This document shows positions 1 through 57,560 of a stretch of DNA of 57,560 nucleotides, piece after piece; within the stretch, counting starts at the first letter, position 1, and every line of letters starts with the position of its first letter. The DNA is from an uncultured Acidimicrobiales bacterium (GTDB taxonomy: Bacteria > Actinomycetota > Acidimicrobiia > Acidimicrobiales > SZUA-35), in contig CALLGK010000103.1 of assembly GCA_938009905.1 (NCBI GenBank), positions 1-57,560 on the forward strand. Reading direction: 5' to 3'. Under the pieces are notes generated by a model, which worked only from the letters and a program-made list of their open reading frames with translations, ran no database searches and had not been told where the DNA came from. The translations under genes and the position numbers were made by a program.

Positions 1-1
1 G

Positions 2-1210
2 CCCGATGCGATCGTGTCTGACATCGGCGGCACAACGACCGATGTGGCCGTGCTGCGCGGCGGACGTCCCGAGATCGATCGACAAGGCGCTGTTGTCGGC
101 GGGCATCAAACGATGGTGGAGGCCGTCGCCATGCGCACGACCGGCCTCGGCGGCGATAGCGAAGTGCGGGTTGAAGACAACACGCAGGTGACCTCGTTTG
201 TACTTGGGCCGCGCCGAGTGGTCCCGGTGAGTTCGCTCGCGGTTGAACACGCCGAGTTCGTGCACGACGCCCTCGACAAACAACTGGCCAGGCTCGCGCT
301 GCGAGACAACGACGGTTCGTTCGGCCGCCTCACACGATCGATCTCTCAAAGCCTGATCGACACCCACCCCAACGAACTCGGGCGTGATCTACTCACGGTC
401 ATGATCAACGGCCCGGTCGTACTCACCGATGCGCTGCCCACCCGCCGACACGAGAACGCCTTCAAGGCCCTCGTCGATGGCGGGCTTGCTCAACGGGTGG
501 CGGCAACGCCGACAGACGCAGCCCACGTTTTGGGATTCCAAGCCACGTTCGACACTGATGCAGCCGAGAAGACGCTCACGCTCATGGGTCGTCGGAAGGA
601 TCGTCACGGCGAACAGCTGGGCAACGGTCCGGTCGGTCTGGCCCAATCGATCGTCGACGCGCTCATCTCGCAGAGCGCTGACGCCGTGTTGAGCGCCGCG
701 CTGGCCGAGTCGGGTCTCGATGGGCCGGGCTTGGCCCGCCATCCCTTGACCCTCGCCGGACTTGGCTCGTTCCGTGACCTTGTGAAGATCGACGTTGCGC
801 TCGGCGTGCCACTCATTGCCGTTGGCGCATCAGCTGGCGCGTACTACCGGGCAGTTGGTGAGCAGCTGAACGCCGACGTGATTGTCCCGACCTTTGCCGA
901 AGTGGCCAATGCCGTCGGAGCAGTCGTTGGCCAAGTGCGGATGACGGGCGAGGCGTCGATCTCGCCGCTGAAGAAGGGTCGGTTCCGGGCCCACATTGAC
1001 CATGCCGACTTCGACGAGTTCGAAGATGCCGTGGTGCACAGCATTGAGGTGCTCACGGGCCGAGTTGAGGCACAGGCTCTCGAACAGGGCGCAGCACAGG
1101 TTGAAACCGCCGTTGATCGAAACGACGTAACGGCGATGGTCAGCGGACGCGAGATCATTGTGGAATCGACGGTCACCGTTACCTCGATCGGCCGGCCCGA
1201 GTTTTCCTAG
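2..1210 (+). CDS. Hydantoinase/oxoprolinase family protein, C-terminal part (gene truncated by window edge)
   Basis: The reading frame is open at the left edge and ends at TAG 1208-1210, leaving about 402 codons. The first visible residues contain the phosphate-binding motif DIGGTTTDVAVL of the hydantoinase A/5-oxoprolinase superfamily, an actin-like ATPase fold. A second glycine-rich stretch, GVPLIAVGASAGAYY, lies near residue 270. Family members are usually near 700 residues, so roughly the N-terminal 40 percent lies outside the window. Family enzymes cleave hydantoins or 5-oxoproline with ATP, often with a hydantoinase B partner. No partner is visible here, so the substrate is unknown. Confidence 0.8.
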   Translation, partial: PDAIVSDIGGTTTDVAVLRGGRPEIDRQGAVVGGHQTMVEAVAMRTTGLGGDSEVRVEDNTQVTSFVLGPRRVVPVSSLAVEHAEFVHDALDKQLARLALRDNDGSFGRLTRSISQSLIDTHPNELGRDLLTVMINGPVVLTDALPTRRHENAFKALVDGGLAQRVAATPTDAAHVLGFQATFDTDAAEKTLTLMGRRKDRHGEQLGNGPVGLAQSIVDALISQSADAVLSAALAESGLDGPGLARHPLTLAGLGSFRDLVKIDVALGVPLIAVGASAGAYYRAVGEQLNADVIVPTFAEVANAVGAVVGQVRMTGEASISPLKKGRFRAHIDHADFDEFEDAVVHSIEVLTGRVEAQALEQGAAQVETAVDRNDVTAMVSGREIIVESTVTVTSIGRPEFS

Positions 1211-1268
1211 GGAAACTCCCCGGGGAAGAGTCACACCAGCTGAGTTCTTCGCGGCTGAGATGAGCGCG

Positions 1269-1274
1269 TACCCT
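1269..1274 (+). promoter_or_regulatory. Leaderless -10 element of gcdH
   Basis: TACCCT ends 6 nt before ATG 1281, the spacing expected when transcription starts on the start codon. It favours ATG 1281 over the in-frame ATG at 1260. Confidence 0.5.
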
Positions 1275-1280
1275 GGCGGA

Positions 1281-2471
1281 ATGGCTCAACCCCTCGCCCC
1301 GAAGGCTGAAAACGCACTCGACTTCCTCGCAACCGATTCGTTGCTTACTGAGGAAGAGGTGATGCTGCGCGACACCGTCCGCCGCTACGTCGAAGAGCAG
1401 ATCAATCCATACGTTGGCGAGTGGTTCGATGAGGGAATTTTCCCGCACGAAGAAGTCGCAAAGGCCATCGGCCAACTTGGCCTGTTTGGCATGCACCTCG
1501 AGGGCTATGGCTGCGCCGGCTCGTCCGCCATGATGTACGGCCTCGCCTGCATGGAGACTGAAGCTGGCGACTCTGGCCTGCGGAGCTTCGTGAGCGTGCA
1601 GGGCTCGCTCGCCATGTTCCCCATCTGGGCCTACGGCTCAGAGGAACAGAAGCAAGAATGGCTGCCTCGCATGGCCGCCGGTGAAGCCATCGGCTGCTTC
1701 GGACTCACCGAGCCAGACTCCGGGTCAGACCCAAGCTCGATGCGCACCAACGCCAAGCAAGACCCAAACGGCGACTGGATCCTCAACGGCGCCAAGATGT
1801 GGATCACCAACGGGTCGATCGCCGACGTTGCCGTCGTGTGGGCTCGCACAGACGAAGGCATCCGCGGCTTCGTTGTACCCACAGACACCGAGGGATTCTC
1901 GGCCCCCAAGATCGAGCGCAAGGTCTCGCTCCGAGCGTCGGTGACCTCCGAGCTCATCATGGAAGACGTGCGCCTACCGGCCGGTGCCGTGCTGCCCGGC
2001 GTGTCGTCAATGCGTGGGCCGCTCAGCTGCCTCAACGAAGCACGCTTCGGCATTTCGTTTGGCGCCGTCGGTGCTGCTCGCTCGTGCTACGAAGCGGCCC
2101 TCGACTACGCCGGCAGCCGCGAACAGTTCGGCGTGCCGATCAGCTCGTTCCAGCTCACCCAACAACGTCTCGTCGACTTCATGACTCGGGTGCAGCAGGG
2201 CACGCTCGTGGCCTACCACCTCGGTCGCCTGAAGGATCAGGGCGTGCTCGGACCAGCCCAGGTGAGCTTCGGCAAGCGTCAAAACGTGCGCATGGCCCTT
2301 GAGGTCGCCCGGGAGGCTCGCTCCGTGCTCGGCGCCAACGGCATCACCACCGAGTACGCACCGGCCCGCCACATGAACAACCTCGAGTCGGTCTACACCT
2401 ACGAGGGCACCAACGAGATCCACACCCTCATGATGGGCCAGGCCATCACCGGCCAGAACGCCTTCACGTAG
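1281..2471 (+). CDS. gcdH: Glutaryl-CoA dehydrogenase (acyl-CoA dehydrogenase family)
   Basis: This 396-residue flavoenzyme would convert glutaryl-CoA to crotonyl-CoA and CO2 in lysine/tryptophan catabolism, passing electrons to ETF. Visible signatures are the FAD-binding motif CFGLTEPDSGSD, KMWITNG, and the C-terminal TYEGTNEIH carrying the catalytic glutamate (about E375). The segment GLRSFVSVQGSL aligns with GYRSAMSVQSSL of human GCDH, whose Arg contacts the glutaryl carboxylate; this is why I prefer GCDH over a generic ACAD. The C-terminal stretch ending AITGQNAF is also typical. An alternative ATG at 1260 adds seven residues; the TACCCT box supports 1281. It stands alone, 19 bp before an acetyltransferase gene. 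Confidence 0.85.
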   Translation: MAQPLAPKAENALDFLATDSLLTEEEVMLRDTVRRYVEEQINPYVGEWFDEGIFPHEEVAKAIGQLGLFGMHLEGYGCAGSSAMMYGLACMETEAGDSGLRSFVSVQGSLAMFPIWAYGSEEQKQEWLPRMAAGEAIGCFGLTEPDSGSDPSSMRTNAKQDPNGDWILNGAKMWITNGSIADVAVVWARTDEGIRGFVVPTDTEGFSAPKIERKVSLRASVTSELIMEDVRLPAGAVLPGVSSMRGPLSCLNEARFGISFGAVGAARSCYEAALDYAGSREQFGVPISSFQLTQQRLVDFMTRVQQGTLVAYHLGRLKDQGVLGPAQVSFGKRQNVRMALEVAREARSVLGANGITTEYAPARHMNNLESVYTYEGTNEIHTLMMGQAITGQNAFT

Positions 2472-2490
2472 CCGGCACCTCGGCAACCGC

Positions 2491-2991
2491 ATGCTGCCGC
2501 CAACCCATCACACCGAACGGCTGACGCTTCGGCCGTTTCAAGGGTCGGACTTCGAGCCGATGGCTGAGTTCTACGCGAGCCCCGTGTCGAAGTTCTACGG
2601 CGGCCCGCTTGAACGAAACGACGCGTGGCGACGGTTTGCCGCGTATCCCGGTCATTGGGCCCTGCGGGGCTACGGTCCGTGGGCACTCGAACGTCGAGAC
2701 ACAGGCGAGTTCATCGGCCTGACCGGGCTTTGGTATCCCGAAGGGTGGTTCGCGCCCGAGATCACGTGGGCCCTGCTGGAAGATCATCACGGCAACGGGT
2801 TCGCCACCGAAGCTGCATCAATGGCGCTCGACCTCGCCTATCGAGACTTCGGGTGGGAGACCGCCGTGAGCGTGGTTGCACTCGCAAACGTGGCGTCAGC
2901 TGCGGTGGCCAAACGACTCGGGGCCACGGTCGAAACCACCACCGAGTACGCCTATGGCACGGCCGAGGTGTATCGCCACCGACCGCGGTGA
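2491..2991 (+). CDS. GNAT N-acetyltransferase, RimJ/RimL type
   Basis: The 166-residue protein opens with HTERLTLRPFQGSDFEPM, the usual N-terminus of RimJ/RimL-like acetyltransferases. It carries the strand-turn-helix GNGFATEAASMAL, corresponding to the acetyl-CoA pyrophosphate loop (Q/RxxGxG/A; here the loop is HHGNGFATEA). VVALANVASAAVAKRLGA is the conserved C-terminal helix. RimJ/RimL members acetylate N-terminal residues or small amines; the substrate cannot be told from sequence. It follows gcdH by 19 bp and precedes yceH by 16 bp, but yceH has its own promoter. Confidence 0.8.
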   Translation: MLPPTHHTERLTLRPFQGSDFEPMAEFYASPVSKFYGGPLERNDAWRRFAAYPGHWALRGYGPWALERRDTGEFIGLTGLWYPEGWFAPEITWALLEDHHGNGFATEAASMALDLAYRDFGWETAVSVVALANVASAAVAKRLGATVETTTEYAYGTAEVYRHRPR

Positions 2992-2995
2992 GGAG

Positions 2996-3001
2996 TACCG
3001 T
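2996..3001 (+). promoter_or_regulatory. Leaderless -10 element of yceH
   Basis: TACCGT lies 6 nt before ATG 3008 and overlaps the 3' flank of the acetyltransferase gene. It is the argument for starting YceH at 3008. Confidence 0.5.
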
Positions 3002-3007
3002 CGGGCT

Positions 3008-3787
3008 ATGGCTTTGAGCGATGAAGAAGTGCGGGTGCTCGGTTGCCTGATCGAAAAGGGAGCAACCACTCCCGATCAGTACCCCCTGTCGACCAATGCG
3101 TTGGTCAATGCGTGTAACCAAAAGAGCAACCGTCAGCCCGTTGTTGACTACGAAGAGCGGCTCGTGGTCGACACCATGTTGCTACTCCGGCCTGCCGGGT
3201 TGGCTCGCACCGTTACTGGCGGTCGAGCCGACAAGCACAAGCACGTACTCGATGAGGCGTGGGGCGTGTCAAACGACGAGCTCGCCGTACTGGCCATCAT
3301 GATGCTGCGAGGTCCGCAATCACCGGGCGAACTCAAGACCCGGACCGAGCGATACCCGACGGCTCAAGGATCTGGCTTCGAAACACTCGACCAGGTCGAA
3401 GCGGTGTTGGCCGGGCTGGCGGCACGCCCTGAACCGCTGGTGCTCAACATCGGCCGCGGATCGGGACAAAGCCAAGACCGCTGGGCTCACCTCGTTGGTG
3501 AAGAAGTGCCAGACGTCAACGACATTCCGGCCAGCAGTGGGGGAGGCGGAAGTGGCGGCGGCAGCCGAAGCAGCAACGCCGAGCTGACGGCCCGGGTGGA
3601 AGCTCTCGAGGCTCGCCTGGCCACCCTCGAAGAAGCGCTCGGCATCGAGGCGCCAGCACCAAAGCCAACACCGGTGCCGCAGGTTGAGGCGCCGGCCGCG
3701 GCTCCAGAACCCGAACCAGAGCCCGTCGAGGAAGGTCCAGCCCACAGCGAGCTGCCGCCCACCGTCATTCGCAGCGACGGCTACTAG
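3008..3787 (+). CDS. YceH/UPF0502 (DUF480) family protein with long C-terminal tail
   Basis: The first ~165 residues match DUF480/YceH: LSDEEVRVLGCLIEKGATTPDQYPLS..., LVNACNQKSNRQPVV, then VLAIMMLRGPQSPGELKTRTERY, which is a tandem winged-helix arrangement. The molecular role of the family is not established. After the conserved core comes a linker made almost wholly of Gly and Ser (about residues 177-190). A predicted coiled coil (LTARVEALEARLATLEEAL) follows, then a Pro/Glu/Ala-rich tail to residue 259. Typical YceH proteins are ~215 residues, so the tail is an extension. The start at ATG 3008 fits the conserved N-terminus. The gene converges on an acyl-CoA dehydrogenase 8 bp away. Confidence 0.8.
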   Translation: MALSDEEVRVLGCLIEKGATTPDQYPLSTNALVNACNQKSNRQPVVDYEERLVVDTMLLLRPAGLARTVTGGRADKHKHVLDEAWGVSNDELAVLAIMMLRGPQSPGELKTRTERYPTAQGSGFETLDQVEAVLAGLAARPEPLVLNIGRGSGQSQDRWAHLVGEEVPDVNDIPASSGGGGSGGGSRSSNAELTARVEALEARLATLEEALGIEAPAPKPTPVPQVEAPAAAPEPEPEPVEEGPAHSELPPTVIRSDGY

Positions 3788-3795
3788 CCCCGCTT

Positions 3796-4947
3796 CTAGA
3801 AGCCGAGCGAGCGGCCGATGATTTCTTTCATGATCTCGTTGGTGCCGCCGTAGATCTTCTGCACGCGAGCGTCTCGCCAGGCCCGAGCGATCGGGTACTC
3901 CTCCATATAGCCGTACCCCCCGTGGAGCTGCAGGCACTGGTCGGCCACTCGATTCTCGAGCTCGGTCGTCCACCACTTCGCTTCTGCTGCGTCCTCAGCA
4001 GTCAGCTCCCCATCGAGGTAGGCCTGGATTTGGCGGTCCATGAAGACCCAGGCGATGTCGAGCTCGGTCTTCATCTCGGCCAGCCAGAACTTGGAGTTCT
4101 GGAACGACCCGATGGGCTGGCCAAACGCTTCTCGTTCCTTGGCGTAGTCGATCGTCCAGTCGAAGGCCCGCTGAGCGTGGGCAACAGCACTGAGTGACAG
4201 TGACAGCCGCTCGCGAGGGAGGTTGCCAACCAGGTTGAAGAAGCCCTGGCCTTCGCCGCCAAGCAGGTTCTCAGCCGGTACCCGCACGTCTTCGAAGATG
4301 AGCTCTGCGGTGTCTTGAGCGTGCAGGCCGATCTTCTCGAGGTTGCGACCTCGGCTGAAGCCCTCCATGCCTTCCTCGACAACGAGCAGGCTCATGCCTC
4401 GGTGGGCTTGGGTTGGATCGGTCTTGGCTGCCACGATCACGAGCGACGAGTTGATGCCATTGGTGATGAACGTCTTTGAGCCGTTGAGCACGTACGTGTC
4501 GCCATCCTTGATGGCCGTGGTGCGCACACCGGCGAGGTCCGAGCCAGTGCCAGGCTCGGTCATGGCAATGGCGGTCATGGCATCGCCCGAGCAAATGCCT
4601 GGCAACCAGCGAGCCTTCTGCTCGTCGTTGGCTACCTCGTTGAAGTAGGGGAGGCAGATGTCGTTGTGCAGCGTGATGCACATGCCGCTGCCGAACACGC
4701 CGGCCGCCTGCACCTCTTCGTTGATGATGCAGTTGAAGCGGAAGTCGTCCACGCCGCCGCCACCGAACTCTTCGGCGACTTCCATGCCGAGAAACCCAGC
4801 ATCGCCAGCGGCCTTGAACATCGCGACGTCAACCTTGCCCGCCGTCTCCCACTCGTCTGCGTGGGGCACAACTTCCTTCTGCAGAAAAGTGCGGACACTC
4901 TCGCGAAACATCTCGTGTTCGTCGCCGTAGATCGTTCGTCGAAGCAT
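3796..4947 (-). CDS. Acyl-CoA dehydrogenase, long-chain/isovaleryl subgroup
   Basis: This 383-residue flavoprotein would oxidise a fatty acyl-CoA to the trans-2-enoyl-CoA and reduce ETF. It shows AMTEPGTGSDLAGVRTTA (FAD/substrate loop), SKTFITNG, and the C-terminal FAD motif QLHGGYGYMEEYPI. The position that holds the catalytic Glu in MCAD/GCDH reads IYGGTNEIM, with Gly in its place. A glutamate instead appears at about E246 in NLPRERLSLS, the helix-G site used by long-chain and isovaleryl-CoA dehydrogenases. The enzyme therefore belongs to that subgroup and is probably active. The first residues, MLRRTIYGDEHEMFRESVRTF, are the normal N-terminus of the family. Confidence 0.85.
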   Translation of the reverse strand: MLRRTIYGDEHEMFRESVRTFLQKEVVPHADEWETAGKVDVAMFKAAGDAGFLGMEVAEEFGGGGVDDFRFNCIINEEVQAAGVFGSGMCITLHNDICLPYFNEVANDEQKARWLPGICSGDAMTAIAMTEPGTGSDLAGVRTTAIKDGDTYVLNGSKTFITNGINSSLVIVAAKTDPTQAHRGMSLLVVEEGMEGFSRGRNLEKIGLHAQDTAELIFEDVRVPAENLLGGEGQGFFNLVGNLPRERLSLSLSAVAHAQRAFDWTIDYAKEREAFGQPIGSFQNSKFWLAEMKTELDIAWVFMDRQIQAYLDGELTAEDAAEAKWWTTELENRVADQCLQLHGGYGYMEEYPIARAWRDARVQKIYGGTNEIMKEIIGRSLGF

Positions 4948-4954
4948 GATGCGA

Positions 4955-4960
4955 ACGCTA
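4955..4960 (-). promoter_or_regulatory. Leaderless -10 element of the acyl-CoA dehydrogenase gene
   Basis: Read on the minus strand, TAGCGT is followed by 7 nt and then the ATG whose first base is 4947. Confidence 0.45.
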
Positions 4961-5033
4961 CATCAGCGTGCCCCCAGTAGGCCTCTTCGAAGGCCTACGA
5001 TCCAAGGCGCCGTGCCTGCCGAAGCCACCTCAG

Positions 5034-5681
5034 ATGACAGACGCTGATCCTCGCACCGCCGTCGTCATCAGCGGCGGGGCTGCCTTGACGCCAACAGAGA
5101 TTGCCGCCGTTCCAACCGGGGCGTTCATTGTCGCTGCCGACTCAGGGATCGACCGCGCCGCCGAGGCCGGCATTGTCGTGCACACCGCCGTTGGCGACTT
5201 CGATTCTGTGAGCGCCACCGGCTACGTGCGAGCCGAAGAAGATGGTGTCGAACTGGTGCGGCACGACGCATCAAAAGATGAGACCGATCTTGAACTGGCG
5301 CTGCTTCGAGCCGCGGCGCCCAACCCCGACCGTCTCATCGTGATCGGCCTGGACGGCGGGCGCTTCGATCATCAGCTGTCTTCGACGCTCATGCTCGCCG
5401 ACGAACGGCTGGCGTCTGTCGACGTCGAGGCCTATGTGGGGGCCACGAAGATCACCGTGATTCGCTCGAAGCGGGCACTCACGGGCCGCGTCGGCGATCT
5501 GGTTTCGCTGATCTCTATTGGTGGCCCTGCCGTTGGTGTGACCACCCACGGTCTCGAGTATCCGCTGAACAACGAGACGCTTGCCCCTTCATCGCCTCGG
5601 GGTGTGTCGAACGTCTTCACCTCGGCGGTCGCCGCGGTCAGCCTCACGAGCGGTGTGCTCTTTGGGGTGCAGCCGTCGTGA
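5034..5681 (+). CDS. thiN: Thiamine pyrophosphokinase (thiamine diphosphokinase)
   Basis: The 215-residue protein has all three hallmarks of the family: VGDFDSVS (about residues 53-60, metal/ATP site), SKDETDLELAL (about 80-90), and GLDGGRFDHQLS (about 107-118). These transfer pyrophosphate from ATP to thiamine to make the cofactor ThDP. The C-terminal half (TKITVIRSKRALTGRVGDLVSLISIG) is the thiamine-binding beta domain. I start at ATG 5034 because the ThiN-like AVVISGG strand follows directly; an upstream GTG at 4968 would add 22 unconserved residues. The stop overlaps the start of the LCP gene (GTGA), so the two are probably co-translated. Confidence 0.85.
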   Translation: MTDADPRTAVVISGGAALTPTEIAAVPTGAFIVAADSGIDRAAEAGIVVHTAVGDFDSVSATGYVRAEEDGVELVRHDASKDETDLELALLRAAAPNPDRLIVIGLDGGRFDHQLSSTLMLADERLASVDVEAYVGATKITVIRSKRALTGRVGDLVSLISIGGPAVGVTTHGLEYPLNNETLAPSSPRGVSNVFTSAVAAVSLTSGVLFGVQPS

Positions 5682-7168
5682 CCGAACGAAAGCGCCGATT
5701 CTGGCGCCGCCGCGATCGCGGCCGACGCACCTGGGCGCAGCGCTTCGTGCTTGCCGCGAACGTGATCGCCATTGCAGGAGCTCTTGGCCTGGCTTGGATG
5801 CTCAACTTCACCTACGAACAGGCGGCGAGCGTCGAGCGAATCCAACTTGGAGCCAATCTCACACCCCTCGAAGAGTCCGACGATTCGGGCGGGCGAGTCT
5901 TCAATCTGCTCATCGTTGGCTACGACAGTTCAGCCGGTCTCGACCCAGACGATCCGATTCAGGTTGGTCGCAACGGCGAGCGCTTCAGCGACGTCATCAT
6001 CATCGCCCACATCGATGAGGTCGAAGAGACCGCCACCTTGCTGTCGGTACCGCGCGATCTGTGGCTGCCTATCTCGGGCCTCGATCGCGAGCAGAAGATC
6101 AACTACGCCTTCGGCGTCGGCGGACCAGCCGTGCTCATCGACACCATCGAAGACGAACTCGACATTCCAATCCATCACTACGTCAGCGTCGACTTCGCAG
6201 GCTTCCAAGGCATCGTCGAAGTCGTCGGATCGGTCGACGTCTACTTCGACCAACCGGCCCGTGACTGGAATGCTTCGCCTCCGTCTGGCCCGGCGTTTAG
6301 CCAAACCGGGTTCGAAATGCTTGAGCCGGGCTGCCAAGCCCTCGATCCGCCGACGGCGCTCGCCTACGTCCGTAGCCGCTACTACCAAGTGCAGCTGCCT
6401 GACGGCACGTGGGTCGACTCCGATCCGCCGTCAGATCTCGGTCGCATGATCCGCCAGCAGGACTTCGTGCGGCGACTGCTTGCCGAAGCGATCGACTCGG
6501 GAGCCCGCAACCCCTTCGTGCTCGCCGACCTGGTCGACGCCGGTTTGGAAAACGTCACCATCGACCAAGAGCTCACGCCGCAGGTGCTGGTGGACGTTGG
6601 TCGCACGTTCCGCAACTTTGAACCGGGCCAGCTCCAGACCTACACCTTCCCTGTCGAGTTCGGCTGGGAGGGAACGGCGAGTGTGCTCTACGGAATCGAC
6701 GAAGAAGCCGATCCGATCCTGCGCATCTTCCGTAGTCAGTCGCCGACCGACCCGCGCACGGTGCTCGTGTCTGTCGTTGGCGATCAACGGGCGGAAACCG
6801 AGGCCGCAGCGACGGCCGAGCAGCTCAACGCAGCTGGCTTTGATATCGATGGCGCATCGTTTGCCGACGTTGGCGCTGGGCTTGTGATCCGTCACGGTGT
6901 GAACGGCCGCCAAGCAGCTGAGCTCGTCAACGTGGCTCTCGGCGGCGCCGGGCAGCTGGAGGAAATCGATACGCTGTCTGGCCGCCACGTGATCGTGGTG
7001 GTTGGCGGGTCGGCTGAGGCCGCCGCGGCAGAGGATGCTGAGAGCGATTCCACCCCCGCAACGGCATCAACAGCACCGCCCGCGACGGCGCCGGTAGCGG
7101 CTGAAACCACCTCAACGTCGGTGGCCCAGGAGTCCGAAACGGTGGCCCCTGCGCTGCGATGCGGCTAA
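5678..7168 (+). CDS. LytR-CpsA-Psr (LCP) family glycopolymer ligase
   Basis: LCP enzymes attach lipid-linked glycopolymers to peptidoglycan outside the membrane. This 496-residue protein has a basic cytoplasmic tail (many Arg, residues 1-18), one membrane segment (about 22-42) and the LCP domain from about residue 73. The domain shows NLLIVGYDSS, RFSDVIIIAHID, the pyrophosphate-binding SVPRDLWLPI, INYAFGVGGP, and late LAYVRSRYY. A LytR_C domain follows (TVLVSVVGDQ..., LVIRHGVNGRQAAELVNVALG). The tail is Ala/Thr/Ser-rich and ends AAPALRCG-like, probably in the cell wall. It is translationally coupled to thiN and lies upstream of ugd, which fits a role in attaching the glycan made by the following genes. 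Confidence 0.88.
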   Translation: MTERKRRFWRRRDRGRRTWAQRFVLAANVIAIAGALGLAWMLNFTYEQAASVERIQLGANLTPLEESDDSGGRVFNLLIVGYDSSAGLDPDDPIQVGRNGERFSDVIIIAHIDEVEETATLLSVPRDLWLPISGLDREQKINYAFGVGGPAVLIDTIEDELDIPIHHYVSVDFAGFQGIVEVVGSVDVYFDQPARDWNASPPSGPAFSQTGFEMLEPGCQALDPPTALAYVRSRYYQVQLPDGTWVDSDPPSDLGRMIRQQDFVRRLLAEAIDSGARNPFVLADLVDAGLENVTIDQELTPQVLVDVGRTFRNFEPGQLQTYTFPVEFGWEGTASVLYGIDEEADPILRIFRSQSPTDPRTVLVSVVGDQRAETEAAATAEQLNAAGFDIDGASFADVGAGLVIRHGVNGRQAAELVNVALGGAGQLEEIDTLSGRHVIVVVGGSAEAAAAEDAESDSTPATASTAPPATAPVAAETTSTSVAQESETVAPALRCG

Positions 7169-7203
7169 TCAAGCGGTTTTCGGCCGTTTGAGAATGAGGC
7201 AAA

Positions 7204-7219
7204 TGACCTGAAGAGGTCA
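7204..7219. promoter_or_regulatory. Inverted repeat upstream of ugd (possible operator)
   Basis: TGACCT and AGGTCA form a perfect 6-bp inverted repeat separated by GAAG. It lies about 26 bp before a GATAAT hexamer (7245-7250) in the 118-bp gap before ugd. Placement near the -35 region suggests a regulator site; no regulator is identified. Confidence 0.35.
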
Positions 7220-7286
7220 ACTCAGGGCGAAGCGAACCTGCGCCGATAATGTGGTGAGTCGGTCGTTCGCGTCCAGGAGGAAAACG

Positions 7287-8561
7287 GTGGCGAGAATTGC
7301 GGTAATCGGGACCGGCTATGTCGGTCTTACCACGGGTGCGTGTTTTGCTCATCTGGGTCATGAAGTCGTGTGTGCGGATATCGACGAGGCGAAGATTGAG
7401 TCGCTGCGTCGTGGTGAGGTCCCCATTGTCGAGATGAACCTTGATCGGTTTGTTGCTGAGGGCATTGCGTCAGGGAATCTGTCGTTTGTTGTCGGTGCGG
7501 CTGAGGCTTCGAAGGACTGTGAGTTTCATTACTTGTGTGTGCCGACGCCGCAGGGCCCTGATGGTTCTGCTGATCTGTCGTATTTGGAGACGGCGGCCGC
7601 GCAGATTGCTCCGGTGATGCCGACGGGGTCGGTTGTGGTCAACAAGTCGACAGTGCCGGTTGGTTCAACCGGGATTGTGGCTCGTGTGATGGGCCGTAAC
7701 GACGTGTCTGTGGTGTCGAACCCTGAGTTCCTCCGTGAGGGAACGGCGATCGACGATTTCTTGAATCCTGATCGTGTCGTGATTGGTTCTCGTGACCAGG
7801 AAGCGGCGATTCGGGTTGCCGGTCTGTACACGGGTGTTCGTGCGCCGGTGATGGTGACCGATCCGATTTCGGCTGAAACGATCAAGTACGCGTCGAACGC
7901 GTTCTTGGCGTCGAAGCTTTCGTTTGTGAACGCGGTGGCCAACCTCTGTGAGGCGGTTGGTGCTGATGTGAACGACGTGGTGTTGGGGATGGGCTACGAC
8001 AAGCGGATCGGCAAGGAGTTCTTGCGGCCTGGCCCTGGTTGGGGTGGTTCGTGTTTTCCGAAAGACACGATTGCGTTGGCTCGTATTGCTGAAGACCATG
8101 GCTATGACTTCACGTTCTTGCGTGAGGTTCTTGCTGTGAATGAAGAGCAGTTCGATCGGACTGCAGCGAAGGTCACCGCGGTGTTGGGTGACGATCCGTC
8201 TGTGGCATCGGTTGGTTGCTGGGGTCTGACGTTTAAGGCTGGCACCGACGATTTGCGGCAGTCGCCTGCGATCGAGGTGCTGAAGCGGGTGTCGGCTGCT
8301 GGTGTGAAGATTCGGGCCTATGACCCGGCGGTGAAGGGTCAGATTGAGGGCCTCGATGTTGAGGTCGTTGATGATCCGTATGCCGCGGTTGATGGTGCTG
8401 ATGCGCTTGTGGTGCTGACTGAGTGGGATGAGTTCCGCTGGTTGGATTTCGACAAGGTTGCCGAGTCGATGACGGGCCGTTCTGTTGTGGACGCCCGCAA
8501 TCTGTTGGACCGTTCACAGCTTGAACGGCGAGGCTTTGACTATCGCGGCATCGGCCGCTGA
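7287..8561 (+). CDS. ugd: UDP-glucose 6-dehydrogenase
   Basis: This 424-residue enzyme oxidises UDP-glucose twice with NAD+ to UDP-glucuronate. Evidence: Rossmann motif [15 protein letters not shown] (residues 3-17), [36 protein letters not shown], and the active-site loop [12 protein letters not shown] with the catalytic cysteine. The C-terminal domain has [19 protein letters not shown] 7287 is chosen because AGGAGG (7275-7280) sits 6 nt upstream and the Rossmann strand follows at once. Its codon use is unlike its neighbours: GTT, GCT, GGT, TTG and AAG are common, and the coding strand is rich in G and T. It precedes a UDP-xylose synthase gene by 22 bp, so both are probably one operon. Confidence 0.93.
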
Positions 8562-8583
8562 CGTCGCCCAGGAGGGATCACAC

Positions 8584-9522
8584 ATGGGACGAGTAGTTAT
8601 CACAGGGGGCGCCGGATTCTTGGGGTCGCACATGTGCGACCGCCTGATCGAGCGCGGTGATGACGTCGTCTGTGTCGACAACCTCGTCACCGGCCGGGCC
8701 AGCAACGTGGCCCATCTCGTCGACCATGACCGATTCGAGTTCATCCAACTCGACGTGTCAGAAGAACTCGAGGTGGACGGCCCCGTTGATGCGGTGATGC
8801 ATCTGGCCTCGCCAGCCTCTCCTGTCGACTTCGATCGCATCCCAATCGAGATTCTCCAGGTTGGCAGCTACGGCACCCATCTCGGACTTGAACTGGCTCG
8901 CAAGAAGCAGGCCGTGTTCCATCTCAACTCAACGTCTGAGGTGTACGGCGATCCACACGTGCATCCGCAGCCCGAGACCTACTGGGGCAACGTGAACCCC
9001 ATCGGTCCTCGCAGCGTGTACGACGAAGCGAAGCGGTTCGCGGAAGCCATCACGATGGCGTACCACCGCACCCACGATCTCGATGTGCGCATCGTGCGCA
9101 CGTTCAATACCTACGGTCCTCGGATGCGGCCAGACGATGGGCGAGTGGTCTCGAACTTCATCGTGCAGGCCCTCCGTGGTGAGCCGTTGACCATGTATGG
9201 CGACGGGTCACAAACCCGCAGCTTCTGTTACGTCGATGACCAAGTGGCCGGTCAGCTCGCGCTGCTCGATTCCGACCACGTCGACCCTGTCAACATCGGC
9301 AACGAAAACGAATTCACCGTCGCTGAACTGGCCGAGAAGGTGATTGCGGCAACCAACTCGTCGTCACCTGTCGAGTTCTTGCCGCTGCCAAAGGACGACC
9401 CAACCCAGCGTAAGCCCGATCTCACCGTCGCTCGCAGCGTGCTGGGCTGGGAACCAATGGTCGAGTTGGCCGAAGGCATCGAAAAGACGGCCCGGCACTT
9501 CGCCGAAGAGCTGAACATCTAG
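8584..9522 (+). CDS. uxs: UDP-glucuronate decarboxylase (UDP-xylose synthase)
   Basis: An extended short-chain dehydrogenase of 312 residues that would decarboxylate UDP-glucuronate to UDP-xylose. It has the NAD motif TGGAGFLGS (about 7-15), the active-site triad TSE (117-119), Y146 and K150 in VYDEAK, and the family-specific stretch [31 protein letters not shown] and RSFCYVDD are further UXS hallmarks. GGAGG at 8571-8575 lies 8 nt before ATG 8584 and sets the start. It follows ugd, whose product is its substrate. Unlike ugd, its codons are ordinary for this genome (C-ending). Confidence 0.9.
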
Positions 9523-9579
9523 CGCCAACCCGCAGCTCGCGCCCACGGGCGCTGCCATAGGGCAAACTTGACGCTGCCC

Positions 9580-10725
9580 ATGGCTGCCTCGTCACCCTCG
9601 TCTACCTCAACACAGCGTTCGGACGCCCTGTCGGTTGGCTTTGTGCTGACCCAGCTGTGGCACAAGGTGCCTGGTGGAACGGCATCGTCTGCGCTGAAGC
9701 TGTATCGGGCGTTGGAAGCCCGAGGCGATCTCGATCTCATCGGCATCGGCGCCGCTGGCCCTCGATTGACCGACACCGAGGCCTACGAGCCGCCAGCCGG
9801 CACGCGACAGCTGAAGCTGCCCTACCAACTGCTCTACGACACCTGGCAACGATTGGGTCGGCTCGGCCCAGAGAGCGCAACGGGTCCGGTCGACGTGGTG
9901 CACGCCACGACCACGCTGGTGCCGCCGGTGAAGCAAGCCAAGCTCGTGGTGACCGTGCACGACATGTTCCCGTACCTCGAGCCAGACGTGCTCACGAAAC
10001 GGGGAGGCCGCATTCTGCGGGCCGGGATCGATCTGGCCAAGGAGCGGGCCGAGGTCGTGTGCTGCCCAAGCCAACAAACGATTGACGACTGTGTGGCCGC
10101 TGGCTTTCCAGCGGATCGGCTCCGCCTTGTGCCGTGGGCTGCGGTTGCACACGAGACGACAGCGACAGAGATCGAGGATCTTCGGGAGCGGCTGGCCGTC
10201 GGCCGTCCCTACCTGTTGTGGGTTGGCACGGTCGAGCCTCGGAAGAATCTGCAGCTGTTGCTCCAGGCCTTCGCCGACGCAGAGCTCGATGACGTCGACC
10301 TGGTGATTGGTGGGCCTCCGGGCTGGAACGAAGACCTTGAAGAGCTCAGCGCTCGGCTCGGAGATCGGGTGCACCGGCTCGGCTTCGTTGCTCCCGACGA
10401 CTTGGCTCCTCTCTACGCCGGAGCCCGAGCGCTTGTGTTTCCAAGCCTCCGAGAGGGCTTTGGCATGCCAGCGCTTGAAGCGATGGCGCAGGGGACGGCT
10501 GTTGTTGGTGCGGCGGGCACGGCGATTGCCGAAGTGGTTGGTGACACCGGGCTGCTCATCGACCCCAACGATCTCGCGGGCTGGACCAGCGCGCTTCAAC
10601 AGGCCGCTGAACCGTCGTGGGGCGAGACTCGCGCTGCCGGCGCCAAAGCGCGTGCCGCAGAGTTCACGTGGGAACGAACAGCAGACGCGCAGGTTGCGGC
10701 CTATCGGGACGCGTGCGCCCGATGA
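9580..10725 (+). CDS. Glycosyltransferase family 1/4 (GT-B fold)
   Basis: A 381-residue GT4-type retaining glycosyltransferase. The N-terminal domain has the acceptor-loop region LWHKVPGGTASS and VVTVHDMFPYL. The C-terminal donor domain has YLLWVGTVEPRKNLQLLLQAF, VHRLGFVAPDDLAPLYAGARALVFPSLREGFGMPALEAMAQG (the E-x7-E signature) and TGLLIDPND. Such enzymes use nucleotide sugars to extend lipid-linked glycans at the inner membrane face; donor and acceptor are not predictable. ATG 9580 is taken; a TTG at 9568 is possible. Its stop overlaps the next glycosyltransferase start (ATGA), and it follows uxs by 57 bp, so a xylose or glucuronate donor is plausible but unproven. Confidence 0.85.
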   Translation: MAASSPSSTSTQRSDALSVGFVLTQLWHKVPGGTASSALKLYRALEARGDLDLIGIGAAGPRLTDTEAYEPPAGTRQLKLPYQLLYDTWQRLGRLGPESATGPVDVVHATTTLVPPVKQAKLVVTVHDMFPYLEPDVLTKRGGRILRAGIDLAKERAEVVCCPSQQTIDDCVAAGFPADRLRLVPWAAVAHETTATEIEDLRERLAVGRPYLLWVGTVEPRKNLQLLLQAFADAELDDVDLVIGGPPGWNEDLEELSARLGDRVHRLGFVAPDDLAPLYAGARALVFPSLREGFGMPALEAMAQGTAVVGAAGTAIAEVVGDTGLLIDPNDLAGWTSALQQAAEPSWGETRAAGAKARAAEFTWERTADAQVAAYRDACAR

Positions 10726-11810
10726 CGGCCAGGGGACGTTCGATCGTGTTGGCGGCCGGAACCGTCGACGGGTCGGGGACGATGGTTGCGTTGGCGAGCG
10801 CCCTCCTGCACCTGACGGCGGTGTCGGAGTCTCGGCCGGTCACCGCCGTGTTGCCGGGGGAGAAGGTGGGGGTTGCTGGCGCACACAACCTCGTGACGAT
10901 TCGTGTGGGTCGAGGTCAAGCCTTGGTTCGCGAGGCCTTGGGCCAGCCGGCAGCTGATGTCTACATCGGGTTCGCCGACCGGCTCCCGCTGCGGCCCTCC
11001 GCCAATCGGTATGACGTGATGGTTGTGCAGAATCCGCACTTGTACGGCCCGGCCGATCAATGGGTCGACCAGCATCGGGCCAAGTTCGAGCTGCTGTCTC
11101 GTTGGGCCAGGCGTTCTGCCCGCCAAGCCGATCTGGTGATCTGTTCGACCGAGGCCAGCCGGAACGACGTGATCGAGTCAACCGGCGCCGACCCAGCCAA
11201 GGTCGTTGTCCGGCCGATTCCGGCCCGATCCGTTGAGGTCACGAAGACCGACCACAACGACGTGGTGTCGCGTGTGCTCAACGTCAGCGATCTCTACGAC
11301 TACAAACGGGTCGACGTGGCCCTCGACGCCGTGGTGGCGTGGGCGGCCACGCAGGACCATGCGATTGAGTTCGTGCACATCGGGCGGGAGGTCGACGCAA
11401 GCGCAGCGGCCAGCTTGGCGGAAACGGCGAGCCGGGCTGAAGCCGCAGGAGTCACCGTGACTCGCCTTGGCCGGGTCGACAACGCCCAGGTGTTTGACGA
11501 GATGATCAAGGCCGACGTGCTGATGCTTCCCTCTGCGGCCGAATCGCAGGGTTTGCCGCTCGTCGAGGCGCTGTCTACCGGCCTCCCGACCGTGTGCCGA
11601 GCCATCTCGGTGTTCACCGAACAAGGTGGCGACCACGTAGTTGCGGTTGGTTCTACCGACCAAGCCGACAGGGCTGCAGATGTTGTCGATTTCGCCGCTG
11701 GGTTGGCCGCAGTCGCCGATCGTGACGTGCGTCAGCGGCTGAGTCGAGGGGGGTTGGCCGCCCACACCCCCGATGCCTCGGGCTGGAACCTGCTCCCCGA
11801 GGAGTCGTAG
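10722..11810 (+). CDS. Glycosyltransferase, GT-B fold (divergent GT4)
   Basis: This 362-residue protein starts at ATG 10722, overlapping the previous stop by ATGA. The N-terminal half is poorly conserved (GTVDGSGTMVALASALLH, then DLVICSTEASRNDVI). The C-terminal half has the GT4 pattern: VLNVSDLYDYKRVDVALDAV, VTRLGRVDNAQVFDEMIKADVLMLPSAAESQGLPLVEALSTGLPTV, which includes the ExxxxxxxE-like donor-binding motif. It would act on the same cytoplasmic glycan intermediate as its neighbours. The C-terminal 20 residues are low complexity. No more specific assignment can be defended. Confidence 0.75.
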   Translation: MTARGRSIVLAAGTVDGSGTMVALASALLHLTAVSESRPVTAVLPGEKVGVAGAHNLVTIRVGRGQALVREALGQPAADVYIGFADRLPLRPSANRYDVMVVQNPHLYGPADQWVDQHRAKFELLSRWARRSARQADLVICSTEASRNDVIESTGADPAKVVVRPIPARSVEVTKTDHNDVVSRVLNVSDLYDYKRVDVALDAVVAWAATQDHAIEFVHIGREVDASAAASLAETASRAEAAGVTVTRLGRVDNAQVFDEMIKADVLMLPSAAESQGLPLVEALSTGLPTVCRAISVFTEQGGDHVVAVGSTDQADRAADVVDFAAGLAAVADRDVRQRLSRGGLAAHTPDASGWNLLPEES

Positions 11811-11819
11811 CCCAGCGCC

Positions 11820-11825
11820 TATCCT
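11820..11825 (+). promoter_or_regulatory. Leaderless -10 element of the WbuB-like glycosyltransferase
   Basis: TATCCT is followed by 6 nt and GTG 11832, supporting that start and an internal promoter in the glycan operon. Confidence 0.45.
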
Positions 11826-11831
11826 GACCCG

Positions 11832-13064
11832 GTGCGCGTCCAGTTGCTCTGCCCCCACTTCGAACCAGATGTGAACGCGGCAACCGGGCAGCTCATGACC
11901 GGGTTGATGCATGGACTGGCTCGCCGGGGCCACCAGGTCGACGTCGTCACGAGCCTTCCCTGGTACGAAGGTCACCAGGTTGCCGATGAGTGGCGAGGCC
12001 GTCCGTGGCGTAAAGGCACCACCGACATCGGTGACATCATCCGGGTGTGGCCCTTCCCGGCCGACAAGAACAACATCACCGCGCGAGCGCTTGGCTTCTT
12101 CGGATTCTCGGGGCTGGTTGCTGGTGCGGCCCAAGCACTAGGTAAGCCCGACGTGGTGATGGGGTTGTCACCGCCCATCTTCCTTGGTGAAGCGGCGTGG
12201 ATCACCGCCAGGCGGCACGGCGTGCCGTTTGTGTTCAACGTGCAAGACATCTTCCCCGACGTTGCTGTTGAGCTCGGCGCCATCGGCAACGACAAGGTGA
12301 TCGAGATGCTGCGGCGTCACGAGAAGTCGGTCTACAAGCGAGCCGACTGTGTCACCGTGCTCTCAGAAGATCAGGCCAACAACGTGCGGGGCAAGATCGA
12401 GCCGGCCGGCCAATCAAAGGTCGAGATCATCCGCAACTTCGCAGACGTCGACAAGATCAAGATGCGCGATCGCAACACCGACTATCGACGCCGGCTCGGC
12501 CTCGACGGCAAATTCATTGTGCAGTACTCGGGCAACGTTGGCCTGTCGCAGCCGTTCGAACTCATTCGAATGGCGGCCGATCGTCACGCCAACAATCCAG
12601 ATGTGCACTTCGTGGTGAACGGCGAGGGCGCGGGACGGCCGGGCGTCGACGAGTGGGCGGCCGAGCGGGAAAACGTCACCGTGACCGACTACGTCAGCCC
12701 CGACCAAGTCCCCGATGTGCTTGCCACTGCCGACCTGCATCTGATCCCGCTCAAAGCAGGCCTCGCTCGCTCAAGCACACCGTCGAAGCTGTATGGCGTA
12801 CTGGCTGCCGGTCGGCCGGCCCTCGCTTCGATCGACGAGGGATCTGAGGTGTGGGAAACGCTGGCCGAGGCTGATGCCGGTCGCTCCGTGCTTCCGGGCG
12901 ACGACGAAGCATTCCTCAGCGAACTCGACGACATGATCAAGTCCCCGGACATTCTCGCGAAAATGGGCGCAAACGGCCGACAGTACGTAGAGACACGTCT
13001 TTCGCCAGACAGCCAGGCCGAAGCCTATGAGGAGCTCTTTGAGCGACTCATTGGCTCCCGCTAA
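11832..13064 (+). CDS. Glycosyltransferase, WcaI/WbuB-like GT4
   Basis: A 410-residue GT-B enzyme. MRVQLLCPHFEPDVNAATGQLMTGLMHGLARRGHQVDVVTSLPWY is the N-terminus of the WcaI/WbuB branch, which transfers deoxyamino- or deoxyhexoses in capsule and O-antigen pathways. Further marks are VFNVQDIFPDVAVELGAI, VTVLSEDQANNV, FIVQYSGNVGLSQPFELI and LKAGLARSSTPSKLYGVLAAGRPALASIDEGSE (donor site). The start is GTG 11832, supported by a leaderless -10. It precedes manC by 22 bp. Given the GDP-6-deoxymannose genes elsewhere in the window, a deoxyhexose donor is an attractive guess only. Confidence 0.83.
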   Translation: MRVQLLCPHFEPDVNAATGQLMTGLMHGLARRGHQVDVVTSLPWYEGHQVADEWRGRPWRKGTTDIGDIIRVWPFPADKNNITARALGFFGFSGLVAGAAQALGKPDVVMGLSPPIFLGEAAWITARRHGVPFVFNVQDIFPDVAVELGAIGNDKVIEMLRRHEKSVYKRADCVTVLSEDQANNVRGKIEPAGQSKVEIIRNFADVDKIKMRDRNTDYRRRLGLDGKFIVQYSGNVGLSQPFELIRMAADRHANNPDVHFVVNGEGAGRPGVDEWAAERENVTVTDYVSPDQVPDVLATADLHLIPLKAGLARSSTPSKLYGVLAAGRPALASIDEGSEVWETLAEADAGRSVLPGDDEAFLSELDDMIKSPDILAKMGANGRQYVETRLSPDSQAEAYEELFERLIGSR

Positions 13065-13086
13065 TTGACCGCCATCAGGAGACCAG

Positions 13087-14190
13087 ATGCCCAGCGCAAC
13101 TCTCGATCACGCATACGCCGTCATCCTCGCCGGTGGCTACGGCGAGCGCTTCTGGCCACTCAGCACCATGGCGCGGCCAAAACAGCTGCTGTCTTTGCTG
13201 AGCGAGCGGACCATGCTCGAGATGGCGTTTGATCGTCTTGATGGGCTCGTGCCCCACGATCGAGTGCTCGTGCTGACAAGCGCCGACCTTGTGGACGCCA
13301 CGATCGCAACGGCGCCAGATCTGCTTCCCGAAAACGTGATTGGCGAACCGGTACGCCGCGATACGGCAGCGGCCGTCGCCTTGGCCGCGGCCGTCGTGAA
13401 GGCTCGCGACCCCGAGGGAGTGTTCTGCATCCTGACCGCCGACCACGTCATGGGCGATCTCGACGTGTTCCGAGACACCATTCGATCCGGTCTTGAAGTT
13501 GCCGCTTCTAACGACGTGCTGGTGACGATCGGCATCACACCGACGCATCCGAGCACCGCCTTTGGCTACGTCGAGACCGGTGACTCATTCGACGGCGGCG
13601 TCGACACGTCAATTCCGTTCCATCGGGTCGCCAGGTTCGTCGAGAAGCCAGATCGCGAAACCGCCGAGGGCTATCTCGAGACGGGTCGTTTCTGGTGGAA
13701 CAGCGGCATGTTTGTGTGGTCGGCCGCATCGGTGGAAGCCTCCTTTGCCGCTCACCGGCCGGAGCTCGCCGAGTTCATCGACACGCTGGTTCCGTCCGTC
13801 GACACCGATGGCTTCGCCGACGCGCTGGCTGCCGGTTTCGAGCCGCTCGAGAAGATCTCGATCGACTACGCGTTGATGGAGAAGGCCGACAACATCGTGA
13901 TGGCCGAAGGAACGTTCTCGTGGGACGACGTTGGGAGCTGGCCAGAGGTGGCCAACCACCTTCCGGCTGACGATGCCGGCAATGTCACCCGAGGCGCCGT
14001 GTCGACGCTCGATGCGGCCAACAACATCGTGCTTTCAGATGGCCGCCTCACCGCCATCATCGGCGTCGAAGACCTTGTGGTCGTCCACGCTGATGGCGCC
14101 ACCTTGATCTGCCCCAAAGATCGAGCCCAAGACGTGAAGAAGATCGTTACCGAACTTCGGGCCAACCCCGACCATCAGGATCTTCTGTAG
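13087..14190 (+). CDS. manC: Mannose-1-phosphate guanylyltransferase (single-domain)
   Basis: This 367-residue nucleotidyltransferase makes GDP-mannose from mannose-1-phosphate and GTP. The signature AVILAGGYGERFWPLSTMARPKQL (residues 11-34) is the GTP-binding loop with Arg21 and the RPKQ motif. EPVRRDTAAAVALAA, ADHVM, RFVEKPD and FWWNSGMFVW are all in the expected order. It lacks the C-terminal phosphomannose-isomerase domain of bifunctional ManC; that activity is encoded separately at 50586. CAGGAG upstream (about 13076-13081) supports ATG 13087. Its product feeds the dehydratase at 34194. Confidence 0.9.
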   Translation: MPSATLDHAYAVILAGGYGERFWPLSTMARPKQLLSLLSERTMLEMAFDRLDGLVPHDRVLVLTSADLVDATIATAPDLLPENVIGEPVRRDTAAAVALAAAVVKARDPEGVFCILTADHVMGDLDVFRDTIRSGLEVAASNDVLVTIGITPTHPSTAFGYVETGDSFDGGVDTSIPFHRVARFVEKPDRETAEGYLETGRFWWNSGMFVWSAASVEASFAAHRPELAEFIDTLVPSVDTDGFADALAAGFEPLEKISIDYALMEKADNIVMAEGTFSWDDVGSWPEVANHLPADDAGNVTRGAVSTLDAANNIVLSDGRLTAIIGVEDLVVVHADGATLICPKDRAQDVKKIVTELRANPDHQDLL

Positions 14191-14218
14191 AGGATCGCGA
14201 TTGCGAGAGAACTGCATC

Positions 14219-14887
14219 ATGCACGAGCGCTGGCAACCAGGAGACAGAGTCATTCGCCGAGAGGTGTGGCGAGGTCGGCCGTGGTCGGCGCTGTCCATGT
14301 ATGTGGTGCGAGATACCCCAGAGCTGCTTGCGCTTTACATGCCGGTTGGTTCACCCATCGGCTTTGGCCCGGGGTCGTGGCCGACCCCAACCGGTCGGCA
14401 CGGTTGGAATGCTGGTCCAGACACGGTGTGGCTTCACAACGACGTGTTGCAGTTGCACCGACCGGGTGATGCGTACTCAGTCTGGACGTTTGCGCCAGGT
14501 CAGAAGCGCAGCGATCAAGGGTGGTACGTCAACCTGCAAGATGCGTTTCGGCGGACGAGCATTGGAATCGACACGCTCGATCACGAGCTCGACATCGTGA
14601 TCGACGCCGACGGTTCTTGGGCGTTCAAAGACATCGATGAGCTGCAAGAATCGGTCGCTCTCGATCGATTCACGGCCACCGAGGTTGCCGAGATTCTTGC
14701 CCTCGGAGACCGGCTGGGCACGATCATCGACGCCGGTGCTCAGTGGTGGGATGAACGTTGGAAGCATTGGTCACCGCAACCCGAGTGGGCCGTGCCGCTT
14801 GAGCTTTCTGAGGGCTGGGACCTCGTTGGTACGCCGCAGGAGCCAGCACCCGGTGAGGCAGCCAACTCTGAGGAGAACCTCGTATGA
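14219..14887 (+). CDS. DUF402 (FomD-like) domain protein
   Basis: A 222-residue soluble protein. WQPGDRVIRREVWRGRPWSA at the start, then WYVNLQDAFRRTSIGIDTLDHELDIVIDADGSWAFKDIDELQESV, match DUF402. The acidic residues of that stretch bind metal in FomD, a nucleotide hydrolase of fosfomycin biosynthesis. Other DUF402 proteins are predicted phosphohydrolases; the substrate here is unknown. ATG 14219 gives the family's usual length; TTG 14201 with GAGGA upstream is an alternative adding six residues. The end overlaps the DUF2330 gene (ATGA). Confidence 0.75.
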   Translation: MHERWQPGDRVIRREVWRGRPWSALSMYVVRDTPELLALYMPVGSPIGFGPGSWPTPTGRHGWNAGPDTVWLHNDVLQLHRPGDAYSVWTFAPGQKRSDQGWYVNLQDAFRRTSIGIDTLDHELDIVIDADGSWAFKDIDELQESVALDRFTATEVAEILALGDRLGTIIDAGAQWWDERWKHWSPQPEWAVPLELSEGWDLVGTPQEPAPGEAANSEENLV

Positions 14888-16146
14888 AGACCGTCGCCAG
14901 GTTGATCATTGGATTGGTGTTCACACTGATGGCCGTGGGCTTCGCTGGCCCCGTGGCTGCGTGCGGCGGCTTGTTCTGCGACACGGACCCGGTGTCGCAG
15001 GCCGGCGAACGCATCGTGTTCACCGTGAACGACGATGAGACCATTACCTCGCTCATTGAGATCCAGTATTCGGGAAGCGCTCCCGACTTCTCGTGGATTC
15101 TGCCGATTCCGGAAGCCATCGGAGCTGAAGGATTGGCGGTGCCAGACAACGGTCAAGACGTGTTCGATGAGCTGCATCAGATGACCGACGTGCAGATCCG
15201 TCCACCAGCGAGGCCTGAGTGTGCGCTGGCCCAGCTGCGATCGACGGCCGCTGACGATTCGGCTATTGAGGCCGACGGCGAAGTAGAGGTGTTTGCTAGC
15301 GGCGAAGTCGGTCCGTTTGGGTTCGACATCATTGGTGCCGGTGAATCCACCGCCCTCATCGACTGGCTCCGAGACAACAACTACCGGGTTGAGCCGCCGA
15401 TGGAGCCGCTCATCGACGTCTACGTCGAGGAAGAGTTTGCGTTCATTGCCATGCGCCTGCTCGATGGCGAGACGTCGGATTCGATTGCCCCGATCGAAAT
15501 CACCTATCCCGGTACACAACCGATGATTCCGCTGCGCCTCACCGCAGTGGCGGCCAACGTCAACATGCCGATCTGGGTGTGGTTCTTCGCACAAGACCAA
15601 GTTGTTCCAGACAACTTTGGGCATATGGAGATCGACACGCGCGAGCTCACCTTCTTCTCTGGCGGTGGCAACAACTATCGCCAGCTCGTGATGTCTCGAG
15701 CGAATGCGATGGGCGGTCAGAGCTTCATCACCGAGTACGCGCAAGAGGTGAACCCCGCCGACTTTGAGAACCCGTATCTGGGCGCCGTTTCTGAACGCCA
15801 GCCCTACCTCACTCGACTGGCCACGTTCATCGACCCAGCCGAGATGACGCTTGATCCGACGTTCAAGGTCGAGTCCGGCCGCGATGGGGTGTCGAACGTT
15901 CGTGACGCAGGTGACCTGTCTGGCTTGTACCGCTGTGAACGGGATGGCGACGACAAGTCGCTTGGGTTCGTGAGCACCAGCGACGCCATCGATCCCACTG
16001 GCGGAGGCGATGAGATTGCCGCCACGACGCCTGATCCTGGCGCCTCAACCTTCAGCCTTGTTGGGCTCGGCGTTGCCTTCCTCGCCGTGATCGCCATGGT
16101 CGGTGGCCTTGCCTACGCCTTCGGCAGCCGCACCCGCGCCGACTAA
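14884..16146 (+). CDS. DUF2330 membrane-anchored secreted protein
   Basis: A 420-residue exported protein. It has a signal peptide (residues 1-26) followed by ACGGLFCDTDPVSQAGERIVF, the cysteine-rich start of DUF2330; VAAC could also act as a lipobox. The conserved IEIQYSGSAPDFSWILPIPE stretch follows. DUF2330 proteins have no established function. A second membrane segment near the C-terminus (VGLGVAFLAVIAMVGGLAYAFGS) followed by a short basic tail would anchor the protein at that end. Translation is coupled to DUF402 by ATGA. I can name the family but not a role. Confidence 0.8.
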   Translation: MKTVARLIIGLVFTLMAVGFAGPVAACGGLFCDTDPVSQAGERIVFTVNDDETITSLIEIQYSGSAPDFSWILPIPEAIGAEGLAVPDNGQDVFDELHQMTDVQIRPPARPECALAQLRSTAADDSAIEADGEVEVFASGEVGPFGFDIIGAGESTALIDWLRDNNYRVEPPMEPLIDVYVEEEFAFIAMRLLDGETSDSIAPIEITYPGTQPMIPLRLTAVAANVNMPIWVWFFAQDQVVPDNFGHMEIDTRELTFFSGGGNNYRQLVMSRANAMGGQSFITEYAQEVNPADFENPYLGAVSERQPYLTRLATFIDPAEMTLDPTFKVESGRDGVSNVRDAGDLSGLYRCERDGDDKSLGFVSTSDAIDPTGGGDEIAATTPDPGASTFSLVGLGVAFLAVIAMVGGLAYAFGSRTRAD

Positions 16147-16208
16147 CACTCACGCCAATCCGAGTTGTGGCCTGGCACCGATCTGGTGTTGTGGGTGAGA
16201 ATCGGCGT

Positions 16209-16982
16209 ATGGATCAGATTTGCGACGACCTGGCCGCCGAACACGCGACCCTCGATGCGATGGTGGCCGACATCTCCGAGGAGCAATGGGCGGCTCAGAC
16301 GCCGGCCGAAGGCTGGGATGTTCGCGACACGATCATTCACCTCGTTGGTGCCGACCTCGCTGCGCTGCAGGCGGTGAGTGACCCTGAAGGGTTTGCGGCG
16401 ACCAAAGAGAAGATGCTCTCTGGTCGGGTGCCGCTCGAAGAGGCGTACGGCGGCCCGGCAGACGACAGCGGCATGGCTACGTTGACCTGGTGGCGCGAGA
16501 GCCGCTCACAAATGCTCGACGCCTTCCGTCAGCGCGGTCCAAAGGAGCGCATCCCATGGTTTGGGCCAGACATGTCGACGCTCAGCTTCGCGACTGCCCG
16601 TCTGATGGAGACATGGTCACACGGCATGGATGTGGCTGAGACCCTTGGCGCCACCGTTGAGCCGACCGACCGGCTACGGCACGTGTGTCACATTGGCGTT
16701 ACCACCCGAGGCTGGTCATACATCAACCGGGGCATGGAGATTCCTGCGGGCGACGTGCGGGTGGAGCTCACTGCGCCGTCTGGCGACACGTGGACGTGGG
16801 GCCCTGACGAGGCCGCAGACGTGGTGCGAGGCGACGCCCTCGACTTCTGTTTGCTTGTCACCCAGCGCAAGCCGCCGAGCGCCGTCAACCTCGAACTCGT
16901 TGGCGACCTTGCCGTCGACTGGGCCAAGCACGCCCAAGCCTTCGCCGGCCCGGCCACCAACACAGACGAATCCCGCGCCTAG
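16209..16982 (+). CDS. TIGR03084-type metal-binding protein (DinB/mycothiol maleylpyruvate isomerase-like)
   Basis: A 257-residue protein of the actinobacterial TIGR03084 group. The four-helix DinB-like domain supplies a metal triad matching that of mycothiol-dependent maleylpyruvate isomerase: H44 (WDVRDTIIHL), E134 and H138 (RLMETWSHGMD). The C-terminal part (GVTTRGWSYINRGMEIP... VDWAKHAQAFAGPA) is specific to the family. It probably carries out a thiol-cofactor-dependent reaction; the substrate is unknown. ATG 16209 is chosen because the conserved domain begins within a few residues. It converges on the ABC-F gene, with a hairpin repeat between them. Confidence 0.8.
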   Translation: MDQICDDLAAEHATLDAMVADISEEQWAAQTPAEGWDVRDTIIHLVGADLAALQAVSDPEGFAATKEKMLSGRVPLEEAYGGPADDSGMATLTWWRESRSQMLDAFRQRGPKERIPWFGPDMSTLSFATARLMETWSHGMDVAETLGATVEPTDRLRHVCHIGVTTRGWSYINRGMEIPAGDVRVELTAPSGDTWTWGPDEAADVVRGDALDFCLLVTQRKPPSAVNLELVGDLAVDWAKHAQAFAGPATNTDESRA

Positions 16983-16990
16983 ATCCCGAA

Positions 16991-17032
16991 CTGGAGGCCG
17001 TAGGGCACAAAACGGTGCTCTACGGCCTCCAG
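16991..17032. repeat. Dispersed 42-nt hairpin repeat, copy 1 (intergenic, convergent genes)
   Basis: Arms of 18 nt (CTGGAGGCCGTAGGGCAC and GTGCTCTACGGCCTCCAG) pair with one G-T wobble around a 6-nt loop, AAAACG. It fills most of the 60-bp gap between two convergent stop codons, a bidirectional terminator position, although neither side has a long T-tract. The same 18-6-18 design recurs at 19888 and 56737. Confidence 0.8.
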
Positions 17033-17042
17033 AACCGGTTGG

Positions 17043-18683
17043 TTAGTCGGTGACGAGCGACTTGGCGAAGCGGATCGAGCTGAGCTTGTCTGGCTCGGCG
17101 AGGGCCTGCATGGCCACCTCGAAGTCTGGCAAGCCGTAGACGTCACCGTCGTCGTTGATCATCACGAACCGGTCGAGCCCTTTGAGAAACGTGCGATCGT
17201 GGCTCACCGCAACAACGGTGCCTTGAAAGCTCTCGAGCGCTTCTTCAAGTGCCTCTGACGACTCGATGTCGAGGTTGTCTGTCGGCTCGTCGAGGAGCAG
17301 TACGTTGTGGCCCTCGAGTTCGAGACAGAGCACTTCGATGCGGGCCTTCTGGCCACCGCTGAGCGTCTCGAACTCTTGCCGACCGTGATCACTGAGCCGG
17401 TAGCGACCCAGTGCCTTCATCGTTGCCTCGTCGTTGTTCAGACGTTCGCGGATGATGTCGAACGTGTCGCGGCCAATGAAGTCTGGCCGGTCGTTGATCT
17501 GCGTGAACGTGCCGATCGACGTTCGAGGACCGAGCTTGATCGAGCCTTCGGTTGGCTCGGTCTCGCCAGACAGTGCCCGCAGCAGGTGGGTCTTGCCTGT
17601 GCCGTTCGGGCCGATGAGACCCACTCGTTCGCCAAAGAAGATCTCGTCGGTGAAGGGGAAGAACAGATCGTCGGTCTGCACGCCGTCGAGAGCGAGCACA
17701 CGGCGAGCCGAGTCTGCACCCCGAAGGCGCACCTTGATCTGTTGGTCGGTGACCGGGGGCGGCGGGGGACCGGCGGCCACGAACTTCTCCCAGCGAGTCT
17801 CAGCTGCATTCGCTTTGGTGGCGTTCTTGAAGTTGGCGGCGGCCCGCTGCTTCATGATCTTCATGTGGCGATAGAGTCGGCGTTCCTCGTCGTTCCATCG
17901 CTTCAGCGCATCGCCGAGTCGCTTCTGGCGCTGCTCGCGAGCCTCGGGAAACGTCTCGTACGAGCCGCCATGGACCCACGCCCCCGACCCTTCGATCACC
18001 ACGAGCTTGTTGGCTGATCGTTCGAGGATCGTGCGGTCGTGGCTCACCATCAAGATCGTGCTCTTGCACTCGGCGATCTGCTGCTCGAGCCACACGCGGG
18101 TTGGGATGTCGAGGTAGTTGTCCGGCTCGTCGAGCAACAACACGTCGACGCCAGAGCTGAGCATCACATCGAGCACGAGTCGCTTGCGTTCACCGCCAGA
18201 GAGTTCGCCAACAAGGCGAGTGGCCAGGTCGTCGATCTTCGACTTCACGCTGCGTTCGGCCGACGCCGCCCACTGAGCGTCGATCTCGTAGCCGCCGATG
18301 TCGCCCCACTCAGCGAGGGCTTCCGCGTAGCCCATGCCGTCGTCTGTTCCATCGGCCATGGCCTTTTCGGCCGCCACGAGCTTGCGTCCCGCGTTGCGCA
18401 CCTGCGGTGTCGACACATCGATCAGCATCTCTCGCAGCGTGTCGTTCGGGCGAGACATGCCGACGTCCTGGCTCATGGTCATGAACGAGCCCGTGATGAG
18501 GGCGTCGCCGCTGTCGGCCTCGATGTCGCCAGAGAGGATTCGCAGGATCGTGCTCTTGCCAACGCCGTTCGGCCCGATGAGCGCTGCCTTGTCACCAGGC
18601 GAAATGCCAAAGCTGACGTCGAAAAACAGCGAGTCGCCGCCTGGTGGCGCGTAGTCGAGTTCCGACACCGAGATTGAGCCCAT
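17043..18683 (-). CDS. ABC-F family ATPase (ribosome-associated)
   Basis: A 546-residue protein with two ABC ATPase domains and no membrane segments, hence ABC-F. Domain 1 has GPNGVGKST (about 37-45), LSGGERKR and LLLDEPDNYLD. The inter-domain linker is rich in charged residues (EQRQKRLGDALKRWNDEERR...). Domain 2 has GPNGTGKTH, LSGGQKAR and LLLDEPTDNLD, with SHDRTFL after it. ABC-F proteins act at the ribosomal E site to relieve stalling or protect from antibiotics. Which subfamily this is cannot be decided here. MGSISVSELDYAPPGGD is the natural start (ATG 18683, GGAG just upstream); ATG 18692 adds three residues. Confidence 0.88.
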   Translation of the reverse strand: MGSISVSELDYAPPGGDSLFFDVSFGISPGDKAALIGPNGVGKSTILRILSGDIEADSGDALITGSFMTMSQDVGMSRPNDTLREMLIDVSTPQVRNAGRKLVAAEKAMADGTDDGMGYAEALAEWGDIGGYEIDAQWAASAERSVKSKIDDLATRLVGELSGGERKRLVLDVMLSSGVDVLLLDEPDNYLDIPTRVWLEQQIAECKSTILMVSHDRTILERSANKLVVIEGSGAWVHGGSYETFPEAREQRQKRLGDALKRWNDEERRLYRHMKIMKQRAAANFKNATKANAAETRWEKFVAAGPPPPPVTDQQIKVRLRGADSARRVLALDGVQTDDLFFPFTDEIFFGERVGLIGPNGTGKTHLLRALSGETEPTEGSIKLGPRTSIGTFTQINDRPDFIGRDTFDIIRERLNNDEATMKALGRYRLSDHGRQEFETLSGGQKARIEVLCLELEGHNVLLLDEPTDNLDIESSEALEEALESFQGTVVAVSHDRTFLKGLDRFVMINDDGDVYGLPDFEVAMQALAEPDKLSSIRFAKSLVTD

Positions 18684-18731
18684 CAGCTCCATCCTGCCCG
18701 ATCGACCGCCGCCATCCCCCTCAGTTTCTGA

Positions 18732-19841
18732 TCAGGCGTCGCTCGTCAGAAGGACGATGGCCTTCTCATCGTCGAGGCCATACACCCACCCGCCGCCTGG
18801 ACGGGCGGCGAGCGCTTCGACTTTGCGATAGCCCTCGAACGTCTGCTGTGGGTTGGTCGCACCGGTTGCGACGTCGATCGTTACGTGTGTGAAGGCGCCA
18901 GCCTTGATCTTGGAAGCGGCGAGGTCTCGGTCGGTTGGCCCGACGATGGCATGGAGCGCCTGCCCGGTTGCGGTGAGTCCACGAACGCCAAGTGCCTTCT
19001 TCTTGCTGGCGTCCACAACGTCGATCGTGCGCACCCGCATCGGCAGGGCCGCTAACTCGCTGGCCGTCGCGTCAGACCAATCGCCGGCCAACAGATCGGC
19101 ACCACCTTCGATCTCGATGAGGATCGGTTGGCCCGATGCGGTGACGGGCCAACGCAACCCGAGAACGAATGACGAGCCGACACACGCCGCGCCTTCGATG
19201 TTGAGCGGAGTGGCGCCCGCACCGATGTCGCCGGCATTGATATCTGCCGCTTTCGCGGTGGCCTTGGCAATAGGAGCGACTGTCTCGATCAGCTCAATCG
19301 CAGAATGAGCGAGAGCGTCGTTGACGGCCGCGAGCAGCGCGGTGTCGAGGTCGAGAATCTCAACGTCACCTGCCACCGCCTTCGGCCCAACATTGAGGTG
19401 TGCGGGAGAGAAGCGGGCCACGAAAGCCCGTCGACGATCGAGCTTGTTGTTTGCCCCGAGGAATCCAGAGCCAACGACAAACACCCAGCCGTCGTGTGTC
19501 GCAAGCGCCTCGGCATCGGTCACCGGCCACCCCTTCTGCCTTCTCGGTGCCTTTTTGGTCGTCTGAGAACCAGAAACGCGCCGAGAACGGGTGGGGTGTC
19601 CGCCGGATGGGGTCGAGAGATCGACGGGGCGGATCGACCACGTGTCATCTGAACGACCGACGAGCGAGATCATGGCTCGCTTCGCCCCGCCGCCAAGCGT
19701 GCCCTCGTCGTGCGCCAGCCAGTAGCCCTCCTCCAACCCGTCCGCATTAAGCAGGGCCCGGTCATCGACGGGAAGGAGCGCGGAAGCCTCGTTGATCGAC
19801 GCCTTCAGGCGGACACGGCGGAGTTCAGGGCTTTCAGTCAT
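18732..19841 (-). CDS. Uncharacterised protein, possible DUF3616-like beta-propeller
   Basis: I do not firmly recognise this 369-residue protein. It has no signal peptide or membrane segment. Its pattern of repeated strand-rich stretches looks propeller-like: WVFVVGSGFLGANN, TPLNIEGAACVGSSFVLGLRWPV, ALHAIVGPTDRDLAAS and GGGWVYGLDDEKAIVLL. The motif NIEGAACVGSSFVLGLRWPV resembles the DUF3616 consensus of NIEGL... LLLGLR. A basic stretch (TRSRRVSGSQTTKKAPRRQKG, about 84-104) interrupts it. The gene lies between an ABC-F gene (39 bp) and an aminotransferase gene, all on the minus strand. Function unknown. Confidence 0.55.
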   Translation of the reverse strand: MTESPELRRVRLKASINEASALLPVDDRALLNADGLEEGYWLAHDEGTLGGGAKRAMISLVGRSDDTWSIRPVDLSTPSGGHPTRSRRVSGSQTTKKAPRRQKGWPVTDAEALATHDGWVFVVGSGFLGANNKLDRRRAFVARFSPAHLNVGPKAVAGDVEILDLDTALLAAVNDALAHSAIELIETVAPIAKATAKAADINAGDIGAGATPLNIEGAACVGSSFVLGLRWPVTASGQPILIEIEGGADLLAGDWSDATASELAALPMRVRTIDVVDASKKKALGVRGLTATGQALHAIVGPTDRDLAASKIKAGAFTHVTIDVATGATNPQQTFEGYRKVEALAARPGGGWVYGLDDEKAIVLLTSDA

Positions 19842-19887
19842 CAGCGAGCGGGATCGTCAGGCTCCAAATCGGCCCAAAACCCCCGTT

Positions 19888-19929
19888 TTGGAGGCCGTAG
19901 AGCACAAAACGGTGCTCTCACGCCTCCAG
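19888..19929. repeat. Dispersed 42-nt hairpin repeat, copy 2 (contains a stop codon)
   Basis: Left arm TTGGAGGCCGTAGAGCAC, loop AAAACG, right arm GTGCTCTCACGCCTCCAG. A 3-nt internal mismatch interrupts the stem. The right arm holds the last codons and the TGA stop (19918-19920) of the aminotransferase gene read on the minus strand. Just beyond it on that strand come AAAA, GGGGG and TTTT runs, a plausible terminator tail. Confidence 0.75.
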
Positions 19930-21201
19930 TTCGGGAAGAAGCGGGGAGGTGGCCCAGCGTTTGACGGCGGCGACGAGCTGGTCGACGTGGGAATCCGTGA
20001 TCGCCATGGACAACGCCATGAACCCGCGGCGAGCGATGTAGAGGCCCTCGTCGAGCAGGTGATGAAACAGGAGCTCGAGGAGGCGGTCGTCTGGGCAGTG
20101 CAGGCAGATCATTGAGCCGACGCCGGTCGGGTACACCGAGCCGGTTGGCAAGCCCGCTGAACGAGCGTCGTCAAACACAGCTGCCAGCTCGGCGTGCAGG
20201 CGATCGCCTCGCTGGTTGACCTCGCGGATGCGTGCTGGAGACAGTTCGTGCGTGACTGACGCCACCGCAGCCGACATCGACACGATGTTGTTATTGAACG
20301 TGCCGGCCTGGGTGAGAGCGCCTCCTAGTGAGGGATCGAACGCTGACATCAACGAACGGATGCCTCCGAACGCTCCAAAGGTTGTCCCACCGCCGAGGTA
20401 CTTGCCGAGCGTTGTCATGTCTGGCACAACACCGAACTGCTCTTGGGCCCCTCCGGGCGCGAGGCGCGACGTCATCACCTCGTCAAAGATCAGGACAGCG
20501 CCCACGTCGGTGCAACGTTGGCGGAGCGCCTCAAGGAACGGCACAGACGCGGGGCGGCAGCCGCCAGCCCCTTGCACCGGTTCGACCAACACACACGCCA
20601 CGTCGTCACCAATGAGCGAGTTGAGTCCTTCGATGTCATCGAAACGGCCCACTCGGAAGTCGTGCGGGACGTTGAGTGCGCTGTGCGGACCGTCAGGATC
20701 TGGGCCGAACCCGAGGACACCTCCGTGGTAGCCGCTGTCGAACACCGCCACGCCAGATCGGCCCGTTGCGTGCTTGGCCGTGCCGATCGCCATGAGGTTG
20801 GCTTCGGTGCCAGAGTTGGTGAACCGCACCTGCTCGATGGACTCGAAACGTGCGCTGATGAGTTCGGCGAGTTCGATCTCAACTTCGTGCGTCGCTCCAA
20901 ACGTCCACCCGCGCTCGAGTGCATCGGTGATGGCCGACTTCACCGACGGCGGCGAGTGGCCGAGAAGGCCAGCCGTGTAGTTGCCGAGGAAGTCGGTGTA
21001 GCGATTGCCGTCGATGTCGACGAGTTCGGCGCCCGCTGCCTCGGCAACCCGAAACGGGAACGGATCAAAGTGCAGGACCGATCTCGTGTTGCCGCCCGGC
21101 AAGACCGCCCGGGCTCGCTCGTGTGCCGCTGCGCTCAGCGGATGCGAGGCCCGATAGCGATCGTGGGCAGCGTGTAACGCGGCGTCCGTCGTGCTCGTCA
21201 T
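19918..21201 (-). CDS. Class III aminotransferase, glutamate-1-semialdehyde mutase-like
   Basis: A 427-residue PLP enzyme. It has GGNTRSVLHFDPFPF, the glycine-rich VDIDGNRYTDFLGNYTAGLLGH, SGTEANLMAI, YHGG, EPVQGAGG, IFDEVMTSR and the Schiff-base lysine K267 in TTLGKYLGGG. This matches class III (subgroup II) aminotransferases near glutamate-1-semialdehyde 2,1-aminomutase. It is unlikely to be HemL itself, because no heme gene lies nearby and the sequence departs from the usual HemL core. The amino donor/acceptor is unknown. The last codons fall inside a dispersed hairpin repeat, so the C-terminus (ELEA) may have been set by that insertion. Confidence 0.82.
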   Translation of the reverse strand: MTSTTDAALHAAHDRYRASHPLSAAAHERARAVLPGGNTRSVLHFDPFPFRVAEAAGAELVDIDGNRYTDFLGNYTAGLLGHSPPSVKSAITDALERGWTFGATHEVEIELAELISARFESIEQVRFTNSGTEANLMAIGTAKHATGRSGVAVFDSGYHGGVLGFGPDPDGPHSALNVPHDFRVGRFDDIEGLNSLIGDDVACVLVEPVQGAGGCRPASVPFLEALRQRCTDVGAVLIFDEVMTSRLAPGGAQEQFGVVPDMTTLGKYLGGGTTFGAFGGIRSLMSAFDPSLGGALTQAGTFNNNIVSMSAAVASVTHELSPARIREVNQRGDRLHAELAAVFDDARSAGLPTGSVYPTGVGSMICLHCPDDRLLELLFHHLLDEGLYIARRGFMALSMAITDSHVDQLVAAVKRWATSPLLPELEA

Positions 21202-21207
21202 GGGGCA

Positions 21208-21213
21208 AACCTA
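21208..21213 (-). promoter_or_regulatory. Leaderless -10 element of the aminotransferase gene
   Basis: On the minus strand TAGGTT is followed by TGCCCC and ATG (first base 21201). It lies in the 9-bp gap after the NDH-2 stop, so the two genes need not be co-transcribed. Confidence 0.45.
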
Positions 21214-22485
21214 GACCGAGCGTCGAGCCGCCTCGTCGTTCACATCGACGATGACCCGGCTGCCACGATCGTAGGTGAGGTAGTTCCACGCCCAGTTGAC
21301 GAGCACGTTCGCTCGATTGCGGAAGCCGATGAGCATGATGAGGTGGAGTCCGAGCCAGGCCACCCATCCCGCAAACCCTGAGAGCTTGAGACCGTTCGGC
21401 AGTTCGACCACGGCGGAGTTCCGCCCGATGGTGGCCATCGACCCTTTGTCGTTGTAGCTGAACGGCTTGGGAACGGCTGAGCCATCGACGGCGGCGCGGA
21501 TGCACCGGGCGACGTGATCGCCGCCCTGCACCGCAACGGCAGCGACCTGAGGCAGCGCGTCGTCTGGATCGATGGCCAAGTCGCCGATCGCATAGATGTT
21601 GTCGTGGCCCGGAACCCGCAGCTGGTCGTCGACGACGATGCGGCCACCACGCCCGGTTTCAAACCCGAGCACGGCGGCTAGGGGGTTGGCCCGAACGCCA
21701 GCTGCCCACACCACGGTTGCTGCATCAACAGATGTGCCGTCTGTGAACGTGACAGACGACGGACCAACACCGGCAACCGTTGTGTTGAGTCGCACGTCGA
21801 CGCCGAATCGCTCAAGACGGTTCAGCGCCTTTGCTCGCAGGCTCTTGTCGAACGCCGTGAGCAGATCGGGCGATCCTTCAACCAGCACCACCCTGGCCTC
21901 GTCAATGTTGAGACCGCGAAAGTCCTTGCGCAGCACCCGGTCGAAGAGCTCGGCGAGTCCACCGGCCATCTCAACGCCGGTTGGACCGCCGCCAACGAGC
22001 ACCACCGTGGTTAGCCGCTGACGGGCCCGTTCGTCGGCCTCGGCCTGCTCGAAGCAGGTGAGCACGTGGTTGCGTAACTGCCGAGCATCGGCCGCGCTCT
22101 TCAAGCCGAAGGCGTGTTCGGCCACGCCCGGCACACCAAAGTCGGCGGTCACGGCACCGAGAGCCAACACAAGATGATCGAAGTCCAGGCTCTGACCGGT
22201 ATCGAGTTCGATCACCTGGCGAGCGGTGTCGAGCGACGTCATCCTGGCCTGGATTGCCCGGGCGTTGTCTTGGGAGGACACGATGCCGCGTACGGCAGCA
22301 CACACTTCGTCGACATCGAGACCAGCCGTTGCCACCTGATAGAGCAGCGGCTGGAAGGTGTGGTGGTTTCTCGCATCAACGAGCGTGATGTCGACCTTCG
22401 CATCGGCCAGCGCCTTGACGGCTCGAAGGCCACCAAATCCGGCCCCGACCACAACCACGTGCGGGCGTTTGGTCTTCGCTCCCAT
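21211..22485 (-). CDS. ndh: Type II NADH:quinone dehydrogenase (NDH-2)
   Basis: A 424-residue FAD enzyme that would pass electrons from NADH to quinone without proton pumping. Evidence: FAD Rossmann motif HVVVVGAGFGGLRAVKAL (9-26), NHHTFQPLLYQVATAGLD, the NADH-site TVVLVGGGPTGVEMAGGLAEL, IYAIGDLAID, and a hydrophobic C-terminal amphipathic region (WVAWLGLHLIMLIGF) for membrane contact. ATG 22485 is chosen; the longer GTG start at 22515 would lie inside the Rex-type palindrome. That palindrome is NADH-responsive in other bacteria, so expression probably follows the NADH/NAD+ ratio. Confidence 0.88.
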   Translation of the reverse strand: MGAKTKRPHVVVVGAGFGGLRAVKALADAKVDITLVDARNHHTFQPLLYQVATAGLDVDEVCAAVRGIVSSQDNARAIQARMTSLDTARQVIELDTGQSLDFDHLVLALGAVTADFGVPGVAEHAFGLKSAADARQLRNHVLTCFEQAEADERARQRLTTVVLVGGGPTGVEMAGGLAELFDRVLRKDFRGLNIDEARVVLVEGSPDLLTAFDKSLRAKALNRLERFGVDVRLNTTVAGVGPSSVTFTDGTSVDAATVVWAAGVRANPLAAVLGFETGRGGRIVVDDQLRVPGHDNIYAIGDLAIDPDDALPQVAAVAVQGGDHVARCIRAAVDGSAVPKPFSYNDKGSMATIGRNSAVVELPNGLKLSGFAGWVAWLGLHLIMLIGFRNRANVLVNWAWNYLTYDRGSRVIVDVNDEAARRSV

Positions 22486-22499
22486 CGCACCATCCCTGC

Positions 22500-22517
22500 T
22501 TGTGAAACGTTTCACAA
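22500..22517. promoter_or_regulatory. Rex-type operator upstream of ndh
   Basis: TTGTGAAACGTTTCACAA is a perfect palindrome matching the Rex consensus TTGTGAA-N4-TTCACAA; palindromy extends two bases on each side (22498-22519). It lies 14 bp before ndh ATG 22485. A TACGAT hexamer at 22521-22526 (minus strand) puts the likely transcription start inside it, as expected for repression. Confidence 0.75.
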
Positions 22518-22541
22518 GCCATCGTAGGCGATGAGATACTC

Positions 22542-23213
22542 CTACTCGAGCGACGCCAGAAACTTGTCGACCTGGCTAGCCGGCAGCTTCTTCCCGTAGT
22601 TGAACGAGTCTCGCGCCGTGTCGACGATCTTCTGATCGATTTCGATTTGGGCGTCGTAGTCGGGGAGCGCCCGTTCGTCGCCCCTTCGCTCAGACACGTA
22701 CGCCACCTCGACACGCACGCAGTCGTTCGGGCAGTGCTCCTTGATCTCGCTGGCCACCTCCATGAGATCGCGGTCCCGAGACACGATGATCACTACATCG
22801 CACGTGTCGGTGAGGGCAGCGGCTACGGCGTCGAGGGCGAGGGCTACGTCGATGCCTTTCTCGCGAGCCCGGCGATACCGCTTCACGTTGGCGTGAGCTT
22901 GTTGCGGTGCGTCGTCCCACCAGGGCTTTGGCAGATCGTCGTCGACCTTCCACTCCCAGTGGTAGCGAAGCGTGCGTTCCGTGACCAGAACCCCGGTCTT
23001 GCGGATGAGGTCGTGGCGGCGCTTCACCAACTGATGACGCTCGCGGTTCTCGTCCGGATCGTGAATGCCCGAGTAGTAGTGCGTGCCGACAAGCTCTCGG
23101 TCGCCAGCCAATTCGCGGGCCAGCAGCAGCGGATGAAGCCGCCCCTTGAACACCCGGTTCATGCCTTTGAACAGATTCTGTCCGTCGATGAACACCCGAA
23201 CACGCTGAGTCAT
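22542..23213 (-). CDS. NYN (PIN-like) domain protein, LabA/DUF88 type
   Basis: A 223-residue protein. VRVFIDGQNLFKGMNRVFKG is the first NYN strand with its catalytic Asp (FIDGQN). EKGIDVALALDAVAAAL and DVVIIVSRDRDLMEVASEI supply the other acidic residues of the PIN-like nuclease site. NYN proteins are metal-dependent RNases or RNA-binding proteins; targets are unknown here. ATG 23213 is preceded by TACGGT plus 6 nt, a leaderless arrangement. It is followed by ndh but separated from it by the Rex operator. Confidence 0.75.
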   Translation of the reverse strand: MTQRVRVFIDGQNLFKGMNRVFKGRLHPLLLARELAGDRELVGTHYYSGIHDPDENRERHQLVKRRHDLIRKTGVLVTERTLRYHWEWKVDDDLPKPWWDDAPQQAHANVKRYRRAREKGIDVALALDAVAAALTDTCDVVIIVSRDRDLMEVASEIKEHCPNDCVRVEVAYVSERRGDERALPDYDAQIEIDQKIVDTARDSFNYGKKLPASQVDKFLASLE

Positions 23214-23219
23214 GGGGTC

Positions 23220-23225
23220 ACCGTA
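23220..23225 (-). promoter_or_regulatory. Leaderless -10 element of the NYN gene
   Basis: Minus-strand TACGGT, then GACCCC, then ATG (first base 23213). It decides the start against the longer open frame that reaches 23321. Confidence 0.45.
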
Positions 23226-23260
23226 TGGCCTTGAGGCCGTGCGGCCTCTAGATCTGGCCT

Positions 23261-24640
23261 CTAGAAGACCAGCCAGCTCGGGTTGTTCTGCACCTGTTCG
23301 AGGCGAGCCATCGGCTCCCACCAGTTGGTGAGCACCTCGCCCTCAGCCGTGGTCAGGCCGTTGTCGTGGCCTGGCAGATTCTGCATCCACCACACGAGGT
23401 AGGCGACACCGCCGTCGAAGGTGCAGTCCGGACTGCCATAGGCCGCCTCGAACCATGTCTCGCACGAGACATCGACGGGCGTGCCGCCACCGGGCGCCCA
23501 CGTCGCACAGTCGGACGTGACCACGTCGGTTTCCCACGAGTTGTAGCCATCGCTGGCGCCAGGAGCCCAGACTGACGAGCCGCAGCGCGCCGACTCGACG
23601 AACGGTGGTGTGCCGCCGCCGACGAACTCCTCGAGGAAGAGGTCTTCTTCGTTGTGGTTGAGCAGGGCCTCGATCTGGAAGCTGCGGTTGAGCATCATCA
23701 TGTCGACGCCACGAGTGAAGTTGAAGTTGTAGAGCGTGTAGGAGTTGTTGCAGCGGGGCATGTCGTCGAACCGGAAGCTGTTCGAGATGTCGCCGACGGC
23801 GCTGCTGGAGAGCTTCGAGGTGGCTGGCACCAGGTCACCGTGGTGGTGGGTGTGCAGCCAGACCTCGCGGATGCCTCGATCGTCGACCCATTCGCAGATG
23901 CCGACGTTTTGCATAATGAGGCCGTAGTCCGGGAAGAACACCTCGCCGGTGTCGTCTGCCGGTTCGCCAAGGGGCGGGTAGCTCACGTAGTTGACTTCGC
24001 CGAGCACCTCGAAGGCGATCGATGGTGGGGCGTCAGGGTCGGTGTGGCCGTGGTAGCGAGTGGCTTCGGTTGACCACCAAGCGCTTTCGGTTTCGAGTCG
24101 TTCGATGCGCTCGGTCAGTTCGTCGACGGTGCCGGTGTAGTTGGTGGTGTCGAAGTCGACCACGCCGTCGTTGTCGACGTCTGGTGTGTAGCGCAGCGAC
24201 AGCACAGGTGCGGTCCAGATGGCGTCATCGATTTGGGGATGAACACAGCTCCGCGGATCGGTGCACGTGTCGAGTGAACGAGGAACCTCGTTGCCGACAG
24301 CCGGGATGTCGACCCACTCCGTTGCCGGCGCCTCGCCTGACTCCTGCGTCAGGTCTTCATCGCTGGCGAGCGTCGTGGACGTAGCTTCGTCGGATTCTCC
24401 GTCGTTGTCGCTGGTTCCGTCGTCGGAGTTGTCTGCGTCTTCGCCACTCACGAGCGTGGTTTGGGCGTTGCTGACGGCATCGGCTTGATAGCCGGCATCA
24501 ACATCTCCGCCACCCATCACCGAACACGCTGACGCAACGAGGGCCATCGCCACGACGCTGACCGCGCTTCTACCACAGCGCTCGATGCGTCCACGGCGGG
24601 CGCTTCGTCGGCTGCGTGGTGTGGTTGACGGGGGATGCAT
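23261..24640 (-). CDS. Secreted lipoprotein of unknown function
   Basis: A 459-residue protein with an Arg-rich N-terminus, a hydrophobic segment and lipobox LVASAC (Cys about residue 39). A low-complexity Asp/Ser/Thr/Glu linker follows (about 60-105). I do not recognise the folded part. It has several conserved-looking cysteines (DTCTDPRSCVHP, VGICEW, ARCGSS, SDCATW, VSCETW, PDCTF), likely disulfides, and a histidine cluster, VWLHTHHHGD, that could bind metal. TPDVDNDGVVDFDT resembles a calcium-binding DxDxDG loop. It sits on the outer face of the membrane. Leader and GGAG spacing suit ATG 24640. Function unknown. Confidence 0.7.
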   Translation of the reverse strand: MHPPSTTPRSRRSARRGRIERCGRSAVSVVAMALVASACSVMGGGDVDAGYQADAVSNAQTTLVSGEDADNSDDGTSDNDGESDEATSTTLASDEDLTQESGEAPATEWVDIPAVGNEVPRSLDTCTDPRSCVHPQIDDAIWTAPVLSLRYTPDVDNDGVVDFDTTNYTGTVDELTERIERLETESAWWSTEATRYHGHTDPDAPPSIAFEVLGEVNYVSYPPLGEPADDTGEVFFPDYGLIMQNVGICEWVDDRGIREVWLHTHHHGDLVPATSKLSSSAVGDISNSFRFDDMPRCNNSYTLYNFNFTRGVDMMMLNRSFQIEALLNHNEEDLFLEEFVGGGTPPFVESARCGSSVWAPGASDGYNSWETDVVTSDCATWAPGGGTPVDVSCETWFEAAYGSPDCTFDGGVAYLVWWMQNLPGHDNGLTTAEGEVLTNWWEPMARLEQVQNNPSWLVF

Positions 24641-24789
24641 GACTGGCTCCAAGGGTGATCGTTCACCAATCAGATGCGGCGAGTAGATCCAGAGTTTCAA
24701 CGATGTTGGCGCTCCCACGGTTGTTTTCGGCCTGGTTCCAGCCCATATGAGCGCGGCGAGGGGCTCTGAGCCCACTGAATCGGGCGATT

Positions 24790-25443
24790 TCAGCCTCTTT
24801 GGAGCGTGACACCGGTGTCGGTCCGGAGGCCAACCATGGCGATTGGCAGCGTGTCGACGGCGCAACACATCTCGACATCGGCGGCGTACCCCAGAACCTC
24901 TGGATGGTCGGGGCCGAGCTTGGCCGCCCACTTGGCGACCTCGATGTCGGCGATGCGGCGCAGTTCGGCGGAGAGCGCTGCGACGTCTGGGCGCTCACTC
25001 GCCAACAAGCTGGCCATGAAGTCGGCGGCTGCCTGGTCTTCGTTGCCGGGCTCGGTGGCCACAAACTCGACAGCTGCGTCGGGCCACGTCGAAGCGATGT
25101 AGGCCGCGGTCGCTGTCGCGTTCACGGCACTCGCGGCCAGCACCTGATCTGCGGTTGCATCAACGAGCCCTCGGGTGCCGTTTGAGGTTCGTTGGATCAC
25201 CAACTTTCCAGTCAGATCAAACCCGGCCACGGCGGCGGGGGAGTTGCCAGCATCGAAGGCTTCGGGTTGCAGTCCGTGGTCTTCGCCCATGAGGAAGCTG
25301 TTCGACGACTCGACCGCCAATGCACGGGCGGTGTCGAGATCTCGAACGCAGTGAATGTGATCGGCGCCCTTGTTGAACGCAACGGCAGCGGTGGTGAAGG
25401 CTCGGAACACGTCGATCACAACCGCAACCGTTTGGGCGGTCAT
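24790..25443 (-). CDS. ComB-like 2-phosphosulfolactate phosphatase family protein
   Basis: A 217-residue protein of the ComB fold. VAVVIDVFRAFTTAAVAFNKGADHI, SFLMGEDHGLQPEAFDAGNSPAAV and LVIQRTSNGTRGLV follow the family order (DVLRAT, GERxG...GNSP, TTNGTRA). ComB removes phosphate from 2-phosphosulfolactate in methanogen coenzyme M synthesis. Bacterial relatives are common and mostly untested, so the substrate is uncertain. The start ATG at 25443 overlaps the stop of the upstream membrane protein gene (ATGA). No other sulfolactate gene is in view. Confidence 0.75.
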   Translation of the reverse strand: MTAQTVAVVIDVFRAFTTAAVAFNKGADHIHCVRDLDTARALAVESSNSFLMGEDHGLQPEAFDAGNSPAAVAGFDLTGKLVIQRTSNGTRGLVDATADQVLAASAVNATATAAYIASTWPDAAVEFVATEPGNEDQAAADFMASLLASERPDVAALSAELRRIADIEVAKWAAKLGPDHPEVLGYAADVEMCCAVDTLPIAMVGLRTDTGVTLQRG

Positions 25444-25727
25444 GAGCGTGCGTCCTTGCGTCGACGGGGCAGCGTGGCGATGGCCACGACACCAAGAACC
25501 GTGAGGGCGATCACCGGAGGCCCGAGCAACACGAGATCAACTCGGATGTTGTCCTCCGGCTGCACAACCCTGGTTTCCCAGAAGCCGTAGAGAATCCAGA
25601 TGGCGGCCGCTCCCGGCGGGGCGATGGCAAGCACCCGCTTTGGGTCGCTCCAGCCTTCGAGGAAACCCCAGCCGCACAGCAGCGCAATCGCTATGGGAGC
25701 TGCAACCCACCAGACCCACGTGATCAT
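25440..25727 (-). CDS. Small three-helix membrane protein, unknown
   Basis: A 95-residue protein with predicted membrane segments at about 3-20 (VWWVAAPIAIALLCGW), 32-50 (AIAPPGAAAIWILYGFW) and 66-85 (VLLGPPVIALTVLGVVAIATL), ending in a basic RRRKDARS tail. I recognise no family. It is translationally coupled to the downstream comB-like gene, so the two may act together. Confidence 0.6.
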   Translation of the reverse strand: MITWVWWVAAPIAIALLCGWGFLEGWSDPKRVLAIAPPGAAAIWILYGFWETRVVQPEDNIRVDLVLLGPPVIALTVLGVVAIATLPRRRKDARS

Positions 25728-25813
25728 CTGCGGTGTTCGATTCCTGCGAGCACGGTCGCAGCATCGCCGCCGTGGTCGCGATCAGCAACCGCAATTCATG
25801 GTTCGCGCAGCCG

Positions 25814-26266
25814 TCACGTTGTGGCCAGGCGTGGGAGCGTCGGCTCATCGATCTGGTGTGCCGCCCGTTCCGTCGATCGCAGCAGCATCGCCAGGATGGT
25901 GACGTGGAGGGCAATGGCGGCCGGAAACATGGCACGGCCGAAGATCTCGAGCATGAAGAACTCGGGCCATGGTGATGAGACCTCGACGAGCCAGGCTGCT
26001 GCGGCATCAAAGGCGGCGATCGACGTCCAGACCACGGCAATCAGCCACGAGCGTGCAGACGGCATGCGCCACAGCATGAACGCAACGATCGGTGCGGTGA
26101 GTCCGATCGCAGCATCGCCCACGAGTGGCATCAACCATGCATCTGGTGGGTCGCCGGCACCGCCGTCGCCAGCTCGATGGATGAAGGCCAACGTCATGGC
26201 TCGTCCGGCGGCCATGAGGACCAAGGCGTGGAGCGCAGTGAAGCGTCGTTCAGTAGTTGCTTGCAT
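25814..26266 (-). CDS. Membrane protein controlled with the divergent HxlR gene
   Basis: A 150-residue protein with about four membrane segments (ALHALVLMAAGRAMTL, LMPLVGDAAIGLTAPIVAFMLW, WLIAVVWTSIAAFDAAAAWL, MFPAAIALHVTILAMLLR). I do not recognise a named family. ATG 26266 lies inside the first of two HxlR-type operator copies, and the gene is divergent from the regulator gene by 44 bp. It is therefore the most likely target of that regulator besides the regulator itself. Function unknown. Confidence 0.65.
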   Translation of the reverse strand: MQATTERRFTALHALVLMAAGRAMTLAFIHRAGDGGAGDPPDAWLMPLVGDAAIGLTAPIVAFMLWRMPSARSWLIAVVWTSIAAFDAAAAWLVEVSSPWPEFFMLEIFGRAMFPAAIALHVTILAMLLRSTERAAHQIDEPTLPRLATT

Positions 26267-26277
26267 ATTGCAAGTAA
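26257..26277. promoter_or_regulatory. HxlR-type operator copy 1
   Basis: TTGCTTG-N6-GCAAGTAA contains the inverted repeat CTTGCA-TAT-TGCAAG (26260-26274). It covers the start codon of the membrane protein gene (26264-26266). An almost identical copy lies 34 bp away. Confidence 0.65.
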
Positions 26278-26290
26278 ACACGATGAGTAA

Positions 26291-26311
26291 TTGCTTGTAA
26301 AGTGCAAGTAA
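26291..26311. promoter_or_regulatory. HxlR-type operator copy 2
   Basis: The same TTGCTTG-N6-GCAAGTAA block holds CTTGTA-AAG-TGCAAG (26294-26308). It overlaps the TAAAGT -10 box (26298-26303) and reaches the ATG of the HxlR gene at 26311. Confidence 0.65.
26298..26303 (+). promoter_or_regulatory. Leaderless -10 element of the hxlR-type gene
   Basis: TAAAGT, 7 nt, then ATG 26311. It is embedded in operator copy 2, so a bound regulator would block its own promoter. Confidence 0.5.
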
Positions 26312-26685
26312 TGAGCGATCGTTCCCACACAGCCCAAAGCCGATCTGAGTGTCCTGTCGCAACGGCGCTCGATGTGCTCGGTGACAAGTGGACGCTGTTG
26401 GTGATCCGCGACCTGCTCGATGGTCGTCGCCGGTTCAGCGAGTTCGAACGATCGCCCGAGGGCATCCCCACCAACATCCTCAGCGACCGGCTCAAGAAGC
26501 TGACCGAGGCTGGCCTGATCGAGGCCCGGCCGAGGGGAACGACGACGCGGTTCGACTACGTGCCAACCGATGCCGCGGTGGCGTTGCGGCCAACGCTGCT
26601 TGCGTTAGCGGCCTGGGGCAACGATCACTTCGCCGATACGTGGACGCCCCCGGCGACGTGGCTTGAACAATCTGCGGAGTCGTAG
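26311..26685 (+). CDS. HxlR family transcriptional regulator
   Basis: A 124-residue winged-helix protein. CPVATALDVLGDKWTLLVIRDLLDGRRRFSEFERSPEGIPTNILSDRLKKLTEAGLIEARP is the textbook HxlR helix-turn-helix and wing. The first Cys (residue ~14) sits at the conserved thiol position that senses disulfide or quinone stress in several members, so redox sensing is possible. The start ATG 26311 follows a leaderless -10. Twin operators in the divergent region imply autoregulation and control of the membrane protein at 25814. It converges with the helicase gene (12-bp gap). Confidence 0.88.
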   Translation: MSDRSHTAQSRSECPVATALDVLGDKWTLLVIRDLLDGRRRFSEFERSPEGIPTNILSDRLKKLTEAGLIEARPRGTTTRFDYVPTDAAVALRPTLLALAAWGNDHFADTWTPPATWLEQSAES

Positions 26686-26697
26686 TCGCTGCGTCGA

Positions 26698-29463
26698 CTA
26701 CAGCCGCTCGATGTCATCGAGCACAAGCACGGCTTCGCCTGCTTCGTTCGATGCCGATCTGTCGACGGTGGCCCGAATGCGCCACTCGTCGTTGCCGTCT
26801 GGGTCGGCCAGGATCTGCGTCACCGACCCGGCGCCGTGGTCATAGATAAAGCGCTGGTTCGAGCGCGCATCTGCATCTGTGCCGATCGAGTCATATTCGT
26901 CCCAGTAGGGCTCCATCGCCTCACGGATGCCGTCGGCGGTCGCCAGCGGCGACTCCGGAGGAGCGGCCTCAGCCATTTGGCTGAGCTCGCGCTTGAAAGC
27001 GAGGAACCGCACCCACTTGAACGCCGCGTTGCGCACCAGCACCCGGAATGTTCGAGCGTTGGCCGTGATGTCGTCTGGATCGACCGGTGGCCGCACGGGG
27101 GCGTCTGGTTTATCGACTGGGTTCTGCAGCGCTTCCCATTCGTCGATCAACGAGGAGTCGACCTGGCGGACAACCGTGCCGAGCCAGTCGATGAGATCTT
27201 CGAGTTCGTCCGACTTGTGTTCGACGGGGATGTTTTGAACCAGGCCCTTGTAGACGTCTGAGAGATAGCGGAGCACCACACCCTCGGAGCGCTTGAGTCC
27301 GTAGAAGTTGACGAACTCCGTGAAGGTCATGACCTGTTCGAACATGTCGCGCACGATCGACTTGGGCCGCACGTTTTCCGAACCCACCCACGGATGGTGC
27401 ACTCGCCAACGATCGAAGCTGTTGTAGAGCCACTCTTTCTCGGGGCGAGGCGGTTCAACCTCGGCCAGGCGCTCCATCCGCTCCTCGTATTCAACGCCAG
27501 ACGACTTCATTTCGGCCATCAGTGCGTCTTTGGCCTTGTTGACCTGGGCGGCGATGATCACGCCGGGGTTCTCCATGACCGACTCGATGATGGTCAGCAG
27601 GTGGAGGGCGTGAGCTAATCCATCGACGGGTGCCGGCTCGCCGACCTCGACGTACGCGGGCGTGTCAGGGGCTTCGTGCGCGGGCTCAGCTTCGTGAGCC
27701 AGATCGTTGTCTGGTTCGGTGCCGTCAAACATGTGGGCAACTGGCGCGTCAGCCACGTCTTCGCCGGCTCCGTCTTCGTGAGCTTCTGGCGCCGCGTCGA
27801 CTTCGAGTGCGTCATCGTCGATGACGCCTGCGACGTCCTCGAACGACTCGGCTTCTGGCACCACCAACGCGGGCCCTCGCTCGGTGATGGCCTCGATAGC
27901 CCACAACGACAATGGCTGGTGCAGGGCGAACTCGTCTTGAAGATCGAAGTTGACCCGAACCTTGCGATCGAACTCGTCTTCACCGGGAGCGGGGAACTCG
28001 AGCAGTTCTGCGTCGACGAGCGATCGATAGATCGCAATGCTTCGCTTGATGTGAGCCCGTTTCCGGCGCCGAGGCTCGTGGTTGTTCTGCAGCAGGCGCT
28101 TCAATGAGTCGCAGCCATCAATACCTGTTTCGGGAATGACCGGACGGTCGAGCAGGCTCATCACCATCTGGTGGTTGATGGCGAAGTTCGATCGCAGCGC
28201 TTCTGGTTCGCCGTTGACCATCTTGGTGAAGGTGTCTTCTGTCCAGTGGGCGTAGCCCCGCTCTGGTGGTTTGCGCTTCACGACCTTCTTGGCCTTCTTG
28301 CCGGAAGACGCCGACTTGGCCTGCGCCTTTTCCTCGGCCCGCAGATTGTCGACCACGTGCTCTGGCGCTTGCACCCACACGGTTCCCTCGTCGTCGAAGC
28401 CTTTGCGGCCGGCCCGACCTGCGATCTGGGCAAATTCTCTGTTGGAGAGCGTGCGAACCTCAACCCCGTCGTACTTGCAGAGCTGCGTGAAGAGCACAGA
28501 GCGAATCGGCACGTTGACGCCAACGCCGAGGGTGTCGGTGCCGCAGATGATCTTGAGCAAGCCGTCCTGAGCCAACCGTTCGACCAACAATCGATACTTC
28601 GGGAGCAGACCGGCGTGATGCACGCCGACACCCCCGAGCAGGTAACGCTTGAGGTCTTTGCCGACAGGTGAGTCGAACCGGAAGCCGCCAATGGCCTGTT
28701 TGATCTGGTCCTTCTCGGTTTTCGAGAGTGGGTCGAGCGAAAGGTAGCCCTGCGCCGCTTCGGTGGCTTCTCGTTGCGTGAAGTGCACGAGATAGATCGG
28801 TGCTCGGTCAGATTCGAGCAGCTCTTCGATCGAGGCGTGCAGCGTGGTGCGGCGGTACTGAAAATCGAGGGGGACAGGACGCTGGGTCGAGCGGACAAGC
28901 GCCGTCTCTCGGCCCGTCCGGTTGGTGAGGTCTTCAGCGAAGAAGTCTGGCCGGCCGAGCGTGGCCGACATCAGTAGGAACTGCACGTTGGGCAGTTCGA
29001 GCAGCGGCACCTGCCAGGCCCAGCCTCGTTGCGGGTCGCCGTAGTAGTGGAACTCATCGACGATGGCGACGTCGACATCGGTGTCGTCGCCGTCGCGGAG
29101 CGCCCAGTTGGCAAGAATCTCGGCCGTGCAGCAGATGATCGGGGCATCGGGATTCACTCGGGCATCGCCGGTGATCATGCCGACTCGCTCTGATCCGAAA
29201 TCGCGACAGAGCGAGAAAAACTTCTCGCTGACCAGCGCCTTGATGGGAGCGGTGTACACCGACCGCTTTCCAGCGGCCAGCGCCGCGAAATGAGCCGCCA
29301 CACCAACCAGCGACTTACCCGAGCCGGTTGGCGTGTTGAGGATCACGTGATTCCCCGCCAACAACTCGAGCACGGCCTCTTCTTGAGCGTCGTAGAGCGA
29401 GATGCCCTGCTCAGCCACAAACTCGACGAATCCGTCGAGAAGAGCATCTGGGTCGGCCCCCAC
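26698..29463 (-). CDS. Ski2-like DEAD/DEAH-box RNA helicase with DUF3516 C-terminus
   Basis: A 921-residue superfamily 2 helicase. Motif I TPTGSGKS (44-51), Ia TAPIKALVSEKF, II VDEFHYYGD, III MSATLG, V LGVGVNVPI and VI FAQIAGRAGRKG are all present, and the C-terminal half has the DUF3516 pattern found in actinobacterial Ski2-like helicases. A basic insertion (SSGKKAKKVVKRKPPERG) follows motif VI. A long acidic Ala/Glu/Asp-rich segment (about residues 545-615) separates the helicase core from the C-terminal helices. The start is GTG 29463 (GADPDALLDGFVEF). Likely acts in RNA turnover or rRNA processing; substrate unknown. Confidence 0.85.
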   Translation of the reverse strand: MGADPDALLDGFVEFVAEQGISLYDAQEEAVLELLAGNHVILNTPTGSGKSLVGVAAHFAALAAGKRSVYTAPIKALVSEKFFSLCRDFGSERVGMITGDARVNPDAPIICCTAEILANWALRDGDDTDVDVAIVDEFHYYGDPQRGWAWQVPLLELPNVQFLLMSATLGRPDFFAEDLTNRTGRETALVRSTQRPVPLDFQYRRTTLHASIEELLESDRAPIYLVHFTQREATEAAQGYLSLDPLSKTEKDQIKQAIGGFRFDSPVGKDLKRYLLGGVGVHHAGLLPKYRLLVERLAQDGLLKIICGTDTLGVGVNVPIRSVLFTQLCKYDGVEVRTLSNREFAQIAGRAGRKGFDDEGTVWVQAPEHVVDNLRAEEKAQAKSASSGKKAKKVVKRKPPERGYAHWTEDTFTKMVNGEPEALRSNFAINHQMVMSLLDRPVIPETGIDGCDSLKRLLQNNHEPRRRKRAHIKRSIAIYRSLVDAELLEFPAPGEDEFDRKVRVNFDLQDEFALHQPLSLWAIEAITERGPALVVPEAESFEDVAGVIDDDALEVDAAPEAHEDGAGEDVADAPVAHMFDGTEPDNDLAHEAEPAHEAPDTPAYVEVGEPAPVDGLAHALHLLTIIESVMENPGVIIAAQVNKAKDALMAEMKSSGVEYEERMERLAEVEPPRPEKEWLYNSFDRWRVHHPWVGSENVRPKSIVRDMFEQVMTFTEFVNFYGLKRSEGVVLRYLSDVYKGLVQNIPVEHKSDELEDLIDWLGTVVRQVDSSLIDEWEALQNPVDKPDAPVRPPVDPDDITANARTFRVLVRNAAFKWVRFLAFKRELSQMAEAAPPESPLATADGIREAMEPYWDEYDSIGTDADARSNQRFIYDHGAGSVTQILADPDGNDEWRIRATVDRSASNEAGEAVLVLDDIERL

Positions 29464-29551
29464 TTCAGCGTGGGGAAGGTGGCGGATGAGCGGAGGAACG
29501 TCGATCTCTCCGGTCTACCACCGATGGCGGCCAGCGCGGGCCGACAGCGAC

Positions 29552-29557
29552 TACCGT
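29552..29557 (+). promoter_or_regulatory. Leaderless -10 element of the DUF1737 gene
   Basis: TACCGT, 7 nt, ATG 29565. Confidence 0.45.
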
Positions 29558-29564
29558 CCGCACC

Positions 29565-29747
29565 ATGGCGAAGCGGTACAGCTACATCACCGGCCCCGAC
29601 GATTCGACCTTCTGCGATCGGGTGACCGAGCGGCTCAACGATGGGTGGGAGCTCTATGGCAGCCCGTCGTTGGCCTATGACTCAGACACGGCTCGCATGA
29701 TCTGCGGTCAAGCCATCGTCAAAGACGAGGGCAACGAAGCTTCCTGA
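29565..29747 (+). CDS. DUF1737 small protein
   Basis: A 60-residue protein, AKRYSYITGPDDSTFCDRVTERLNDGWELYGSPS..., matching DUF1737, in which VxxxLxxGWxLxGxP is the conserved core. No function is known for the family. It has its own leaderless promoter and lies in the 329-bp interval between the helicase and TetR genes. Confidence 0.75.
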   Translation: MAKRYSYITGPDDSTFCDRVTERLNDGWELYGSPSLAYDSDTARMICGQAIVKDEGNEAS

Positions 29748-29753
29748 TCCCCA

Positions 29754-29782
29754 CTACCTGGTGTGAGCCACGCGACAGGTAG
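29754..29782. promoter_or_regulatory. Inverted repeat in the tetR promoter (possible operator)
   Basis: CTACCTG (29754-29760) and CAGGTAG (29776-29782) are perfect 7-bp arms with centres 22 bp apart, two helical turns. The right arm overlaps the TAGCCT -10 box (29780-29785) of the TetR gene, as expected for autorepression. Confidence 0.45.
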
Positions 29783-29785
29783 CCT
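29780..29785 (+). promoter_or_regulatory. Leaderless -10 element of the tetR-type gene
   Basis: TAGCCT, then GGGAGCG, then ATG 29793. Confidence 0.45.
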
Positions 29786-29792
29786 GGGAGCG

Positions 29793-30359
29793 ATGGAAAT
29801 CGAGAGCCGCAGCGGTCGACCCCGGTCCTTCGACCCCGACGACATGCTCGGTCGGTTGATTGCGGTGTTCTGGTCAAAGGGCGCAAGCAAAGCAACCACG
29901 AGGGTGCTGGAGGCCGAGCTCGGGCTCGGCCAGTCCAGCCTCTACAACGCCTTTGGTTCCAAGGCCGGTCTGCTGGATGCTGCCATTGTCAAGTACGAAG
30001 AGCTGCTCGACGCCGCAGTGCTGTCGCACCTTGAACGCCCGGGTCGAGCTGCGCTCAGTGACTTTGTCGCGGCTCTGCTCGAGTGGATCGATCACGACGA
30101 GCATCGTGGCTGCCTCTTGTTCAACTTGGCCGCGGAAGACCCGGCGTACCGAGTCCATATGGATCGCTATCGGCGACGCCTACGAGTTGCGTTGTCGGCA
30201 TCGCTGGCCACCTTTCTGGCTGCCGATGAGGTCGCTGTCCGGGCTGAGATGCTCATGGCCGCGGTGTTCGGGCTGACTGCGTCGGCTCGAACAGGTGCCA
30301 GCTCGGTTGAGCTGGCCACGATAGCTTCAGCCATCGATTCGCAAATCTTCGATTGGTAG
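29793..30359 (+). CDS. TetR/AcrR family transcriptional regulator
   Basis: A 188-residue repressor. RPRSFDPDDMLGRLIAVFWSKGASKATTRVLEAELGLGQSSLYNAFGSKAGLLDAAIVKY is the N-terminal HTH with the typical SLYNAFGSK recognition helix. The remaining residues form the ligand-binding helices (CLLFNLAAEDP resembles the YvdT/AcrR-like C-domain that senses small electrophiles). The leaderless start ATG 29793 is clear. It converges with the thioredoxin-selenoprotein operon (5-bp gap), whose strong operator at 31281-31306 has no assigned regulator; this gene is the nearest candidate. Confidence 0.88.
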   Translation: MEIESRSGRPRSFDPDDMLGRLIAVFWSKGASKATTRVLEAELGLGQSSLYNAFGSKAGLLDAAIVKYEELLDAAVLSHLERPGRAALSDFVAALLEWIDHDEHRGCLLFNLAAEDPAYRVHMDRYRRRLRVALSASLATFLAADEVAVRAEMLMAAVFGLTASARTGASSVELATIASAIDSQIFDW

Positions 30360-30364
30360 CCCGC

Positions 30365-30688
30365 TCAGGACTCGGTGAACATCGCCTGTTCGACCGTGCC
30401 CATCGGAACCGCGCCAGTGATGCGATGAACCTCATCGCCAGCGCGTACGAAGACCAGCGTGGGCGTTGTGGTGACCTGATAGCGGTCGACGAGATCGGGA
30501 TGTTCCTCGACGTGGACCGCAACCAGGCGCCAATCCTCGGCGTGCGACTCTGCCAAACGCTCGAGGTGCGGTCGCATCGTGCGGCACGGCTGACACCACG
30601 TTCCCCAGAAGTCGATGATGACGCCGCGCTCCTCTGCCAGCAGCGTGCGGTTCAGTTCGGCGGCTCCGACCTCGTCGACCGTCGTCAT
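30365..30688 (-). CDS. Thioredoxin-like protein with WCQPC active site
   Basis: A 107-residue thioredoxin fold: VIIDFWGTWCQPCRTMRP (C32, C35) and the cis-proline segment QVTTTPTLVFVRAG. The middle residues are QP in place of the usual GP, which can shift the redox potential. Its ATG (30686-30688) shares one base with the stop of the selenoprotein gene (TGATG), so translation is coupled. The simplest role is to recycle the cysteine/selenocysteine pair of that partner, an inference from position. A second thioredoxin-like gene lies at 41076. Confidence 0.85.
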   Translation of the reverse strand: MTTVDEVGAAELNRTLLAEERGVIIDFWGTWCQPCRTMRPHLERLAESHAEDWRLVAVHVEEHPDLVDRYQVTTTPTLVFVRAGDEVHRITGAVPMGTVEQAMFTES

Positions 30689-31269
30689 CAGGCGATCTCC
30701 TCCCGGCGGTACTGCATGTCGGCTTCATACGCCGATTCGTCCGAAGCGTCCATGTTCATTGTGATGTTGAACTTGTTTCCCCAGTTGAAGATGCCGCAGG
30801 CGAAGACCATTTCGACGATCTCATCTTCGCTGAAGTGCGCCTTGAGCTTGAGGAAGAACTCATCGGTGACTGTGTGAGGATCGAGCGCGATGCGCTCGGC
30901 GAGAGAAATGCCAAGGGCTTCTCGATCGCTCAGGTGCTCGCCAGTCATGGGCTGATGCTCCATGCAGGCGGTTTCTCGAGGGGCTACATCGTCGCGCACG
31001 GCGACGCTACGTACGGTGTTTCAATAGGCGCAGTCATTGATCTGGCCGGTCTTTAGCCGCATCAACTCGTGCAGATGTGGTTCGACGTTGCCGTTGGCGA
31101 AGAACGATACGAAGACCGGGACGATTGTCTTGAGGTTCTCCGGGTTGCGGGCGATGACGCCGAACATGTTGGCGTCGGCCCACCAACCATCGGTGGCTTG
31201 AGCGAGAAGCTCGTTGACCTCCGCGTCCGGACTTTCTCCTGGCTTGATTGGCGTGATGCGAGTTGCCAT
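30688..31269 (-). CDS. Carboxymuconolactone decarboxylase/AhpD-like protein, probable selenoprotein (in-frame TGA = Sec83)
   Basis: Read through one TGA (31021-31023), the frame gives a 193-residue protein of the CMD/AhpD peroxidase-like family. The N-terminal part ends HLHELMRLKTGQINDCAY; the next residue should be the second Cys of CxxC, but the codon is TGA. The part after it, NTVRSVAVRDDVAPRE... HFSEDEIVEMVFACGIFNWGNKFNITM, is intact and normal for the family. No other stop or frameshift occurs. Cys80-x-x-Sec83 would be a peroxidatic/reductant pair. ATG 31269 follows AAGGGGGG with 4 nt. A hairpin lies 20 nt after the TGA. Alternatives are a nonsense mutation or a sequencing error. Confidence 0.75.
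30990..31006 (-). promoter_or_regulatory. SECIS-like hairpin 20 nt after the in-frame TGA
   Basis: In the mRNA, CGTCGC (31006-31001) and GCGACG (30995-30990) form a perfect 6-bp stem around a 5-nt loop, CGUGC, with three further weak pairs outside. A G lies within the first two loop bases and 20 nt separate TGA from the loop. Both agree with the loose bacterial SECIS rules as I recall them. Confidence 0.55.
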
Positions 31270-31280
31270 GGGACCCCCTT

Positions 31281-31306
31281 GGTTTTGAAGCACTCGCTTC
31301 AAAACC
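31281..31306. promoter_or_regulatory. Operator upstream of the selenoprotein operon
   Basis: GGTTTTGAAGC and GCTTCAAAACC are perfect 11-bp arms around ACTC. The right arm overlaps a minus-strand TAGGTT -10 box (31303-31308), placing the transcription start inside the palindrome. An outer inverted repeat (CCCCCTTGG 31274-31282; CCAAGGGGG from 31319) brackets it. Repression in the absence of an inducer is likely. Confidence 0.65.
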
Positions 31307-31397
31307 TACATCATCTGTCCAAGGGGGGCTAGTGCTCGCAAAGACGAGCGTCATAGCGTGTGCCATCTTCACTGCGTTATGTCAGCAGTTGCTCAGC

Positions 31398-31862
31398 TCA
31401 GCCCAGGCAGAACTCGTTGCCTTCTGGGTCGGCGAAGATGACCCAGGTGTGGGCACCCTGGGCGCCTTCGCCGATGCGGGTGGCGCCAAGGCTGATGAGA
31501 CGCTGCTCTTCGGCGGTCCGGTCTTCTGGTGAGGTGTCGCGAGCCAACTGCACATCGAGGTGGCAGCGGTTCTTCGCCTCCTTGCCCTCTGGTACTCGCT
31601 GGAAGAGAAGGCGTGGTCGAGATCCCTGCACATCGTTGCAAGCGACGGCGTCGGCGAAGAAGAGCACACCGTCGATCTCGACCACGTCGTCGCTGGTGAC
31701 CATGCCGTCGTCCAGTAACTTCTGGATGAACTCGGGATTGGCCTCGACTTCATAGCCGATCGCACCAGCCCAGAACCGGGCAGCTCGGTGGGGGTCGTCG
31801 CAGTCGAAGACGACCTGCATGTTTCCGGAAAAGGCCGGGGGAGTGGACGCATTGTCGCTCAT
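31398..31862 (-). CDS. VOC (glyoxalase-like) family protein
   Basis: A 154-residue protein with one vicinal-oxygen-chelate module pair: MQVVFDCDDPHRAARFWAGAIGYEVE at the start and RLISLGATRIGEGAQGAHTWVIFADPEGNEFCL at the end. This is the glyoxalase-like subgroup common in actinobacteria. Metal ligands include His in NRCHLDVQL and Glu in GNEFCL. Its ATG overlaps the stop of the upstream cofE by ATGA, so it is co-translated with F420 biosynthesis; the physical substrate is unknown. Confidence 0.78.
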   Translation of the reverse strand: MSDNASTPPAFSGNMQVVFDCDDPHRAARFWAGAIGYEVEANPEFIQKLLDDGMVTSDDVVEIDGVLFFADAVACNDVQGSRPRLLFQRVPEGKEAKNRCHLDVQLARDTSPEDRTAEEQRLISLGATRIGEGAQGAHTWVIFADPEGNEFCLG

Positions 31863-32593
31863 CGGAACAGATCCTCCTGTGGGTCGCGCACGATGTCGTC
31901 GACGACCGAGCCGGGTCCGAACCAGGCCGGATCGACGCCTCGAATGATGGCAACGGCGATGCCGTTCGACTTACCTCGGACGAGTTCGGCAGCTCCCGCG
32001 AGCTCGTCGACGATGCACACCTCGGTCACCTGCAACTCGCGGCCGACGGCGTCGTCTGTGCCTCGCAAGTCGAGGATGGGCATGATGCCCGCGCACCCGA
32101 GGGCCACATCGGTGAGACCTCGGCGCCACGGGCGTCCGAACGTGTCGGCCACCACGATGCCTACATCAACACCGACCCGGCCCGCGATGGCGTCGCGTAG
32201 GCGGCGCGCTGAACGATCAGAGTCGTCTGGCAGTAGTACGGCGGTGTCGGATGCGACGTTCGATCTGTCGATGCCGGCGCTGGCGCACACGAATCCGTGC
32301 TTGGTCTGCGAGATGATCAGGTCACCTCGGCGGCGAACGACACGGACCGACTCCTCGAGCACGATTGGCTTGTGGGCCTGCGGGTCGGAGGGGTCGACCT
32401 TCACGAGCTTGTTCTCGGCCTTCGACACGACCTTCTGGCTGACAACAAGCACATCGTGATCGAGCAGGCCGATCGGCGGTTCTGCCGGTGCGGTGCAGGC
32501 GCTGATGATCTGCCCGGCGAGGTCGTCACCGGGTGAGATTTCAGGGAGTCCAGGCACGGGGATGATCTCGAGCCGGCGCAAGTTGGCGTCCAT
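31859..32593 (-). CDS. cofE: Coenzyme F420-0:L-glutamate ligase
   Basis: A 244-residue enzyme that adds glutamates to F420-0 using GTP. Visible motifs are RLEIIPVPGLPEISPGDDLAGQI, LLDHDVLVVSQKVVSKAENKLVKV, the metal/phosphate region IISQTKHGFVCASAGIDRSNV, and GIVVADTFGRPWRRGLTDVALGCAGI, all conserved in CofE/FbiB-N. It is the free-standing form with no FbiB-type nitroreductase domain. ATG 32593 has TACGGT 6 nt upstream. It is divergent from the MOSC gene and co-translated with the VOC protein. cofD lies 590 bp away on the same strand, with MOSC between. Confidence 0.88.
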   Translation of the reverse strand: MDANLRRLEIIPVPGLPEISPGDDLAGQIISACTAPAEPPIGLLDHDVLVVSQKVVSKAENKLVKVDPSDPQAHKPIVLEESVRVVRRRGDLIISQTKHGFVCASAGIDRSNVASDTAVLLPDDSDRSARRLRDAIAGRVGVDVGIVVADTFGRPWRRGLTDVALGCAGIMPILDLRGTDDAVGRELQVTEVCIVDELAGAAELVRGKSNGIAVAIIRGVDPAWFGPGSVVDDIVRDPQEDLFR

Positions 32594-32599
32594 GTTCGA

Positions 32600-32605
32600 A
32601 CCGTA
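32600..32605 (-). promoter_or_regulatory. Leaderless -10 element of cofE
   Basis: Minus-strand TACGGT, TCGAAC, ATG (first base 32593). The longer open frame that reaches 33154 is thereby excluded as the gene start. Confidence 0.45.
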
Positions 32606-32629
32606 GCCGGATGCGATAGACCGGACGTC

Positions 32630-33172
32630 ATGACTGGAACCGTCGCCGCCTTGCACCAAAGCGACCATCACTCGTTCTCGAAGTATGCGACCGACACGGT
32701 CGAGCTGATTGCCGGCGTCGGCGTCGCAGGCGATGCGCACGCCGGGGCCCAGGTGAAGCACCGCTCTCGGGTGGCCGTCGACCCCACACAACCCAATCTG
32801 CGCCAGGTGCACTTCATCCATCAGGAGCTCTTCGAAGACGTCGCAGCGCAAGGGCACGATGTGTCGCCCGGTGATTTGGGTGAGAACGTCACCACCACCG
32901 GTCTCGATCTGCTTGGGCTGCCGGTTGGGGCCACGCTGAGCATCGGTAGCGATGCCATTGTCGTCATCACCGGCCTGCGAAATCCCTGCGGCCAGATCGA
33001 CAACTTTCAGGAAGGCTTGCTGAAGAAGGTTCGGCCTGTTGACGACGATGGCAACGTCACCAAGCTCGCGGGCGTGATGGGCATGGTGGTTCGCAGCGGC
33101 TCGGTCGCTGTTGGCGATGCGATCTCGGTTGGCCTGCCAGCGGGCACACACCACCCATTGCTGCGAGTCTAG
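32630..33172 (+). CDS. MOSC domain protein
   Basis: A 180-residue MOSC protein, a beta-barrel fold found in molybdenum cofactor sulfurases and YiiM-like Moco-binding proteins. It has GVGVAGDAHAGAQVKHRS, VHFIHQELFEDVAAQGHDVSPGDLGENVTTTGLDLLGLPVGATL and the conserved cysteine in GLRNPCGQIDNF. The function is likely binding or delivering Moco or sulfur; direct partners are not visible. ATG 32630 follows ATAGACC with 7 nt, a poor match to the leaderless box. It separates cofE and cofD, and converges with cofD. Confidence 0.8.
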   Translation: MTGTVAALHQSDHHSFSKYATDTVELIAGVGVAGDAHAGAQVKHRSRVAVDPTQPNLRQVHFIHQELFEDVAAQGHDVSPGDLGENVTTTGLDLLGLPVGATLSIGSDAIVVITGLRNPCGQIDNFQEGLLKKVRPVDDDGNVTKLAGVMGMVVRSGSVAVGDAISVGLPAGTHHPLLRV

Positions 33173-33181
33173 GACCGCCAG

Positions 33182-34153
33182 CTAGCTCAGGGTGGTCTCG
33201 GCCAGTGCCCTGGTGATGTCGGGGGACGACATGATGGTGTTGGTCACGACGGCCTTGAGGCCGAGGGCTTCGATAGCGGCTGCATGATCGGCGTCGACAT
33301 CGTCGATCACGACCGTGCCAACAACGTCGGCGTACCACTCGGCGACGCCGACGACCGACGCTTCACGTCCGAGCTCAACCAACAGGCGGTCGGCTGGGCC
33401 CTTCAGCGCCTTGCCACCAACGATGGGGGAGACCACAACCACGTCTTCACGTCGTCGTTCGAGAAGCTCGCGGATGCCGGGCACGGCAAGCACCGGGTCG
33501 ATCGAGACTGCCGGGTTCGACGGAGCAACCACGATGCGGTCTGCATTCTCCAACGCCTCAACAACACCGGGTGCCGGAGTTGTCGACTCTGCACCGTCGA
33601 ATCGCACGGCCGACACCGGGATCGAGTGCTGGTGGCCGACGAAGTACTCCTGAAAGGTGATCTCGCCGTGGTCTGGCGTTGTCACCATGGTGCGAAGACG
33701 ATCATTGGTCACCGGCAGCAAGCGAAGGTCAAGCCCCCAGGTCTTCGCAATCTGGGCTGTGACTTGGTCGAGGCTCGCCCCAGCAAGGATGGCCTGGGTG
33801 CGAAACAGGTGCGTGCCAAGGTCGCGATCGCCAAGGCTGAACCAGTCGAGATCCCATGCGCTGTCGTCAGCGCTCTCACCACCAGAAACGGTCTCGCTGT
33901 AGCGGGCGATCATCTCCATGGCCTGCCACGTTTCGCCTTCGAGTCCCCACCCGCGCTCGGCGCTCACGGCTTCGGCAAGCGTGTAGACGATCGTGTCGAG
34001 GTCGGGCGAGATGTGCAGCCCGTGCAGCACCATGTCGTCGCCAACATTGGCAATGGCCGTCAAACGGTCTGGTTCGACCAGACCAACAAACCCACGAAGC
34101 AGGCGAGCCGCGCCAACGCCCCCGCACACAACGGCGACGTTCATCTCAGACAT
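33182..34153 (-). CDS. cofD: 2-phospho-L-lactate transferase (F420 biosynthesis)
   Basis: A 323-residue CofD/FbiA enzyme that forms dehydro-F420-0/F420-0 from Fo and a guanylylated phospho-compound. Evidence: MNVAVVCGGVGAARLLRGF at the N-terminus, VGDDMVLHGLHISPDLDTIVYTLA, the RGWGLEGETW motif, FQEYFVGHQH, and the GTP-related APSNPAVSIDPVLAVPGI with VSPIVGGKALKGPA. ATG 34153 follows GAGGGG and is preferred to a start at 34171. Together with cofE it shows that this organism makes F420. Confidence 0.9.
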   Translation of the reverse strand: MSEMNVAVVCGGVGAARLLRGFVGLVEPDRLTAIANVGDDMVLHGLHISPDLDTIVYTLAEAVSAERGWGLEGETWQAMEMIARYSETVSGGESADDSAWDLDWFSLGDRDLGTHLFRTQAILAGASLDQVTAQIAKTWGLDLRLLPVTNDRLRTMVTTPDHGEITFQEYFVGHQHSIPVSAVRFDGAESTTPAPGVVEALENADRIVVAPSNPAVSIDPVLAVPGIRELLERRREDVVVVSPIVGGKALKGPADRLLVELGREASVVGVAEWYADVVGTVVIDDVDADHAAAIEALGLKAVVTNTIMSSPDITRALAETTLS

Positions 34154-34193
34154 AGCGGGCCCCTCGCTCAACGTTCGAACTTTGCGTAACGAG

Positions 34194-36094
<1,901 letters not shown>

Positions 36095-36101
36095 CACCGG
36101 G

Positions 36102-36107
36102 ATGGTA
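36102..36107 (-). promoter_or_regulatory. Leaderless -10 element of rmd-gmd
   Basis: Minus-strand TACCAT, CCCGGTG, then GTG (first base 36094). Confidence 0.4.
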
Positions 36108-36168
36108 TCTGGGTAACCATCCTTGGGTGAATCCGTTCGGCGTCCCCCGGGAGTAACCTCGTAGGCCC

Positions 36169-39100
36169 GTGACAGAGCCTCCGGCAGACCTCTCCGAAGC
36201 GCCGGCACGTCCCTCTGATAGCGGGGACGAGCCGCTGCAATCCGGCCCCGAGCAGGGAACGGATTCGGTTGTCGACGCTCCAACCACGGCCGTCACGCCA
36301 GACAACCAAGGTCCAGAAGGTGGCCCTCCTGCTGTCGTAGCTGTGATCGTGGCCGAAAACCCCGGTTCGGACTTCGAAGAGACGCTCGCGTCGTTTGCAG
36401 CCCAGGACTACGCAAACATGTCGGTGCTGGTCATCGACATGGCGAGCGAGAAGCCGCTCGCCGATCGCGTTGCGCCCGAGTTGCCAGATGCCTTCATCCA
36501 CCGGATGACCGGCTCACCTCAGTTCACCTCCGCGGCAAACCAGGCCATGACGCTCGTGTCTGGCGCGTCGTTCCTGCTTCTCTGCACAGACGACATCACG
36601 ATCGAACCCAACTGCGTATCGGCCATGGTCGACGAGGTCTACCGGTCAAACGCGGCGGTTGTCACGCCAAAGATGGTTCGATGGAACGACCCTCGCCGGC
36701 TCTCGGCCATCGGCCGAGGTTCTGACCGTTTCGGCGTGCAAGTCGACCTTGTCGATCCAGACGAGTTCGACCAAGACCAATACGACCGAGTCCGTGACGT
36801 CTTCGTGGCACCAAGTGGCGCCACGCTGATTCGAGCCGACCTGTTCAACGAACTTGGTGGCTACGACACCGGGCTCAGCTTCATCAACGCCGACCTCGAC
36901 TTGTGCTGGCGAGCCCACAGTGCGGGCGCCCGAGTAATCGCGGTGCCCAACGCCAAGATCCGGGCGAAGGAATCGCACCCTCTCGAAGGTGACGAGAACG
37001 ATCATCGCCGTGAGCGGGGCCGCAGCCGGTTCCGTACCGTTCTGGTGAACGCCAGCACGTTTTCGCTCATCCGCACCGTGCCGTTTGCGGTGCTGCTGCT
37101 GCTCATCGAGGGCATCTACTCGCTCATCGCGGGGCGAAGCCGTCAGGCCTTTGCCGCCTTTGGATCCCTCTCGTCGACCATCACCGACCTTGGCGACATT
37201 CGAGCTCGACGGCGTCAGCTTGCCGAGGTCAGAAAGGTCTCCGACCGAGAGGTATCTGCGCTACAAGTTGGTGGCTCGGCCCGGCTCTCCGGGTTTTTCC
37301 GAGGCCAATTCGGCGCTGGCCAAGACCGTCTTGCCGGTGTTGTCGGCTCGATGCGATCGTCGCTGTCAGGCGATGGTCAGGAAGCAAACCGAAACGGTGC
37401 GCTCATCGGCATCGTCGTCGCATTCTTCCTGATCTTTGGCAGCCGCCATCTGATTACACGCGGCACCATCCAAGTCGGTCAGTTTCCCGACCTGCCATCC
37501 ACCTCGATGCTGCTCGGTGAGTGGTTTGGGGGGTGGCGGGGCGCCAACACCGGTGCGCCTGGTAACCCACCATCGGCCCTGCTGGCCCTTGGTCTTGGCA
37601 AGCTGGCGTTCTTCTGGGGCGACGGCTTGTACGACCTCGTCCTCGCCATTGGCCCGCTGTTCCTCGGAGCACTCGGCGCGTGGCGCTTGGTCCGCCCCTT
37701 CGGCAGCTTCCGAGCAAGCGCGGTAGCCACCGTTGCCTATGCCGCGAACCCGCTGCCTGTCGTTGCCATGAGCGCCGGTCGGTGGGATGCCTTGGTGATC
37801 TGGGCCGTCGCCCCGAGCCTTATCGGATCGTTGTTGCGCGTGCAAGGGTTGGCCCCCTTCGGTCGCACGGGGGGCGAGCGTGGCCCTGGCGTCGCCGACC
37901 GCGACGTGCCCATCAGACTGCTGCGTTTCGGCTTGCTCGTCGGTGCGGTCACCACGTTTGTGCCCGTCGCCGGTCTGCTCGCCTCGTTCATCGCTCTGCT
38001 GCTTGTGGCTGCGGCGATCCTGGTGGCCCGCCCCGCCGGTGTTGTTCGGCTGTTGGCCGCCGCAGGCGTTGGCATCGTCGCCCCCATCGCCCTTCACGGA
38101 CCATGGGCCTTCGATGTGATCGACCGCTTCTCGTGGGAGTGGTTGGTTGGCCCCACCTCGCCAGAGGCGACCTTCGATTCACTTGCCGATCTCGTGCGGT
38201 TCGCCCCTGGCCGGTTCGGTGCCAGCCTGCTCACGCTCGGTCTGCTGGTTGCTGCTGCCGCAGCGCTGGCGATCGCTCGTGGACCTCGCTTCGACAACGC
38301 TGCTGCCGGCTGGGTCGTCGCACTCGGCATGTGGGCCGTTCCGTGGATCGACCGTCGTGAGTTGCTGTCGATTCCATTGCCAGCAGCCGACATCATGTTG
38401 GCGCCCGCCGCCGCCGGTTTGGCCCTCGCTGCCGGACTCACGATGCGCGCCATCGAAACCGACGTCACGGCCAAACCGCGCTTTGGCTGGCGTCAGATCA
38501 CCGCATTCGTGTCGATCGTGGCGATCAGCGTTGGCGGGCTCGGGGGAGTGCGAAGCTCGCTCGACGGCCGCTGGAACATGCCAACGCAGAGCTACGGCGA
38601 CTTCACCGAACTGCTCGCCGATGGCGTGCTCACTCGTAGCGACGAACGAGGACCGGTGCGCGTGCTGTGGTTGGCCCATCCGTCTGTCGCTCCGGCCGAC
38701 ACGATCACCACCGACCTCGGCACCCACTTCTTCATCAGCGAGGGAAGTCGTCCGCTCGCGTCGAGCCGATGGGCTGTCGGGCCACGTGGGTTCGACACGC
38801 AGATCAGCCAGCGACTCGATTTAGCTGCTGCCGGTGAAACCAACCATCTCGGCACGCTGCTCGCGGCCTACGGCATCGATCTGGTGATTGTCATGGATCG
38901 CTTGGCCCCCGCTCCCTATGTCGGCCCCGAGTTTTCGCCGGACGAGGACCCATCGGTCGGGGTTGTCCGCGTTCTGCCAAACCAGCTCGACCTTGAGCGA
39001 GTCACGGGTGCGCTCAACCTCAAGGTCTATCGGAACTCGGTGTCGTCAGGTCCGGCTGTTTCTGGCGTCGAGATCGGCGATGTGCCGAGCGATCCGCTCA

Positions 39101-39453
39101 CCGAGCTGGGCCTCGATTTCAACGCTATTCAGCGTGTCAACCTCACTCAAACGGGTGCCGGTAGCTGGGAAGGCTTCAACGACGCAGGCGACGTGATCCG
39201 CCTTGCGGTGCCAGGCGACAACTGGAGGGTGAGTGACTCGGCAGGCGAACGAGACGGCGACCTGTCTGGCGCCAACGGGATGTTGGCCGTTGAGAGCGAC
39301 AACTTCGATGACGTCTACACACTGTCGTACCAAACACCGCTGGTGCGTTGGCTCGCCATTGCCGGTCAGCTCGCACTGATTGCGCTTGGCGTACTGCTCA
39401 GCCAGGCCCGCCGTGACCACGACACCGACCTAGTCGACGAGGTTGCGTCATGA
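36169..39453 (+). CDS. Giant membrane glycosyltransferase, family 2 (GT2) with large C-terminal region
   Basis: A 1094-residue protein. Residues 1-50 are a Pro/Glu/Ala-rich tail. A GT2 domain (about 53-285) follows, with VAVIVAENPGSDFEETLASF, LLLCTDDITIEPN (DxD-like) and the late GLSFINADLDLCWRAHSAGARV motif. About ten membrane segments run from about 305 to 790, then a ~250-residue extracytoplasmic region and a last membrane helix (WLAIAGQLALIALGVLL). It likely builds a lipid-linked glycan at the membrane. GTG 36169 is the start. It overlaps DUF5719 by ATGA, a conserved actinobacterial pair. Confidence 0.82.
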   Translation: MTEPPADLSEAPARPSDSGDEPLQSGPEQGTDSVVDAPTTAVTPDNQGPEGGPPAVVAVIVAENPGSDFEETLASFAAQDYANMSVLVIDMASEKPLADRVAPELPDAFIHRMTGSPQFTSAANQAMTLVSGASFLLLCTDDITIEPNCVSAMVDEVYRSNAAVVTPKMVRWNDPRRLSAIGRGSDRFGVQVDLVDPDEFDQDQYDRVRDVFVAPSGATLIRADLFNELGGYDTGLSFINADLDLCWRAHSAGARVIAVPNAKIRAKESHPLEGDENDHRRERGRSRFRTVLVNASTFSLIRTVPFAVLLLLIEGIYSLIAGRSRQAFAAFGSLSSTITDLGDIRARRRQLAEVRKVSDREVSALQVGGSARLSGFFRGQFGAGQDRLAGVVGSMRSSLSGDGQEANRNGALIGIVVAFFLIFGSRHLITRGTIQVGQFPDLPSTSMLLGEWFGGWRGANTGAPGNPPSALLALGLGKLAFFWGDGLYDLVLAIGPLFLGALGAWRLVRPFGSFRASAVATVAYAANPLPVVAMSAGRWDALVIWAVAPSLIGSLLRVQGLAPFGRTGGERGPGVADRDVPIRLLRFGLLVGAVTTFVPVAGLLASFIALLLVAAAILVARPAGVVRLLAAAGVGIVAPIALHGPWAFDVIDRFSWEWLVGPTSPEATFDSLADLVRFAPGRFGASLLTLGLLVAAAAALAIARGPRFDNAAAGWVVALGMWAVPWIDRRELLSIPLPAADIMLAPAAAGLALAAGLTMRAIETDVTAKPRFGWRQITAFVSIVAISVGGLGGVRSSLDGRWNMPTQSYGDFTELLADGVLTRSDERGPVRVLWLAHPSVAPADTITTDLGTHFFISEGSRPLASSRWAVGPRGFDTQISQRLDLAAAGETNHLGTLLAAYGIDLVIVMDRLAPAPYVGPEFSPDEDPSVGVVRVLPNQLDLERVTGALNLKVYRNSVSSGPAVSGVEIGDVPSDPLTELGLDFNAIQRVNLTQTGAGSWEGFNDAGDVIRLAVPGDNWRVSDSAGERDGDLSGANGMLAVESDNFDDVYTLSYQTPLVRWLAIAGQLALIALGVLLSQARRDHDTDLVDEVAS

Positions 39454-41072
39454 TTCGTTGGTCAACCATTGCCGTCATCGTTGGCTTGCTGCTCGCCGGC
39501 GTTGCCTATGACCGGGTCGACACCGCGCCCGGTCTTCCAGAACCAACCGAAGCGGCGGCTCGTATCACTCCCCAGCTGGTCAATCCGCCTCGACTGTCGT
39601 CGTCGTGGTACTGCCCGGTCGGCACCACCGTTCGTGGTGGCTTCGCAACCCACCGAGTGGCCGTATCGAACGTCGGCACCACACCAACGCTTGTCACCCT
39701 CGACACGCTGACCGACAACGGGGCTGGCCCTGGGCTGCGTTTTGAGCTCGGCCCAATGTCGACCGAGTTCATCGACGTGCGATCGCTCATCGGCGCCACC
39801 ATCGACGACGACGACAACCCCGACACAGAAGAAGTACCAAACACGTTGGGGCTCGCCGTTGGCGTCGCCGTCGAGTTTGTCGGTGGCGAAGGTGTTGTTG
39901 GACACCAAGTCATCACGGCCCAAGGCGTGGCTGAAGGTCCGTGCAGCTCTGAAGCCTCGAATCAGTGGTACTTCGCATCTGGTTCGACGACTCGAGACGC
40001 CAAGGACTACATCGTGTTGCTGAACCCGTCGCTCGACGACGTGGTCTTCCAAGCTGAGTTTCAGATCGACGGCCGCACCCGGGCCCCTGGCGATCTGAAG
40101 GCTGGCGTTGTGCCGGCCCGGTCGGTTCGGGTGATTGACGTCGGCGACTTCGTGGCCCGCGAAGAGCTCATTGCCGCCACCATCACCACCGTCGATGGTC
40201 TGTTGGTGGCAGAACGACTACAGACGTTCGACGGTCAGCTGGGTCCACTCGGAGCATCACTGCAGCTAGGCGTGATCGACCCTGCCACCGAATGGTCATT
40301 CCCTGCAGGTCGCGTCACCGCCGACGGAGACAGCGTCATCGTGGTGAGCAACCCCGGTGAGGAAATCGTCGAGGTCGACATCTTGCTCGACCCGCTCGAT
40401 CCCACTGATCGACAGTTCTTTGGACTCGTGGCTATTCCGCTCACGGTGAACCCCGGACGGTCGGCGCAGTACGACCTGGCTGACCTGGCAGTGCAGGTCG
40501 GCATTCCGCTGCCGTACGAACTGGGCGTGCGGGTCACCTCGGTCAACGAGCAGCCGTTCGTCGCCGAACGCTGGCAGCTGGTTCCCGGCATTGATCGGAC
40601 GCTGATCGGTGCCGGTGGTGAAGACGCCCGCATCCTTCCTCAGCAAGATGGCGACGACACAGAGATTCCGGTTGAAGAGGGTGAAGAACCGCTCGAGACA
40701 GACGTGGTCTATCAACAGCCGACACCAACGAAGGGTACGGCCACGAGCCGTGGCTCTGAGCTCCCGGCAACTCGCTGGGTCGTGCCGTGGGTCAGCCTGA
40801 GTCCTGATGCCGGAACCGTCATCGTCGTCACCGGAGCCGGAGGCGATGACGTCGCCCAAGTCGAAGCTCGCCTGATGCTCGGCGGCACAATGCAGACCCC
40901 GGTTCGAGGAGTTGTGGCTCCCGACGGTCGCACGATCATCGTGCTCCCGGGTGCTGTTGAAGGTGCTCCCGTCGTGATCACTTCCGATCAGCCGATCTGG
41001 GTCGAGGCGCAGGTGTCGGTCGTCGACGAGCGCTTCGACGTCGTGCCGGCCATCCCCACTCGAGAGCGATAA
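39450..41072 (+). CDS. DUF5719 family exported protein
   Basis: A 540-residue protein, anchored by an N-terminal membrane segment (IRWSTIAVIVGLLLAGVAY). The rest is beta-rich, in repeated sheets (WYCPVGTTVRGG, QWYFASGSTTRDAKDYIVLLNPS, EWSFPAGRVTADGDSVIVVSNPG, RWVVPWVSLSPDAGTVIVV) that resemble repeated modules of about 110-130 residues. DUF5719 proteins have no known function. It is translationally coupled to the GT2 giant, so it probably works outside the membrane on the same glycan. Confidence 0.75.
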   Translation: MIRWSTIAVIVGLLLAGVAYDRVDTAPGLPEPTEAAARITPQLVNPPRLSSSWYCPVGTTVRGGFATHRVAVSNVGTTPTLVTLDTLTDNGAGPGLRFELGPMSTEFIDVRSLIGATIDDDDNPDTEEVPNTLGLAVGVAVEFVGGEGVVGHQVITAQGVAEGPCSSEASNQWYFASGSTTRDAKDYIVLLNPSLDDVVFQAEFQIDGRTRAPGDLKAGVVPARSVRVIDVGDFVAREELIAATITTVDGLLVAERLQTFDGQLGPLGASLQLGVIDPATEWSFPAGRVTADGDSVIVVSNPGEEIVEVDILLDPLDPTDRQFFGLVAIPLTVNPGRSAQYDLADLAVQVGIPLPYELGVRVTSVNEQPFVAERWQLVPGIDRTLIGAGGEDARILPQQDGDDTEIPVEEGEEPLETDVVYQQPTPTKGTATSRGSELPATRWVVPWVSLSPDAGTVIVVTGAGGDDVAQVEARLMLGGTMQTPVRGVVAPDGRTIIVLPGAVEGAPVVITSDQPIWVEAQVSVVDERFDVVPAIPTRER

Positions 41073-41075
41073 CTG

Positions 41076-41543
41076 ATGGAGAGGCTGATCGTGCTGGCGG
41101 TGCTCACCGCGGTGGCGGTTGGCGTTGCGCTGCTGTTGCAGCGTCGTCGTCCCGATCCGCCTTCGGCCCCGTCATACCGGGCACCCACGCAGGTTGATCG
41201 GGCGGACTTCGAGGGGTCGCCCGACCACCCGATCATCACCGTGTTCACCTCAGCCACCTGCTCGAGCTGTGCTGTTGCGCTTGAGAGCGCAAACAACGTG
41301 GTGGCGGGGCAGCGGGCCGCCGACGTTGGTCTGACCGTGCAAGACATCGAGGTCACTCGCGATGCCAAGCTGCACAGCCGCTATCGCATTGACGGTGTAC
41401 CCACAACACTCATTGTCGACCGCGACGGTGTTGTGCAGAAGACGTTCTTTGGGCCAACGACGCCCGAAGAACTCGAGACGGTCTTGTTTGGTGAGTCAGA
41501 TCCAGCGCCCGACGGAGCTGGCTCTGACGGTGACCCGGACTAG
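41076..41543 (+). CDS. Membrane-anchored thioredoxin-like protein (CSSC)
   Basis: A 155-residue protein. Residues 3-21 form a membrane anchor followed by a short linker rich in R and P. The thioredoxin-like part has ITVFTSATCSSCAVALE (C62, C65) and RIDGVPTTLIVDRDG with the cis-proline. It would act at the outer membrane face on disulfides. It lies 3 bp after DUF5719 and completes a GT2-DUF5719-thioredoxin set. Its stop TAG overlaps the ftsH stop in the opposite strand within CTAG. Confidence 0.8.
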   Translation: MERLIVLAVLTAVAVGVALLLQRRRPDPPSAPSYRAPTQVDRADFEGSPDHPIITVFTSATCSSCAVALESANNVVAGQRAADVGLTVQDIEVTRDAKLHSRYRIDGVPTTLIVDRDGVVQKTFFGPTTPEELETVLFGESDPAPDGAGSDGDPD

Positions 41544-43501
41544 CTGAGTTCGCCAGGGTTGTCGGCAACGCGTGGTGCGTGCATCGACTGCTGCTGCACC
41601 GACGGCTGAGGAGCCGGTGGCATGGCGCTGTCTGGTGGTGTGCCAGCCAGCTCAATCAACCGATTGACCTCAGCACCGCTCACGGTCTCCTTCTCGAGGA
41701 GATTCCGAGCGATCAGGTCGAGCGCATGACGATGCTCGACGAGCAGAGCCATACAGCGGTCTTCCATGTCGCTGAGGATCCGGTGTGTCTCTTCGTCGAT
41801 CAGGCTGGCCGTCTCATCTGAGAAGTCTTTCTGTCCCATCATGTCGTCGCCGAGGAAGACAGGGCCGCTACTTGAGAACGACATAGGACCGATGCGATCG
41901 GACATGCCCCACTCGGTGACCATGCGACGGGCGATGTTGGTGGCCTGCTGGAGGTCGTTGGCGGCGCCGGATGACACGACGTCGAAGATGAGCTTCTCGG
42001 CGTTACGTCCACCGAGGGCCATGATGATCATGTTCTCGGCGTGCGTCTTGCGCATGCTGTGACGGTCTTCTTCAGGAAGCGTCATCGTGACGCCGAGCGC
42101 CATACCGGTTGGGATGATGGTGACCTTGTGCAGTGGGTCGTAGCCCGGCAGCACAGCGGCACAGAGAGCGTGGCCGCCCTCGTGGTAGGCCGTCATCTCG
42201 CGCTCTTCGTCGTTCATCACGAGCGAATCACGCTTGACGCCCATGATCACACGGTCGCGAGCCTGATCGAAGTGGATGGCGCCGATCTTCTTGGCACCGG
42301 CGCGCACGGCGAACAGGGCCGCTTCGTTCACGAGGTTGGCCAAGTCGGCACCGCTCATGCCAGGTGTGCCACGAGCGATCACTTCAACGTCGACGTCTGC
42401 GTCGATCTTTTTGTGCTTCATGTGCACCGAGAGAATCTCGCGGCGATCGGCGAGTTCTGGCAGCGGCACAACAACCTGGCGGTCGAAGCGGCCAGGGCGG
42501 AGAAGGGCAGGGTCGAGAATGTCTGGCCGGTTGGTGGCCGCGATCATCACGATGCCTTCAGTGGCTTCGAAGCCGTCCATCTCGGCGAGCATCTGGTTGA
42601 GGGTCTGCTCACGCTCGTCGTGACCGCCGCCGAGGCCAGCGCCACGCTTACGGCCGATGGAGTCGATCTCGTCGATGAAGATGATGGCTCGGCCCATCTT
42701 GCGGGCCTCTTGGAACAGGTCGCGGACACGGCTGGCGCCGACACCGACGAACATCTCCATGAAGTCAGAACCTGTGACCGACAGGAACGGCACACCGGCT
42801 TCGCCTGCGACGGCTCGGGCGATGAGGGTCTTACCGGTTCCGGGAGGACCAACCAGCAGCACACCCTTGGGGATGCGAGCGCCGATCTCGGCGAACTTTG
42901 AGGTGTCGCGGAGGAAGTCGATGACCTCGGTGACTTCCTTCTTCACGTTGGTGTAGCCAGCAACGTCGTCGAAGGTGGTGCCGGGACGCTCGCTTGAGTA
43001 GGTCTTGGCCTTGCTGCGGCCGATCGACATGATGCCGCCCATTTGCGACTGCTGACGCTTGGCCATCCACCAGAAGAAACCGATCACGATCATGAACGGC
43101 AGGAAGATCGGAAGCAGGCTCAGCAGGAAGTTGGGCTGCGGCGTCTTTGAGTCGATGTTGACGCCGGAATCGCGGAGCAGGCGGAGGTCGTCTTCAGGCC
43201 AGGTCGGAAGACCGGTGGTGGTGAAGGTCTCGTCGTTCTCGTAGGTGCCGGTGATCCGTGCGTTGGTGTTGTCGTATTCGATTTCTTTGACTTCACCGTT
43301 CTCGGCCTGCGCGAGGAACTCCGAGTAACTGATCTCGGTTGAGTTCTCGGTGCTGAACTGACTGGAGAGAAAGAGCAGCGAGATGAGGAGCAGCACGACG
43401 ACCCAAGGGGACCATCGGGGCCAGCTCCCATCGGAGCGTCCAGGGAGTTTGGGATTGCGACCCTGCGGGGGCGGGGGTGGGGTCGAGCCGTTGTCAGCCA
43501 T
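41540..43501 (-). CDS. ftsH: ATP-dependent zinc metalloprotease FtsH
   Basis: A 653-residue membrane AAA+ protease that degrades damaged and regulatory membrane proteins. Two membrane segments (about 32-50 and 128-147) flank an extracytoplasmic domain. AAA motifs are [11 protein letters not shown] (216-225), [11 protein letters not shown] and the arginine-finger region [19 protein letters not shown]. The zinc site is HEGGH (440-444). The C-terminal tail is rich in Pro and Gln. The start is set by a leaderless TAAGCT 7 nt before ATG 43501. A hairpin of uncertain purpose is upstream. Confidence 0.96.
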
Positions 43502-43508
43502 GTTCTCC

Positions 43509-43514
43509 AGCTTA
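43509..43514 (-). promoter_or_regulatory. Leaderless -10 element of ftsH
   Basis: Minus-strand TAAGCT, GGAGAAC, ATG (first base 43501). The GGAG in the spacer is only 3 nt from the ATG, too close for a normal SD. Confidence 0.45.
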
Positions 43515-43594
43515 GGTTGTGGGTCCGGCCTTCCCGTGGTCGCGAGGACCGGTCACATTTCTCATGTCGATTTTCGGTTCTTTTTCGATCCGAT

Positions 43595-43634
43595 ATGAGA
43601 GAAGCAGTGAGCTCTCACTCGCGACTGCTCTCAT
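43595..43634. promoter_or_regulatory. Large imperfect hairpin between ftsH and the CPBP gene
   Basis: ATGAGAG-aag-CAGT (43595-43608) pairs with ACTG-CTCTCAT (43624-43634): 11 base pairs with a 3-nt bulge and a 15-nt loop. It sits mid-way in the 198-bp divergent region and could be an operator or RNA structure. Confidence 0.4.
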
Positions 43635-43686
43635 AGTGGAGATCGGAACTTCCTTGCTATTCCTGAGCGCTGCTCGCCAGGGCCAA

Positions 43687-43692
43687 TAGCCT
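43687..43692 (+). promoter_or_regulatory. Leaderless -10 element of the CPBP gene
   Basis: TAGCCT, 7 nt, ATG 43700. Confidence 0.45.
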
Positions 43693-43699
43693 GCCCTCG

Positions 43700-44428
43700 A
43701 TGCCTCACCCGCTGCTCGACGTGACCAAGGCCCCCAAGGTGCCGAGCCGTCCTGTGTCATGGGGGCTTGGCGATTCGGCGCTCTGGCTTGTGGCCGCCCA
43801 GATCGGTGCGGCGACGTGGTTCGCGGCCATCGTGGCTCTGTGGTTTGGCGGCGAGCGGCCAGATCCCATCCCGATCGGGGCCTTGTTTGGCGGTCAGCTC
43901 GGGCTTGTTCTCGCCTACGGCGTCGGCCCGACAATCACCTCAAAGATCCGGGGCGCAGGCCTGCGCGAGGACTACGGCGCTGTCCTTGGGCCCCGAGATA
44001 TCGCCGGAGGCCTTCTTGGAGGAGTGGCGACCCAACTGCTGCTGATTCCGGCCCTCTATCTGGTGATCTTGCGGTTTGTCGATGCGGATCCGGGCGACGC
44101 GGCGGAAGAGCTCGTGAGCCGGGCCAACACGGCGTTCCTGAAATTCGTGCTGTTCGTGATGGTTGTGGTCGTAGCTCCGGCCATCGAAGAGCTGTTCTAC
44201 CGGGGGCTGTTGCTCCGGTCGCTGCAACGACACGTCGGACCATGGCTGGCCATCGTGCTGAGCGCCGGGCTGTTTGCCATCGTGCACTTTCAGCTGATTC
44301 AGCTGCCTGGGCTATTCCTTTTCGGCCTCATTGCCGGCTTTCTTGCCGTACGTACCGGCCGGCTTGGGCTGGCCTGGATGTTCCATGTCGGTTTCAACTT
44401 CACCACCTTCCTGCTGCTGATTCTGTAG
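43700..44428 (+). CDS. CPBP family intramembrane metalloprotease
   Basis: A 242-residue membrane protein with about six hydrophobic segments. The CPBP (CAAX protease/bacteriocin-processing) motifs are EELFYRGLLLRSLQRH (EExxxR) and AIVHFQLIQLPGLFLFGLIAG (the HxxxB region). The enzyme could cleave within the membrane; the substrate is unknown. It is divergent from ftsH, another membrane protease. The 217-bp gap after it contains no gene I can support. Confidence 0.82.
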   Translation: MPHPLLDVTKAPKVPSRPVSWGLGDSALWLVAAQIGAATWFAAIVALWFGGERPDPIPIGALFGGQLGLVLAYGVGPTITSKIRGAGLREDYGAVLGPRDIAGGLLGGVATQLLLIPALYLVILRFVDADPGDAAEELVSRANTAFLKFVLFVMVVVVAPAIEELFYRGLLLRSLQRHVGPWLAIVLSAGLFAIVHFQLIQLPGLFLFGLIAGFLAVRTGRLGLAWMFHVGFNFTTFLLLIL

Positions 44429-44645
44429 CCCGCGCCCCGGCCAGATCACCTTGTGATCGCCTCCTTGGCGGCCCTGAGTCGTTTGGATCAACTCCGTTCG
44501 TGATGCTCAGTCACTGAATGTGATCGCCGATGGAGACGCATCAAGAAGCCGGGACCGGCGGCCTCACGGGCGATTGAGGCCGTCGGAAACGGTGTTCTGG
44601 TTTGAAGACGGAGCCACTCGGGCATCCAGGGTGAAAGGGCTAACC

Positions 44646-44843
44646 ATGGGACACGTCAAGGCAGAGACCTGCGAAAAGTGCACGACTGAACTCGTGACCA
44701 TCACGATTCACGTGGATGGCAACGACCTCGAGATGCACTCGTGCACCACGTGCGACACCCGAAGCTGGAGCCATGCCGGTGAGCCTGTCGATCTTGCCTT
44801 TGCGTTGTCCGAGGTCGGACAGCACGCAGGTCGCCAGCGCTAG
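44646..44843 (+). CDS. Small zinc-ribbon-like protein
   Basis: A 65-residue protein with two CxxC pairs spaced like a zinc ribbon: CEKCTTELV... and CTTCDTRSW. It is a common actinobacterial short protein, function unknown. AAAGGG 6-10 nt before ATG 44646 supports the start. The next gene begins 75 bp downstream on the same strand. Confidence 0.6.
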   Translation: MGHVKAETCEKCTTELVTITIHVDGNDLEMHSCTTCDTRSWSHAGEPVDLAFALSEVGQHAGRQR

Positions 44844-44918
44844 AACCCGCACTCGAGATCCCAAGAACGGACTAGCTGCCGCCGATTGGGTCTCTCGGAG
44901 TGGCACCATGAGCAGGTC

Positions 44919-47855
44919 ATGTTGACCGACGGCACCCCTGGGCGTCCCCGCGCCGATCGAGCAGATGAGGTCACTCGTCAGCTCGACACTGTCGCGTCCG
45001 GAGACGATGCTGCGCCGGCCGACACCGATGTGCTGCCAGCAGTCGACGACCTAACGGGTGAAGCCAAGGCCTACACCGACCTTGAGACTGAGGACGAAGA
45101 CCTCCAGGTTGACCACGACGTCGAAGAGGCGGCGCCGCGGCGAAGGTCACTCGAAGACCGGTTTGTCGAAGGTGTCCTCTGGGTCACCGGAAGCACCAAG
45201 GCGCACGCCAACGGCCTAAGCCCAGTCCAGCGCACCCAAACCCTGCTTGGCCTTGCGGTCGCTGCGATTGCCTCGATCTTTGTTTTTGTGCAGATGCGCC
45301 CTGATCTGCTGTTTCTCGACACCACGCCAACGGGCGGCGACATGGGCGCTCACGTGTGGGGCCCCGCCTACATGCGAGACAACCTGCTCGCGAACGGTCG
45401 ACTTACCGGATGGACACCCGATTGGTACGCCGGCTTCCCCGCCTATCAGTACTACATGGTGATCCCGGCCCTCGCCGTGATTGCGCTCAACGCTGGCATC
45501 CACCCGATCATTGGCATCCCGCTCGGCCTCGCCGTGATTGGCTTCTCGATCGGTGCGGCTCGCAGCTTCCCGGCCTTCAAGGCCGCCATCATCTCAGCTG
45601 GTGTCCTCGGCGCCGTGCTGTTGGTCGGTACGCCGTACGGCATCGCCTTCAAGCTGGTCACGGTGCTCGGCCTCGTCACCTTCCCCCTTGCGGCGTGGGC
45701 GATGGGTCGCATGATGCGAGCCCCCGAACCGGTGCCGGCCTTCTTGGCCCTCGCCGCAGTGCTGTTTGTGTTCGACACGAACTTCTCGATCTACGGCGGC
45801 AACATCGCCTCGACGTTGGCCGGTGAGTTCGCCTTCTCCATCTCGCTAACGCTCACGTTTCTTGCCATCGGTGTGACCGCACGGGGTATGGACGGCAACA
45901 ACTGGCGGGCCTCGTCAGCTGCGGTCATCGCCCTCGTTGCCCTGTGCCACATCATCCCGCTGTTCTTTGCCATCGCAGCGCTGTGTCTGCTCGTGCTGCT
46001 CGACGAGAAGCTGCCCCGGTCGTGGGCTCTCGCCGCCGGCATCACCTTTGCTTTGGCCCCGCTGACGCTGGCAGACGGCACCGGCACCCTCGTCCGGGTG
46101 GCCGCCGCTGGCGCCTTTGTTGTGGTGGTTGCGGCGATCATGATCGCCGAGCCTCGGGTGTGGGCTCGGGCCAAGTGGCTGCTGGTGACGGGTCCGATCG
46201 CCGCCCTGCTCTCTGCGTTCTGGCTGGTGCCCTTCTACCTGCGGTCTGACTTCTTCAACGACATGGGCTGGGAGCGCCTCAACGAGGTGCAAGATGCCCT
46301 GTTCACCACGCCAATGCAGGTGGCGCTCCCCGTCGCCGGCATCGGTGCGGTGATGTCGTTTGCGCTACGCGAGCGAACCGGAATGCTCTTCTCGATCCTC
46401 GCCTTGTCGTTCGCAGCTGCGATTGCAAACATGCCGCACGGCAAGCTCTGGAACGCCCGCCTGCTTCCGTTCTACTACCTCTCGGTCTACGTCTTGGCTG
46501 CGATCGCCTTGGCCCTTGTCGCCCGGTTCATCGCCGCCACCGTGTCAGAGCGGCTCGATGCACCGAGTCCGGCAACGATGGCCGCGGCCTGTGTTGTCGG
46601 CCTGCTGGCCACGCTCACCGCCGTTGGTCTGCCGCTGCGAGTCCTGCCCGGCGCCGATCGAAGCGATGGCGGCTACACCTGGTTTGGCATCGAGTCGAAC
46701 GCCCGCAGTTTCGTGCCCAGTTGGGTGTCGTGGAACTACTCGGGCTACGAGCGCACCAACGCCTACCGGGAGTACCGGGGCGTCGTCAGCGCCATGACCG
46801 ACGTCGGCAACGAGGTCGGCTGTGGTCGGGCGATGTGGGAGTACAACCGAGAGATCGACAGCTACGGCACGCCGATGGCGCTCATGCTGTTGCCGCACTG
46901 GACCGACGGCTGCATCGGCTCGATGGAAGGCCTCTACTTCGAGTCGTCTGCCTCGACGCCATTCCACTTCCTCAACCAGTCGACGCTCTCTGAAGAACCG
47001 TCGAGAGCCCAGCGTCAGCTGCCGTATCTCGGGTTCAACATGGACATCGGCGTTGCGCAGCTTCAAACCGTCGGCGTGCGCTACTACATGGCCCAAACCG
47101 ACACCGCCATCGAGGCCGCCCTCGAGCACCCTGATCTTCGACAGGTGGCGGTCGCCGAGCCGTTCACCATCTTTGAGGTGGCCGACAGCGATCTGGTGGT
47201 TGGGCTCGATACCGAACCCATCGTGGCTGAGGGGCTTACCGAAGAACAAGCAGGCGAGCTGGCGAGCCGCTTTGAGTCCGGTTGGATCAGCCAGGCGCTC
47301 ACCTTTTACAACAACCCGGAGGGCTACGCCGCCCTGCCAGCTGAAGACGGGCCAGCCGCGTGGCCTCGGGTATCGACGCAGCTCACCACCGATGGCACGC
47401 CGATCGACCCGGTCACGGTGAGCGACGTCGTGATCGAAAACGATCGGGTGTCGTTCAGCGTCGACGAGATCGGCAAACCGGTCTACGTGAAGATCTCGTA
47501 CTTCCCCAACTGGAAGGCGACCGGTGCCGACGGACCGTACCGAGCTGGTCCAAACCTGATGGTGGTCATCCCCACCGACAACAACGTTGAGCTCAACTAC
47601 GGCTACACGGGGCCCGACTATCTGGGCTACGCCCTCACGTTCGCAGCCCTGCTATCGCTCATCGGTCTTGCGCTTGCTGACTGGCGACGTCGAACCCTCG
47701 CGGCCAGTGGCGGCCCCCACGTCGCGGACGACGATGCTGCTGCTTACAACGAGGTTATAGCCGCCGACGAAGATCACATGGTCGAAGTCGGTGTCGGTGC
47801 GAACGATCCAACCGATGTTGAAACCTTGGCCCAGGTCAAGGATCAGGAGCTGTGA
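44919..47855 (+). CDS. Large membrane protein, PTPS-related/GT-C-like family
   Basis: A 978-residue polytopic protein. An acidic N-terminal tail (about 1-85) is followed by ~12 hydrophobic segments from residue 95 to 570, a 300-residue extracytoplasmic region and a final membrane helix (LGYALTFAALLSLIGLALADW). DTTPTGGDMGAHVWGPAYMRDNLL...WTPDWYAGFPAYQYYMV is the conserved stretch of the membrane proteins annotated as 6-pyruvoyl-tetrahydropterin synthase related. The acidic-aromatic loop recalls GT-C glycosyltransferases that use lipid-linked sugars. ATG 44919 is my choice. It is translationally coupled (GTGA) to the GtrA-GT2 fusion, a supplier of polyprenyl-linked sugar. Confidence 0.6.
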   Translation: MLTDGTPGRPRADRADEVTRQLDTVASGDDAAPADTDVLPAVDDLTGEAKAYTDLETEDEDLQVDHDVEEAAPRRRSLEDRFVEGVLWVTGSTKAHANGLSPVQRTQTLLGLAVAAIASIFVFVQMRPDLLFLDTTPTGGDMGAHVWGPAYMRDNLLANGRLTGWTPDWYAGFPAYQYYMVIPALAVIALNAGIHPIIGIPLGLAVIGFSIGAARSFPAFKAAIISAGVLGAVLLVGTPYGIAFKLVTVLGLVTFPLAAWAMGRMMRAPEPVPAFLALAAVLFVFDTNFSIYGGNIASTLAGEFAFSISLTLTFLAIGVTARGMDGNNWRASSAAVIALVALCHIIPLFFAIAALCLLVLLDEKLPRSWALAAGITFALAPLTLADGTGTLVRVAAAGAFVVVVAAIMIAEPRVWARAKWLLVTGPIAALLSAFWLVPFYLRSDFFNDMGWERLNEVQDALFTTPMQVALPVAGIGAVMSFALRERTGMLFSILALSFAAAIANMPHGKLWNARLLPFYYLSVYVLAAIALALVARFIAATVSERLDAPSPATMAAACVVGLLATLTAVGLPLRVLPGADRSDGGYTWFGIESNARSFVPSWVSWNYSGYERTNAYREYRGVVSAMTDVGNEVGCGRAMWEYNREIDSYGTPMALMLLPHWTDGCIGSMEGLYFESSASTPFHFLNQSTLSEEPSRAQRQLPYLGFNMDIGVAQLQTVGVRYYMAQTDTAIEAALEHPDLRQVAVAEPFTIFEVADSDLVVGLDTEPIVAEGLTEEQAGELASRFESGWISQALTFYNNPEGYAALPAEDGPAAWPRVSTQLTTDGTPIDPVTVSDVVIENDRVSFSVDEIGKPVYVKISYFPNWKATGADGPYRAGPNLMVVIPTDNNVELNYGYTGPDYLGYALTFAALLSLIGLALADWRRRTLAASGGPHVADDDAAAYNEVIAADEDHMVEVGVGANDPTDVETLAQVKDQEL

Positions 47856-49114
47856 GAAGCAGACTCCGTCTGTTTGCGCTGGTTGGCCTCCTCGCCACCG
47901 CCATCGATCTCGGGCTGTTTGTTGTGCTCGTCGATCGCTTTCGCGACGGCGCCTCGGTCACGACGCTGAGCGCACCTCGGCTTGCGCTAGCGAACCTGAT
48001 TGCCCTCGTCGCCGCCGCCATTGCGTCCTACGGCCTTAACCGGCTCATCACCTTTCGAGGAAACCCCGATGCCCGCTGGGTCCGCAGCCCGGCATCGTTC
48101 GCGGCAACCGCCATCATCGGCGGAGCGATCGACATCTGCGTCACGGTGGTGCTCGTCGCCGTCGGCCTTGATGCGTTTGGTGGTCGCGGAACCGTCGCCA
48201 AAGTTATTGGCGTTGGCCTCGCAATGATCGTGCGCTGGATTGCGTATCGCTGGGTCTTGTTCACCGAGGTCAGGCGAGATCTCGGACTGCGACGAGCCAG
48301 GGTTGATCCGCCAGGCGATGCTCGACTCACTGTTGTGGTGCCGGCCTACAAGGCCGTTGGCGAAATCGGCGACACCGTCAGATCGCTACGAGAAACACTC
48401 GAACCGATTGTTGGTAGCGACGAGCTCGAAGTGCTTGTTGTCGACGATGGCAGCGGCGACGAGACGGGGGCGGAAGCCCTTGAGGCCGGCGCCCGGCTCG
48501 TGACCCAGCCGCAAAACCGAGGCAAGGGTGCCGCCGTTCGAACCGGCGTGCTGGCAGCTCGCGGTCGATCCATCGTGTTCACAGACGCCGACCTGTCCTA
48601 TGAACCAGCCCACGTCGTGACGATGCTCGAAGAGATCGAAGACGGCTGGGACGTCGTGGTTGGCAGCCGCCGACACGAAGAAACAACCACCTTGGTCAAG
48701 GCCCGCGCCATCCGCGAGCTCGGTGGCCGCATGATCAACTGGCTTACCCACCTCGTGTTGCTTGGCCACTTTCGCGACACCCAATGTGGCATCAAAGGGT
48801 TCCGCAGCGACATCGGGAAGGTCATCTTCGAACGCACCACGATCGACGGATTCGCCTTCGACGTCGAGATCTATCTCATTGCCGAGCAAGACCACATGTC
48901 GCTCAAGGAAATTCCTGTCTCGGTCGAGAATCGCCAGGTGTCATCTGTCCGAATCGTGGCCGACACCGCCCTGCTCTTTCGTGATCTCGTTCGCATCCGC
49001 CGTATGGCTGGGTGGGGTCGCTATCGCCCGAGCCCTGATCAGCTCGTCGTGATCCGCGGGCTCGATGACATCGGAATCGAAGCTGAACAACGGGCTCGTC
49101 ACCGGCCTGTGTAG
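47852..49114 (+). CDS. GtrA-like flippase fused to dolichyl-phosphate-sugar synthase-type GT2
   Basis: A 420-residue fusion. Residues 1-145 form a GtrA-like domain with four membrane segments and the RLITFR motif. Residues 157-400 are a GT2 domain of the ALG5/DPM1 type: LTVVVPAYKAVGEIGDTV, LVVDDGSGDETG, QNRGKGAAVRTGV, VFTDADLSY and FRDTQCGIKGFR. It would make a polyprenyl-phosphate sugar in the cytoplasm and the GtrA part would move it across the membrane. Translation is coupled to the upstream membrane protein (GTGA). The GC-rich sequence and codon use are normal for the window. Confidence 0.85.
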   Translation: MRSRLRLFALVGLLATAIDLGLFVVLVDRFRDGASVTTLSAPRLALANLIALVAAAIASYGLNRLITFRGNPDARWVRSPASFAATAIIGGAIDICVTVVLVAVGLDAFGGRGTVAKVIGVGLAMIVRWIAYRWVLFTEVRRDLGLRRARVDPPGDARLTVVVPAYKAVGEIGDTVRSLRETLEPIVGSDELEVLVVDDGSGDETGAEALEAGARLVTQPQNRGKGAAVRTGVLAARGRSIVFTDADLSYEPAHVVTMLEEIEDGWDVVVGSRRHEETTTLVKARAIRELGGRMINWLTHLVLLGHFRDTQCGIKGFRSDIGKVIFERTTIDGFAFDVEIYLIAEQDHMSLKEIPVSVENRQVSSVRIVADTALLFRDLVRIRRMAGWGRYRPSPDQLVVIRGLDDIGIEAEQRARHRPV

Positions 49115-49183
49115 GCCAGCGAACTCGCCTGAAACCTGATGCTTGCCAGCATCTTCTCCCCCTAAAGCAAAACCCCAGAGAGG

Positions 49184-49189
49184 TAGTCT
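49184..49189 (+). promoter_or_regulatory. Leaderless -10 element of manB
   Basis: TAGTCT, 7 nt, ATG 49197. It indicates that manB-manA and the next membrane gene can be expressed apart from the upstream pair. Confidence 0.45.
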
Positions 49190-49196
49190 GTCGCTG

Positions 49197-50579
49197 ATGA
49201 AAGATCTCGACGCCATCGTCAAGGCCTATGACATTCGGGGCCTGTACCCCGAACAACTAGACGCATCGACCTGTGAGGCCCTCGGTGTCGGTTTCGGGGC
49301 CTACATCCGAGGTGCAGAGCCCGACACCACCAGTGTTGCGATCGCTCGCGACATGCGGCCGTCGGGGCCAGAACTCGTCGCGGCCTTCGCGGCCGGTGTG
49401 ATGAGCCAGGGCCTCAACGTGCTCGACATCGGTATGGGCTCAACCGACATGATCTACTTCGCCTCAGGCTCACTCGATGTGCCAGGAGCGATGTTTACCG
49501 CCTCGCACAACCCTGCGGGCTACAACGGCATCAAGCTGTGCCGCAGTGGCGCTGCGCCCATTGGCGAAGACTCCGGGTTGGCAGACATCAAGCGTGTCGC
49601 CACCGAGTGGTCGCAAGGCTCCGTTGCTAACGCCGACACGCCTGGCACGTTGACCAACGTTCCTGAGAGCGGCCCAGACAGCATGCTCGAGAAGTTCGCC
49701 GTGCATGTGCGCAACTTCGTTGACGTGTCTGCGCTGCGCCCGCTCAAGGTGGTGGCCGACACGGCCAACGGCATGGGTGGCCTCGTTGTGCCCAAGATCT
49801 TCGAGGGTCTGCCGTTCGACCTCGAGGTCATGTACCCCGAGCTCGATGGCACGTTCCCCAATCACGAGGCCAACCCCATCCAGCCCGAGAACCTTGTTGA
49901 CCTTCAGGCTCGCGTGCTCGAGGTTGGCGCCGACATCGGTCTTGCCTTTGACGGCGACGCCGACCGTGTGTTCCTCGTCGACGAGCGAGCCGAGCCCGTG
50001 TCCGGTTCGCTCACCACCGCGCTGCTGGCGAAAGCCACGCTCGAGAAGGACCCGGGCGCCACGATCATCTACAACCTGATTTGTTCGAAGGTCGTGCCCG
50101 AGGTTGTCGCCGAAGGTGGCGGACAGAGCATTCGCTCACGCGTCGGTCACTCGTTCATCAAGCAGATCATGGCGGAAACGGGCGCTGCGTTTGGCGGCGA
50201 GCACTCCGCTCACTACTACTTCCGAGACAACTGGCGAGCCGACTCGGGCATCATTGCCTCGATGCTGATCTTGGCCGAGCTGTCGGCAGCCGGTGGCACG
50301 CTCTCTGAGCTGTTGGCTCCGCTCGATCGCTATGCGGCGTCTGGCGAAATCAATACCCGTGTCGACGACGCACAAGCTGTGATCGAAAAGGTGGCGACGC
50401 ACTTTGCTGACTTCGAGGTCGATCGCCTCGACGGGCTCACCGTCGACGCAGGGGAGTGGTGGTTCAACCTTCGGGCATCCAATACCGAGCCACTGCTGCG
50501 TCTCAACCTTGAAGCTCCCGATGCCGACGCCGTTGCTGCCCGAGTGGCAGAAGTTCAAGCCGTGATGACGGGCGATTGA
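49197..50579 (+). CDS. manB: Phosphomannomutase/phosphoglucomutase
   Basis: A 460-residue alpha-D-phosphohexomutase. It interconverts mannose-6-phosphate and mannose-1-phosphate and probably the glucose pair. The active-site phosphoserine is S103 in FTASHNPAGYNGIKL; metal ligands lie in LAFDGDADRVFLVDE; the sugar loop is GGEHSAHYYF and the phosphate-binding end is WWFNLRASNTEPLLRLNLEA. The start is ATG 49197. It lies 6 bp upstream of manA, and its product feeds ManC at 13087. Confidence 0.92.
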   Translation: MKDLDAIVKAYDIRGLYPEQLDASTCEALGVGFGAYIRGAEPDTTSVAIARDMRPSGPELVAAFAAGVMSQGLNVLDIGMGSTDMIYFASGSLDVPGAMFTASHNPAGYNGIKLCRSGAAPIGEDSGLADIKRVATEWSQGSVANADTPGTLTNVPESGPDSMLEKFAVHVRNFVDVSALRPLKVVADTANGMGGLVVPKIFEGLPFDLEVMYPELDGTFPNHEANPIQPENLVDLQARVLEVGADIGLAFDGDADRVFLVDERAEPVSGSLTTALLAKATLEKDPGATIIYNLICSKVVPEVVAEGGGQSIRSRVGHSFIKQIMAETGAAFGGEHSAHYYFRDNWRADSGIIASMLILAELSAAGGTLSELLAPLDRYAASGEINTRVDDAQAVIEKVATHFADFEVDRLDGLTVDAGEWWFNLRASNTEPLLRLNLEAPDADAVAARVAEVQAVMTGD

Positions 50580-50585
50580 TCAACA

Positions 50586-51788
50586 ATGGAGCGTCTTGAG
50601 GGTCGTGTGCAGCCCTATCCATGGGGCGACACGACCACGCTCGCCAACTTGCTTGGCCGAGCACCAACCGGCGAGCCTCAAGCCGAGCTCTGGATGGGGG
50701 CTCATGACCGAGCCCCGAGCCGGGTCGTGTCTTCCGGGGAACGCGACGGCAACCAGACGCTTGCTGCGCTGATCGAATCCGACCCCGAACATCATCTGGG
50801 TGCCGACCTCGCGAATCGATACGGCCAACTGCCCTACCTGTTCAAGGTGCTGGCGATCGGTCAACACCTGAGCGTTCAGGTCCACCCGACCCTCGAACAG
50901 GCGAAGGTCGGGTTTGCCCGTGAGAACGACGCCGGCATCGACATTGCGGCGCCGCATCGTACGTATCGCGACGCCAACCACAAGCCAGAGCTCATCGTGG
51001 CGCTCACCCGGCTTGAGGCGCTCTGTGGGTTCCGCGATCTTGCACAAACCCGAGAGTTCATCTCTGAGCTCAACGCCGAGCGGTCGGATGTCGACGAGCT
51101 CGTTGAACTCGGTCGCCGCATCAACGGCGACGGCAGCCCCTCAAAGGTGCTGGCCGACACGGTCGGCTGGTTGCTCGGACTCGATGCTGAGGCCGCCCGT
51201 TCGCTTGTCGGCAGCCTCCGTCGATCGCTCGACCATGTGCAGACATCCGTCGAATTCGTCGGAGCCGCCAGCGCGATCATGCATCTGGCGGCAGCCGCGC
51301 CAGACGATCCGGGCGTCGCGGTCGGCCTGTTGTTGAACCACGTCGTGCTCGAACCGGGCGAAGGATTCTTCATGGCCGCCGGCAACCTTCACGCCTACAT
51401 CCACGGTGTTGGTGTTGAGCTGATGGCCAACTCAGACAATGTGGTGCGAGGTGGGCTGACGCCCAAACACGTCGCGATCCACGAGCTGATGCAGGTCTGC
51501 TCATTCGAACCAGAAGATGCACCGGTCCAAACGTGTGACAGTGCACTTCACACCTACCGCAGTCCGGTCGACGAGTTCGCCCTTACCCGTGTTGTGTTCG
51601 ATGGTGACCCGGTGCAGATCGACCGCGCTGGCCCTCGCATCGTGTTGATGACCGAAGGCTTCGCCACGCTCCAAACCGCGACCGACAGCGACCGAGTGGA
51701 ACGCGGTGCGATCAGCTTTGTGAGCGACGCCGATGGGCCACTCACCGTGACCGGACACGGCGTGGCCTGGATCGCCGGACCAGGGTGA
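50586..51788 (+). CDS. manA: Mannose-6-phosphate isomerase, class I
   Basis: A 400-residue zinc enzyme linking fructose-6-phosphate to mannose-6-phosphate. RVQPYPWGDTTTLANLLG opens the protein; GQHLSVQVHPTLEQAK gives zinc ligands Q and H; YRDANHKPELIVAL carries the Glu ligand; NLHAYIHGVGVELMANSDNVVRGGLTPKHV is the second class I signature with the catalytic region. The gene is 6 bp after manB and overlaps the next by GTGA. Confidence 0.92.
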   Translation: MERLEGRVQPYPWGDTTTLANLLGRAPTGEPQAELWMGAHDRAPSRVVSSGERDGNQTLAALIESDPEHHLGADLANRYGQLPYLFKVLAIGQHLSVQVHPTLEQAKVGFARENDAGIDIAAPHRTYRDANHKPELIVALTRLEALCGFRDLAQTREFISELNAERSDVDELVELGRRINGDGSPSKVLADTVGWLLGLDAEAARSLVGSLRRSLDHVQTSVEFVGAASAIMHLAAAAPDDPGVAVGLLLNHVVLEPGEGFFMAAGNLHAYIHGVGVELMANSDNVVRGGLTPKHVAIHELMQVCSFEPEDAPVQTCDSALHTYRSPVDEFALTRVVFDGDPVQIDRAGPRIVLMTEGFATLQTATDSDRVERGAISFVSDADGPLTVTGHGVAWIAGPG

Positions 51789-53647
51789 GTTCAACCAGGT
51801 TCCGCCTGGCGTGTGGCGCCGCGATCGGAGCGATCGCCGCGTTTGTCACCTACGGCGCCGACTTCCTCAGCGGTGACGCAGCAATCTGGCAATCGCTTGG
51901 CGGCGATGCGGGCATTGGCCTTGCTGGCTTTCGTGCGTTCCTCGCCGAGCCCTGGTCGTTCCCGCTGCTGCACGTCGATTCGCTCGATGCGCCAGACGGC
52001 ATCGTCATCGTGTTCACCGACAGTCTTTCGCTCTGGGCCCTGATCGCGAAGACGCTCCGATTCGTCGGGCTCAGCGCCGAGCAGTGGTTTGCGCTCTGGT
52101 ACCTCACGATCTTCAGCCTGCAGGGCTTGGCCGCAGTCGCTGCGGTTCGATCGTTTGGCGTGCGCTCGGCGCCCATTGAGATGAGCGTGGCCGCCATCGC
52201 AGTGTCTGCACCGATCATGATGCTGCGCACCTGGCACCCCGGGCTGGCGGCCCAGTTCACCTTGCTGCTGGCGTGGGCGGTCGTTGGATCGCTGCACGTT
52301 GGCGCGGCCGACGAACGCGCTTCGACGCGCCGCCGAACGTTGTTGTGGGCGACGGTGCTGGCCGTGGCCACGCTGCTCATCCATCCGTACCTCTTCGTTG
52401 GCGTGCTCGCCATCGTTGGTGGCGGGGCGCTTGGTCTCGTGGCCCGAGGCGAACTCTCGTTCACGCGATTCGGACTGTGGGCTGGTGGATCAGCGTTGCC
52501 CGTGTTGTTCGCCGGTTTCGTGACCGGACTGCTCGGCTCATCCGTTGATGCCGCCCCCGGCTACGGCCTGTATGGCACGTACGTGTTTGGCCCGGTGTGG
52601 CCCCAGTGGTCGAGATTGTGGCCCGGCAACGAGTGGATTCTGGAGGCCAACGGCTCATTCGAAGGCTTCAACTGGCTCGGCGCAGGCTGGCTACTGGTTG
52701 TGGTGGCAGCGGTCGCGCTGCAACCCAAGCGCCTGTGGGCGTTGGTTCGGCGGCATCAAGTCGTGAGCGCCGTCATGCTGATCTTGGCCCTGTACGCCGT
52801 TGGTCCTGTTGTCCGCCTGCGAGACGACAATCCGCACGACGTTCGCACGCCGCTTCGTTGGGTTGTCGGCAACCTCGATCTACATCGCTACATCTACGGC
52901 CTCGTTGGCCTTGCCGTTGCCGGGGCGATCGCGCTGTGGATCTGGCGCGGCCGAGAGCGGCTGCAGAACGGCTGGGCCAACGTTGGCGGCGCCGGTGTGC
53001 TCGGTGCCGTACTCGGCGTGTGGTCAATGGCCATGTTGGTGGCGCCCGGCGTGATCGATCGCATCACGGGACAGCTCCGTGTGTCTGGTCGGCTGCTGTG
53101 GCCGGTCACCTACGGAGCGCTTGTGATTGGGGCTGCGGTGCTGAGTCGTTGGTCGCCTCGCCGAATCGTGGTGCCCCTGTTGGCCGTGGCCGCGGTGCTG
53201 CAGATTGTTGATGTGCAGCAGTTTCGCGACCAAGCCCACGACGTGTTCCGGCCCAGCGACGAGCGGGTCGCCACCATGAATGCCATTACTGCGGTGATGT
53301 CTGAGCACGATCGAGTGCACCTCGAGCCCGACTTCTACTGCGCGGCAGAGTTCGCCCAGAACCCCGGGTTGCTTCGCTTCCAAGACGTTGTGGTGGCTGC
53401 GACTCGAGCCGAGGCGCCGGTCGACAACGTGTACGCGGCCCGACAAGAGCGGCTGGCATGTGATCCGACGCCGACCCCACAGCCGGGGTCAGATGTGGTG
53501 AACGCCTTCATCCTCCCTGAGGGGCAAGCGCAATACGTGGTGGCGCCTGAAGGTCAGGAGTGTCGGGTTGTCGACGTGTTGGTGATGTGCACGTCTCGCT
53601 GGGACGCCGTGCCAGCCGATGCGGCAGCAGTTTTCAGCTCGCGTTGA
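51785..53647 (+). CDS. Polytopic membrane protein, GT-C-like (unknown family)
   Basis: A 620-residue protein with about 10-11 predicted membrane segments from residue 7 to 470. A C-terminal extracytoplasmic part of ~150 residues follows. An acidic first loop (FLSGDAAIWQSLGGDAGIGLAGFRAFLAEPW) contains residues like those used by GT-C transferases to bind divalent metal and the lipid sugar. I know no exact family (DUF6311-like proteins look similar). It is coupled by GTGA to manA, in the mannose operon, so a mannose or deoxyhexose lipid donor is a fair guess. A 15-bp tandem duplication follows the stop. Confidence 0.65.
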   Translation: MSSTRFRLACGAAIGAIAAFVTYGADFLSGDAAIWQSLGGDAGIGLAGFRAFLAEPWSFPLLHVDSLDAPDGIVIVFTDSLSLWALIAKTLRFVGLSAEQWFALWYLTIFSLQGLAAVAAVRSFGVRSAPIEMSVAAIAVSAPIMMLRTWHPGLAAQFTLLLAWAVVGSLHVGAADERASTRRRTLLWATVLAVATLLIHPYLFVGVLAIVGGGALGLVARGELSFTRFGLWAGGSALPVLFAGFVTGLLGSSVDAAPGYGLYGTYVFGPVWPQWSRLWPGNEWILEANGSFEGFNWLGAGWLLVVVAAVALQPKRLWALVRRHQVVSAVMLILALYAVGPVVRLRDDNPHDVRTPLRWVVGNLDLHRYIYGLVGLAVAGAIALWIWRGRERLQNGWANVGGAGVLGAVLGVWSMAMLVAPGVIDRITGQLRVSGRLLWPVTYGALVIGAAVLSRWSPRRIVVPLLAVAAVLQIVDVQQFRDQAHDVFRPSDERVATMNAITAVMSEHDRVHLEPDFYCAAEFAQNPGLLRFQDVVVAATRAEAPVDNVYAARQERLACDPTPTPQPGSDVVNAFILPEGQAQYVVAPEGQECRVVDVLVMCTSRWDAVPADAAAVFSSR

Positions 53648-53653
53648 CGCCGC

Positions 53654-53683
53654 GAGTGCTGATCTGTCGAGTGCTGATCTGTC
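53654..53683. repeat. 15-bp tandem duplication upstream of the trm112-like gene
   Basis: GAGTGCTGATCTGTC occurs twice in a row (53654-53668 and 53669-53683), followed by a partial third, GAGTCGG. It ends about 10 bp before the TACCCT -10 box of the next gene, changing the -35 neighbourhood. Confidence 0.8.
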
Positions 53684-53692
53684 GAGTCGGCC

Positions 53693-53698
53693 TACCCT
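53693..53698 (+). promoter_or_regulatory. Leaderless -10 element of the trm112-like gene
   Basis: TACCCT, 7 nt, ATG 53706. Confidence 0.5.
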
Positions 53699-53705
53699 GG
53701 GACAC

Positions 53706-53942
53706 ATGACACTCGACTCGCAGCTACTCGCGATTCTCGCCTGCCCAGACGATAAGGGCCCGCTTCTCTATTTCGAGGACGAGTCCGCTCTCTACAACCC
53801 TCGTACGCAGCGTCGGTATCGAATCGACGATGACATTCCCGTGATGCTTATCGACGAGTCTGAGGTTGTCGACGACGCAGAGCACACCCGACTCACCGCC
53901 AAGGCGGAGAGCGACGGCATCACCCCAACCTTCGACGCCTGA
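53706..53942 (+). CDS. Trm112-like/UPF0434 small protein
   Basis: A 78-residue protein: LDSQLLAILACPDDKGPLLYFEDESALYNPRTQRRYRIDDDIPVML is the UPF0434/Trm112 fold. Usual members have two CxxC-type pairs for zinc; here one cysteine (ACPDDKG) remains and the others are lost, so zinc is doubtful. In other organisms Trm112 supports methyltransferases. The start is set by a leaderless box; the longer frame from 53619 would only translate the tandem repeat. Confidence 0.75.
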   Translation: MTLDSQLLAILACPDDKGPLLYFEDESALYNPRTQRRYRIDDDIPVMLIDESEVVDDAEHTRLTAKAESDGITPTFDA

Positions 53943-53953
53943 TCGGACATCGC

Positions 53954-54397
53954 ATGGCTACCGAGACGTTCAACATCAGCTCACCTCTCGGCCAGGCTGA
54001 GGCCTTTGCCATGCTGGCTGATCTCACCAGAGTCAACGAGTGGGATCGGGGCGTCACCAACGCCAAACAAGTTGAAGGCGACGGGCCCGCGCTGGGAGCC
54101 AAGTACGAGGTGACCGTGACCGGCTTCGACGGCAAGCCAGCCCAGGTTGTCTACGAGCTCACCGAGTTCGACGCCCCGAACCGGTTCGTGATGATTGGTG
54201 AGCACGCCACCTTCCGGGCCCACGACACGCTCACGTTGACGTCAGAGGTCGACGGCTGCACCCTCGAATATGTCGGCTCGCTCGAGTTGATGGGTGACGA
54301 TGCGCCGCTCACGCCAGAACAACTCGAGAGCGTGTTCACCAAAGTTGCCGCCGTCGCTGAGTCCGGGCTCACGAGCTTCCTGCAAGCCGACGGCTAG
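53954..54397 (+). CDS. SRPBCC (START-like) family protein
   Basis: A 147-residue helix-grip protein: TFNISSPLGQAEAFAMLADLTRVNEWDRGVTNAKQVEG at the start, YEVTVTGFDGKPAQVVYELTEFDAPNRFVMIGEH in the middle and a long C-terminal helix. Family members bind hydrophobic ligands; polyketide cyclases and CoxG-like proteins are relatives. The substrate is unknown. It follows the Trm112-like gene by 11 bp. Its stop overlaps the stop of the opposite gene in CTAG. Confidence 0.75.
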   Translation: MATETFNISSPLGQAEAFAMLADLTRVNEWDRGVTNAKQVEGDGPALGAKYEVTVTGFDGKPAQVVYELTEFDAPNRFVMIGEHATFRAHDTLTLTSEVDGCTLEYVGSLELMGDDAPLTPEQLESVFTKVAAVAESGLTSFLQADG

Positions 54398-55020
54398 CTG
54401 CCCTGGCCCCCTGCGGGCTGGACGGTGACCGAGTAGGGCCGCACGTATCGCAGACCTCGCTTGGTCTGCATATGCACGGCAACGAACCACGTCGGTCTGA
54501 AGAGAGCCTTTGCGGGGACTGTTCCTGTGAATCGCGTTTGGAGGGCCGTCTCGGAACCTTGAACGTCGACACGAGCTAGTTCGGCGTCGACTTCCCGCGT
54601 GGTTGTCTTGGTTCGTTTGTGGTCGTGAGTTCGGCCCGTTGTTGTGCGGGTGGCCAGCATCTCCACTCGGCGAACTCGTTCCGGCGCGCATCCAATGTCG
54701 ACCGTGACGGACTCGCCGGCTACAACGTCTCCGATGACGACCACCGGGGGAGTGAATTGGGCTCTGGCCCATCGGTCGATGCCGACCATCAGGGCGATGG
54801 GCACGGCGAACCCGGTGAAGATCGCGAATGTCGCGGCAGTTCCGGTTTCCCAACCCAGGGCGATCAGGCCGTTGGTGCCACCCCACAGCCACAACACCAA
54901 GGCCGCAAAGCTCGCCAGCATCACGACGGTCTCCTGAGATTTGGTCAACCTCGACGTGTAGCCGGAGCGTTCGACGCTCAGCTTGGTCGCACCTTCGGGA
55001 GTCGACGGCTCAGACCACAT
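54394..55020 (-). CDS. Membrane-anchored protein of unknown function
   Basis: A 208-residue protein with two close membrane segments (about residues 33-52 and 58-78) and a soluble beta-rich C-terminal part (VVVIGDVVAGESVTVDIGCAPERVRRVEMLATRTTTG... FTGTVPAKALF). I recognise no family with confidence. ATG 55020 is supported by TAGGGT 7 nt upstream. Confidence 0.55.
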   Translation of the reverse strand: MWSEPSTPEGATKLSVERSGYTSRLTKSQETVVMLASFAALVLWLWGGTNGLIALGWETGTAATFAIFTGFAVPIALMVGIDRWARAQFTPPVVVIGDVVAGESVTVDIGCAPERVRRVEMLATRTTTGRTHDHKRTKTTTREVDAELARVDVQGSETALQTRFTGTVPAKALFRPTWFVAVHMQTKRGLRYVRPYSVTVQPAGGQGS

Positions 55021-55027
55021 CGCCGAG

Positions 55028-55033
55028 ACCCTA
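55028..55033 (-). promoter_or_regulatory. Leaderless -10 element of the gene at 54394-55020
   Basis: Minus-strand TAGGGT, CTCGGCG, ATG (first base 55020). Confidence 0.45.
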
Positions 55034-55213
55034 GAGGAGTAGCGGTTCGCCCAATCAGCGGGTGTGACATAAGCGTCTGGGCTATCTCGCTTGAAAACCT
55101 GGACCGCGGAGACCCAGTCGGTACCCTGTGGGACGGGTTTGCGGGCTGTTGTGACCTGGGCCAGTTGGCCTCAGCCCTCCCAATATCTGAACGACCCAAC
55201 GGGAGAAATCACT

Positions 55214-56686
55214 ATGACCGCAACAAGCTCACGACCGCGCACGGTTGGCGAGGGCGACTACAAGGTTGCCGACCTCAACCTGGCCGGCGCCGGCCGCAAG
55301 CAGATTGAACTTGCCGAGCACGAGATGCCCGGCCTCATGTCGATCCGAGCCGAGTACTACGACGAGCAGCCCCTTGCTGGCGCTCGCATCATGGGCTCGC
55401 TCCACATGACCACCCAGACCGCCGTTCTCATCGAGACGCTTCGAGTGCTTGGCGCCGAGGTCCGTTGGGTGAGCTGCAACATCTTCTCAACCGACGATCA
55501 GGCCGCTGCTGCGGTTGTCGTTGGGCCAGAAGGCACCGTCGACAACCCCACCGGCGTTCCGGTCTATGCCTGGAAGGGCGAGACGCTCGAGGAGTACTGG
55601 TGGTGCACCGAGCAGGCACTTCGTTGGCCAGGCCACGACGGCTGCAACCTGATCCTCGACGATGGTGGCGACGCCACGATGCTCGTGCACAAGGGTGCTG
55701 AGTACGAGGCCGCCGGCTCAGTTCCGGATGCGACCGATGACGACCCAGACGAGTGGCACGTCATCATCGACACACTCAAGCGTCTTCAGGAAGAAGACAA
55801 CACGCTCTTCACGCGCATGGCCCCCGGCATCCGTGGTGTGTCCGAAGAGACCACCACCGGTGTGCACCGTCTCTACGAGATGCGCGACAACGGAACGCTT
55901 CGCTTCCCGGCCATCAACGTGAACGACGCAGTGACCAAGTCGAAGTTCGACAACAAGTACGGCACCCGTCACAGCCTGCTCGACGGCATCAACCGCGGCA
56001 CCGACGTCATGATCGGCGGCAAGGTCGCCCTCGTGCTCGGCTACGGCGACGTCGGCAAGGGTTGCGCCGAGGCGCTCCGAGGCCAGGGTGCCCGCGTCGT
56101 GATCACCGAGATCGACCCCATCTGCGCCCTGCAGGCAGCGATGGACGGCTACGAGGTCAACACGATCGAGCAGATGCTCGACAAGGCCGACATCTTCATC
56201 ACATCAACCGGCAACAAAGACATCATCTCGGCCGAGATGATGAGTCGAATGAAGCAGGGTGCGATCGTTGGCAACATCGGTCACTTCGACAACGAGATCG
56301 ACATGGCCGGTCTCTACCGTCAGTCCGACATCCAGCGCATCAACATCAAGCCGCAGGTCGACGAGTTCCGCTTCCCAGACGGCAAGTCGATCATCGTGCT
56401 GTCGGAAGGTCGCTTGCTCAACCTCGGTAACGCCACCGGCCACCCGAGCTTCGTGATGAGCGCCAGCTTCACCAACCAGGTGCTGGCTCAGATCGAACTG
56501 CACCAGAACGCCGAGAGCTACGAGACGCTGTCGGTCACGACGCTTCCGAAGGTGCTCGACGAGAAGGTGGCTCGACTGCACCTTGATGCCCTCGGTGTGA
56601 AGCTCACCAAGCTCACTCAAGAGCAGGCCGATTACATCGGTGTGCCGGTCGAAGGCCCCTACAAGCCAGACCATTACCGCTACTAA
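55214..56686 (+). CDS. ahcY: S-adenosylhomocysteine hydrolase (adenosylhomocysteinase)
   Basis: A 490-residue NAD-dependent enzyme that splits S-adenosylhomocysteine into adenosine and homocysteine, recycling the product of methyltransferases. Motifs are [67 protein letters not shown] and the NAD-binding [32 protein letters not shown] and the C-terminal KPDHYRY, whose last Lys/Tyr reach into the partner subunit NAD site, are intact. ATG 55214 has GGGAG about 8 nt upstream. The 193-bp leader region contains no riboswitch I can recognise. A strong terminator follows. Confidence 0.95.
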
Positions 56687-56731
56687 GAGCGGACGCGGGC
56701 CTCACCGCCCGCCACAATCCACCGTCTCTTC

Positions 56732-56790
56732 CCGTTCTGGAGGCCGCAGAGTACGAAAACGTGCTCTATGGCCTCCAGAACGGTGTTTTT
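56732..56790 (+). terminator. Rho-independent terminator of ahcY (extended dispersed repeat)
   Basis: Left arm 56732-56755 pairs with right arm 56760-56783 around AAAA: 24 positions with two G-U wobbles and one C-A mismatch. TGTTTTT (56784-56790) follows. Its central 42 nt are copy 3 of the dispersed repeat, so that family may be terminators. Confidence 0.85.
56737..56778. repeat. Dispersed 42-nt hairpin repeat, copy 3
   Basis: CTGGAGGCCGCAGAGTAC, loop GAAAAC, GTGCTCTATGGCCTCCAG. It has the same 18-6-18 layout as the copies at 16991 and 19888, with compensating changes in the stem. Confidence 0.8.
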
Positions 56791-56813
56791 CGGGCGAGTT
56801 TGGGGTGTGGGCG

Positions 56814-56819
56814 TAGGTT
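56814..56819 (+). promoter_or_regulatory. Leaderless -10 element of comF
   Basis: TAGGTT, 6 nt, GTG 56826. Confidence 0.45.
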
Positions 56820-56825
56820 TGGACC

Positions 56826-57419
56826 GTGTTTTTCGAACGGTGCTGTCCCGGATGTGGCCAGCCGGCTCGCACGTTTTGCGGCGACTGCTGGCCAGACGCC
56901 GCACCGATCTCGGTCGACGTTGCCGGGCTCGACTCACTGGCTGCGGTTGCGAGCTACGACGACCGGGTTGCCGCGGTGGTGATCGCGGCCAAGAACGGGG
57001 GTCGACGCGACATCTTGCGGGTGCTCGCCCGATCACTTGCGGCTCGATCGGTTGCGCTGCGCTCGGCTGGCTGCGAGTTCGACTGCGTTACCTGGGTGCC
57101 CGCCAGCCCCGCGCAACGTCAGGCCCGTGGCTTCGATCAGGGACGAGTGTTGGCCCGGTCGACGGCGAGGGCCCTTGGCATTCCCCACCGGCGATTCCTG
57201 ACCAGACGAGGCGACGCACAGAAGGGCGGCAGCCGCTCCATCCGGCTGGCTGGTCCGGATGTGCGGGCTACGTCGTCGCCACCTCCACGACTCCTTCTCG
57301 TTGACGACGTGGTCACCACTGGCGGGTCAATGTCAACCAGCGCAGCGGCATTGCGGGCCGCCGGTGCTCGGCATGTGTGCGGCGTCGCCCTCGCCGTTGT
57401 GGCCAGAAGTCAGGCCTGA
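56826..57419 (+). CDS. comF: ComF family protein (phosphoribosyltransferase-like)
   Basis: A 197-residue protein. The N-terminal zinc site is CCPGCGQPARTFCGDC; a hinge leads to a type I phosphoribosyltransferase fold: VTWVPASPAQRQARGFDQGRVLAR and the PRPP loop LLLVDDVVTTGGSM. ComF helps natural DNA uptake in several bacteria; in others a nucleotide role is proposed. No other competence gene is in view. The GTG 56826 start is supported by the leaderless box. Confidence 0.85.
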   Translation: MFFERCCPGCGQPARTFCGDCWPDAAPISVDVAGLDSLAAVASYDDRVAAVVIAAKNGGRRDILRVLARSLAARSVALRSAGCEFDCVTWVPASPAQRQARGFDQGRVLARSTARALGIPHRRFLTRRGDAQKGGSRSIRLAGPDVRATSSPPPRLLLVDDVVTTGGSMSTSAAALRAAGARHVCGVALAVVARSQA

Positions 57420-57492
57420 GCACACCGTCCGGCACAGCGGCGCTGGGTCACGTACTATCTGGTTCAACAACAACCCACCGAAAGGATCCTCC

Positions 57493-57560
57493 ATGGAGGT
57501 CACGGTCAGCGGTCGTCACACAACAGTTTCGGAATCACTCCGACGACAGGCAGTGGATAA
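57493..57560 (+). CDS. hpf: Ribosome hibernation-promoting factor (HPF/RaiA), N-terminal fragment
   Basis: Only the first 22 full codons are inside the window (EVTVSGRHTTVSESLRRQAV). This opening matches long HPF proteins, which begin I/V-x-V-x-GRHxxVS. HPF dimerises 70S ribosomes in stationary phase. AAAGGA (57481-57486) lies 6 nt before ATG 57493, and TACTAT (57453-57458) may be the -10. This is a leadered start, unlike many neighbours. It continues past the right edge. Confidence 0.78.
   Translation, partial: MEVTVSGRHTTVSESLRRQAVD

Follow-up and report, generated by a model that had tools for sequence, protein, structure and literature searches.

The window analysed here, a stretch of 57,560 nucleotides, is one contig, C103, of a genome of 4.38 Mb that comprises 343 contigs and has a rated completeness of 85%. 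It contains an AhpD-like gene that is interrupted by an in-frame TGA, an adjoining thioredoxin gene, a TetR-type regulator gene and an inverted repeat (Table 1). Translation of the minus strand from 31269 to 30688 gives MATRITPIK...GQINDCAY-stop-NTVRS...YRREEIA-stop, and the TGA takes the second position of the CxxC motif of the family (CAY-U, in GQINDCAY-U-NTVRS). A sequence-only reading had described this TGA as the single break in a 193-residue frame, and both the position and the codon were right. The strand was not given in that reading; the frame lies on the minus strand, and the plus strand of 30688-31269 reads as unrelated sequence. It had also expected the gene to be annotated as two broken fragments. 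A mechanical ORF finder indeed splits the frame into two pieces (31302-31021 and 30999-30688), so ordinary annotation would yield two fragments. The thioredoxin partner, the TetR-type regulator with its palindrome and the SECIS-type hairpin described below are additions to that reading.

Table 1. Features of the locus, with the SelD gene found elsewhere in the same genome
Feature	Position	Strand	Details
TetR-type regulator gene, convergent with the thioredoxin gene	29763..30359	+	PF00440 over its cut-off
Thioredoxin gene (WCQPC), proposed reductant	30365..30688	-	PF00085, 75.1 bits
AhpD-like (CMD superfamily) predicted selenoprotein gene	30688..31269	-	193 aa; ATG 31269-31267; stop TGA 30690-30688
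SECIS-type hairpin within the coding sequence	30990..31006	-	6-bp stem, 5-nt loop CGUGC, 20 nt after UGA
In-frame TGA at codon 83, predicted selenocysteine (C80-A-Y-U83)	31021..31023	-	TGA in 9/11 orthologues, TGC in 2/11
Probable ribosome-binding site of the selenoprotein gene, purine-rich AAGGGGG	31274..31280	-	Direct reading of the sequence
Perfect 11-bp inverted repeat, 4-nt spacer, proposed TetR operator	31281..31306	.	GGTTTTGAAGC/GCTTCAAAACC; from the sequence
Glyoxalase-like gene (PF18029)	31398-31862	-	Upstream of the proposed operator
SelD gene with in-frame TGA in GAG-U-ACK	L071, about 4379-5302 (G000:C135)	-	Active-site TGA

Predicted selenocysteine decoding at codon 83

Ten more distinct orthologues came from searches of relatives, of the class and of the phylum and from a single scan of public genome contigs; two loci that turned up in both collections enter this count only once. 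In eight of the ten, which are from different assemblies and 67-86% identical, codon 83 is TGA and the frame is free of further internal stops. The remaining two, the more distant genes of Pseudonocardia sulfidoxydans (L055) and a Rhodococcus MAG (L056), have TGC, which is the cysteine that the earlier reading had expected at this position. The UGA aligns with UGA or Cys in homologues and has conserved coding sequence on both sides. The fact that nine assemblies share the TGA argues against a base-calling error. Both halves of the gene had been described as intact, and this was borne out, as the nearest relatives keep the TGA together with an intact, conserved second half. The dN/dS ratio after the TGA is about 0.05-0.30 for the computable pairs (Nei-Gojobori method), comparable with that of the upstream part, and judged by this ratio the second half is under purifying selection. 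The gene is sparse: it was found in 3 of 395 genomes of the class, with the window's own counted in, and a close copy is absent from the four genus-mates. In these collections the orthologue group is found mainly in Acidimicrobiales-type genomes. The two nearest relatives with a name are labelled uncultured Acidimicrobiales, and the host of the window probably belongs to the same order. One TGA-bearing orthologue (L053), which has both TetR and thioredoxin genes, comes from a MAG labelled Acidobacteria. This suggests that the module may have moved horizontally between phyla, unless the MAG was mislabelled or wrongly binned.

The genome encodes the complete machinery of a Sec-decoding organism. 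SelA and SelB lie side by side on contig C186, SelD is on contig C135 and a tRNA-Sec with anticodon TCA is on contig C188, all over curated cut-offs. In Sec-containing SelD, selenocysteine is expected in the GAG-U-ACK site, and the SelD gene of this genome has its in-frame TGA exactly there. This SelD probably contains selenocysteine itself, so that a second, unrelated gene points to Sec decoding in the genome. A tRNA-Sec over the cut-off is also present in nine of ten genomes tested within the same family. Every genome with the TGA form has a tRNA-Sec that passes the cut-off, and each also has a match to SelA, though in G035 the SelA match is truncated and below the cut-off. In the Rhodococcus genome, which has the Cys form, neither a SelA match nor a tRNA-Sec over the cut-off was found; the Pseudonocardia genome has both, yet it has Cys at codon 83.

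A hairpin follows the UGA within the coding sequence. A bacterial SECIS is expected to have an upper stem of 4-16 bp and a loop of 3-9 nt located 16-37 nt after the UGA, with a G in the first two loop positions and a minimum free energy of at most -7.5 kcal/mol (PMC13188914). The hairpin found here has a stem of 6 bp, a loop of 5 nt at a distance of 20 nt and a G at loop position 2 followed by U, and the energies range from -11.3 to -15.8 kcal/mol for 35-nt stretches. These energies are only weakly better than those of dinucleotide shuffles, and for this reason covariation and a synonymous-codon shuffle were used. The loop reads CGUG(C/A) among the nine TGA genes, standard pairs fill every one of their 54 pair cells, and at two of the six stem positions both partners have changed. 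Watson-Crick pairing reaches 53 of 54, against a largest value of 45 among 20,000 synonymous-codon shuffles; as the nine sequences are related, neither the covariation counts nor this total represent independent events. The hairpin is absent from both Cys orthologues. An Rfam scan of the window found no family, which speaks neither for nor against a SECIS element.

Together, these results indicate that the mid-gene TGA almost certainly codes for selenocysteine and is not a defect, and we are highly confident that selenocysteine would actually be inserted at codon 83. The presence of SelA, SelB, SelD and tRNA-Sec, and second halves that are not degraded in the relatives, uphold the selenoprotein originally proposed. 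The gene could instead be decayed, with the TGA arising from a nonsense mutation or from an error in sequencing and translation no longer reaching the second half. Beyond the stop itself and the splitting of the gene by standard ORF calling, nothing favours this explanation. It conflicts with the complete Sec machinery, and it is contradicted by the conservation of the TGA in nine assemblies, in a frame that is otherwise open, and by the dN/dS of 0.05-0.30 after it; we rejected it as extremely improbable. Alternatively, the UGA could be read as Trp or Cys through a changed code or a suppressor tRNA. As two orthologues have Cys at codon 83, a Cys-inserting suppressor would be chemically tolerable. 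However, other genes of the genome terminate in TGA, as does the selenoprotein gene itself, the Sec machinery is complete, the TGA of the SelD gene falls at the Sec position, and such a reading would not account for the hairpin that follows the UGA. On these grounds reading as another residue was rejected as well, and we give it hardly any chance.

A scan of the window for TGA-interrupted frames with a Cys near the TGA returned 19 candidates, including the CAYU gene. The other 18 were judged by eye, and no known redox motif in a real gene was seen among them.

The AhpD-like protein and its relatives

With Pfam at its default threshold the selenoprotein was assigned to no family, so membership was assessed by profile and structure. 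A profile search matched the solved AhpD-like structures 2ijc (E 6e-13), 2oyo, 6k40 and 6ohi. PF02627 (CMD) is weakly matched by all 11 orthologues, and the window protein scores 17.2 bits against a gathering score of 23; for the peroxidase-related subfamily TIGR01926 it scores 64 bits against a curated cut-off of 81.8. A first AlphaFold model, made from 11 close sequences, was poor (pLDDT 65.7). The model made from a 35-sequence alignment reached a pLDDT of 88, and its Foldseek matches are the AhpD-like proteins Bmp8, Mlr4105, D. radiodurans AhpD and PA0269. Profile and model agree on an all-helical AhpD fold with a CxxC or CxxU motif. Because the CMD and TIGR01926 scores stay below their cut-offs, the protein is assigned to the AhpD-like superfamily by profile and predicted fold, and it has no family model of its own in the two libraries concerned. 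The CMD/AhpD-like identity given by the sequence-only reading thus holds for profile and fold matches and not for the curated Pfam and TIGR01926 thresholds. When 35 AhpD-like proteins are compared, Cys80 and position 83 are the only columns without variation. We compared the surrounding residues with the M. tuberculosis AhpD-type peroxidase, in which, at what we take to be the reference spacing, a relay Glu and His lie around the CxxC. Glu68, 12 residues before C80, is invariant among the orthologues, and the residue 4 after position 83 is an invariant Arg87 and not His.

The sequence-only reading mentioned that AhpD-like selenoproteins with U in this motif have been reported in marine bacteria, and they are indeed a well-known class (PMC1088965, PMC2398784, PMC13188914). 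CxxU forms were described in 2005 with 27 sequences (PMC1088965), AhpD-like 1 was among the commonest families in ocean samples with 299 sequences (PMC2398784), and a review of 2026 names several forms (PMC13188914). With these proteins (COG2128/YciW, TIGR01926; 'AhpD-like 1') the window protein shares the CxxU motif with Sec second, the AhpD-type fold, the existence of Sec/Cys homologue pairs and a SECIS after the UGA (PMC1088965, PMC2398784, PMC13188914). It differs in its score below the TIGR01926 cut-off and in the overlap of its gene with a thioredoxin gene. The GroundWater_YciW (seleno)protein family NF053654 is also AhpD-like, with Sec and Cys members according to the family name. It is matched by all 11 orthologues, but at 54.5 bits against a cut-off of 310 the window protein is not a member. 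The AhpD_rel_CFYUT (seleno)protein family NF041238, AhpD-related and with CxxU, gives a weak, partial match (17.2 bits against 175), and a CFYU-T motif is found in another gene of the same genome. The fold of the confident model is matched best by the debrominase Bmp8 (6ohi/6ohj; TMq 0.74, 20% identity), which has a specialised substrate and Cys instead of Sec. The Cys enzymes D. radiodurans AhpD (6k40) and P. aeruginosa PA0269 (2ijc) have the same fold and CxxC position, with 22-26% identity to the window protein. The enzyme class is therefore known, and for this orthologue group we found no NCBIfam model or description of its own; its distinctive feature is the thioredoxin linkage. In the open-licence PubMed Central literature we found no report of selenoproteins jointly with Acidimicrobiia.

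The operon and its proposed function

The selenoprotein gene ends within the first bases of the thioredoxin gene, and the two share 4 bp (ATGA). In 10 of the 11 orthologues, both Cys forms included, the gene is followed by a thioredoxin that has a CxPC motif; around the G035 orthologue none was found within the stretch examined. Near both Cys orthologues there is also a thioredoxin reductase gene, at a distance of about 0.3 kb in Pseudonocardia and about 2.2 kb in Rhodococcus. Based on the adjoining thioredoxin and on these reductase genes near the Cys forms, we propose that the operon thioredoxin is probably the reductant of the selenoprotein. Beyond the thioredoxin and TetR genes no conserved gene order is apparent. 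The glyoxalase-like gene of the window has no homologue that we could find near the other orthologues.

A TetR homologue is present near the orthologue in four other genomes. The gene is convergent and downstream in four genomes and upstream in L053, and it is absent near four TGA orthologues. The inverted repeat of the window sits immediately ahead of the probable ribosome-binding site. In the three other genomes whose TetR gene is convergent, the region upstream of the selenoprotein gene contains a related palindrome that agrees at 16-17 of 22 bases; for orthologues lacking a convergent TetR gene, L053 included, no match exceeds 12 of 22. The palindrome thus tracks the convergent TetR gene. 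This makes it likely that the TetR-type protein represses the operon via the upstream palindrome, which would be its operator.

As a whole, the comparative evidence makes it very likely that the locus encodes a Sec-containing AhpD-like oxidoreductase. Its most plausible function is that of a thioredoxin-reduced peroxidase, in an operon that is probably under TetR control. Codon 83 would be decoded by SelB and Sec-tRNA(UCA), directed by the hairpin immediately downstream, and the product would have a C80-x-x-U83 redox pair in an AhpD fold, a role assigned to C80 and U83 by analogy with AhpD-like enzymes. This pair may reduce peroxide or a similar oxidant and pass through a C80-U83 selenenylsulfide intermediate, which the thioredoxin of the same operon would then reduce again. 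The adjacent TetR-type protein would probably keep the operon repressed through the palindrome.

Peroxide itself is only somewhat favoured as the substrate. A genuine selenoprotein with another substrate is possible though rather unlikely; it might be a Bmp8-like selenol-dependent reductive dehalogenase, a scavenger of hypohalous acids or a thioredoxin-linked disulfide reductase. Bmp8 is the best fold match of the confident model (6ohj, TMq 0.74), the title of the 6ohj entry gives C82 as the mutated residue, and RclX, an AhpD-like protein of P. aeruginosa, has a protective role against HOCl and HOSCN (PMC7950407). However, D. radiodurans AhpD is nearly equal to Bmp8 in fold score (6k40, TMq 0.73), and as fold and motif are common to AhpD-like proteins, the Bmp8 match does not discriminate the substrate. 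More speculatively, and with a low probability, the locus could be a self-contained selenium-dependent detoxification operon, made up of an AhpD-fold selenoenzyme, its own thioredoxin and a TetR sensor, directed at a non-peroxide target in a lineage whose AhpD-like selenoproteins have expanded to at least seven in a single genome. Such a target might, at similarly long odds, be an organohalide or a reactive halogen species.

With this gene and its relatives, the AhpD-like selenoproteins gain an orthologue group that is well supported. The operon thioredoxin offers a testable electron donor for a selenoprotein class for which we found little biochemistry. Sec and Cys versions occur naturally, both with this thioredoxin partner retained, and with such matched pairs one could measure what is gained by Sec over Cys.

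The genome of the window has at least seven AhpD-like ORFs with a TGA exactly at the second motif position, with the motifs CAYU (in the window), CGLU, CVHU, CPTU, CVFU, CHYU and CFYU. Judged from these ORFs, such an expansion of AhpD-like selenoproteins is unusual for one genome, and it suggests that a single genome of this Acidimicrobiales-type family can carry many AhpD-like selenoprotein genes, which standard ORF calling fragments. The six further ORFs are located on C275 (L095), C322 (L096), C80 (L097), C106 (L098), C109 (L099) and C301 (L104), and each is followed by a foldable hairpin.
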